Shown piece after piece: positions 1 through 46,486 of a stretch of DNA of 46,486 nt. The stretch is from Candidatus Cryptoclostridium obscurum (lineage in GTDB: Bacteria; Bacillota; Dehalobacteriia; UBA7702). The stretch is taken from contig CAJFVQ010000017.1 in assembly GCA_904420535.1 (NCBI GenBank), positions 1-46,486 of the forward strand. Reading direction: 5' to 3'. Each line of letters begins with the position of its first letter. Position 1 is the stretch's first letter. The notes under the pieces are model-generated. The model saw only the letters and a list, made by a program, of their open reading frames with translations, was not told the origin of the DNA and ran no database searches. A program made the translations under genes and the position numbers.

Positions 1-609
1 AACCGACAACTTGCCGCCCTTGAAACCAAAAGGAAACTATTGGAAGCGGCTAAAAAAATCATATGCGAAAAGGGACTTACCAATACATCTGTCGGAGAAA
101 TCACAAAGGCCTGCGGCGTTGCAAACGGCACTTTTTATACATATTTCAAACGCAAAGAAGATGTTCTTTTTGCGCTGAGCCGGGAAATCTTCCAAGAAAT
201 TCTCGAAAAAGCACAGAGTCACAACGGCACCTTCATGGAACGTCTTGTACTTTTTATGATGGACTTTTCCGGATATATCGAAAAAAGCGGTTTAAAGCTC
301 TGCCAGGAATGGGTGCGTAACACTGTGAACCCGGATCTTGTGGAAAACGCAGACGATAAAAATAAGCTGCATATGGACATTAATTCGATCAGACATTTGG
401 TTGAGCAAGGAATTGAACGAGGAGAGCTGAAAACAGACACTCCCGTTGATGTGATTGCCCATACTTTGATCGACGTACTTTACGGAGAAATGTTATGTTG
501 GGATATGTCCGGCGGCGCCTATAGCTTTGAAGCACGTACAAAGGAGTTTTGCGATACATTTTTAAACGCGATCATAACTCCATATTTAAATTACAGAAAG
601 GACGAGTGA
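1..609 (+). CDS. TetR/AcrR family transcriptional regulator (5' end cut by window start)
   Basis: Frame is open from base 1 (NRQLAALETKRKLLEAAKKIICEKG...); TetR HTH pattern 'TSVGEITKACGVANGTFYTYFKRKEDVLFAL'. Confidence 0.85.
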   Translation, partial: NRQLAALETKRKLLEAAKKIICEKGLTNTSVGEITKACGVANGTFYTYFKRKEDVLFALSREIFQEILEKAQSHNGTFMERLVLFMMDFSGYIEKSGLKLCQEWVRNTVNPDLVENADDKNKLHMDINSIRHLVEQGIERGELKTDTPVDVIAHTLIDVLYGEMLCWDMSGGAYSFEARTKEFCDTFLNAIITPYLNYRKDE

Positions 610-615
610 TACTTC

Positions 616-1479
616 ATGAGAATTGAAACGACGACATTGAACGATGGTGTAGAGATTCCCGTATACGGGTTTGGAACCTTCCAGATCCCCGCTGACGGGA
701 GCACTTGCAAAGCCGTCAGAGAAGCCATTAACCTCGGCATTTACCATATTGACACCGCTGCCGCATATTTTAATGAGCAGGAGGTTGGAAAAGCGGTTCG
801 CGAAAGCGGGGTCCCGAGAGAAAATATTTTCCTGACAAGCAAGCTCTGGCTCCAAGATTACGGCTACGAAGCAGCGACAAAGGGAATTGATATTTCCCTG
901 TGCAAATTGGGCGTCGACTACATTGATCTCTACCTGATCCATCAGCCCTATGGCGATGTGCCAGGCGCATGGAAAGCAATGGAGGAGGCAAAAAAAGCGG
1001 GGAAAATCCGTTCCATTGGCGTAAGCAATATGACCCCCAAGATCTGGAACGATTTCGTACCGCAGTTTGAAACGACACCTTCTGTCAATCAGGTGGAATT
1101 TAATCCCTATTACCAACAAAAAGAGCTTCGGAGCATGATGGCGAAGGACGGCGTTCAGCTGGAAGCTTGGGGGCCGCTGGGACAAGGAAACAAAAAAATG
1201 CTCGCCGATCCCGTGATCGCCAAGATCGCTGAAAAACACCATAAGAGCATCGGCCAAATCATCCTGAGATTTGAAATCCAGGAGGGTGCGATCATTTTCC
1301 CTAAATCCGTCAACCCGGACAGAATCAAAAGCAATATGGAAATCTTTGATTTCACTCTTACAGACGAAGAAATGGCGCAGATGAGAGACCTCGACACCGG
1401 CAAAGGCGCTCACGATCCAGACGCGCCGGGAGTTGCGGAATTCCTACTTGGGGCCTTTGACGTTCATGCCAATGATTGA
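616..1479 (+). CDS. Aldo/keto reductase
   Basis: AKR motifs GVEIPVYGFGTFQIP, DTAAAYFNEQEVGKA, LIHQPYGD, GVSNM, NQVEFNPYYQQ, IIFPKSVNPDRI. Confidence 0.93.
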   Translation: MRIETTTLNDGVEIPVYGFGTFQIPADGSTCKAVREAINLGIYHIDTAAAYFNEQEVGKAVRESGVPRENIFLTSKLWLQDYGYEAATKGIDISLCKLGVDYIDLYLIHQPYGDVPGAWKAMEEAKKAGKIRSIGVSNMTPKIWNDFVPQFETTPSVNQVEFNPYYQQKELRSMMAKDGVQLEAWGPLGQGNKKMLADPVIAKIAEKHHKSIGQIILRFEIQEGAIIFPKSVNPDRIKSNMEIFDFTLTDEEMAQMRDLDTGKGAHDPDAPGVAEFLLGAFDVHAND

Positions 1480-1494
1480 TGAAGGAGGACGACC

Positions 1495-2340
1495 ATGGAA
1501 TATCGAAAATTTTATAACGGAGTAAAAATCCCCATGCTCGGATTTGGAGTATTCCAGATCCCCGAATATGAGAATGCAAAAAACGCTGTTCTTACGGCGC
1601 TCAAAACAGGTTATCGTTTGATCGATACGGCACAAGCCTATATAAATGAAAAGGCCGTCGGCGATGCCATCAAAGAGAGTGGAATTCCGAGAGAAGAGAT
1701 CTTTATTACGACGAAACTGTGGATCCAAGATTTCTCTTACGAAAGAGCCATCAAAGCGACAGAAACTTCCATGGAGCGGCTTGGCGTCGATTATATCGAT
1801 CTTATGTTGCTCCATCAGCCCATGGGCGATTACATCAACGCCTGGAAGGGTCTGGAAAAACTCTACAAAGATGGCAAGTTGAAGGCGATTGGTATGGCAA
1901 ACTGCTATCCCCATGTACTTGCCGATCTCTGCGAAACTTTTGAGATCAAACCAATGATCAACCAGGTAGAGATCCATCCATTTTTCCAGCAACAGATGAA
2001 TCTTGATACGATGAACGAATACGGTGTTGTGCCGGAAGCATGGGGCCCCTTTAACGAAGGGATGCACGATTTCTTTACGAACCCGATTTTAGCGAAAATT
2101 GGCGAAAAATATGGGAAGTCTGTCGCCCAGGTGGCGCTCCGCTGGAATATCCAACGCGGCGTTGTGGTAATTCCTAAATCCGTTCATGAAGACAGGATCA
2201 AAGAGAACTTTGACGTGTTTGACTTCTCATTGTCTCAAGAGGATATGGAAAAGATCAAAATGATGGATCTTGGACACAGTGAAATTGTAAATCATTTTGA
2301 TCCCCAATGGATCAAAATGTTACACTCTATAAAACTCTAA
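1495..2340 (+). CDS. Aldo/keto reductase (tandem paralog)
   Basis: Same AKR motifs; RBS aaggagg just upstream; adjacent to the first AKR. Confidence 0.93.
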   Translation: MEYRKFYNGVKIPMLGFGVFQIPEYENAKNAVLTALKTGYRLIDTAQAYINEKAVGDAIKESGIPREEIFITTKLWIQDFSYERAIKATETSMERLGVDYIDLMLLHQPMGDYINAWKGLEKLYKDGKLKAIGMANCYPHVLADLCETFEIKPMINQVEIHPFFQQQMNLDTMNEYGVVPEAWGPFNEGMHDFFTNPILAKIGEKYGKSVAQVALRWNIQRGVVVIPKSVHEDRIKENFDVFDFSLSQEDMEKIKMMDLGHSEIVNHFDPQWIKMLHSIKL

Positions 2341-2368
2341 GCGATTTTAGGAGTCGTCCAAAATGGCT

Positions 2369-2404
2369 AAAACGGAGCAACAGCATTTTGCTGCCGCTCC
2401 GTTT
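2369..2404 (+). terminator. Intrinsic-terminator-like hairpin after the AKR pair
   Basis: aaaacggagc ... gctccgtttt inverted repeat. Confidence 0.55.
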
Positions 2405-2709
2405 TGGCTACCTATCTTATAAAAAATCTTGTCGTCAGTTTTCCAATCAATATCCTCAAATCGTTCCAACCAATCTACAGCACTTTAAATGTGCCACTCG
2501 GTTTGATTCCTCTCTTGCTTTGTCAACGACATCAAAACAATTAAGCAAATTGCGAGGAAATAATGATCATTTCCAGAAATTATGGACTGATGACAAAAAA
2601 AGGGACCAATGTAAACAGAATGTAATATCGGAGATATTTACAGCCACATTCCAGATGATTATATCATTTCACCCTTATTTTTTTCTAAAAACAAGGTTCT
2701 TTTCATAAA

Positions 2710-2742
2710 AAAGTCTCGCAGGTAATTTATCTGCGAGACTTT
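2710..2742 (-). terminator. Rho-independent terminator of the ABC transporter/methyltransferase operon
   Basis: aaagtctcgcag-N-ctgcgagacttt hairpin followed by a T tract on the minus strand, just after the ATPase stop. Confidence 0.8.
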
Positions 2743-2746
2743 AAAG

Positions 2747-3526
2747 TTATATATCCGTATTAAAAAAAACATTTTCAAATGGTAGCATTTGTCCATTATA
2801 GACATATTCATGCTGATTTTCAAAGCTTGCAATCATTTCCTGAGGAGTACCGTCAAAAACAATCGCTCCTTTTTCCATACAGAAAATACGCTCTCCCAAT
2901 TTAGCAGCCTCCCTCAAATCATGAGTAATAAAGACAATTGTCAGTTGCAGTTCCTGATGAAGATTCAGCATTTCATTTTGAAGCTTTGTACGAGTAATCT
3001 CGTCCAAAGCACCAAACGGTTCGTCCATGAGAAGAATTCTTGGAGAAGCTGCCAAAGCTCTGGCAACGCCGACTCGTTGCTGTTGCCCACCGGAAAGCTC
3101 GGCTGGATAGCGTTCTAAAATTTCTTCACTGAGTCCGACCGTTTTGATCATCTTTTTTGCAATAAGATCACTTCTTTTTTTATCATATTTCAAGATATCT
3201 GGAATAAACGTAATATTCTTTTTTACATTTAAGTGAGGGAACAGGCCAATACTTTGAATAACATATCCAATTCTACGCCTTAATTCAATTTGGTCGATGG
3301 CGGAAATATCCTGTCCATTGATATAAACTGCGCCTTGATCGGGATTTAGCAATCCATTGATCAATTTCAACATCGTCGTTTTTCCGCAACCTGAACTCCC
3401 GATCACTGTAATAAACTCGCCTTCACGGATTTCAAAACTGACATCCTTTAAAGCAGTATGGTTTCCGTAAGATTTCCAGACATTTTCAAATCGAATGATA
3501 CTGTTTTTTATTTCTGCTTCATTCAT
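2747..3526 (-). CDS. Quaternary-amine/osmoprotectant ABC transporter ATPase (OpuCA/ProV-like, no CBS domains)
   Basis: Walker A GSSGCGKTT, signature LSGGQQQR, Walker B ILLMDEPFGALDE. Confidence 0.88.
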   Translation of the reverse strand: MNEAEIKNSIIRFENVWKSYGNHTALKDVSFEIREGEFITVIGSSGCGKTTMLKLINGLLNPDQGAVYINGQDISAIDQIELRRRIGYVIQSIGLFPHLNVKKNITFIPDILKYDKKRSDLIAKKMIKTVGLSEEILERYPAELSGGQQQRVGVARALAASPRILLMDEPFGALDEITRTKLQNEMLNLHQELQLTIVFITHDLREAAKLGERIFCMEKGAIVFDGTPQEMIASFENQHEYVYNGQMLPFENVFFNTDI

Positions 3527-4424
3527 CTTTGATCAATCCTTTTTGTTTTAAAAAGTTCGCGGCAACCTTTTGCGGATCTTCTCCATAAATGTCCACCGCA
3601 GCATTCATTGTGCGCATTTCTTCATTGGAAATCATGCCATTTAACTTTTGCAGGGCATTGCCCAATTCCGGGTACTTTTCCAAAATTTCATTACGAATCA
3701 CCGTACCACACATAGCTGGTGGAAAATAGTTTTTATCATCTTCCAATTCCACAATATCGGGGTTTTCCATCCTTCCATCGGTTCGATAGATCGTGATGGC
3801 ATCGACTTGATGATCAAGGAGCGCGTTATATTTTAGACTAAGGTTCATTTCTTTTATTTCTTTGAATGTAAAACGATATATTGTCTGAAATCCGTCATAT
3901 CCGTCTTCTCTTTCAAAAAATTCATAACCAGCACCAAAAATAATGTGATCGCTGACAGCTGCAAGATCCGAAAAAGTTTTTATCTGATACTTCTCTGCTG
4001 TTTCTTTTCGTATAGCAATACTATATGTATTATCAAAGCCATAGAAACCCAGCCATTGCATATCATACTTTTTTTGATACTGCTTCTGCAATTCTTCGTG
4101 CATTTCTCCGGTATCATGGGTCACCGGTTCTTTCAGCACCGTCATCCAGGCAGTACTGTCATATTCCGCATAGAGATCAAAATCCCCTTTCTCCATAGCC
4201 GGCATAATGATACTTGTTTCTCCGGCAATGCCCGAAGTTAATTCCACATCCAAATCGGTATATTCCTCCACTATGGCTTTTAATATTTCTCCCAAAATAT
4301 ATTGTTCCGTAAAATCTTTCGCCGCGATCTGAATATCAGCGTTATTTTTTGAGCACCCGGAGAGAAGTCCCCCGGCACAGATCAATGCGATCATGCAAAT
4401 TAGTACAATAATTTTTTGTCTCAT
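3519..4424 (-). CDS. Glycine-betaine/osmoprotectant-type substrate-binding lipoprotein (OpuCC/OsmF-like)
   Basis: Lipobox LLSGCS; 'IQIAAKDFTEQYILGEILKAIVEEYTDLDVEL' typical of the OpuAC/OsmF family; overlaps the ATPase start. Confidence 0.87.
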   Translation of the reverse strand: MRQKIIVLICMIALICAGGLLSGCSKNNADIQIAAKDFTEQYILGEILKAIVEEYTDLDVELTSGIAGETSIIMPAMEKGDFDLYAEYDSTAWMTVLKEPVTHDTGEMHEELQKQYQKKYDMQWLGFYGFDNTYSIAIRKETAEKYQIKTFSDLAAVSDHIIFGAGYEFFEREDGYDGFQTIYRFTFKEIKEMNLSLKYNALLDHQVDAITIYRTDGRMENPDIVELEDDKNYFPPAMCGTVIRNEILEKYPELGNALQKLNGMISNEEMRTMNAAVDIYGEDPQKVAANFLKQKGLIKDE

Positions 4425-4463
4425 GATAGTACCCTCCTCTTCATTCGTAACATGTCATCATAT

Positions 4464-5102
4464 TTATATCAACCTCCTTTTCTTCTTAAGATGTTTTTCG
4501 TACGCGCCGATTAGAAAATCCAAAAGAATCGCCAATAATGCGATTAATAAACTTCCGGCAACAGTCATAGTCTGATTGTTGGTAGTGATTCCCCTATAAA
4601 TGGCAAGTCCCAAGCCACCAGCACCTATATAAGAAGCGATCCCTGCCAAGGAGATAGTCATGACAACCATATTACGGAATCCAGCCAAAATGACTGGCAA
4701 AGCAAGCGGAAATTTGACCTTATAGATTAGTTGGAAACGGGTACATCCCATTCCCTTTGCCGCTTCAATCATACTGGCGTCAATTTCTGTCATGCCAGTA
4801 TAAGTGTTGCGTATGATCGGCAATAAGGCATAGATGATCAATGCAATCACTGCCGTAGTATTACCAATACCAGAGACGGGGAGCAAAAAACCCAATAAAG
4901 AAATGCAAGGAATCGTATAAATGATATTACAGAATCCTAAAACAAACTTCGAAGACTCTTTATACTCACTGATTGCAATACCGAAGAATAGACCGATCAC
5001 CGTGGCAACGATGATTGCAATCCCCGAAAGGTAGAGATGCTGCCACGTTAATTCTAAAAACCAATCAAAGCGGTCGGTATAAAGAGATAATAATGTATCC
5101 AT
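4464..5102 (-). CDS. Osmoprotectant ABC transporter permease (OpuCB/OpuCD-like)
   Basis: BPD_transp_1-type protein; EAA-like 'MIEAAKGMGCTRFQLIYKVKFPLALPVILAGFR'. Confidence 0.88.
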   Translation of the reverse strand: MDTLLSLYTDRFDWFLELTWQHLYLSGIAIIVATVIGLFFGIAISEYKESSKFVLGFCNIIYTIPCISLLGFLLPVSGIGNTTAVIALIIYALLPIIRNTYTGMTEIDASMIEAAKGMGCTRFQLIYKVKFPLALPVILAGFRNMVVMTISLAGIASYIGAGGLGLAIYRGITTNNQTMTVAGSLLIALLAILLDFLIGAYEKHLKKKRRLI

Positions 5103-5242
5103 AGTGCATCCCTCTTTTCGATTTATCTAGAAATGATCTTTTACAAAGCAACTTAGCGGGTAGCGTTCATGCTATCCGCTAAGCTGTTTAACAGCTAGTT
5201 TTCGTAGGCGATACTTTTTAAAACTCATTATCACATAATTAC

Positions 5243-6655
5243 TTACCCCAGAACAGCGTTTCGGTACTCATCGGGCAAAAGCTTTTCAATAATTTTTTTA
5301 CGGCCGTCAGTTAAATCCGGCAATTCATATTCCTCGATCCGTTTTTTCCAAGCCTCTGTCAAAAGATCTTCACAAATCGGCTCGCCATTTTTAACCCAGT
5401 TATTATGAATATCGCGAATATCATATTTGGGTTCATAGAATTCCTTCCGATAAATGGGCAATGTTCTGCCAAGATAGCTGCCGGTAGGTCCCTTTTTCTT
5501 GATTTCTTCAAAGCGGAAAGTTTCTTCGTTTACTTCATAACCTTCCATCAAATGACGGCATTTAATGATATCCTCCTCATCCCAAATGAATTTTTCATAA
5601 CACATGGTATTCATACAGTCCATGGGACCGCAAGCCATGTTGAGAATATCCGCATGGAGCAAATGGGGACTGAGATGATTCATAAATCCCTCGGCACCGC
5701 ATTGGATATCCAAAACTTTGGATTCTCCGGTGCCAACGCCGCTTTGGAGCGGAAAGCCATAGTAATCAGCCATCATCTTGGAGGTAGCACAAGCCCACAT
5801 TGCTTCGATTCCGCCATAAGCAGGTCCCATATTTTTCATATCATTCGATGAGAATCTGGTACAATAAAGGATCGGCGCCCCTGGGCGTAGCAATTGAGAA
5901 TATACAATGGCAGCCAGCACCATGGCATTGCCAATGGTGTAAGCTCCGGCCATAGTCTGGGGACCGGAAGCACCTAACATGACGCCGCTAACGACAGTAC
6001 ATGGCTGGCCGGCTGTACAAAGTACCGACATAGCTTCACAGATATCTTTTGCCAATTGCATTGGACCAACAGTGCAAGTAAGACCATGCATAATAGGTTT
6101 ATCATACATTCCATAAAAATCTTGCATGGTTTTGAAGCACTCTTCCACAACATCCTTACCGCCTAGAACCATACCGTGCATGGGTTTTTTACAGTAACGC
6201 AATGCGACGCCGAGGCCGTATTGATTCCTGATTTCAGGAGCGACATAAGAAATATCAATAATATTAGGATTGGAAATGGCAATGACATCACTGGTTTCAG
6301 ATAATTTATGGAAGTTGACCAAATGATCGTGGCTGGGGGTATCATATTTCCCTTCTTTACGGATATAGATAGGTCCATCAGTGGAATCACATTTTAAATC
6401 CCCCTCACCAATGGTGATATAACCACCGTCCCTGTCATAAAGGCGATATGTACGAGGAACCGTTTTCAGGGCTTCTTCCAACATCTCCTTGGAAATATAA
6501 ACGATTTCACCGTCTACCTTTGCACCGTGTTTCTTAAATAATGCAACCGTTTCCGGAGAGTGAAAAGCCGCACCGACTTCACTAAGGATTTTCACGCTCA
6601 TTTCATGGATGTTTTCTGCATCTTGTTTCGTACCAATGGAGTAATTTAGTTTCAT
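5243..6655 (-). CDS. MttB-superfamily methyltransferase lacking pyrrolysine (quaternary/tertiary amine:corrinoid methyltransferase candidate)
   Basis: COG5598/MttB-like throughout; start reset to ATG at 6655 (MKLNYSIG) after RBS agaaaggag. 'FPLQSGVGTGESKVLDIQCGAEG' aligns without gaps to the Pyl-site motif of the 42.8-44.2 kb MttB, with Thr at the Pyl position. Confidence 0.88.
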   Translation of the reverse strand: MKLNYSIGTKQDAENIHEMSVKILSEVGAAFHSPETVALFKKHGAKVDGEIVYISKEMLEEALKTVPRTYRLYDRDGGYITIGEGDLKCDSTDGPIYIRKEGKYDTPSHDHLVNFHKLSETSDVIAISNPNIIDISYVAPEIRNQYGLGVALRYCKKPMHGMVLGGKDVVEECFKTMQDFYGMYDKPIMHGLTCTVGPMQLAKDICEAMSVLCTAGQPCTVVSGVMLGASGPQTMAGAYTIGNAMVLAAIVYSQLLRPGAPILYCTRFSSNDMKNMGPAYGGIEAMWACATSKMMADYYGFPLQSGVGTGESKVLDIQCGAEGFMNHLSPHLLHADILNMACGPMDCMNTMCYEKFIWDEEDIIKCRHLMEGYEVNEETFRFEEIKKKGPTGSYLGRTLPIYRKEFYEPKYDIRDIHNNWVKNGEPICEDLLTEAWKKRIEEYELPDLTDGRKKIIEKLLPDEYRNAVLG

Positions 6656-6695
6656 AGTACCAACTCCTTTCTGTGATAGGTAAAGTAGTAATGTT

Positions 6696-7997
6696 TCAGG
6701 CGCGTTTGACCTGTTTCGCTTGGTTTCTCGCTTCGATTTCCTCCGCTCTGACTTCAGCGATGGTTTCCCTGTTCCGTGCACGGAAGATCAAAGAACTGAC
6801 GATTCCGATCATACCGAAGACAACAAGCATAATAAAGATGTTTCTCCATGCCATTTCCATGGGCAGATTATCCAGCCACCGACCAATAATAGGAGGCAGT
6901 ACGGCATCGGTTGCATAAATTAATGTTGCATAAAAACCAATGGCAGAACCGGTAAGATTCATCGGAACGCGACATTCTCTCATGGGAGCATACATTTGAC
7001 CGCGGAAAGCCCCGGTTAAAATTATCTCAATGGCAATCACAATGAGGAAAACCCACATCATAGAGGTGTTTTTCGGTAAGAATATGAAAAACAAAGCGAT
7101 GATAGTGAGACAAATATTGAGGAACAGAATAACTTTGCTGGGACCAAATTTGTCTCCAAGCCAACCTACTGTAAAGTTGCCCACCGGCTTAAACCACTGA
7201 TTCATTAAACCAACGTAAGCCGCAATGGCAACGGAAAGTCCAAATGCCGTTGTACCAAAAGTCCCCATATAGGAACCAATGACGCTGCCGACAGTATAAC
7301 CACCCATAGCCATAAGACCGACGAGCCAAATATTTGGATCTTTGAGACACCGTACCAAAAGCTTAAAGGGATTCTCCTGATTGATTACATCTTCTTCTGA
7401 AGATTCATCTTTGCCGCCAAAAGCAAAGAAGGCAAGGATCCCAAAAATAATAAGCAAGGCGGCATACATCCACATGACGAAACGAAGGCCGGAAACGGAA
7501 TTATTAAATTGAGAGAACATGAATACAGCAAAGGTGGCGGCAACAATCGAAAATACACTTCTTGTGCCTTCCATTGCACCAAAACTTTTACTCTCTGAGC
7601 CTACAGCGCGACCAAATTGCCTTGTCAGCTTTAGGAAAGAGCCCCAGAATGTAAGGGTCGTAGACGCGCCCATAATTGCATAGAGAGCCAAACTGATCCC
7701 GTAATTTGGGAAAAGTCCCAGTGCAAAGTTACATAAACCGGTTACAATAAAAGATATCGTAACCAAAAGTCGGGGGTGGATTTTATCAGCTAAAATACCG
7801 CCGATAAAATAGGTAAGACAGGAGACCGTTAATGCGACAGTGGACATAAATCCAAATTGAGTGTTGGATACCGCAAACGCCATAGTGAAGGCGTCATAGA
7901 AACTGCCGCGGCAAAACAGAATATAGAAAATCGCATTTGAGCCACATCCTAAGATTAAAAATTGGATCACCTGTCGACTTTGTAATTTACTTGCCAT
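6696..7997 (-). CDS. Major facilitator superfamily transporter
   Basis: ~12 hydrophobic segments; 'GGILADKIHPRLLVTISFIVTGL' MFS signature; RBS agaaggtgag. Confidence 0.88.
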   Translation of the reverse strand: MASKLQSRQVIQFLILGCGSNAIFYILFCRGSFYDAFTMAFAVSNTQFGFMSTVALTVSCLTYFIGGILADKIHPRLLVTISFIVTGLCNFALGLFPNYGISLALYAIMGASTTLTFWGSFLKLTRQFGRAVGSESKSFGAMEGTRSVFSIVAATFAVFMFSQFNNSVSGLRFVMWMYAALLIIFGILAFFAFGGKDESSEEDVINQENPFKLLVRCLKDPNIWLVGLMAMGGYTVGSVIGSYMGTFGTTAFGLSVAIAAYVGLMNQWFKPVGNFTVGWLGDKFGPSKVILFLNICLTIIALFFIFLPKNTSMMWVFLIVIAIEIILTGAFRGQMYAPMRECRVPMNLTGSAIGFYATLIYATDAVLPPIIGRWLDNLPMEMAWRNIFIMLVVFGMIGIVSSLIFRARNRETIAEVRAEEIEARNQAKQVKRA

Positions 7998-8101
7998 AAG
8001 CTCTCACCTTCTCCTGATTAACGAATTGAGGTGTTTTCCCAAAGATTGGGAGATGCTTTCATTCAGTAATTCTCCACAAAGCAACGCAATGAATTCCTCA
8101 T

Positions 8102-8737
8102 TTATTTGACAAGTGCCCATTCTCGACAAATTGCCACGCCTTCTTGAGGATTGGTTGTCCAAGCATCGGCTCCTGCGTCTTTGCAGGCTTGATCGGTAAC
8201 AGGGTTCCCGCCCAAAATCACATGAACATTATCTCTGATCCCAGCATCTTTTAATGCCTGCACCGTATCTTTCATCGAGTCTATGGCCAATGTCAAAATA
8301 CCGCTGAGACCGATAATTTTCGCACCATTTTCTTTCGCCGCTGCAACAATATCTTCAGGAGCGACATCAACGCCGAGGTCTACCACTTCAAAACCGGCCG
8401 CCCCCATCATGGCTTTGACAATGTTTTTACCAATGTCGTGAATATCGCCGGCAACGGTACAGAGGATAATTTTACCAAGGTCTTCAGAGCTGTCCGCAGC
8501 AAGGAGCGGACGAAGTGCTTCTGTTGCTTGGCCCATCAACTCCCCTGCAAAAATCAAATCTCCGACAAAGTAATCGCCCTTTTCAAACATTTCTCCTACA
8601 ATTCCCATTCCTTCTTGGCAGGCGGCAATGGCTTGACCGGCATCACCTTGGGTTTCTACAACCTCGTTGATGATATTCATTGCCGTTTCGTCATCCATTT
8701 CACTAATAGCTGTTTTTAATTTTTCAAAATCCAACAT
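8102..8737 (-). CDS. Corrinoid protein (MttC/MtbC-like, B12-binding)
   Basis: B12-binding motif GDIHDIGKNIV plus GLSGILTL and GG motifs; RBS aaaggagg. Confidence 0.93.
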   Translation of the reverse strand: MLDFEKLKTAISEMDDETAMNIINEVVETQGDAGQAIAACQEGMGIVGEMFEKGDYFVGDLIFAGELMGQATEALRPLLAADSSEDLGKIILCTVAGDIHDIGKNIVKAMMGAAGFEVVDLGVDVAPEDIVAAAKENGAKIIGLSGILTLAIDSMKDTVQALKDAGIRDNVHVILGGNPVTDQACKDAGADAWTTNPQEGVAICREWALVK

Positions 8738-8783
8738 ACTGAAAACCTCCTTTGATTTTTATTGACACCAATCTTCATTCAGA

Positions 8784-9584
8784 TCATTTGGAACCAAATT
8801 TGCCTTGACGGTAAGCGCGGTTATATTTACGGCAATATTTATCCCGGTCGAGCAATGCTTCCACCGCATAAAGCGTTCCGCACATATCTCTGTTCTCCGG
8901 ATCCATAATTGCCGCATCCATACCGACGGACAAGGCCAAAGCTAGAAAATTCATGTTTACAATTTTCCGATAAGGCATACCGTAAGAAATATTAGAGAGA
9001 CCCGATACGGTTTTAACCGTGGGATAAGCTTCTTTAATTTGCCGCACTGCTTCCATAAAAGAAAGCATACAGTCGCTTACCGCGGATAAGGATAGGACAA
9101 GAGGATCAATAAAAATGCGATCCGGTGCAATATCATAATGAGCGGCTTCCTCAATCAACCCTTTTGCAATCGCAACTTTTTTATCCGCAGTTTCGGGGAT
9201 ACCGTTGTTATCGCAGGTAAGGGCGATCACTTTCCAATCGGTGCCCTTTAATAACGGATAAATAATCCCGCATTTATCCCCTTCGCCGGAAACAGAATTG
9301 ATTAACCCGTTTTGTTTGACCCTGGGTAAAACCTTCTCAATCATTTTCGCATCAGGACTGTCTACGCAAAGTGGCTTATCGCTTTCATCCTGGACGATGT
9401 CGATAAGCCAAACCAAAGCATCCAATTCATCATCAGGATTGGTGCCCGCACAAACATCAAGATAGTCCGCGCCCGCATCTGTTTGACGTCGCGCCAAATT
9501 ACGAATAAATGCTTCATCTCGTTTGGCAATGGCCTCCCCTACAGAAGGGATTGCGCCATTAATTTTTTCACCAATCACAAGCAT
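8784..9584 (-). CDS. Methyltetrahydrofolate:corrinoid methyltransferase (pterin-binding MeTr family, MtgA/MtvA-like)
   Basis: 'GEKINGAIPSV..', 'GADYLDVCAGTNPDDELDALVWLIDIVQDESDKPLCVDSPD', 'SGLSNISYGMPYR' typical of MetH pterin-binding/AcsE-like proteins. Confidence 0.88.
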   Translation of the reverse strand: MLVIGEKINGAIPSVGEAIAKRDEAFIRNLARRQTDAGADYLDVCAGTNPDDELDALVWLIDIVQDESDKPLCVDSPDAKMIEKVLPRVKQNGLINSVSGEGDKCGIIYPLLKGTDWKVIALTCDNNGIPETADKKVAIAKGLIEEAAHYDIAPDRIFIDPLVLSLSAVSDCMLSFMEAVRQIKEAYPTVKTVSGLSNISYGMPYRKIVNMNFLALALSVGMDAAIMDPENRDMCGTLYAVEALLDRDKYCRKYNRAYRQGKFGSK

Positions 9585-9742
9585 TGTAATCACCCTCCAT
9601 TCTTTTGAACATTACAAGATATTGTTACATTATGGCAACCTAGTTTTTCCATTCATCCGATCTCACCATCTGTCAGCGTTATCGATTGATTTAAGTATAC
9701 TGCCGCTTTATTGTTGATATAATTGTCAATAAGAGAAAATAT

Positions 9743-9771
9743 TTGACAATATTTTGCACATAGTGTAACAT
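9743..9771 (+). promoter_or_regulatory. Candidate sigma-70-type promoter for the PucR regulator gene
   Basis: TTGACA - 17 nt - TAACAT. Confidence 0.5.
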
Positions 9772-9894
9772 ATTAAAATAAAAGCATAAAATTAAACATA
9801 GTTTAGAACTCATTAAAACAAATCGTGTTCTACAAACTTACAGTATCGTTGTGAGGTCAATCGATCTAAGATCATCTTAAAGGAAGTGTGGCAT

Positions 9895-11136
9895 ATGTTG
9901 ATTTATAATCCCATTACGATGTCTGAAGTGCTCAAAATGGAAGTTTTTCGGGATGCCAAACTGGTTGCGGGTGAAGAAGGCTTAAATAAAGAAGTCAGTT
10001 GGATCCACCCTTTGGAAATTTGGGATGACCCGAAAAAATGGATTGATGGCGGAGAATTGATTTTTTGCTGTGCCCTTGGTGTCAACGATGAAGAGACCTT
10101 GATTTCTTTCTTTCAGCAAGTACTGCAAAAAGGGGTTGCCGGCTTTTGTTTACAACTGCATGCGCATTTAAAAAATACCCCATCGCGAATGATTGAATTG
10201 GCCAATCATTATCATTGTCCACTGATCATATTTGAGCAATCTGTTCGTTTTATCGATATTAGCCGCTCCCTTCTTAATACTTTAATCATGAATGTCAATC
10301 CCGATTATTTGCGGGAAAAACAAGTGCTGGAAGAAAATCATTGGATGACAGATTGGTTTTACGGCCGTATCTCCAATGATTCTGTCCGACAGCGGCTAAA
10401 AATGGATTCTGCGGAACTAACAAAATTTTCTTATTTCTCCGTATTGATGTCTTATCACAAAGAAAAGGTCTCGCATCGACATTTTGAAGGGGTTTATCTT
10501 TCTCTTGCAAAAAAATTACGCGCATATTTCGAAAGCGAGCAATTCCTATTTTATCCCCTGTTTGCCGATGGATTGCTTGCCGGTGTAGTTTTAGACTATG
10601 GGGTAAATTCCACCTGGAAAGACCGATTTTACAAAGTGGTAAAAGAGGTCAACGCGGATTTTCTAGCAAAAGGCAATAAAGACCGATTGGTTCTTGCCGC
10701 AGGCCAACGCTCTAATCATATCGAGGATATCCCCTGGAGTTACCGAACTGCCATGGAAACGATAGATGTGTGTCAGCGTTTTCATATCGGCCAATCTATT
10801 TATGACGATTTAAACCTTTTTTTTCTGTTCTCTCTCATCGACGATGCCGGAAATATGGAGCGACTGCAACAATATACATCAGAGCAGCTATCCCCTTTAA
10901 TTGAGGCTGACTATTCCCAAAATGGGAAACTGATCAACACCTTAAAATGCTATTATGAATGTAATGGAAATAAACAATTAACTGCTCAAAAACTGGGAAT
11001 CTCCAGGAGAACCCTTTATTATCGTTTGGAACAAATCGAAGAAATTTTGGGAACCGACCCTTTACTCCCCAAAAAGAGACTAATGATAGAGATCAGTTTT
11101 GTGTTACAGGATTATTTCAAAAATGAAGGAAGCTGA
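9895..11136 (+). CDS. PucR-family transcriptional regulator
   Basis: N-terminal PucR-type domain ('MSEVLKMEVFRDAKLVAGEEGLNKEVSWIHPLEIWDD'), C-terminal HTH_30 ('NTLKCYYECNGNKQLTAQKLGISRRTLYYRLEQIEEILG'); divergent from the methyltransferase operon. Confidence 0.88.
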   Translation: MLIYNPITMSEVLKMEVFRDAKLVAGEEGLNKEVSWIHPLEIWDDPKKWIDGGELIFCCALGVNDEETLISFFQQVLQKGVAGFCLQLHAHLKNTPSRMIELANHYHCPLIIFEQSVRFIDISRSLLNTLIMNVNPDYLREKQVLEENHWMTDWFYGRISNDSVRQRLKMDSAELTKFSYFSVLMSYHKEKVSHRHFEGVYLSLAKKLRAYFESEQFLFYPLFADGLLAGVVLDYGVNSTWKDRFYKVVKEVNADFLAKGNKDRLVLAAGQRSNHIEDIPWSYRTAMETIDVCQRFHIGQSIYDDLNLFFLFSLIDDAGNMERLQQYTSEQLSPLIEADYSQNGKLINTLKCYYECNGNKQLTAQKLGISRRTLYYRLEQIEEILGTDPLLPKKRLMIEISFVLQDYFKNEGS

Positions 11137-11205
11137 TTCTAAAACAACAATATATTATGAGACAGAAACCAGCCATTCGGGAGCAACAGCATACATATGG
11201 CATAG

Positions 11206-11241
11206 AAAAAAGGACTATTGCTTAATAGCAATAGTCCTTTT
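11206..11241. terminator. Bidirectional terminator between convergent pucR-like and ppdK genes
   Basis: aaaaaggactattgc ttaata gcaatagtcctttt. Confidence 0.85.
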
Positions 11242-11425
11242 AATATTCCATATTCTATCTGTCTCAAACACAGCGAACTTGCGATCTCTTCATCAGACAC
11301 ATTCCCCATATGCAACCTTTACATTTATCACAAAAAGCCACAAATTGCAAAGTGGTCTCATTGATCGCGGTCTCCGCATGCCGAGAACAAAAACAAAAAA
11401 TTCAGGAATCAAAATCCATAATATT

Positions 11426-14068
11426 TTACTTATTTTGGATCGCTGCTTGTGCTGCGGCCAAACGGGCAATGGGCACGCGATAAGGCGAACAGGAAACGAA
11501 ATTCAAACCCAAACGATGGCAAAGTTCAATGGATTCAGGATCGCCGCCATGTTCCCCGCAGATACCGATGAGGAAATCGGGATCCACTTCACGAGCGGCC
11601 TTGATGGCCATATCCATCAATTTGCCGACACCGCTTTCATCCAAAGTGACGAAGGGGCTAACGGGCAAAACTTTCTGATCCACATAGGTGTGGAGGAATT
11701 TTCCTTCCGCGTCATCACGAGAAAAACCAAATGTAGTTTGGGTAAGGTCGTTAGTACCAAAGGAGAAGAACTGTGCTTCCTTCGCTAGCTGGTCGGTGGT
11801 AAGAGCAGCGCGAGGTACTTCGATCATAGTACCAACAGTATAGGAAAAGTCCACACCGGTTTCTTCCTTTACTGCATCGCCGACGCCATTAATGAGGTCT
11901 TTCAAACGTTTGAATTCATTGATATGAATGATAAGGGGAACTTCCACTTCCGGTTCCACTTCATATCCTTCTTTCGTAAGCTGTGCCACAGCTTCAAAAA
12001 TAGCCCGTGCCTGCATTGCGTAAATCTCGGGATAAGTGATGCCAAGACGGCAGCCGCGATGTCCCAACATAGGGTTAAATTCCGAAAGGTGTTCTACCCG
12101 TTTTAACAGGGCTTCTTTTTCGGCAATTTCTTCTTTGTCGCCGTTGAGACATTTCAATTTCGTAATTTCCACCAAAAGTTCTTCCTTGGAGGGAAGGAAC
12201 TCATGAAGCGGCGGATCCAGAAGACGGATGGTAACAGGAAATCCTGCCATTACTTTTAAGATCCCGTAGAAATCTTCTCTCTGCATGGGAAGAAGTTTGG
12301 CCAAGGCGGCTTCACGTCCTGCCACATCATCGGCCAAAATCATTTCTTGCACCACAGGGAGTCGATCCTGCGCCATAAACATATGCTCCGTACGGGTGAG
12401 ACCAATGCCTTTGGCTCCGAAATCTCTGGCTTTTTGGGCGTCTTCCGGTGTATCAGCATTGGCGCGAACATCCAAACGTTTCACATCATCAGCCCAGCCC
12501 AAGAAGGTCTGAAACTCTTTCCCCATGGCGGAAGAGGTCATGGGAACTTCTCCTTTAAAAATTCGACCAGTGGCGCCGTCGATGGAAAGAGTATCGGCTT
12601 CGGTGAAAGTTTCGTTGCCGATCTGCACTTTTTTGCCCACAGCATCGATTTTCAAAGCTTCGGCACCACAAACCGCAGGTTTACCCATGCCACGGGCAAT
12701 GACCGCTGCGTGGCTCGTCATGCCGCCATGGCTGGTGAGAATCCCCTGGGCTTCATTCATCCCGTGAATATCTTCGGGAGTGGTTTCTGTACGAACCAAG
12801 ATGACTTTTTTTCCGGCTTTTCCCAACTCTTCGGCGGTATCTGCATCAAAGACGACTTGACCGCAGGCAGCGCCAGGAGATGCAGGAAGGCCATGAGCAA
12901 TCTCATCCAACTTGGCATTGGGGTCGATTCCGGGATGGAGAAGTTGATTGATCTGGAGCGGTTCCAAACGCATCAAGGCAGTTTCTTTATCAATAAGGCC
13001 TTCGTCCACCATGTCTACGGCAGCTTTCACTGCAGCGGCGGCAGTGCGCTTCCCATTGCGTGTTTGGAGCATAAAGAGCTTACCCCGTTCCACGGTGAAC
13101 TCCATATCTTGCATATCATGATAATGCTTTTCCAGTAGCTGGCTGATATTGAGGAATTGCTTATAAACTTCAGGCATATCCCGTTCCAGACTGGTAATGG
13201 GTTCCGGGGTACGGATCCCGGCGACTACGTCTTCTCCTTGGGCATTGATAAGGTATTCACCATAGAGCCCTTTTTCTCCGGTAGAAGGATTGCGGGTAAA
13301 GGCAACGCCGGTGCCGCAATCGTCACCCATATTCCCAAAGACCATACACTGCACGTTTACAGCGGTACCGAGATCATCGGGAATCTTATTATGTTTACGA
13401 TAGTAAATAGCACGGTCGGAATTCCAAGAGCGAAATACCGCTTGCACTGCCAAAAGCAACTGTTCCTTGGGATCCTGGGGGAAATCGGATCCGGTAGCTT
13501 TTTTATAAATACCTTTAAAAGTTTCAATCAGCTTTTCCAACGCTTCGGCGGAAAGCTGATGATCATATTTTACATTTTCATCAATTTTCAAGTCTGCTAA
13601 GGCGTTTTCAAAAAGTTCACTGTTGACGCCCATGGCAACATCGCCAAACATTTGAATAAAACGACGGTAGCAATCCATGGCAAAACGACGGTTTTCAGTG
13701 GCAGCAGCCATGCCCTCCACAGTTACGTCGTTGAGACCGAGATTCAAAATCGTGTCCATCATACCGGGCATAGAAATCTTGGCACCGGAACGAACCGATA
13801 CCAGCAGAGGATTATTTTGATCGCCTAAATTTTTACCAATGCGTTCCTCTACGATTTTCAGTTTTTCGGCAAGCTCTTCTTCCAAGCCTTCAGGCATTTT
13901 TTCATTTTGAAGATAGTATTCGTTACAAGCCTCGGTAGTAATGGTCAAGCCGGGAGGTACAGGCAAGCCAATATTTGTCATTTCCGCCAAATTAGCGCCT
14001 TTCCCGCCCAAAAGGGCCCGCATTTCACTATTACCTTCATCAAAAAGGTAAACATACTTCTTACTCAT
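11426..14068 (-). CDS. ppdK: Pyruvate, phosphate dikinase
   Basis: 'KYVYLFDEGNSEMRALLGGKGANLAEMT', 'GGMTSHAAVIARGMGKPAVCG', 'GIGLTRTEHMF', 'GICGEHGGDP'. Confidence 0.97.
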   Translation of the reverse strand: MSKKYVYLFDEGNSEMRALLGGKGANLAEMTNIGLPVPPGLTITTEACNEYYLQNEKMPEGLEEELAEKLKIVEERIGKNLGDQNNPLLVSVRSGAKISMPGMMDTILNLGLNDVTVEGMAAATENRRFAMDCYRRFIQMFGDVAMGVNSELFENALADLKIDENVKYDHQLSAEALEKLIETFKGIYKKATGSDFPQDPKEQLLLAVQAVFRSWNSDRAIYYRKHNKIPDDLGTAVNVQCMVFGNMGDDCGTGVAFTRNPSTGEKGLYGEYLINAQGEDVVAGIRTPEPITSLERDMPEVYKQFLNISQLLEKHYHDMQDMEFTVERGKLFMLQTRNGKRTAAAAVKAAVDMVDEGLIDKETALMRLEPLQINQLLHPGIDPNAKLDEIAHGLPASPGAACGQVVFDADTAEELGKAGKKVILVRTETTPEDIHGMNEAQGILTSHGGMTSHAAVIARGMGKPAVCGAEALKIDAVGKKVQIGNETFTEADTLSIDGATGRIFKGEVPMTSSAMGKEFQTFLGWADDVKRLDVRANADTPEDAQKARDFGAKGIGLTRTEHMFMAQDRLPVVQEMILADDVAGREAALAKLLPMQREDFYGILKVMAGFPVTIRLLDPPLHEFLPSKEELLVEITKLKCLNGDKEEIAEKEALLKRVEHLSEFNPMLGHRGCRLGITYPEIYAMQARAIFEAVAQLTKEGYEVEPEVEVPLIIHINEFKRLKDLINGVGDAVKEETGVDFSYTVGTMIEVPRAALTTDQLAKEAQFFSFGTNDLTQTTFGFSRDDAEGKFLHTYVDQKVLPVSPFVTLDESGVGKLMDMAIKAAREVDPDFLIGICGEHGGDPESIELCHRLGLNFVSCSPYRVPIARLAAAQAAIQNK

Positions 14069-14079
14069 GAATTGCCTCC

Positions 14080-14889
14080 TTAATTATTCTTATAAAGTAA
14101 TTCTAATATATTCCCAGCCGTTTCTTCGATGGCCTTATTTGTAACGTCCAACACGCGGCAACCGATACGGCGGTATAACCTTTTGGCAAAATCCAATTCT
14201 TCCAATAGACGGTTGGGGTCGGCATAATTGGTGCCGGCACCAGCAGCGCCCATGGTAATGAGACGCTGGGTTCGAATCTCATTGAGGTTTTGCGGATTGA
14301 TGGTCAACCCAAAAATTTTCTTTGGTGGAATTTCAAATATTACATCGGGAATAGGGGTTTCCGGCACTACCGGATAATTTGCCGCTTTGATATTTTTATG
14401 AGCCAAATACATACAAACCGGCGTCTTGGAAGTCCGGGAGACACCAAGAATTACGACATCAGCTTCTTTGAATCCCTGGGGATCCTTACCATCATCATAT
14501 TGCACGGCAAATTCCATCGCCTCTACTCTGCGGAAATAGCGTTCATCCAATTTGCGAAGTCCGCCAACTTCCTCATTGGAAGCCATCCCCAAGGACGAAG
14601 CTATGGTGCGAATGGGAGGCCCTAACACATCAACGACGGAAACGTCATAAGCCGAAGCAAGCTTCATCATTGCTGTCCTCAATGTGCTGCTAGCCAAGGT
14701 AAACACAATCAGCCCATGGTCTGACGCTGCTGCCATTGCAATCTCACGAAGGGAGTTCACGTCAGTTACATGGGTGAACCGCTTCCAAAGTGTTTTTCCC
14801 GCATCAAACTGACTGGCAGCAGCACGGGCTACCAATTCGCCGGTTTCTCCCACGGAATCGGAAACGATATAGACAATCAGGGAAGCCAT
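14080..14889 (-). CDS. Pyruvate, phosphate dikinase regulatory protein (kinase/pyrophosphorylase, DUF299)
   Basis: 'VYIVSDSVGETGELVARAAASQF', 'VVILGVSRTSKTPVCMYLA'; adjacent to ppdK. Confidence 0.95.
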   Translation of the reverse strand: MASLIVYIVSDSVGETGELVARAAASQFDAGKTLWKRFTHVTDVNSLREIAMAAASDHGLIVFTLASSTLRTAMMKLASAYDVSVVDVLGPPIRTIASSLGMASNEEVGGLRKLDERYFRRVEAMEFAVQYDDGKDPQGFKEADVVILGVSRTSKTPVCMYLAHKNIKAANYPVVPETPIPDVIFEIPPKKIFGLTINPQNLNEIRTQRLITMGAAGAGTNYADPNRLLEELDFAKRLYRRIGCRVLDVTNKAIEETAGNILELLYKNN

Positions 14890-15182
14890 AGAGAACCTCC
14901 TTTATGAAACTTCCTTAATATCATCATTATCATATAAAAAATATGTGCAGTCAATAGAATTATTCGAGAAAAATGGCAAAATTGTAAGAAAATTATTAAA
15001 ATTTCCCATAACACAGTATGGTATGGATAAAAATCTCAGGTAAGATTCTTGTCCTAAAGAGTGAAATTCGGTTTGATTTTTAAACTGCTGGTTTCTCCGG
15101 ACAGAACAAAGAGAAGTGGGAGAACTTCGATAAAGCCATCGAAAGTTTCCCACATATTCTCTTCCGTTTTCATCCAAGTCAA

Positions 15183-17258
15183 TTATTTTTCTACAACAAT
15201 CTCACGAAAATCTGCAATTTTCAGCATGCTGTCAGCAATAGCCCGCAACAAACCGAGACGGCTGTTGCGCAATTTCTCATCATCACACATCACCATGATA
15301 TCCGTAAGGAATCCGTCGATGGGTTCCCGCATGGCCGCAATGGCGTTAAAAGCTGTTTCAAAATCGTTTGCAGCCAAGGCAGCGTCGGCGCTCTTTTGGA
15401 AGCGATCGTAGGCCGCTACCAATGCTGTTTCCGCGTCTTCCTTCAGCAATGCTATGTCGTAAGCGGCACTTTCCGCTTTTTTCGCCAAATTGTTCACACG
15501 AGTAAAGCCAGCCATCAAAGGCGCGAAATTAGAATTCTTTCGGAATTCCTCAAGGGCTTCCCCTTTGGTCCGAGTCAGGCAAAAATCATCGATGGCGTCG
15601 CTCATTACAGCGTTGACGGTATCATACTTCAAGCCGCTGTCGCTTAACACGTTCTCAAGTCGCTGCCCGAAGAAATTGTAGACCCGTTCCTTGGTGGCAG
15701 TTTGGTTCTTCTCTGTTTGGTAGGAAGAAGCAATCAATTCATAAACGAAATCAATAAGTTCTCCCATGTTGATGGGAAGATTTCCTTGCAAAATAATCTG
15801 GACAATACCCATGGCCTGACGGCGCAAAGCATAGGGGTCTTGGGAACCGGTGGGTTCCATATCCATAGCAAAGAATCCCACGACGCTGTCGATCTTATCA
15901 GCAATGGAAACTAGCATCCCGTTAATGCTTTCGGGAAGATCATCCCCGGCAAAACGGGGCAGATAACTTTCGCGAATGCTTTGACCGACAACTGCGGGTT
16001 CCCCTTGGGCTACAGCATAGTATTCTCCCATGATGCCCTGGAGTTCCGGGAATTCATAGACCATATTGGATACCAGATCGGCTTTGGCCAGGTAAGCGCC
16101 GCGTTCCACCTCTTTGCGGCAAGCGTTGCAACAATCAGCCAGATAACCGCTGATCTTGACGATGCGTTCCACTTTTTCATAAACAGTTCCCATAGTCACG
16201 TGGAATACAATATCCTTCAGCCGTTCCACATTATCGGCCAAAGCAATCTTTAAGTCCTCATCATAGAAAAACTCAGCGTCGGCCAAACGGGCCCGAAGCA
16301 CCTTTTCATTTCCGGCAGTAACGATCTCAATATTTCGCGGCAAACCATTGCGAACAGTGACAAAATGAGGCAAAAGATTCCCATCATGATCCAACACAGG
16401 GAAATAACGTTGATGCTCCCGCATAGGGGTGATCACCGCTTCCTTGGGAATTCGGAGATATTTTTCCTCAAAACTGCCCATTAAAGCCGTGGGATATTCC
16501 AAGAGGAATACAACTTCTTCCAGCAATTCTTCATCTTCTTCCACGACAGCGTTGTGAGCAGCGGCCAGATCCTGGATCTGTTTCCAGATCACTTCGCGGC
16601 GTTCCGCAGGATCCACCATGACATAGTTTTCACGAAGTTGTTCCACATAGGTTTCGGGACTTTCGATCACCACGTCACCGCTGCCGTAAAAGCGATGGCT
16701 GCGGGAGACATTGCCGCTGGTCACATTGACGATGCGCAAAGGAATAATCTCTTGACCGAGGAGCGCCACGAGCCAACGAATGGGACGGACGAAACGCATA
16801 TCATAATCGCCCCAGCGCATGGGTTTGGGAAATTTCAGATGATCGACCAAAGCCACGAGGAGATCCGGAAGAACCGCCATGGCTTCCTCCCCTTTTTCCT
16901 CTTTGGTGGCAAAAACGTATTCGCCGTTACCCTGCTCCCTTATTGTAATATCATCGACGGTGAGCCCTTTGGAACGCAGGAACCCTTCCAGGGCCTTGGT
17001 GGGGTTGCCATCTCCGTCAAAAGCCGCTTTTTTCGAGGGGCCTTTGACCTCTTCTTTCAGATCTTCCTGACGCTCAGCGAGACCGTCGATGAGTAAGGTC
17101 AGACGGCGGGGGGTGCCGAGGCCGCGGATTTTGTCATAGGAAAGACGGGCTTCCCGCAGCATGGCGGCAGCGCCCTTTTCCAGATCAGCAATGCTTTTTG
17201 CCATAAACCGCGCGGGGATTTCCTCTACCCCGATCTCAAAAAGTAAGTTTTTACTCAT
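15183..17258 (-). CDS. glyS: Glycyl-tRNA synthetase beta subunit
   Basis: '[19 protein letters not shown]', '[10 protein letters not shown]', '[10 protein letters not shown]'; start reset to ATG at 17258 after RBS aaaggagg. Confidence 0.97.
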
Positions 17259-18180
17259 CGTTGCGGCCTCCTTTCTTTGCTTCGCCAAGTCCCATGGCTT
17301 TTCTCTTTTCCGGATCTTTGATCAAAGGATATCCCAATTTTTCCCGTTGAGCCACATATCCTTCTGCTGCCATACGAGCCAGCTGGCGCACTCTGGCGAT
17401 ATAATGCTGGCGTTCCGCCACGCTGATGGCGTTCCTGGCGTCCAATAAATTAAAGGTATGAGAGCATTTCAAAATATAATCATATGCGGGAAGAACGAGT
17501 CCCGCTTCAAGAACATCCTTGGCCTCCTGTTCAAACATATCGTAAACTTGAAAGAGCATATCGGTATTAGCCACTTCAAAGTTATAGATGCTATGTTCCA
17601 CTTCACCTTGGTGATGGACGTCACCATAGGTGATCCCATCAACCCACTCGATATCAAAGACACTATCCACCTTTTGAATGAACATAGCGAGACGTTCAAT
17701 ACCATAGGTGAGCTCACCGCTGACAGGTTTGCAATCGATACCGCCAAACTGTTGGAAATAGGTAAACTGGGTCACTTCCATACCGTCGAGCCAGACCTCC
17801 CAACCTAAGCCCCAGGCGCCGAGGTTGGCACTTTCCCAGTTATCCTCTACCAAACGGATATCATGCTCGTCGGGATCGATACCAATGGCGCGAAGACTGC
17901 CCATATATAGTTCCACGATATCATCGGGAGAAGGTTTCAGGATGACCTGATACTGATAATAATGCTGCAAACGGTTGGGATTTTCTCCATAGCGGCCGTC
18001 GGTGGGACGGCGGGAGGGCTCCACATAAGCCACGTTCCAAGGTTCCGGCCCTAAGGCCCGCAGAGCTGTGGCGGGATTCATGGTTCCCGCTCCTTTCTCC
18101 ATATCATAAGGCTGTTGAATGATGCAGCCGACATCGCCCCAATACTTATTCAGGGCCAAAATCAGATTTTGGAAATTCAT
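17251..18180 (-). CDS. glyQ: Glycyl-tRNA synthetase alpha subunit
   Basis: '[38 protein letters not shown]', '[32 protein letters not shown]'. Confidence 0.98.
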
Positions 18181-18189
18181 CGTATCGCT

Positions 18190-18461
18190 CCTTTTTGATT
18201 TGGTTCGTCGGAAAACAAAAGAACTCCTGCCAGCAAGGGACGGCTCATGGCCGCGGTTCCACCCTTTTTGACAAAAGTCCGCTTTCGCACGATAACGGTG
18301 TGCCGCCGGCGGTGTTTGGCCGCTGCTCCGGGATGCCGTTTCACTTCCTCACCGCCTTTCACCGTCGCGGTTCGCTTTGTAACGGAAGTTACTTTTTCCC
18401 ATCATCGCTTTCCCTTGCCCACAGTTTTTCTACAGGCACTTTCAAACTATCATACTTAATA
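18190..18461 (-). promoter_or_regulatory. T-box leader (tRNA-Gly-responsive) of glyQS
   Basis: Minus strand carries the T-box core AGGGTGGAACCGCG (complement 18252-18265), an AGTA-type stem I element and GC-rich paired arms, directly upstream of glyQ. Confidence 0.85.
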
Positions 18462-18490
18462 AATGTACCAAAAAGATACTTTTTTGTCAA
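18462..18490 (-). promoter_or_regulatory. Promoter of the glyQS T-box transcript
   Basis: Minus strand TTGACA - 17 nt - TACATT. Confidence 0.65.
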
Positions 18491-18511
18491 TATATTTTCT
18501 CGCGCCCAACA

Positions 18512-19459
18512 CTATTTTAACCCTTTTCTACGGCACCATGCGGCAATTTTTTCATAAACCGGCAGTGGAACGCCGTATTCCCTCCCCATTGTAACAACCT
18601 CATAGATCAGACCATTGATCTCCGAGACGTGGCCGCGAGCAATGTCCCGCTGCATGGAAGTGGAGGCTGTCGGCGACAAGGCATCGAGAATCTTTAAATT
18701 CACCGCCACAATATCCACATCAAAACAGATTCCCATAGCTTGAGCAAGAACCCCAATTTCTCCCATCAACGCCACAAAGGTTTCACGTACTTTGCCTTCT
18801 TTTTGGGCTTCTTTGGCGGTGCAATCGAAATACACGCCGCAAGCCGCCATGGGAGAAACATAGGCAAATTTCCGCAGCGCATCCCGACGAATATTTTGGG
18901 ACAATATCGCAGAAACGTCGCTCTCTTCCAAATCCTTCGCCACTTGCCCCAACACGGGACAAGTGTCATTCTCTTCTTCTCGCAGGCCGTAAACAACGCG
19001 GAAAATATCACCGTTTTGCCAAATGACGCCGGGTTTCCGAATTTCCGCAGCAATATAGACACAACCATCGGTAACGATATTTTTTGGAAAAAATTTTTGC
19101 AGTTTCGCACCGGTACCATAGAGATTCAAAAGGGGAATGATCACTGTTTCCGATGCGGAAACCGCCTGCAAAAAAGGAATGGTTTCTTCCAGTGAATAGC
19201 CCTTGACACAGAGGAAAATCACATCAGGCCGCTTCCCTGTCTCCTCGTATTCCGCCATAGTCATAGCTTTCAAGGGGTTCACCGTATAGTTCCCTTTTTT
19301 CGTCGTTTCCATGGTAAGCCCCTTTTCTCTCATGGCGGCAAGGTGACTTCCGCGAGCAATCAATGTGACATCTTTCCCGGCCTCGGTCATAAAAGCACCG
19401 AGACTACCGCCGACACCACCACTGCCGACAATGAGATATTGCAATGGTTGTTTTTTCAC
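18512..19459 (-). CDS. Ketopantoate reductase family protein (ApbA/PanE-like), UAG-terminated
   Basis: 'YLIVGSGGVGGSLGAFMTEAGKDVTLIARG', ApbA C-terminal domain; GTG start after ggaggtg; stop TAG. Confidence 0.85.
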   Translation of the reverse strand: MKKQPLQYLIVGSGGVGGSLGAFMTEAGKDVTLIARGSHLAAMREKGLTMETTKKGNYTVNPLKAMTMAEYEETGKRPDVIFLCVKGYSLEETIPFLQAVSASETVIIPLLNLYGTGAKLQKFFPKNIVTDGCVYIAAEIRKPGVIWQNGDIFRVVYGLREEENDTCPVLGQVAKDLEESDVSAILSQNIRRDALRKFAYVSPMAACGVYFDCTAKEAQKEGKVRETFVALMGEIGVLAQAMGICFDVDIVAVNLKILDALSPTASTSMQRDIARGHVSEINGLIYEVVTMGREYGVPLPVYEKIAAWCRRKGLK

Positions 19460-19543
19460 GGGAACACCTCCAAAGGCTTTTCCCGAATCATATCATCATT
19501 TGCCGCAAAAGACAAGAGGCACCAAACGCAATAATTGTCCCTT

Positions 19544-20182
19544 TCAGGTAGGGGAAAACCGCCATAAATTTTTAATTTGAGGCATCAGGCGGTCTACAGG
19601 CCACGTTCTCTTGCTGAGACTTTTGCTGTTGGGATCATTGACAACAATTTCACCGTTATCGGCAACTTCGGCCAAAACAATGAAATGTCCTTTCTCTGTA
19701 AAATCTCCTTCTCTGACGCTGGCGATGATCGGATGCCCGCTTTCCAATGCATTCAAAATAGAGCCGCGATCCAAGGGGATTTCCTGCCCAGAAAGGCCGT
19801 AATCAGCGACACCATCGGTCATCAAGGCCCAGCTGGTACCACTCCCGGCAGAAAAATAACCGTTCTTCTCACTAAAATCCGCGACTTCATCGGGGGTGAC
19901 GTCAGTCCCCAGGAGCCCCCGAATCACCATGGCGACGCAGGTGGGGCCGCAACCGTCCTCTCCCACGGTACCGTCGCCGTAAGAATCATTGGCCCAACGC
20001 ACATCGGTTTGGAGGAGCAGTGGTATTTCACGGCCACTGATGGGAACTCCCTGGTGGAAAAATGCTCCATCTCGAAAGAAAAATGTCCAAAGAAGAATAC
20101 AGCACAAGGCCAACACAAATATCATACGCAATTTTTTCTTCCGTGTCCCATGACGTTTTGTTCGTTTTCTCACTAAAATCAC
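19544..20182 (-). CDS. Membrane-anchored C39-like peptidase family protein
   Basis: N-terminal TM, 'LLLQTDVRWANDSYGDGTVGEDGCGPTCVAMVIRGLLG', 'GHPIIASVREGDFTEKGHFIVL', 'VNDPNS' (Cys/His/Asp). Confidence 0.82.
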   Translation of the reverse strand: MILVRKRTKRHGTRKKKLRMIFVLALCCILLWTFFFRDGAFFHQGVPISGREIPLLLQTDVRWANDSYGDGTVGEDGCGPTCVAMVIRGLLGTDVTPDEVADFSEKNGYFSAGSGTSWALMTDGVADYGLSGQEIPLDRGSILNALESGHPIIASVREGDFTEKGHFIVLAEVADNGEIVVNDPNSKSLSKRTWPVDRLMPQIKNLWRFSPT

Positions 20183-20264
20183 CCTTTCTGATTGGATGAT
20201 CTCAGTTTACAAAAAATGTCTCAACCGTATTTTATTTTCTCATAAACAGAATCTTAAGTTTCCC

Positions 20265-21425
20265 TTAATCTTTTGGCAGTAACACCGTAAACACCGTATG
20301 CCCTCGCCGGGATGTGGCGTGAATGGAACCGCCGTGACTCTCCACAATCTCTTTGGCAATGGCGAGGCCTAATCCCGCGCCTTCCGCTGTGGAACGGGCT
20401 TCATCAAGACGATAAAATTTCTCAAAAATCTGATCCAGTTGATGGGGTGGAATGGTAGCGCCGTCATTGGACACGGAAATTTTTACCCGATCATCTACGG
20501 TTTCGGCAACTACCTTAATCTCCGTTTGGGGATCACTGTACCGCACAGCATTTTTGATGAGATTGTTGAACACCCTGGCCAGACGGTCGCTGTCGCCTTC
20601 GATAGTGATGTCCGGAGCTTCTACCTGAATGGTCTTACTTTGGGAGGATATCAAAGGATAGAACTCATCGGCCATCTGCCGCAACATACAGCCGAGATCA
20701 AAAGGCTCTTTGTTCACAGGAGCGCTGTTCAAACTGAAGCGGGTAATGTCAAAAAACTCATTGATGAGATGTTCCAAACGTTCTGCCTTTTCCAAAGCAA
20801 TCCCCGTATAACGGCAGCGGGTCTCGGCTTTGATTTCAGGACAGTCTTTCAGAAGAGTCAAATAACCAATAATCGAAGTCAGAGGTGTTTTCAAATCATG
20901 GGCCAAATACATGACTAACTCGTTTTTGCGCTGTTCGCTTTGGATGGCGATGTATTCTTTCCGTTTCAGTTCATCCTTTACTTTTTCCAATTCTCTCTCC
21001 ATAAACTCCAATTCCTCGGGGAAACGGATCTCCACCTCATCCTCCGAAGTCAGAGAATGGACACCGTTGATGGTCTGACCGAAATAATTCGTAATGCGGT
21101 TTAAAGAAAAATAAACCACACCTAGCATCAATACGACAACACCGCAAGTAACCCAGACCCGCTTTCCTCCTTGAATATACAAATAATAAAAATCAAGAGC
21201 ATTGCGCTCACTGGCACCAAACACACGATAGGCAAGCCAATAAAAAAAATCAGAAAAAGGCTGCTGTAAAATGCCGTCGATCACAAAATAGAGGCAAAGC
21301 CAGCCGCCAATCAAAGCGAGAAACGCCGTAATCAACATTCTTACAAAAAAACGAATTTTAAACTTATGAAACTCCCAAGTCAGTTCCGATTCCCTGGGTC
21401 GGGTCGACTCTCTTTTCTTACTCAA
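20265..21425 (-). CDS. Sensor histidine kinase (VanS-like)
   Basis: 'LVMYLAHDLKTPLTSIIGYLTLL', 'RVFNNLIKNAVRYSD', 'GAGLGLAIAKEIVESHGG'. Confidence 0.93.
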   Translation of the reverse strand: MSKKRESTRPRESELTWEFHKFKIRFFVRMLITAFLALIGGWLCLYFVIDGILQQPFSDFFYWLAYRVFGASERNALDFYYLYIQGGKRVWVTCGVVVLMLGVVYFSLNRITNYFGQTINGVHSLTSEDEVEIRFPEELEFMERELEKVKDELKRKEYIAIQSEQRKNELVMYLAHDLKTPLTSIIGYLTLLKDCPEIKAETRCRYTGIALEKAERLEHLINEFFDITRFSLNSAPVNKEPFDLGCMLRQMADEFYPLISSQSKTIQVEAPDITIEGDSDRLARVFNNLIKNAVRYSDPQTEIKVVAETVDDRVKISVSNDGATIPPHQLDQIFEKFYRLDEARSTAEGAGLGLAIAKEIVESHGGSIHATSRRGHTVFTVLLPKD

Positions 21426-22107
21426 TTTTATACCCCACTCCGTAAACGGTTTTAATATATTTGGGATGCTCGGCAGAATCCCCCATTTTTTCTCGCAAAT
21501 GGCGGATATGAACCATCACCGTATTATTATTCGTGTAATACTTTTCGCCCCAAACTTCTTGAAATAAGGTCTCCTGGCTCATTACTTTCCCGCGATTACT
21601 GCATAGAAGCCATAAAATCCGAAACTCCGTCGGCGTCAGATCCAACGGCCGCTCGTTTAAGGTACAGCGATGCGAGGAACGATCCATCACGAGCCCCAGC
21701 ACCATGATGACATCATCCTCCTCTGCACTTTTCTTATTGTATCGGGTGGCTCGCCGCAGCTGGGCCTTGACCCGGGCAACCATCTCTAAAGGACTGAAAG
21801 GCTTGGTGATATAGTCATCGGCCCCCAAAGTCAGTCCGTTGATCTTATCCCCTTCCTCCACTTTGGCCGTAAGCATAATGATGGGATAATCATGATGTTC
21901 GCGGATTTTGCGACACAACGTAAAACCGTCGATCGCAGGGAGCATTACGTCTAAAATGGCCAAATCCAGTTTGGTCGATTCAATACAGCGTAAAGCCTCC
22001 TCTGCGTCGTAGAATTTATGAACGCGATAATTCTCATTAGTGAGGTAAACCTCCACCAAATCGGCAATGGCGACTTCATCGTCTACCACCAAAATATCAA
22101 CGCACAT
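21418..22107 (-). CDS. OmpR/VanR-type response regulator
   Basis: 'DILVVDDEVAIADLVEVYL', 'DLAILDVMLPAIDGF', winged-helix C-terminus; RBS agaagga before ATG at 22107. Confidence 0.95.
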   Translation of the reverse strand: MCVDILVVDDEVAIADLVEVYLTNENYRVHKFYDAEEALRCIESTKLDLAILDVMLPAIDGFTLCRKIREHHDYPIIMLTAKVEEGDKINGLTLGADDYITKPFSPLEMVARVKAQLRRATRYNKKSAEEDDVIMVLGLVMDRSSHRCTLNERPLDLTPTEFRILWLLCSNRGKVMSQETLFQEVWGEKYYTNNNTVMVHIRHLREKMGDSAEHPKYIKTVYGVGYKIE

Positions 22108-22271
22108 AGACTCATCCCTCCTTCTAAATGATTGTATCACAGCAAACCGGAAGAAATCTTAAATTCTTCTTAATTATTTTCCTGATCTTAATTTTTCTCC
22201 CAAAATCGTAAAAATAGCAGAATCTCTGCACTATGTCGCAAAAGTTCTGCTGTTTTGACATGATATAACAA

Positions 22272-23123
22272 TTACCGCCGACGCATACAAGCCACCGCCA
22301 AAGCTCCCCTACCAATATGACAAGCAACACTGAGGGATAAAGGATCACAGATTAGATCATAGCCCGGAAAAGCAGCTTTCAGTTCTTCCTCCCATTCTGC
22401 CGCCTCTTGAGGGTTTCCAGTATAAGCTGCGGCCAAGGACATTTTCATTTGATCGAAACGGTTTTCAAGATCTTTTTGAATCGCTTCAATCATGATCTTT
22501 TTGGCATTTTTCTTTCCCCTGGTTTTGGCATAGGCGTCGAGCTTTTCTCCCTGGATTTGGAGGACGGGTTTTAAATTCAACACTGTGCCGACAGCAGCAG
22601 CTGCCGGAGTAATGCGACCGCCTTTTTTCAGATATTTCAACGTTTCCAACGTAATATAGATGCTGGAATCTAATTTCGTCTTTTCCAAATATTGCTGAAT
22701 TTCAGCGCCTTCCGCTCCTTCGGCAGCCATTGCCATGGCGTCGAACACTGCGGTTTTCAATGTGACGGAGATTCGCTGGTTATCTACGACAAAGACCTTA
22801 CCGTCAAAATTTTGCGCCAACATTTGCGCTGTGGCGCAAGTACTGCTCAAACCACTGGACATGGGGAGAAAAACGACTTCGTCATAGTCTTTTAACAAAT
22901 TGTCCCACAATTCCAGCACATCGCCGACGATCGGCTGGGAAGTAGAGATCTCACAGTCCTGTTCCAACCGTTCATAGAAAGCTTCCTGAGTCAAATTGAT
23001 ATCTTCATAAAATAGTTCACCATTGATATAAAAGGGCATTGGCAACACATGGATGCCCAACTCCTTTGCCTCTTTCTGGGTGATACCACTGTTGCTGTCC
23101 GTAGTAATTGCAACTCTTTTCAT
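22272..23123 (-). CDS. DegV family fatty-acid-binding protein
   Basis: 'VAITTDSNSGITQKEAKELGIHVLPMPFYINGELFYED', 'STSQP', 'MSSGLSST'. Confidence 0.95.
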   Translation of the reverse strand: MKRVAITTDSNSGITQKEAKELGIHVLPMPFYINGELFYEDINLTQEAFYERLEQDCEISTSQPIVGDVLELWDNLLKDYDEVVFLPMSSGLSSTCATAQMLAQNFDGKVFVVDNQRISVTLKTAVFDAMAMAAEGAEGAEIQQYLEKTKLDSSIYITLETLKYLKKGGRITPAAAAVGTVLNLKPVLQIQGEKLDAYAKTRGKKNAKKIMIEAIQKDLENRFDQMKMSLAAAYTGNPQEAAEWEEELKAAFPGYDLICDPLSLSVACHIGRGALAVACMRRR

Positions 23124-23304
23124 GGGTACCTCTTTTCATTTTCACACTGTGTTCTATGACCGCAAACACAGCTGCATATTCTCATAATCGTAAACAATAA
23201 CAATTATTATATATTATTTTTTACCGATGTTCAACCACATCACAAAGGATTCCCCAAAGAGACACAAAGCCCAAACCATGAGAGATCTGCATAAAATATA
23301 AAAA

Positions 23305-23328
23305 AGCCCGGTAAGACCCTACCGGGCT
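23305..23328 (-). terminator. Rho-independent terminator of glmS
   Basis: agcccggta agaccc taccgggct with T tract on the minus strand. Confidence 0.8.
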
Positions 23329-23353
23329 ACTGGGCTTTGATTGATGATCTTTA

Positions 23354-25183
23354 TCACTCTACGGTAACGCTTTTGGCCAAATTTCTCGGTTGATCCACAT
23401 CGGCTCCACGTTTTACCGAAGCATAATAGGCAATGAGCTGTAATGGGATTACCGTGAGGATCGGTGAAAGCAAGTCATAGGTATTCGGCAACTTAATTAC
23501 CGTGTCAGACACCTTTTCCCCATGATTGTCGCCTTCAAAGACAAAAGTAAGGACCTTGGCATCGCGAGTCTTTACCTCCACCATATTGCTGATCATTTTT
23601 TCTTCCACGTCCCGCTGCGTGCAGAGACAGATCACAGGCACCTGATCTACAATCAGGGCTAAGGTACCATGTTTCAATTCACCAGCAGCATAGGCTTCGG
23701 CATGGATATAGGAGATTTCTTTTAATTTCAAAGCACCTTCTAACGCTACCACATAATCGAGGCCGCGACCAATAAAGAAGGCGTTTTCTGATTCCGCCAC
23801 CGTTTCCCCGAGGACTTTGATGGCATCGGGATCACGATCTAAAATTTCCTGCACCTTCTCAGGCAGACGATATAATTCATCGAGATATTGCTTAATCTCG
23901 TTCCGCTCCATCTTCCCACAGATTTCCGCCATATAAAATCCTAAAAGATAAATGGATAACAGCTGCGTACTGTAGGCCTTGGTGGAAGCCACAGCAATTT
24001 CCAAACCGGCTCGAGTATAGATTACATCGTCGGCCTCTCTGGCAATAGAGCTTTCCCAAACATTGGTAATGGCAAGGATATGGCTGCCTTTCTTTTTGGC
24101 TTCCGCCAACGCTGCCAGCGTATCGGCAGTTTCACCGCTTTGGGAAACGACAATGGTAAGAGTATGCTCATCCACAATGGGGTCACGATAACGAAATTCC
24201 GAAGCAATATCCACTTCTACAGGAATGCGGAGAATCTTTTCATAAATATATTTGCCCACAAAGCAGGCATGGTAAGCGGTACCGCAGGCCACCATCATGA
24301 TTTTATTGATAGAAGCCATTTTTTCACGGTCCAGCTTCAATTCTCCCAAATTGACCATGGGTTCATTGGGAGTGATGCGTCCCGAAAGACAATCCCGCAG
24401 CGCGCGAGGCTGCTCATGAATTTCTTTTAACATGAAATGATCGTAACCGCCTTTTTCCGCAGCAGCAATATCCATGGTAAGAGGGAGAACTTCCGGTTCG
24501 ACTTTTTCCCCGTTTTGATATACGGTAATACTGTCTTTCGTCAAAACAGCGCTTTCATCATTTTTCAATACAATATATTGATCAACATAACCGATCAGGG
24601 CGGGGATATCCGACGCCAGATAGTTTCCGTTTTTGCCATAACCGACGATCAAAGGACTGTCTTTCCGAATGGCCACCAATACACCAGGTTCTTTTTCTGT
24701 CATAAAAACAGCAGCATAAGAACCTCTCAAGCGTTTTTCCGCTTTCCATACAGCCTGGAGCAAATCACCTTCGTAACAATCGGCCAAAAGATTGGGAAGA
24801 ACTTCCGTATCAGTCTCAGAGGAAAAGACGTGTCCCTTTTCCATGAGTTCTTTTTTCAGGTCAAGATAGTTTTCAATAATGCCGTTATGCACCACGGCGA
24901 AATGGCCGTCGTCATTACGGTGGGGATGTGAATTGCGGTCCGACGGTGCGCCATGGGTCGCCCAACGCGTATGGGCAATTCCGTAAGTACCGTTGATGGT
25001 TTCTCCGGCAATGGCTTTTTCCAATTCGGAAATCTTACCGACTTTCCGCCGAACGATAATATTGCCGTTATCATAAACGGCGATCCCTGCAGAATCATAT
25101 CCGCGATACTCCAATTTTTTCAAACCGTTGATCAGAAAAGGCAATGCCGCCTCGGTTCCGATGCAACCTGCAATGCCACACAT
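23354..25183 (-). CDS. glmS: Glucosamine--fructose-6-phosphate aminotransferase (isomerizing)
   Basis: 'MCGIAGCIGTEAALPFLINGLKKLEYRGYDSAGIA', two SIS domains, C-terminal 'QPRNLAKSVTVE'. Confidence 0.98.
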   Translation of the reverse strand: MCGIAGCIGTEAALPFLINGLKKLEYRGYDSAGIAVYDNGNIIVRRKVGKISELEKAIAGETINGTYGIAHTRWATHGAPSDRNSHPHRNDDGHFAVVHNGIIENYLDLKKELMEKGHVFSSETDTEVLPNLLADCYEGDLLQAVWKAEKRLRGSYAAVFMTEKEPGVLVAIRKDSPLIVGYGKNGNYLASDIPALIGYVDQYIVLKNDESAVLTKDSITVYQNGEKVEPEVLPLTMDIAAAEKGGYDHFMLKEIHEQPRALRDCLSGRITPNEPMVNLGELKLDREKMASINKIMMVACGTAYHACFVGKYIYEKILRIPVEVDIASEFRYRDPIVDEHTLTIVVSQSGETADTLAALAEAKKKGSHILAITNVWESSIAREADDVIYTRAGLEIAVASTKAYSTQLLSIYLLGFYMAEICGKMERNEIKQYLDELYRLPEKVQEILDRDPDAIKVLGETVAESENAFFIGRGLDYVVALEGALKLKEISYIHAEAYAAGELKHGTLALIVDQVPVICLCTQRDVEEKMISNMVEVKTRDAKVLTFVFEGDNHGEKVSDTVIKLPNTYDLLSPILTVIPLQLIAYYASVKRGADVDQPRNLAKSVTVE

Positions 25184-25287
25184 ATACGAGAAGCTCCTTT
25201 CGTGCAGTGTTCATTTTCTTTTGGGGAACTTTTATCTCTCTATGTTCGCCAAAGATAGTCTATTCGACAAAAGGTCTCAAATTCCTG

Positions 25288-26637
25288 CTATTGTAAAACA
25301 GAGATCATGACACTGACCAATTCGTCGAGAACCTTCCCCAATTCTTCTTCATCAGGACCCTCTCCCATGACCCGCAGCAACGGTTCCGTACCGGAAGGAC
25401 GAATCAAAATGCGTCCCGTATCTCCTAGCCGCGTTTCTGCTTTTTTTACTGCTTCCAAAACTTTTGGTTCTTTGTCCCAATCATCTCTGCGTCCTACCGT
25501 GACGTTGCGGAGGATCTGAGGAAGCGGCGTCATAATTTTGGACAATTCCGCCAAGGATTTTCCTGTTTCTAACATGATTTGCAATACCATCAGACTGGTG
25601 AGCATGCCGTCACCGGTGGGATTGTATTTGGACAGAATGATATGTCCCGACTGTTCACCGCCGATGACGGCACCGGTGCGGTCCATTTCAACCATGACAT
25701 TCTTATCGCCAACCTTTGTCTCCGACAAAGTAATCCCCCGCTCCTTCATGGCAAGGCGCAATCCCAAATTACTCATGACTGTGACGACCAAGCGGTGATC
25801 AGGAAGCATATCATTTTCCTTCAAATAATTGGCAATGATTGCCATAATCATATCGCCATCCACGGTATTGCCGACACCGTCAGCCATAATCACCCGGTCA
25901 CCGTCGCCGTCGTATGCAATGCCCATATCGGCAACTTCATTCCACACTGTGGATTTCATCGAAGCCGGTTTGGTGCTGCCACATTCTTCATTAATATTGA
26001 CGCCGTCATAATCCTTGTTAATGGGGATCACACGGGCCCCCATGGAGGAGAGCATTGTAACAGCGTAATCCGAGGTGGCGCCGTTTGCACAGTCAACAAC
26101 GAGTTTAAAACGAGAAAGATCCATGGGGAACAAGCGTTTCAAACGGGCAATATAGTCTTCACCGCCTTTTTTGTCATAAACAAGGCAGCCGATCTCATTG
26201 CCCCGTTTCAAAGGAGGAAAATCCTTTTGATCCAGGAATTTTTCAAGCTTCTCTTCCATTGTATCCGGCAGTTTTCTACCGTCTGCTCCAAAAATTTTAA
26301 TTCCGTTATCATAAAAAGGATTATGGGATGCGGAAATGACCACCCCGGCAGAGGCATTCCGTTCTCTGACCAAAGAAGAAACGGCAGGCGTGGGAATAAT
26401 CCCCAGAGTCACGGCATTGCCGCCGTAAGCACAGATCCCCGCTACGAGAGCTCCTTCCAACATGGTTCCTGAAATACGTGTATCACGACCAATTAGGATC
26501 GTGGGTTTTTCTTCTTTATGTTCCATAGCATCGGCTAAAATTAACGATAACGCTGCGCCGATCTCATAAGCCAAGGTCGGCGTAAGCACAACATTGGCTT
26601 CTCCGCGGACACCGTCGGTTCCAAATCGTTTTTTCAT
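25288..26637 (-). CDS. glmM: Phosphoglucosamine mutase, UAG-terminated
   Basis: 'KKRFGTDGVRGEAN', catalytic 'GVVISASHNPFYDNGIKIF', 'DGDGDR', 'RPSGTEPLLRVM'. Confidence 0.97.
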   Translation of the reverse strand: MKKRFGTDGVRGEANVVLTPTLAYEIGAALSLILADAMEHKEEKPTILIGRDTRISGTMLEGALVAGICAYGGNAVTLGIIPTPAVSSLVRERNASAGVVISASHNPFYDNGIKIFGADGRKLPDTMEEKLEKFLDQKDFPPLKRGNEIGCLVYDKKGGEDYIARLKRLFPMDLSRFKLVVDCANGATSDYAVTMLSSMGARVIPINKDYDGVNINEECGSTKPASMKSTVWNEVADMGIAYDGDGDRVIMADGVGNTVDGDMIMAIIANYLKENDMLPDHRLVVTVMSNLGLRLAMKERGITLSETKVGDKNVMVEMDRTGAVIGGEQSGHIILSKYNPTGDGMLTSLMVLQIMLETGKSLAELSKIMTPLPQILRNVTVGRRDDWDKEPKVLEAVKKAETRLGDTGRILIRPSGTEPLLRVMGEGPDEEELGKVLDELVSVMISVLQ

Positions 26638-26732
26638 CAACTTCACCTCAATTTCTTCTTTTATTATATAAGATAACGACGATTCGATATGACTGGTTCC
26701 CGTTTTCTAAAGAAAAACATTTGACTAATTTT

Positions 26733-27659
26733 TTACCACCAGGGAATATTGGAAACCACATCAGTCACATAAAGCCACAATAAAACAGCAAGTAGCACCG
26801 AAACACCTTTATCAAGCCAAGTTCCGCGTGACACATGACGTTTCGAGTGTTTTGTTACGGCCTTTTTTCCCTTTTGACGGACCTCATAGCCATCCACGCC
26901 GTAAAAGGCATCGAAAGCTTTGGCAATTCCGTTTGCCTTGATATCCCGATAAATCGTTCCCTTTTGGGCAATGGAAATTACACCGGTTTCCTCGGAAACA
27001 ATGAAAACGAGAGCATCGGAAACCTCGGAAATGCCAATAGCTGCACGATGACGCGTTCCCAAAGAAGGATCAATATTATTTTTAGCCGTCAAAGGCATGA
27101 TGCACCCAGCAGCGGCAATGCGTTCATTGCGAATAATCACAGCGCCGTCATGAAGGGGAGAGTTTTTAAAGTAAAGATTCAATAATAATTCTTTGCTGAT
27201 TTCGCCGTCAATGGGAACACCGGTATTGATCTGGGCCCCCAAACTGATTTTTCCTTCCAACACCAATAAAACACCGATTTTATCTTTAGAAGCAGACAAC
27301 AGCATTTCGGAGATTTCCTTTGCCATGCGGGTTTGGGCCGCGGTTCGAAGATCACCACCGCCGAGACCAAATCCAAATTGACGGACGCGCCCCAGACGTT
27401 CCAAAAGACTGCGCAATTCCGGCTGGAAAATAATGGCGATTCCAATCAGAATCACGCTCCAACTTTTTCCCAAAATCCAATTCACTGCATCAAGATGGAG
27501 CCAACCACTGAGCAGATAACAGAAGAACAGAAGCAAAACGCCTTTCACCACTTGCATGGCACGGGTGTTTTTTAACGCCAAAATCAGACGGTAAATTCCA
27601 TAGGCGACAATCACCACATCAGCGACACTGATCAACCCTTTGAGAATACTCCATACCAT
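26733..27659 (-). CDS. cdaA: Diadenylate cyclase CdaA with C-terminal CdaR/YbbR-like TM extension
   Basis: DAC domain 'LHDGAVIIRNERIAAAGCIMPL', 'GTRHRAAIGISE', N-terminal TMs; start ATG 27659 after gaggtg; C-term 'RGTWLDKGVSVLLAVLLWLYVTDVVSNIPWW'. Confidence 0.93.
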   Translation of the reverse strand: MVWSILKGLISVADVVIVAYGIYRLILALKNTRAMQVVKGVLLLFFCYLLSGWLHLDAVNWILGKSWSVILIGIAIIFQPELRSLLERLGRVRQFGFGLGGGDLRTAAQTRMAKEISEMLLSASKDKIGVLLVLEGKISLGAQINTGVPIDGEISKELLLNLYFKNSPLHDGAVIIRNERIAAAGCIMPLTAKNNIDPSLGTRHRAAIGISEVSDALVFIVSEETGVISIAQKGTIYRDIKANGIAKAFDAFYGVDGYEVRQKGKKAVTKHSKRHVSRGTWLDKGVSVLLAVLLWLYVTDVVSNIPWW

Positions 27660-27828
27660 AGAAAAAGGCACCTCGATAATAGATAATTTGTAACATTCGA
27701 CAAAAAAAAATGAATCCCTTTCAAGTTTTTTTGAAAAAGAAATCAATATCAATAGAAAATCAATGTAGATTTCATGAAAATAGCAAAAAACTACCTGTTA
27801 CGCAATCATATGCAATAACAGTAAAAAA

Positions 27829-27874
27829 GCAGAGCAACCATGATGATATTTCTCCATGGTTCGCTGATTTTTTG
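27829..27874 (+). terminator. Orphan plus-strand terminator-like hairpin
   Basis: cagagcaaccatg ... ccatggttcgctg imperfect stem followed by attttttg; no plus-strand gene upstream. Confidence 0.4.
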
Positions 27875-28164
27875 TTGGTCGTTTCTATCTGACGGAATCT
27901 CCCATGAACATTGAGGATACATGAAACAACACCCATCTCAATGCCAAACGTTCCTTTCCCAACGGCATTTTGCATATCTAAACACTTACTACCATTGGTT
28001 CTCAGTCATGGAGGATCCTGCCGCGACGGAGTGGACAGTAAACAATTTCCAGAGAGCTTCCGGACATTGTTATATTAACCGCTGTCATATCCGATTATGC
28101 CGATGAGTGATCCTGACAAAACAATTTCTTGCCATACCATTTCAACTTCTGTTCAGCATAGCCG

Positions 28165-28725
28165 TCAATCTTGCGCCTTGACAGGTTTCTCTCTCAGCAA
28201 TATAGAGCGGTAATCAGCGGGAAACATTTTCACCGCCAGATCAGTCATGATTCTGGGAGAAATCTCCATATCAAAAGAAAACCACAGTAAAAAAACATGG
28301 TAGATCCCTCCGGTGTGATACCATAAGGGAAATTGATCCGAAAAATCACTGCTGGAAGCTTTCGCTAAAAAAATACGATTTAAAACCCCTAAAATCAAAT
28401 GGGCGACACCGTGACGGTTCATCAAAAGCAGCTCCTCCTTGTGCCGGTAAAAATGGGAAAACATCTCATAGAGATAGGTTTCATGGGAAATGTTCCCCAT
28501 GGCCGTTACTGCTTCCAAATATTCTTTCATCATGCGTTCAAATCCAAAGGCTATAATATCCTCTTTGGAATCAAAATGTCGATAATAGGTGGAACGGTTG
28601 ACCCCGGCCTTTTTCGCTATTTCACCAATGGTGATATCGTGAAAAGGTTTTTTCTTCATCCACCAAAAAAGACTGTCTACAAGATATCCCTTCATCATCT
28701 CTGAAGTTGTATTTTTTCTTCTCAT
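28165..28725 (-). CDS. TetR/AcrR family transcriptional regulator
   Basis: 'ITIGEIAKKAGVNRSTYYRHFDSKEDIIAFGF'. Confidence 0.92.
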   Translation of the reverse strand: MRRKNTTSEMMKGYLVDSLFWWMKKKPFHDITIGEIAKKAGVNRSTYYRHFDSKEDIIAFGFERMMKEYLEAVTAMGNISHETYLYEMFSHFYRHKEELLLMNRHGVAHLILGVLNRIFLAKASSSDFSDQFPLWYHTGGIYHVFLLWFSFDMEISPRIMTDLAVKMFPADYRSILLREKPVKAQD

Positions 28726-28868
28726 AAATCAACAATTCCTCCCCTTTTGTCGCAGGAAACTCCCAATGTCTTGAAAAAACAACAACACTCCCATATAATA
28801 AAAGCAATAAATGTTGCTTTTATTGTAGCGCATTTTTTTGAACTGTCAAGTATAAAGGAGGTAATTGG

Positions 28869-29333
28869 ATGTTTCGCACTCTGAGAAGACAAGATCGCGC
28901 CCTCTCCCAGGAGGAGACCATGGAAATCTTGCGACGGGGAAAATTCGGCGTTTTATCAATTGTCGGAGAAGACGGATATCCTTACGGGGTTCCGCTTCAT
29001 TATGTCGTAATCGATCATGCAATCTATTTTCACTGTTCTCGCGTACAAGGGCATAAAGACGACGCTCTGGCCAAAAATTCTAAAATCAGCTTTACTGTAA
29101 TTGAAACGGAAGACGCCATTCAATGCAAAAGCGCCATTCTTTTTGGCACAGCGGAACAGGTTCCCGGTATGGAAGAAATCGTGTTGGAACATCTGGTGGA
29201 AAAATTTGTTCCAGATTCCCAATGGCACCAAGCCAAGGCGGGGATTGCTTCTGCCAAAAAAAATGTAAAGGTTTACCGTTTCAATATCCAACACATTACG
29301 GGAAAACGAATCGACAAACCAAAGCAGCGCTAA
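28869..29333 (+). CDS. Pyridoxamine 5'-phosphate oxidase family flavoprotein (NimA-like)
   Basis: 'FGVLSIVGEDGYPYGVPLHYVVIDHAIYFHCSRVQGHKDDAL'; divergent from TetR. Confidence 0.87.
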   Translation: MFRTLRRQDRALSQEETMEILRRGKFGVLSIVGEDGYPYGVPLHYVVIDHAIYFHCSRVQGHKDDALAKNSKISFTVIETEDAIQCKSAILFGTAEQVPGMEEIVLEHLVEKFVPDSQWHQAKAGIASAKKNVKVYRFNIQHITGKRIDKPKQR

Positions 29334-29334
29334 A

Positions 29335-29365
29335 AAACGCCCAACGGAAATTCCGTTGGGCGTTT
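29335..29365. terminator. Bidirectional terminator
   Basis: aaacgcccaacgga aat tccgttgggcgttt. Confidence 0.85.
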
Positions 29366-29377
29366 CACTCAGAAATA

Positions 29378-30241
29378 TCACGAAAAAATCAGGAAATATA
29401 GGATCACAATGATCCCCAAAATAATACGATACCAGCCGAATGCCTTAAAATCGTTTCTCTTGATATAACTCATTAAGAATTTAATTGCCAGGATCGATAC
29501 TACAAAAGCAGTGACCATTCCGACCAAAAGAATCAGAAGCTCTGTACCGGTAAAGTGAAAACCGAATTTTACCAGCTTCAGTAGGCTGGCGCCAAACATG
29601 ACGGGAATTGCCAGGAAAAAGGTAAATTCCGCCGCCACAGTACGGGAGGTGCCCAAAAGGATCCCCCCTAAGATCGTGGAACCAGAACGGGAAGTACCAG
29701 GGATCAAAGAGAGTACCTGGAAAACACCGATAAGCAACGCTGTTTTATAATCCAGTTCTTCCAAAGAACTGATCTTTACGGCCCGGCGCTTGTTGCGGTT
29801 TTCCACCACAATGAATAAAACCCCGTAAAGAATCAGCATTAGGGATACAGTCACATAATTGTAAAAATACGTTTCCAAAGTATCGTTTAAGGGTAAACCG
29901 ATGACAATGGCGGGAAGGCAGGATACAATAATCTTTCCCCATAAAGTAATCTTATCTCGATCCGTATGAGTGGCCCAAAATCCGTTATTTTTTCTGCGAT
30001 TACCTACAGGCTTTGTTTTACGGTGAAAAGGCCATATCTTCTGCCAGTAAAGCACTACCACAGCGAGGATGGCCCCTAACTGGATGACAACGAGAAACAT
30101 ATTCATGAATTCAGGGCTGACATCGAGCTTAATAAATTCATCTACAAGGATCATATGGCCAGTGCTACTAATAGGAAGCCATTCGGTAATTCCCTCAACA
30201 ATCCCTAATATCAGCACCTTAATCCATTCCCAGAGGTCCAT
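29378..30241 (-). CDS. uppP: Undecaprenyl-diphosphatase (UppP/BacA)
   Basis: '[20 protein letters not shown]', '[16 protein letters not shown]'; RBS aaaggag before ATG 30241. Confidence 0.96.
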
Positions 30242-30448
30242 TTCATTCTCCTTTCCATAAAGCATATTCTTTATTATTATAAATCATTTTCCGGAAATAT
30301 GAAACCTATTTCATGATTTTTCTTTAAAACAACACATTGCTTGATATAACCCAAGGAATCGATCAAATAAGGAAACGATACGGCCGCTCCAAAAGAGTAC
30401 AAAACTCAATTCAGAGCGGCCGCACCACAGAATATGGCGGAGATTGCA

Positions 30449-31222
30449 TTATTCTAGATTCAAATGTTTCTTTAAGAAGAACCGCGTCAAAAGGAACAAT
30501 ATGAAAATCACTACCAACTGAATCATCATAGCAATGGCCATTTGAGCTGGAACAGAAAGGGACATCAGCCAAGCCCCCGGAGCACTCGTCGCCAAGTCGA
30601 CGCCGACGACCGAAGCTACGGCAGTGTAAATAATGTAGATTACGAAGAATGCGCCGATGCTGGCTGCTTTTCTGTGCTTCCCGGCAAAGGGCAGCTGCCC
30701 CACGGAAAGGGACGTATAGATCGCCATAACAAAGAGCGCATAGCTGAAAATACAACCAACAATCGTTTCAAACATTAACAGCCAATCCCTGGAATTGATG
30801 GCGCCAAGGTGCGTAAAGATGTATTGAAGCATCTCCGGTATATCGCTCCAAGGAATTACCGTGGCGAAAAGGGCAATGCCGCTTAAAATCCCAGCGATGG
30901 TACCAACGATGCCCCAACATACCGCCACGATCAATTTGGAGATAATGAGACTCGATGTCGAAACGGGCAAGGTAAACATCAAATAGCCTTCATCGGATAA
31001 GAGATTTTTACTGAACCGTTGAATCACCAAAAGTAAGGTAATCACCACGGAAACAATGCAGATCCCGATATACATCATGGTAAATATTGCCTGGGAGGCG
31101 CCGAAGGAATTTTCGTTAATGAAAAAAGAGGTAATCAACCCCACCAACACCATCGCGCCGTAGAGGGGAAGCAAAATGCGGCCCGTGGCCTTGAATTCGT
31201 ATTTTAACAGTTTTCCTAGCAT
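30449..31222 (-). CDS. ABC transporter permease (ABC-2 type)
   Basis: ~6 TM helices; overlaps the upstream ATPase gene. Confidence 0.8.
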   Translation of the reverse strand: MLGKLLKYEFKATGRILLPLYGAMVLVGLITSFFINENSFGASQAIFTMMYIGICIVSVVITLLLVIQRFSKNLLSDEGYLMFTLPVSTSSLIISKLIVAVCWGIVGTIAGILSGIALFATVIPWSDIPEMLQYIFTHLGAINSRDWLLMFETIVGCIFSYALFVMAIYTSLSVGQLPFAGKHRKAASIGAFFVIYIIYTAVASVVGVDLATSAPGAWLMSLSVPAQMAIAMMIQLVVIFILFLLTRFFLKKHLNLE

Positions 31223-31914
31223 TTGAACACCTCCCGGAACAATTCGTCCACACTCTTTCCTTCCCTGGAACGAATATCGTCCACATTGCCTTCCAATACG
31301 ATCTCGCCTTTTTTCAAGAAGATCAGATCATCAAAAATACGTTCCACATCGGTGATAAGATGAGTAGAAATCACTACCGTGGCATAGGGATTGTATTGCT
31401 TTAAGATGGTATCGAGAATATAATCTCTGGCTGCGGGATCGACGCCTCCGATGGGTTCGTCAAGCAGATAGACCTGGGCATCTCTGGCCATGACCATGGC
31501 CAATTGAACTTTCTCTTTGGTTCCTTTGGAAAGAGTCTTCAAGCGGGCAGTTTCTTCAATATCCATATCCTTCATCATGCCGCGTGCTTTATTCTCGTTA
31601 AAATCCTCATAGAAATCAGCGAAAAAGGAGATAATGTCTTTGACCTTCATCCAATCATTAAGATACGTCCGTTCCGGCAAATAGGATACGATTTTTTTCG
31701 TCTCAATACCGGGGCGGTTTCCGTGAATAAGGATTTCACCGCTGGTCGTTTCCAACAGTCCATTCATAATTTTCAATAACGTCGTTTTTCCGCTACCGTT
31801 GGGACCCAGTAAACCAACGATGCGGCCGGCATCTAAGGTAAAGCTGATACCGTTTAAAGCCGTTAAGTTGCCAAAACGTTTGGTAAGATTTTTGGCTTCA
31901 ATTAAGGTAGTCAT
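31216..31914 (-). CDS. ABC transporter ATP-binding protein (YtrB-like), UAG-terminated
   Basis: Walker A GPNGSGKTT, 'LSKGTKEKVQLAMVMARDAQVYLLDEPIGGVDP'; stop TAG. Confidence 0.93.
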   Translation of the reverse strand: MTTLIEAKNLTKRFGNLTALNGISFTLDAGRIVGLLGPNGSGKTTLLKIMNGLLETTSGEILIHGNRPGIETKKIVSYLPERTYLNDWMKVKDIISFFADFYEDFNENKARGMMKDMDIEETARLKTLSKGTKEKVQLAMVMARDAQVYLLDEPIGGVDPAARDYILDTILKQYNPYATVVISTHLITDVERIFDDLIFLKKGEIVLEGNVDDIRSREGKSVDELFREVFKC

Positions 31915-32282
31915 TGCTGCATCCTCTCTTTCTGTATTTTTACAACGAGATCGGGGATCTCCTGTTCCTCATAACCAATTTCTTCCATGCGATCGAGATA
32001 GTCATTGGTGCTGTTGCGGGCAAATTCTTGCCGTACCGTGCGGATCAAAGCGGCATCCTCTGTCACGAATCTTCCGCTGGTACGATTGGTATAAATCAAC
32101 CCTTCGGCTTCTAGTTGTGTCAAAGCCTTTTGTGCAGTATTGGGATTGACCCCTTCATCCATGGCCAAATCCCGCACCGAAGGAAGTTTTTCCCCCGGAG
32201 CCATGATTCCGGCCAAAATCTTTTGCTTGATTTCGGCCATTAATTGAAGATAGATGGGAGATTTATTATGAAAATCCGTCAC
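31911..32282 (-). CDS. GntR family regulator (YtrA subfamily)
   Basis: 'PIYLQLMAEIKQKILAGIMAPGEKLPSVRDLAMDEGVNPNTAQKALTQLEAEGLIYT'; GTG start after aaaggagg. Confidence 0.93.
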   Translation of the reverse strand: MTDFHNKSPIYLQLMAEIKQKILAGIMAPGEKLPSVRDLAMDEGVNPNTAQKALTQLEAEGLIYTNRTSGRFVTEDAALIRTVRQEFARNSTNDYLDRMEEIGYEEQEIPDLVVKIQKERMQQ

Positions 32283-32302
32283 GTTGTATCCTCCTTTCAA
32301 TC

Positions 32303-32354
32303 TGTATTATTGTATTACTGTGTTAGTGTATTAAGTATCTAATACAATAATACA
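32303..32354. promoter_or_regulatory. Candidate GntR operator: perfect 15-bp inverted repeat
   Basis: TGTATTATTGTATTA - 22 nt - TAATACAATAATACA upstream of the GntR gene. Confidence 0.7.
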
Positions 32355-32488
32355 TTTCTTCACTTCTTTTGTCAACCCATTTTCAAAAAATTTTTTTAAT
32401 TTTTCCGTCTACGGAACCCAGACAAAACCACACAAGAGATCAAATTCCTTCTACGGACACATTCCACCCGTACCTCGCGGGAACAAAA

Positions 32489-32517
32489 AAGCGGCGAATC
32501 GTTATGATTTGCCGCTT
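32489..32517 (-). terminator. Terminator overlapping the stop codon of the MerR-like gene
   Basis: Minus strand agcggcaaatc-ataac-gattcgccgcttttttg. Confidence 0.75.
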
Positions 32518-32762
32518 CCCTTTGATTTTCCCAAGATCTCTTTGATCTCAGCAATGGTCTTACCACCATCGCGCAAGTTTTTGATATATGCAATGCGCTC
32601 TATACTTTCCATTCGTTTATAGCGTCTGGTCAAGTTCCCTTCCGCCTGTTCAAAAGGTAAGATTCCTTCTTCTGTATAATACTTCAAAGTGCTGTATCTT
32701 GCCCCTGTCAACCGCACCAATTCTCCGATGGTAACATACTCGGAGCTCATGATGGCTTCCAT
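32502..32762 (-). CDS. MerR-like helix-turn-helix protein (DNA-binding domain only)
   Basis: 'YVTIGELVRLTGARYSTLKYYTEEGILPFEQAEGNLTRRYKRMESIERIAYIKNLRDGGKTIAEIKEIL'. Confidence 0.82.
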   Translation of the reverse strand: MEAIMSSEYVTIGELVRLTGARYSTLKYYTEEGILPFEQAEGNLTRRYKRMESIERIAYIKNLRDGGKTIAEIKEILGKSKGSGKS

Positions 32763-32801
32763 GGTTCTTTGTCTTGACGTAATGCCACCTCCTCACTCTG
32801 A

Positions 32802-33473
32802 TCAGTTTACTGTCGTCACTACAATCGCAATCATCATTGCAGCCATATCATCAATAACAGAACGAGCCACTTTCACTTTTTCGGCGATTTCCGTGTCCTT
32901 GATCTCTTTTAATCTGCTGTTTAAAGCATTTTTTTCATATTTCGTAAAGATACTCTTCAAAAACTTTGTGGAATTAAGCAATGCGCCCAACAGAACCAGG
33001 TCGTCGGTGAGCGCCCCTTTTTCCAAAAACTCCGACCGAACTTCTTCCACAATATGGTCTAGTTGCTTTTCATTGATCACAATGACTTCTTTTTCGCCAA
33101 ACAAACCTTTTTTATGTTCTAGTCGGATCAAGTCTTTTTTCTCCATGCTATCTTTGAAAAGGGCGACGATCGCTTTCATCTTTTTTTCCGGCCATTCATT
33201 GCAAAGGGAGGTCAGAAGCGTTTTCAGCGGTACTTCATCCTTTTTCGTCTCACCGATGATTTCATAAAGTTGTTTATTGTATGGGGTAATCGGCAGATCA
33301 GAGGTAATCTTCACTTTATTCTTGTCGGTGATTTCCAAGTTACCGTCTAACATCATTTCAACAATCATCGAAACCAATAAATGCGGTTTCACTTCGCTGT
33401 CTTCCAATTTTCCCTTTTCCTTCAACATGCACAAAGCATATTTTTCGGTGATCGTTACTTGGTTCATTCTCAT
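32802..33473 (-). CDS. GPP34 (Golgi phosphoprotein 3-like) family protein
   Basis: Helical protein resembling bacterial GPP34 proteins: 'TITEKYALCMLKEKGKL...LLVSMIVEMMLDGNLEI'. Confidence 0.65.
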   Translation of the reverse strand: MRMNQVTITEKYALCMLKEKGKLEDSEVKPHLLVSMIVEMMLDGNLEITDKNKVKITSDLPITPYNKQLYEIIGETKKDEVPLKTLLTSLCNEWPEKKMKAIVALFKDSMEKKDLIRLEHKKGLFGEKEVIVINEKQLDHIVEEVRSEFLEKGALTDDLVLLGALLNSTKFLKSIFTKYEKNALNSRLKEIKDTEIAEKVKVARSVIDDMAAMMIAIVVTTVN

Positions 33474-33512
33474 CTCTCCTTGATATTGCCCCCCATGGGG
33501 CTTTCGTTGATG

Positions 33513-33545
33513 CTTACTACTTACTACTTACTACTTACTACTTAC
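33513..33545. repeat. 7-bp tandem repeat (CTTACTA, ~4.7 copies)
   Basis: cttactacttactacttactacttactacttac in the divergent intergenic region. Confidence 0.95.
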
Positions 33546-33709
33546 GATTTAACAATAACATATTTGTCCGTTACTGTCAAGAAAAGTTTTCATTTCTCAT
33601 TTTCGAGGGATCGACGGATTTCAAAAAATCAAAGCAGGAAAACAAGGATACAATCTCGTATAATAATTAGTAGGAAATTTCGGCTATCTCCCGAAAGGAG
33701 GTTAACGTC

Positions 33710-34702
33710 GTGAAGCGAGAAGATCTGGAACAACGCGAAGCAAAGCTGTTATCGTCCTATGCCACCAAAAGTGTAAATTCCAAAGGGCGGCTGCATTCTA
33801 TTGCGCCCTGCGCCCTCAGAACTGACTTTCAACGAGATCGTGATCGGATCATCCATTCTAAAAGCTTCCGGCGACTGAAATATAAAACCCAGGTTTTCCT
33901 CCCGGCCAGAGGCGACCACTTTCGCACCCGTTTGACCCATACGCTGGAAGTGGCCCAAATTGCCCGCACCATGGCGCGAAATCTAAATCTCAACGAAGAT
34001 CTCACCGAAGCCATCGCTCTTGGTCACGATCTGGGGCACACCCCTTTCGGCCACGCAGGGGAACGTGAGTTGAACCGCTTGTTACGGCCGGAGCACACTT
34101 TTTGCCATAACGTCCAGAGCCTTCGCACTGTGGACTTTTTGGAAAAGGATGGCAAAGGCCTCAATCTCACCTGGGAAGTGCGGGACGGCATTGTCAATCA
34201 TACAGGTCCGCAGAAGCCCGCAACCCCTGAAGGAAAACTAGTACGCTTTGCTGATCGCATCGCCTACGTGAATCATGATATTGACGACGCCTTGCGCTCT
34301 GGGATTCTCGCCCCCCAAGATATTCCCAAAGATTATGAAAAATTTTTGGGGAATACTCACAGCAGCCGCATCAACGCCATGGTAAGCGACGTTGTCAACG
34401 AAAGCGAAAAACAAGGAATGATCGTGATGTCCGAATTGGGTTGGGCGGCCCTGGATCAACTACGGAATTTCCTTTTCGACCATCTCTACCGTTTGCCCAA
34501 GGTAAAAGAGGGAGAAGACAAGGGATGTCGCATCATTGACGAACTTTTTCACTACTATGAGGAATACCCGGAATTGATCCCCTCCCATTATCAAGAAGAA
34601 AGTCTCGCTCTAAACATTGCAGACTATATTGCCGGCATGACCGATCAATATGCAGTCCAACAATTTGAAAAAATTTTTATTCCCAATGGTTTCCGTTTTT
34701 AA
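33710..34702 (+). CDS. dgt: dGTP triphosphohydrolase-like HD protein
   Basis: 'SFRRLKYKTQVFLPARGDHFRTRLTHTLEVAQIARTMARNLNLNEDLTEAIALGHDLGHTPFGHAGE'; GTG start after aaaggagg. Confidence 0.95.
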   Translation: MKREDLEQREAKLLSSYATKSVNSKGRLHSIAPCALRTDFQRDRDRIIHSKSFRRLKYKTQVFLPARGDHFRTRLTHTLEVAQIARTMARNLNLNEDLTEAIALGHDLGHTPFGHAGERELNRLLRPEHTFCHNVQSLRTVDFLEKDGKGLNLTWEVRDGIVNHTGPQKPATPEGKLVRFADRIAYVNHDIDDALRSGILAPQDIPKDYEKFLGNTHSSRINAMVSDVVNESEKQGMIVMSELGWAALDQLRNFLFDHLYRLPKVKEGEDKGCRIIDELFHYYEEYPELIPSHYQEESLALNIADYIAGMTDQYAVQQFEKIFIPNGFRF

Positions 34703-35049
34703 ACAGCCGCATCATGATAAAAAACTTTCATAGGGTAATCATTGTTAATCTCTCATTGACATACGATCATCAAAGGGCACAAAAACAGACGACCGAATCT
34801 CTCCTGTTCATAAAAATCAACCTCCCACTATCATCAATGATCATAGCAATTGGTTTCATTTCATACAGTCGATATTCGATCGTCCTAGAGTCGTTTTTCC
34901 GGTTCGCCGGTCACAGCTATGCCGCATTTGACCACGTTGCGGCCAAGGAAAAGCTTCTCTGAGGTTCAGTATGGCCTGATTTTTATTTTTTATGCCCCGA
35001 AACAACTTGCATAATTTTCCCATTTCAGTTAATAATACGGAGAGCAGAT

Positions 35050-36828
35050 ATGACACGAGGACTTATTCCACCTGAACTGGTGGAAGAAATCAAAGATAGA
35101 ACCGATATTGTGAATCTGGTGGAATCTTATGTTCCTCTCACAAAAAAAGGACGTAATTTTTGGGGACTATGCCCTTTCCATCTGGAAGATACGCCGTCCT
35201 TTTCCGTATCGCCGGATAAACAGATTTACTACTGTTTTGGTTGCCACAAAGGCGGCAATGCCATCAATTTCCTCATGGAATATGAACACCTCTCTTTCCC
35301 CGAAGCTTTGGAAAAACTGGCGGAACGTGCAGGAATTGCATTGCCAGAGAAGGAAATGTCCCCCAGAGAAAAGCAATTTTACGATGAACGGCGAAAGCTC
35401 ATTGCCATCAATGAAAGCGCCATGGGGTATTTCTGCGATATGCTGTCCCGCTCTCCCATGGCCTTGGAATATCTGGACCGCCGCGGAATTTCTCCGGAAA
35501 TGCGGGAAAAATTTGCCCTCGGCTATGCCACAGGCTCCTGGGACGGCTTAAAACTACACTTAAAAAAAGAGGGTTTTTCTGAGCCGGATATGGTAAAAGC
35601 CGGTGTCATTTCCCGCTCCGAATCGGGACGTTTTTTCGACCGCTTCCGTAACCGCCTGATGTTCCCGATTTGGAATGAAAAAGGTAAGGTCATCGCCTTT
35701 GTGGGAAGAATCATTGACGACAGTCAAAGCGCTAAATACGTCAATACTGAAGAGACGATTTTATACCATAAAAAGAATAACCTTTATGCCTTAAATTTTG
35801 CCAAAGGGCCGATTCGCGACAAAGAAGAAACCGTCCTAATGGAGGGAAACCTAGATGTTGTCAGCGCTCACCAATTTGGCGTGACCAACGCCGTAGCGCC
35901 CCAGGGCACGGCCCTCACCGAGGAACAGGTAAAGACCTTAAAGCGATACTGCTCCCGGGTCTATCTGGCCTATGACAGTGACAATGCAGGGAAAAAAGCG
36001 ACATTGAAAAACATGGATCTCCTGATCAAACATGGATTCCGCGTTTATGTAATGGAAATGCCCGAAGGCATGGACCCCGACGACGTATTCCACAAGCTGG
36101 GTCTTGAAGCATGGAACCAACAAAAAGAAAAAAGCCTTAGTTATATGGAATATAAGATAAAAGTGGTATTTTCTTCCCACAATAAAGATACGGCCGAAGG
36201 AAAGGCCGACATTGTTACAGAATTAGGTCCTTCCCTTTTCGCTCTAAAAGATCCTGTGGAACGCAGCGAATACATCCGCCGCATTGCCGAAGGATTGGAT
36301 ATTGACGAAAAGCTGCTTCATATTGATATGCAGAGGAAAGCATCCCAAAATCGCACCGATTGGGGAAGAGATGTTATTCTGGAAACAAAGAAGCGCAACA
36401 AGGGACTGGAACTTGCAAAAGAGTACGTTTTGCGTACTGCCATTGAAAATAGCGACGTTTTCGATGAAGTGGAAGCTGCCAACCATTGGAATTTTCTAAC
36501 AAATGCAACCCATCGCGCCATTATTGACATCATCCGTGATCACCGCCAGGATTACAGTTGGCACTTCCGGGATTTGGCGGATCTGGCGCCGGAGGAATTG
36601 AAAAACGGAATTCTCTCTTTCGGTCTCCAAGAAAACGAAACCATGACCCCAAACGACGCCACACTTTTTAAAGATTGCTGGAAACAAATCCGCAAAGAAG
36701 AGCTGAATGAACAGTTGAAAAATTTGACTCAAGCCATCAAAAACCTTGCGAACCAGGAAAATCAAGAAAAAATGGAAGGACTTTTGAGGAAATTTGACAA
36801 AATCCAGCAGGAATTACGAAAAATTTAG
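35050..36828 (+). CDS. dnaG: DNA primase, stop is UAG followed directly by UGA
   Basis: Zinc finger '[39 protein letters not shown]', TOPRIM '[16 protein letters not shown]'; end aaa att TAG TGA. Confidence 0.98.
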
Positions 36829-36862
36829 TGAATACTTTATAGAACTATTTGAGAGGGGGTAT

Positions 36863-37978
36863 ATGATGAAATCAGAGAATCAAAGTACTGATGCCGCCGT
36901 AAAAAAGCTTCTTGCTGCGGGTAATGTCCGCCATTATCTTACTTACGGCGAAATTCAGGACGCATTATCTGAATTGGATTTATCCCCGGAGCAGATGGAC
37001 AATATCTATGTACAGATTCACCAAGCCGGGGTCGATGTCATTGACGAAAATACCGGTTTGGATGAACTGAAAGGCCCTGACCATATTGCCTTAATTTCCG
37101 AAACAGACAGTGAAGAGCACGAAGTAGACATTTCCGTTCCCGAGGGGATTTTTATTGACGATCCCGTAAAAATGTATTTGAAGGAAATTGGTCGTGTTCC
37201 GTTGCTTACCGCCGATGAAGAAGTTGAGCTGGCCCAAAGAATGGAACAAGGCGATGAATCCGCAAAAAAACGATTGGCAGAATCAAATCTGCGTTTGGTG
37301 GTAAGCATCGCAAAACGATACGTAGGCCGCGGAATGCTTTTTCTCGACTTGATTCAGGAAGGTAATTTAGGGCTGATTAAGGCGGTAGAAAAATTTGATT
37401 ACCGTAGAGGTTACAAATTTTCTACCTATGCTACATGGTGGATCCGTCAGGCCATTACTAGGGCCATTGCAGATCAAGCACGAACCATTCGTATTCCCGT
37501 ACATATGGTAGAAACCATCAATAAACTTCACCGTGTAAACCGCCAACTTTTGCAGGATCTGGGGCGTGAACCCAGCCCCGAGGAAATTGCGAAAGAGATG
37601 GAAGTTTCGGTGGAACGTGTTCGGGAAATTCAAAAGATTGCCCAGGAACCTGTTTCCCTGGAGACCCCCATTGGCGAGGAGGACGACAGCCACCTGGGGG
37701 ATTTCATCGAAGACGAAGATGCTCCGGCCCCGGCTGAAATGGCATCCTTTGTTTTGTTAAAAGAGCAGCTCGACGATGTACTCGATACGCTTCAGCCCAG
37801 AGAACGAAAAGTATTGCAGCTCCGGTTCGGCCTTGATGATGGTCGCACTCGGACTTTGGAAGAAGTGGGGCAAGAATTTGGCGTAACCAGAGAACGCATT
37901 CGTCAAATCGAAGCTAAGGCTTTGCGCAAATTGCGCCATCCCAGCCGCAGTAAAAAATTAAAAGACTATCTTGAGTAA
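36863..37978 (+). CDS. rpoD: RNA polymerase primary sigma factor
   Basis: '[41 protein letters not shown]', '[41 protein letters not shown]'. Confidence 0.98.
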
Positions 37979-38174
37979 TTGTTGTTCCATTGGGGACAAC
38001 CAGTGCTAAATACGCAGTTTCCAGTTTGGAGCTGCGTTTATTTTTCTCTCTTTTGCCATTTAATTCTCTAAAGTCAGAAGATGGATGCCCATGTGAATAT
38101 TGACCAAAAAGCCGCGAAAACTACTATGGATTTCTAAAAATACCGATAAAATTTACGAAACAGAGGAAAAGCAA

Positions 38175-38690
38175 ATGGATTTCAATCTTATGATTCAAAA
38201 GCGCCATTCCGTGCGTAAGTACAAACCGCAAAAAGTAGAAAAAGAAAAACTTAACAAAATTTTGGAAGCGGCGCGGTTGGCGCCGACCGCGGCGAATCGC
38301 CAGCCCCAGCGGTTACTGATCCTGGAAAAAGAAGAAAGTCTCAACAAGCTTGCCCAGTGTTCCAATATCTATGGCGCGCCTTTGGCCATTGTGGTTTGCG
38401 CCGATTTAAATCAAGCTTGGACCAGGACCTTTGATAAAAAGCAAACGGGAGATATCGACGCTTCCATCGTCACCGATCATATGATGATGGCCGCTACGGA
38501 ATTGGGACTCGGGTCTCTTTGGATTTGCCATTTTCAGCCTGATCTGCTACGGAAATCTTTTCATATTCCCGAGCATATAGAGCCCATCAATATCCTAGTC
38601 TTGGGTTATGAAGGAGAAAACAACAGTGTACCGAGAAAAAATCGGAAAGAACTGGCAGAAATCGTATGTTTTGAGACGATGAAAGAATAA
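38175..38690 (+). CDS. Nitroreductase family protein
   Basis: 'MIQKRHSVRKYKPQKVEKEKLNKILEAARLAPTAANRQPQRLLI'; start reset to ATG 38175. Confidence 0.9.
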   Translation: MDFNLMIQKRHSVRKYKPQKVEKEKLNKILEAARLAPTAANRQPQRLLILEKEESLNKLAQCSNIYGAPLAIVVCADLNQAWTRTFDKKQTGDIDASIVTDHMMMAATELGLGSLWICHFQPDLLRKSFHIPEHIEPINILVLGYEGENNSVPRKNRKELAEIVCFETMKE

Positions 38691-38789
38691 AGGATACAGA
38701 TTTTATCCTCTCCGTCCTTCCCTTTTTTAATTTTTTATGCTATAATTTTTTACAGCAAGATTTTTAACATTGTAGCGAAAGGAGATGCC

Positions 38790-40334
38790 ATGGATCGTCA
38801 TTTTTTTGAAAAAGACCCCGTATTACGCGATATTTTTAATCATTTGGGCGATGCTGTTTATTTTATTGACAGCCATGGCGCGATTCTTTTCATGAACAAA
38901 GCCGCGGAAATTCTGGACGGCTACACTTTCGAAGAAGCACGGGGGCGAACCGTTACGGAGTTATACGGTTTAGATAAGACCACTAGTCCTTTGCTACATG
39001 TAGCATCTTCCAAAGAGCCCCTTTGCAATCATGCATTTCGCTATTATGTCAACAATCAGGATGTGTATCAAGTTTGCAATACGTTCCCCATTCATCTCTC
39101 TGACGGCACCTGCGGCGCTTTTTCTATTCAGCGCGATATGACCAAATTAAAGCAGACCATTGAGAACAATATTAAGCTCCAAAAACAGCTTTTTGATTTT
39201 CGAGAAAAATCATCCGGAGAAGGACAAAAAGGTGACACGCTCTACCATTTTGACGACATTATCGGCGAGCATCAACGCCTAAAGGAATGCAAAACGCTGG
39301 CTTACAACGCGGCCCAAAGCAATTCTCCTATTATGCTTAGCGGCTTAACAGGAACAGGGAAAGAATTATTTGCACAAAGTATTCATTCCGCAAGTCCCCG
39401 GCGGAACGAGACATTTTTGGCCATTAACTGTGCCGCCATTCCGGAGAGTCTATTGGAAGGAATACTTTTCGGTACAGTGAAAGGCGTATATACCGGCGCA
39501 TCAGACAGAAAGGGGCTGTTTGAAGAGGCCAACGGAGGCACCCTGTTTTTGGATGAAATCAATTCCATGCCATTATCCTCTCAATCCAAACTTCTCAGAG
39601 TTCTGGAAGAAAAATATGTACAGCCCCTGGGTAGCAAAGAGCGAATCAGGATTGACACTAGGATCATCAGCAGTTGCAACACTTATCCCCAAGAAGCCAT
39701 GGAAAAGAAACAGATCAGGGAAGATCTCTTTTACCGTTTGGCAGTGGTCAATATTCTGATTCCCCCTTTAAAGGAAAGAAAAAGCGATATCTTCCAACTG
39801 GCTCATCATTTCATTGCAAAATATAATGCCGCCTACGGAAAAAACGTTCTTGCCATGGAAGATGACATTACCACCTTTTTCCTGGATTATGATTGGCCGG
39901 GCAATGTGCGTCAGCTAAAACACTGCATTGAATGCGCTGTCAATTTGGTAAGCCCGGGAGAAACTACCATCAAGGAAAAACATCTCCCTTTTTATATCAA
40001 AGAAAATAAACCCAAAAGATACTATTTGGAATTTCAAAACATCGATAAAACCGTCGACGGCAACGCCCTATCTCAACCATTTCAAAAAGAAACGCCTTCC
40101 TCTCCCGTATATTTTAGTGAACGATTGACGGCAGCCAACGCGGCAGCAAAAGATAACATTGTAGACGCCATTGAAGAAAAAGAAAAGGAAAATATCATTC
40201 AGGCGATGCTGCGCAACGGCGGCAATATCAGTAAAAGTGCCAGAGACTTGGGAATGTCTCGGCAAACTTTGACTTACCGTATGAAAAAATATGGTATTTA
40301 CCAGGAACGACGACATAGAAAAACAAAAGCATAA
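38790..40334 (+). CDS. PAS-domain sigma-54-dependent transcriptional activator (RocR-like)
   Basis: PAS N-terminus; AAA+ Walker A GLTGTGKE, loop 'FGTVKGVYTGA', 'GGTLFLDEINSMP'; C-terminal Fis-type HTH 'NGGNISKSARDLGMSRQTLTYRMKKYGI'. Confidence 0.95.
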   Translation: MDRHFFEKDPVLRDIFNHLGDAVYFIDSHGAILFMNKAAEILDGYTFEEARGRTVTELYGLDKTTSPLLHVASSKEPLCNHAFRYYVNNQDVYQVCNTFPIHLSDGTCGAFSIQRDMTKLKQTIENNIKLQKQLFDFREKSSGEGQKGDTLYHFDDIIGEHQRLKECKTLAYNAAQSNSPIMLSGLTGTGKELFAQSIHSASPRRNETFLAINCAAIPESLLEGILFGTVKGVYTGASDRKGLFEEANGGTLFLDEINSMPLSSQSKLLRVLEEKYVQPLGSKERIRIDTRIISSCNTYPQEAMEKKQIREDLFYRLAVVNILIPPLKERKSDIFQLAHHFIAKYNAAYGKNVLAMEDDITTFFLDYDWPGNVRQLKHCIECAVNLVSPGETTIKEKHLPFYIKENKPKRYYLEFQNIDKTVDGNALSQPFQKETPSSPVYFSERLTAANAAAKDNIVDAIEEKEKENIIQAMLRNGGNISKSARDLGMSRQTLTYRMKKYGIYQERRHRKTKA

Positions 40335-40349
40335 TCTTTTTCTTAATCA

Positions 40350-40377
40350 AAAAACCCGCTCATAAGAGCGGGTTTTT
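40350..40377. terminator. Bidirectional terminator
   Basis: aaaaacccgctc ataa gagcgggttttt. Confidence 0.85.
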
Positions 40378-40393
40378 ACTTGTTCCTTTATAA

Positions 40394-41110
40394 TTACTTT
40401 ACATGTTTGTTAACAATACGGCTTTCATATGCTCCCGTTTCAATATCAATGAAACGTACAAAAAGAGAAACTTTATTATCATCATTGAGACTGTTCCAAA
40501 CCATATCAGTAAAAGAATCAATATCACCATCGATTTTTACCAACTTAGGCTCCCCTTCAAAACTAGGCAAGGGGCTGCCATTCCCTTGGTAGGTATGGAG
40601 AAAACGCCCTTCTCCGGGCAAACAATCGTTATAAGCAAAGGTATAGCGGTTGCAGGCAGCAGAGGTTCCGTTGGCGCTCTTTAAAATGGACAGAGCATAA
40701 CTGTAGGTACCGCTTTCCACATGCATAATACCGGAGATTCTCGGTGTATAATTAGGAGCATCCGGCTCGAATTCTCTGGTACGCAATGCCTGTTCAAAAG
40801 TTTGCTGCTTGTCCATTAATTCATAAATTGTATCGGTTTGGTCTCCATTGGTCACAATGGTTTTATTGCCCAAAACGCGTACTGGAGCATAAATAATGAG
40901 ACTAGGATCTTCCATCTTCGAGGCATCGTAGGCCTCGGTGCGAATGCCATTGCCCTCTTCCACAAAAATACGATTTCTGCTGTTTTCACTTCTTCCCATA
41001 ATAAAATAAGCGGTAATCGCTTTTGTGCCGTCGGCAGAGCGACCCATAACAATGCCTCTCCCCGGATATTCGTTTCCCTTTAATTCTTTTTCCAAAGAAA
41101 GCATTTCCAT
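40394..41110 (-). CDS. PurO-like IMP cyclohydrolase family protein
   Basis: 'NEYPGRGIVMGRSADGTKAITAYFIMGRSENSRNRIF', 'TPRISG', 'RFLHTYQGNGSPLPSFEGEP'; RBS aaggagg before ATG 41110. Confidence 0.82.
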   Translation of the reverse strand: MEMLSLEKELKGNEYPGRGIVMGRSADGTKAITAYFIMGRSENSRNRIFVEEGNGIRTEAYDASKMEDPSLIIYAPVRVLGNKTIVTNGDQTDTIYELMDKQQTFEQALRTREFEPDAPNYTPRISGIMHVESGTYSYALSILKSANGTSAACNRYTFAYNDCLPGEGRFLHTYQGNGSPLPSFEGEPKLVKIDGDIDSFTDMVWNSLNDDNKVSLFVRFIDIETGAYESRIVNKHVK

Positions 41111-41206
41111 AAAACCATCCTCCTTAGATAGAAATTTTGGCAAATTCACAATCTTTTCCTATACAAAATATTCTTTCATATTTTGCAAACAATGTCAATA
41201 AAAAAA

Positions 41207-41236
41207 GATAGGACAGACCTTTTCATCTGCCCTATG
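41207..41236 (-). terminator. Terminator-like hairpin upstream of the purO-like gene
   Basis: Minus strand atagggcagatgaaaaggtctgtcctatcttttttt. Confidence 0.6.
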
Positions 41237-41754
41237 TCTCATGTAATACATCATGTTTTCACACAACAGATAACCGATCCATCGCAGCTCGGTCAAACCC
41301 ATACCTCACAAAAACAAAACAAAAAACACGATAGACTGTAAACAAATACAGTCTGAAAGGGAATTATTATATTCATTACCCCAGGGGTATGAATACCAAA
41401 ATGACCAGATAGTATGCTCCCAACATGAGGCAAACAACGCTAAAATTCTTTGTCTGCTAGAGAAGCACTATCTTTTTTCACATTTATTTTTTCATATTTT
41501 ATTCCCATTGTCAAGGGTAATTTAGAGCAATATTCTTTTTCCCAAGATAATTTTTTGCAAAATGCTCCCATGTTATAAAATATGCCACAGACGGAATACA
41601 TCGTGGCATAAATTCAATCCTTCTTTGATTTTCTAATCATTCTATTTTCCCTATCTGAACCACAATATTCTAAAAATGATATTGGGTCATCTTCCCTTTT
41701 CCGTCAAATTGCAACAAATTCTAAAACCACTTTGGTGAAATTTCGATGAAACAA

Positions 41755-42432
41755 TCAACCATTTTTCTCCATCCGCTCAGTCAAAAGACGAAGGGCGCAT
41801 TGAGCAGCATCTTGCCCATTGGCGGCATAAGCATCAGCACCAATCGATTCCGCCCAACGCCGTGTCACCGGAGCGCCGCCGACCATCGTCCGGAAGCGTC
41901 CTTTTAATCCACGCTCCCGCAAAGCTATTTCCAGCTTCTCCTGTTGTAAAATAGTCGTGGTCAGCAAAGCGGAAGTCGCGATGATGGAAGCGTCATATTC
42001 CAATGCCTTGCGGATAATCACATCATTTGGGACATCACACCCCAAATCAATCACATGCAATCCTTCAGAGCGCATCACAGATACGACCAAACATTTGCCA
42101 ATATCATGAATATCTCCCTCCACTGTAGCAATTATGATCGTTTCCAAAGGCAAAGATGGAAAGCGAGGCACCTGTGCTATCATATCGACCATGGAAGAAA
42201 TTGCCTTCATGGCATCAGCCGCCAAAGTTAATTCAGAGAGAAAAATGCGGCCTTTACCAAAGGCCTCTCCAACTTCATGGAGGCCACGACCGAAACCATT
42301 CATAAATAGCTCTATAGGGTCGATTCCTGCATCCAAACCACGATGCATGGCGGCTACGGCTTCTGCTTTATTACACTTCACAATCGCCGAAGCCGCATCA
42401 TTCAATATGTCATACTTGCTGTTAGAATTCAT
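41755..42432 (-). CDS. Corrinoid protein (MttC-like)
   Basis: B12-binding motif 'GDIHDIGKCLV', 'TSALLTTTILQQ', 'GGAPVT'; downstream of the Pyl-type mttB. Confidence 0.92.
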   Translation of the reverse strand: MNSNSKYDILNDAASAIVKCNKAEAVAAMHRGLDAGIDPIELFMNGFGRGLHEVGEAFGKGRIFLSELTLAADAMKAISSMVDMIAQVPRFPSLPLETIIIATVEGDIHDIGKCLVVSVMRSEGLHVIDLGCDVPNDVIIRKALEYDASIIATSALLTTTILQQEKLEIALRERGLKGRFRTMVGGAPVTRRWAESIGADAYAANGQDAAQCALRLLTERMEKNG

Positions 42433-42535
42433 GATACCTCCTATGCGATTAGAGTGGTGAAATCAAAATTTCCCCGCTTCATTTTACTGAACTTCAATTG
42501 TACAAAAGAATTTTTTATTGCAATACAATTTTATA

Positions 42536-42710
42536 AAAAAAGGAGACTTCCGACCAAATGTAGTAGTATATCCAAAGTAGTCAATGGCAGTCTTCTGTCG
42601 GAAGTCTCGTAAATAAAAAAGAATTAATCTGAGAATCTACCATGGGGGTCGATAACGAGGAGGAGCACCTTACTCCTCCTCGATCATCTTAATTGCGAAG
42701 ATTCTCAAAA
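42536..42710 (-). other. Structured mttB-mttC intergenic region (two long inverted repeats)
   Basis: 12-bp repeat gagacttccgac (42543-42554)/gtcggaagtctc (42597-42608) with 42-nt loop and minus-strand T tract; nested repeat tgagaatct/agattctca (42630-42638/42699-42707) around cgaggaggag/ctcctcctcg (42656-42665/42673-42682). Confidence 0.7.
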
Positions 42711-42751
42711 TGTTAGATCAAAATACTAAAATAAGAGAAGATTCTGGAAAC

Positions 42752-44224
42752 TTATTTTACGCCTTCTTCTTCCGCAGCTTCGGCTAAAATATCGTCTATC
42801 AATACATCAGTACCGGCCGGAAGCGGATCCGGTTTGTGGTTTTCCAAGATATATTTTGCTTTTTCGGTGGCACGTTCTAATAAGTCTTTGCCGCCCATTT
42901 CTTCCCAACCTTCTCTCATACGACGATCAAAGAGCGTCGTAGATGATTGGACTTTACGGAAATTGTCAAAAGTATGCATATTGGTAACGAATTCTTTTCC
43001 GACACCGACTTCTTTAATCACGTTGGTCGCCATGGTGTAGTCGTTAACATCAATTCCTTTCACAACATGCTTGATCATTTCAGCGATCTCGTTGTCGATG
43101 ACCAATTGCGCAAAGTCAAAGGTGATGCCAAGTTCCAACATCCCGAGTCCATAAATCACATTGGCACCTGCCAATGCGGGGAGCATCGCGGTGATGGTTT
43201 TTTCATGCGCAGCCTGACCGTCAGCACATTTGCTGTCTGCCTAACCGCCCGCAACCCAGCTGGGCAATCCGTAAAACTGAGCCAATTTAGCAACAGCGGC
43301 GTTGATCATCCCCAACTCGGGGCAGCCAACAGGAGAAGTTGTGAATTTCAGGTCCATAATTGAAGTAGAGCTGCCATAAACCACGGGAGCACCTTTGACA
43401 GTGGCCTGAGATAATACAAGAGCTGCCAATGCTTCACAGTTGTGCGTGACCAAGGTGCCAGCCAAAGTGACCGGTGTGGTACCGCCGGCCAACGCCATGG
43501 AAATAATCGTGATTGGGACTCCCAGACGGGCACATTCCATAATCATATCCGTACTTTCAGGAACCAACTGTAAAGGACTAATGGGACAAGTGATGGAACT
43601 GTAAATCGGTCTTTCTCTGAATTGCTCCTCACCGCCGGAAATGTGACACATCAATTTATAGATGCGGCGAAGATTACGGGTATTGCCACACCCCTGCACG
43701 ATGTGTTTCGAGCAGTTCTTGGTATTAACCGCTACCTCATGTAAGGGGGCAATCACAGCGGGGACATCCTGGGCAGATACGGCACGTTCATGAATATCAA
43801 TCGCGGAAAGATAATCAGCCATCAAAGCAGCTTGACCACAGTCTTTCTTCGTCGTTCTGCGATATTCGCCGGTATAAAGGTCATTGATCATGATACCTTC
43901 GCCAAAATTAGTAAAACCGGTACGATTATCTTCTAAAACGTAATCTTTTTCCGGATTGCGTGCGGCAAAGGTAATGGAACGCGGCGCCATGCGGATGGCA
44001 TCTTCCACAACATAATTGGGGAAATGAACAATATCGTTCTTTTTATCCACAATACAACCAACGGCCGCCAAAGCTTCTTGAGCATCAGGATCAGCGATGC
44101 CAATCCCAACATCTTTTAAAACTTCTAAAGTGGAAAGGTGGAGTGCGTATAACTCATCATCGCTGAAAAGATTTACGCCAAAACCGGAGAGTTGCGAGTA
44201 ACCAGCTCTAAAATTTTTTGCCAT
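42752..44224 (-). CDS. mttB: Trimethylamine:corrinoid methyltransferase MttB with in-frame UAG read as pyrrolysine (Pyl328), 490 residues
   Basis: ORFs 43241..44224 and 42752..43186 share a frame and are separated by one TAG at 43241-43243; 18 sense codons (ADSKCADGQAAHEKTITA) join the TAG to the second ORF's Met; junction '...LPSWVAGG-O-ADSKCADGQAAHEKT...' is continuous MttB sequence; RBS aaggagg before ATG 44224; natural stop TAA. Confidence 0.93.
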
Positions 44225-44309
44225 ATTTAGAACCTCCTTAAAATTATGAAATGTTTTGATAAAGCTAAAAGCACGTATTCATTGATCCATGAAACAGGGG
44301 ATGATATCC

Positions 44310-45209
44310 TCAAGCTTCCGCAGTTTCTTTTGTCACACCGGTTTTCTTGACAGCGTCACGGAACATTACGATCGAAGTGTAAATCAACACAGCGGTAACG
44401 AGCCATTTTAACCAGTAGATGGGCACATTAGTAACGAGGAAGAAAGCAGTAAAGGTGCCAATCAATCCAACGGTGTTACAAATCAGCCCAAATCTTCTGT
44501 CATAACGTCCTTCTTTGATAAACTTGAACCCACCAATAGGAATCAAAAATGCACAGGTACCGTACATGACAGGATAGGCAATCACCGGATTCATTCCCAA
44601 AAGACAAATTGTCGCCATAGTGGGAGCATAGCATCCGATCCCAATCATCATCAACGCGCCGAAAATGAAAACAATGACGCAAGCGACAATCAATTTCCAG
44701 CCATGAAGACCAAGGAGTTCGCCACCAGTACTGGGAAGTAAATTCAGTTGACCGGCTGCAAAGATAAGAGCGACGACAGCGAGAGCTCCGCCCATAGCAT
44801 AACGGATTTTGGTTACGTCTAATTTAGTGACGAATCTGGAGCCGATAGCAGCACCGAGAGAAGATGCTATGACCATCCAAATCAAAGTCATAATTTCCAT
44901 TTCAATGGTGTTGATAAAGAGCAAGGTTCCGGCAATGGTGATGGTCAATGCCGCAGTATTCAAAGTACCGGGGATATTGATATCATCGACCAATTTAAAT
45001 GCTTTAAAACAAGCCGTTTGGGGACCATAAGATCCGATTCCAAGCATATCAAAGAATTCCGTAACAATCGCCACAATGGACATGGGAACAAATTTCCGCC
45101 AAAAGCCTTTTAAGCTTTCTTTGTGCTTGACAATGTCAATCACTTCATAGAGGAAACAGCTGCCGAGAATGAGAACAACCGCGATTTGATAGATAAGTAA
45201 TGTTGACAT
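44310..45209 (-). CDS. TauE/SafE-like (DUF81) membrane permease
   Basis: ~8 TM helices; 'SLGAAIGSRFVTKLDVTKIRYAMGGALAVVALIFA'; RBS gaaaggag. Confidence 0.78.
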   Translation of the reverse strand: MSTLLIYQIAVVLILGSCFLYEVIDIVKHKESLKGFWRKFVPMSIVAIVTEFFDMLGIGSYGPQTACFKAFKLVDDINIPGTLNTAALTITIAGTLLFINTIEMEIMTLIWMVIASSLGAAIGSRFVTKLDVTKIRYAMGGALAVVALIFAAGQLNLLPSTGGELLGLHGWKLIVACVIVFIFGALMMIGIGCYAPTMATICLLGMNPVIAYPVMYGTCAFLIPIGGFKFIKEGRYDRRFGLICNTVGLIGTFTAFFLVTNVPIYWLKWLVTAVLIYTSIVMFRDAVKKTGVTKETAEA

Positions 45210-45231
45210 AATACCAATCTCCTTTCAAGAT

Positions 45232-45279
45232 TTAAAAACCAAACATTTTAGGTTGGGAGCACCAACCGATACGATTCAT
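45232..45279 (-). CDS. Possible 15-aa leader peptide MNRIGWCSQPKMFGF
   Basis: ATG preceded by aaaaggggtgga, TAA stop, between the sigma-54 element and the permease gene. Confidence 0.25.
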   Translation of the reverse strand: MNRIGWCSQPKMFGF

Positions 45280-45338
45280 ATTCCACCCCTTTTCCCAATT
45301 GAAATAGATCATGCTTATTCTCTCTTGCCCCTACTAAA

Positions 45339-45354
45339 TGCAATTACCATGCCA
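45339..45354 (-). promoter_or_regulatory. Sigma-54 (-24/-12) promoter upstream of the permease-mttB-mttC cluster
   Basis: Minus strand TGGCATGGTAATTGCA matches every position of TGGCAYRNNNNTTGCW. Confidence 0.75.
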
Positions 45355-45742
45355 AAACAGTAATGTAAAAAAATTTATTTTAGAAAAAAATCCGGCTTCC
45401 TAAAAAATATATATCCATGGTGCCACCAATGCTCCCAATAAAAATTTATATTTTTTTAGAAAAAAATTAAAAAAATTTTTTATCTCATCAGAAAATTTTG
45501 ATGTTTTTCTCTCAAAAATGTCTCGATAAAGAGGCGTTTTAATTACTTTTTTTATTACAAAATCTTTCAACTTAGAAAATGCCAGCATGATGTCAATAAC
45601 TTTTTTTATTACACGATAACAAATATTATTAAGCCAGTTAAATACCACTCTCGAAGGATTACAGTTCGCCAATAGTTGGAATACTTTGCGAAAATCCAGA
45701 TGAAAAAAGATTTCTATTCTGATCAATTTTCGTAAAAAAATC

Positions 45743-45767
45743 AGCATCCTTTTCTCAAAAGGATGCT
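45743..45767. terminator. Terminator-like hairpin
   Basis: agcatcctttt ctc aaaaggatgct with flanking A/T tracts. Confidence 0.6.
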
Positions 45768-46018
45768 CAATAAAAAATATTTCAATGATTTTTACTGAAT
45801 CTCACAATTTATGAAGATATAAATATGCAATCTCAGTGCATATAATTTTGCGATTTCATATCAAAAGTATTACAGGAAGCCTTGGCGTTTTATGTATGAG
45901 TACATAATGTATGCCTATGAGTCTATGACCATTATTTTCAATGTCAGCATACATCAAAACCTCTCTATTTGCCTTTCATCGCCAAAAAGACGTTTTTTAC
46001 CGTTATATATTAAAAAAT

Positions 46019-46046
46019 AAAGCCCACTCTTGTTAGAGCGGGCTTT
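46019..46046 (-). terminator. Terminator downstream of the second mttB paralog
   Basis: aaagcccactct tgtt agagcgggcttt. Confidence 0.7.
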
Positions 46047-46066
46047 GCTTAAGAAGAAATCGACCA

Positions 46067-46486
46067 TTATTTTCTATCAATGCAGGCTTGAACTACAGCT
46101 TCTACAGCTTTCACCTTGTCATCGGAGATGGGCTGGGGATGATGATTCGCGAGGATATCAACAACGAGTTCATGGGCTCTTTCCGTGAAGTTTTTAGACC
46201 CTGCATTTTGCCAATTTTCATAGATATCCCTATCGGACATATAAGGTTTCCAAAGTTCGGAACGAAGATGTTTCATGGTATGAGGATGTCCCAAGAAGTT
46301 TCCGCCGTAGGAAGGATCGTCAACGACATCTCTCACAACATCAACAGCGCAAGTATCTTCATTCACATCGTATCCTTTAATTGCAAATTGAACCAGGGAA
46401 GCGATTTCGTTATCGATCACAAGTTTTTCGTAGGAAGCTTCGAGAACGTTATCCAAAGAACCGGAGGCACCGCAAACATCAACACC
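46067..46486 (-). CDS. MttB-superfamily methyltransferase, C-terminal part (cut by window end)
   Basis: Open to the last base (GVDVCGASGSLDNVLEASYEKLVIDNEIASLVQFAIKGYDVNEDT...); 'LVIDNEIA' and the C-terminal region resemble the 42.8 kb MttB. The Pyl-site region lies outside the window. Confidence 0.88.
   Translation of the reverse strand, partial: GVDVCGASGSLDNVLEASYEKLVIDNEIASLVQFAIKGYDVNEDTCAVDVVRDVVDDPSYGGNFLGHPHTMKHLRSELWKPYMSDRDIYENWQNAGSKNFTERAHELVVDILANHHPQPISDDKVKAVEAVVQACIDRK

Follow-up and report, generated by a model that had tools for sequence, protein, structure and literature searches.

A pyrrolysine-free MttB cassette with O-demethylase-type methyl carriers and a putative ABC uptake system in Candidatus Cryptoclostridium obscurum

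Seven adjacent genes in the window (the whole 46,486-nt stretch of contig CAJFVQ010000017.1 that was analysed) were found to form a cassette of an already known type, in which a pyrrolysine-free MttB-superfamily methyltransferase (MTI) is accompanied by a corrinoid protein (CoP) and a methylcobamide:tetrahydrofolate (THF) methyltransferase (MTII). The host is an anaerobe related to Candidatus Formimonas, which probably imports a betaine-like compound through the cassette and demethylates it for energy. The new features were an isolated MttB clade, a CoP and an MTII of O-demethylase type, the replacement of a tyrosine by alanine in the cage of the binding protein, hairpins between the MttB and ABC genes, a patchy distribution and an MttB-linked MFS transporter. 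Plain glycine betaine is unlikely to be the substrate, since the MttB occupies its own branch, the methyl carriers are of methoxy-degrader type and the capture protein is altered.

The locus as a whole was best explained, with moderate confidence, as a substrate-inducible betaine-demethylation cassette feeding methyl groups to THF. The substrate-binding protein (SBP), the permease and the ATPase would take up a betaine that bears a carboxylate and is either different from glycine betaine or additional to it. The MFS transporter would bring in the substrate or swap it for the product of demethylation. One N-methyl group would be moved by the MttB-type enzyme to the Co(I) corrinoid protein, MTII would hand it on to THF, and methyl-THF would enter the Wood-Ljungdahl pathway. 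CoP and MTII, as the methyl-acceptor half, would have been recruited from an O-demethylase/URO-D lineage and dedicated to the cassette, and the other MttBs of the genome would have to use other CoPs and the MTII adjoining pylBC.

Many MttB homologs exist, and for most of them no substrate has been assigned. In this cassette an MttB is tied to an SBP with a ligand site open to reading and titration, so that a rapid screen for ligands could reveal the substrate ahead of any anaerobic enzymology. Should the hybrid ancestry also hold at the level of function, the substrate-specific and methyl-acceptor halves would be interchangeable across families, which would bear on substrate prediction in other methylotrophic anaerobes.

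Gene content and the MttB methyltransferase

The seven co-directional genes of the preliminary description were all recovered as intact ORFs on the minus strand (2747-9584), and Pfam and NCBIfam searches were consistent with the assignment of each. Good ribosome-binding sites were found before the cassette genes, for example AAAGGAGTTGGTACT-ATG at 6655 for MttB and GGAGGGTGATTACA-ATG at 9584 for MTII. MTI, CoP and MTII were encoded together in the window, and the trio was also kept in L034, a sister genome from another genus. The cluster had been called a complete operon, which was too strong, since no corrinoid reductive activase was found among its ORFs; the activase is not always clustered in known corrinoid methyltransferase systems.

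The MttB gene (5243-6655, minus strand) was found to contain a full-length MTTB domain (PF06253, 255 bits, residues 9-454) and no in-frame stop or TAG (pyrrolysine codon), and Thr309 occupied the Pyl position in the alignment to MtgB and Pyl-MttB. A 512-aa reading from a GTG start was rejected because it overlaps the MFS gene and the ATG at 6655 has a good ribosome site. Identity to characterised relatives did not exceed about 30%, a distance at which the substrate class could have changed. The search for related loci returned only one genome (G003), with an 84% identical MttB ortholog. The proteins of the two genomes formed a clade of their own at the end of a long branch (length 1.53), with the nearest non-ortholog at about 30% identity, and the reading of a substrate from this isolated position was given up. 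The placement against MtgB, MtpB and MtcB that had been proposed earlier was carried out with MtgB as the reference, and the cassette protein was excluded from the MtgB clade with support of 98/95.

The cassette was considered unlikely to be another glycine betaine system of MtgB type with redundant transport. The best solved relatives of the MttB were MtgB structures (190 bits); MtgB (PDB 2qne, 9yce) and the cassette MttB were alignable over 440 residues as pyrrolysine-free, full-length members of one fold family, OpuC/ProX-type transporters often carry glycine betaine, and the clamp residues of the SBP described below would suit that ligand. The exclusion from the MtgB clade argues against it, however, as does the loss of the fourth cage tyrosine from the SBP. 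The genome was also found to contain a separate MtgB ortholog (C96) that falls within the MtgB clade and adjoins a BCCT transporter gene for glycine betaine (695.8 bits against a cut-off of 650), and C2 carried relatives of the betaine-induced MttBs of Formimonas. The nearest Formimonas-like MttB (L094) was found beside octopine dehydrogenase-like, racemase-like, PanB-like and branched-chain ABC genes, which gave no substrate clue.

O-demethylase-type ancestry of the methyl carriers

The MTII gene (8784-9584, minus strand) was found to encode a Pterin_bind protein of the O-demethylase MT2 type (PRK07535, 347 bits against a cut-off of 259), with 59% identity to PDB 4o0q and the pterin-site motifs CVDS, INS, IDPL and GLSN in the alignment to AcsE. 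The CoP gene (8102-8737, minus strand) contained the B12-binding and B12-binding_2 domains with a GDIHDIG motif, and its best PDB match was 4jgi (48% identity). The entries 4jgi and 4o0q we take to be the CoP and MTII of the Desulfitobacterium hafniense O-demethylase. CoP and MTII each formed a clade with these proteins (support 100/99), apart from the MttB-linked CoPs and MTIIs, and the same clades held the counterparts from a Formimonas-like cluster that has URO-D methyltransferase genes on its flanks. O-demethylases contain an MTI of URO-D fold, whereas no URO-D-family MTI was found in the cassette, the sole MTI being the PF06253 protein. The module therefore looks hybrid, and the standard MttB system implied by the earlier comparison with MtgB, MtpB and MtcB did not hold for its carriers. 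MtgA, the MTII partner of MtgB, gave no match to the cassette MTII. An MTII of the MtrH family (PF02007) was sought and none was found in the genome, which elsewhere contained an acetyl-CoA synthase gene (AcsB/CdhC) and an AcsE-like MTII.

The ancestry of CoP and MTII, together with the long MttB branch and the hairpin or terminator between the MttB and ABC genes, would also agree with an MttB acting on a donor that is not a quaternary amine, such as a methoxy or sulfonium compound, with the ABC genes as an unrelated neighbour. This was judged rather improbable, since the characterised MttB-superfamily members in the literature examined all use methylamines or quaternary amines, substrate range resides in the MTI and is not set by the ancestry of CoP and MTII, and the ABC permease was kept beside MttB across genera.

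Transporters and the ligand site of the binding protein

The ABC genes were found to encode a single permease of OpuC/ProW type (4464-5102, minus strand; BPD_transp_1, ProW-like NCBIfam matches), a lipoprotein SBP of cluster F-III (ProX/EgtU/OpuC) type (3519-4424, minus strand; OpuAC, 204 bits, and PDB matches) and a ProV/OpuCA-like ATPase of 259 aa (2747-3526, minus strand; ABC_tran), which has no C-terminal extension and whose best NCBIfam match was TIGR01186 proV, below its cut-off.

The SBP shared the fold family of A. fulgidus ProX and EgtU, and it retained the complete carboxylate clamp of A. fulgidus ProX (K36/T91/R172) together with three of the four cage aromatics (Y88/Y134/Y213). The fourth cage position (Tyr214), a Tyr in about 20 relatives, was occupied by Ala237 in the SBPs of both genomes. 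The kept clamp and the Tyr-to-Ala change suggest that the ligand is a betaine with a carboxylate and an atypical ammonium head group, and the clamp makes choline-like alcohols less likely as ligand. The earlier view that the substrate cannot be read from sequence was thus partly wrong, because these residues narrow its class. A tentative reading is a naturally re-wired system in which a deep-branching MttB charges an O-demethylase-type CoP and MTII and is fed by an SBP whose cage was opened to admit a betaine that lies outside the published MttB substrates and whose ammonium group is bulky or carries a ring.

The best PDB match of the SBP was 8dp6 (243 bits, 43% identity), which we take to be H. 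pylori EgtU, with OpuCC reaching only 160 bits, so a cassette for the demethylation of ergothioneine or hercynine was weighed and found very unlikely. The ergothioneine determinants of SpEgtUC are F293, Y337 and G244, and the G244F change lowered affinity about 100-fold (PMC9732360), whereas the SBP was found to contain Y88, F130 and F38 at these positions, as does the glycine-betaine-binding AfProX. The SBP also misses a cage tyrosine, SBP and permease are separate genes whereas they are fused in EgtU, and no paper pairing MttB with ergothioneine was found in the library searched.

The MFS transporter (6696-7997, minus strand; MFS_1) was found to belong to an MttB-linked subfamily, eight of its eight members in the genome lying near an MttB gene, and a role in substrate uptake or product exchange is predicted for it. 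No PDB relative was found by sequence.

Regulation, transcription signals and conservation

A gene for a PucR-family protein (9886-11136, plus strand; PucR and HTH_30) was found divergent from the cassette, of which it is the probable regulator, and in the sister genome its ortholog (49% identity) was placed in the same way. The divergent intergenic gap contained a perfect inverted repeat, ATTGTCAA-13-TTGACAAT (9722-9750), overlapping a TTGACA hexamer; it is a low-confidence candidate operator/promoter, since its counterpart in the sister genome was weak. An intrinsic terminator (2706-2740, minus strand) was present just past the ATPase stop, with a perfect 10-bp stem, AGTCTCGCAG - 9 nt - CTGCGAGACT, followed by TTTTTT; it was read straight from the sequence, its 9-nt loop being above the limit of the hairpin scan. 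A stem-loop with 19-nt arms (84% complementary) was found between MttB and the permease (5146-5189, minus strand) as a candidate attenuator/terminator or RNA-processing element, and its counterpart in the sister genome was a terminator-like stem of 17 nt with a T-rich tail, followed by a TATAAT box. The regulator, terminator and internal hairpin are additions to the earlier description of the locus. With hairpins at this place in both genomes, two transcription units are as likely as one, and the ABC genes may form a separate unit with a different ligand. The proposal of an uptake-and-demethylation module is well supported by family membership, synteny and the acetyl-CoA synthase gene, and its self-contained, co-transcribed character was weakened by these hairpins.

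The layout was similar to that of the choline cluster of E. limosum, mthA-mthC-EamA transporter-mthB with divergent mthK (PMC12155760). Compared by layout alone, both contained MTII, CoP, a transporter and an MttB-family MTI adjacent on one strand, the transporter separating the MttB gene from those for CoP and MTII, and a divergent partner gene, whereas EamA and choline kinase are replaced in the cassette by MFS, PucR and an OpuC/ProX-type ABC system with no kinase. An MFS gene also lies beside mtcB and mtyB in E. limosum (PMC8604678), and these loci for carnitine and gamma-butyrobetaine share with the cassette a non-Pyl MttB adjoining MFS and a divergent regulator (PMC8604678). Their regulator is a RocR-like protein of Fis type, and MtcB and MtyB share MtqC/MtqA encoded elsewhere, whereas the cassette has PucR and its own local CoP and MTII.

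In L034, one contig was found to contain PucR followed by MTII-CoP-MFS-MttB-permease in the same order, with protein identities of 49-84% and the permease ortholog (76%) adjoining MttB. SBP and ATPase lay on another contig, which ends within the SBP gene, so the link between ABC and MttB genes there consists of the permease and two contig ends. The same gene order in another genus argues that the order is not due to chance. Among four related genomes the cassette was present or absent as a unit and held by two only; neither MttB nor SBP was found in the congeners of the sister genome (G001 and G002), nor was an MTII of the same type, which points to its gain or loss as a unit. Divergence from L034 was found mostly at third codon positions (56/37/240 by codon position in MttB), which is consistent with purifying selection.

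Composition of the cassette

The seven minus-strand genes at 2747-9584 claimed in the preliminary description were borne out by ribosome sites and family matches. The cassette was found to contain, in the order of transcription, the THF methyltransferase (MTII), the corrinoid protein (CoP), the MFS transporter, MttB, the ABC permease, the substrate-binding protein (SBP) and the ATPase, followed by the presence of a perfect 10-bp stem and T6 directly 3′ of the ATPase stop. A PucR-family regulator (9886-11136) was divergent from the cassette. The genome (G000; 2.1 Mb, 99% complete) contained the window as contig 17.

MTII was found to be 59% identical to PDB 4o0q and about 60% identical to a protein of a Formimonas-like relative (G010), clustered there with two URO-D methyltransferases, and CoP was 48% identical to PDB 4jgi and 54% identical to the CoP of the G010 URO-D cluster. 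In both trees, the cassette CoP and MTII were grouped with 4jgi/4o0q and the G010 URO-D-cluster proteins (support 100/99), apart from the CoPs and MTIIs adjoining MttB genes. We take 4jgi and 4o0q to be components of the D. hafniense O-demethylase; this grouping makes the cassette, as judged from its sequences, a hybrid of an MttB-type methyltransferase (MTI) and an O-demethylase-type acceptor half. The G010 cluster (L121, C1:566000-580000), containing MFS, URO-D, MTII, CoP, URO-D, MFS, CoP and a GntR regulator, probably represents the setting from which the CoP/MTII pair is derived.

Against 42 MttB matches, G000 contained only nine B12-binding_2 and four Pterin_bind matches; therefore, the majority of its MttBs must draw on common partners, whereas the cassette MttB has its own. 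At C90:12500-18500 (L084), an MTII gene lay immediately after the genes for PylB and PylC (equivalog-level NCBIfam matches above the cut-off). A THF methyltransferase thus seems to be an integral part of the pyrrolysine gene cluster, and this MTII may serve the other MttBs as their common acceptor.

MttB, the binding protein and the proposed route

The cassette MttB was found to be a full-length PF06253 protein, with Thr309 aligned to the pyrrolysine position of Methanosarcina MttB. The superfamily tree proposed in the preliminary description was obtained in part, with 61 proteins and without the E. limosum reference sequences, and placed the cassette MttB outside the MtgB (glycine betaine methyltransferase) clade. 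MttB and its ortholog shared a branch of length 1.53, and their nearest neighbours were two Formimonas-like proteins (about 30% identity, support 95/97). The MtgB clade contained the C96 protein of G000, adjoined by a glycine-betaine BCCT transporter, and C2 carried relatives of two G010 MttBs, whose source region would be, by position and gene order, the glycine-betaine-induced cluster with MttBs of PMC9768040. Glycine betaine thus likely has dedicated loci elsewhere in G000. At C96:18000-27005 (L128), the MtgB ortholog and BCCT were followed by carbamoyltransferase, amino acid permease, agmatine-deiminase-like and amino-acid-kinase genes.

The best PDB match of the SBP was 8dp6 (243 bits), followed by sensor proteins, OpuCC, EgtUC and ProX. 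Sites were mapped by A. fulgidus ProX (AfProX) numbering, with the sequence checked against 1sw1, and by the EgtUC equivalences of PMC9732360. The carboxylate clamp K13, T66 and R149 corresponded to K36, T91 and R172, and the cage residues Y63, Y111 and Y190 to Y88, Y134 and Y213, whereas the cage residue Y214 was replaced by A237. Ala-Met at this position was found only in the two cassette SBPs, with Tyr in all other aligned relatives. The ergothioneine determinants were absent from the SBP in the comparison with the EgtUC equivalences. The ligand suggested by these sites is a betaine that carries a carboxylate but differs at the ammonium head, and ring-bearing examples would be proline betaine, pipecolate betaine and trigonelline.

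The substrate would be taken up into the cell, followed by methyl transfer from MttB to CoP and from CoP to THF, and the methyl group would enter the Wood-Ljungdahl pathway; CdhC/AcsB was present in G000. For a cassette known from two genomes, this whole route, the best reading of the genes, is considered somewhat probable, and the methyl-transfer chemistry alone is held with higher confidence.

Conservation and transcription units

An MttB ortholog (84% identity) was found in G003, a sister genome of a different genus, and none further at ortholog level in 399 phylum genomes and an 84,980-species scan. The named record closest to the orthologous locus was an uncultured Peptococcaceae MAG. On one contig of G003, PucR and MTII-CoP-MFS-MttB-permease were retained, with the contig end just past the permease, and SBP-ATPase was on a second contig, whose end fell inside the SBP. 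Protein identity was lowest for PucR (49%) and highest for MttB, the others having 66-78%; most differences were at third codon positions, and dS was saturated, hence no ratio is given. MttB and SBP were absent from G001 and G002, both congeners of G003, and their MTIIs were only about 38% identical; therefore, the cassette seems to be gained and lost as a whole. The flanks were unlike, with pyruvate phosphate dikinase-type and aldo/keto reductase genes in G000 and serine hydroxymethyltransferase-like and DUF2691 genes in G003 (dikinase and hydroxymethyltransferase named from translation).

A hairpin separated MttB from the permease in both genomes, so two transcription units are plausible. 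The G003 stem was followed by a T-rich tail and then TTATAATAT; the window stem had no strong T-run and may therefore permit read-through.

MFS transporters and other MttB loci

The MFS subfamily contained eight members in G000 including the cassette gene (E <= 1e-15), on C1, C2, C10, C12, C16, C17, C77 and C81, and only near MttB genes. All eight had an MttB gene at most 2.1 kb away, and for five the distance was no more than 150 bp. Random placement would give 8 of 8 with a binomial p of about 1e-7, a rough value, as MttB loci occur in clusters and the cassette gene is itself counted among the eight. An MFS gene adjoins mtcB and mtyB (PMC8604678), and the pairing throughout G000 generalises this arrangement; the subfamily may serve generally in the transport of MttB substrates or products.

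The MttB density of G000 was very high (34 of the 42 matches at least 1.3 kb), and about nine full-length MttBs contained a single in-frame TAG, likely pyrrolysine. A TAG-bearing MttB was found in the window at 42779-44176 (within 42752-44224) beside a corrinoid protein (41755-42432), and another MttB (46067-46456) was cut by the contig end. Near the former, a PAS-sigma54 activator with a Fis-type HTH (38790-40334) resembled the RocR-like regulators reported beside mtcB/mtyB. At C2:22621-25470, a TAG-bearing MttB was followed by three consecutive MttB fragments (24093-24644, 24707-24886 and 24922-25470), perhaps a decaying second copy.
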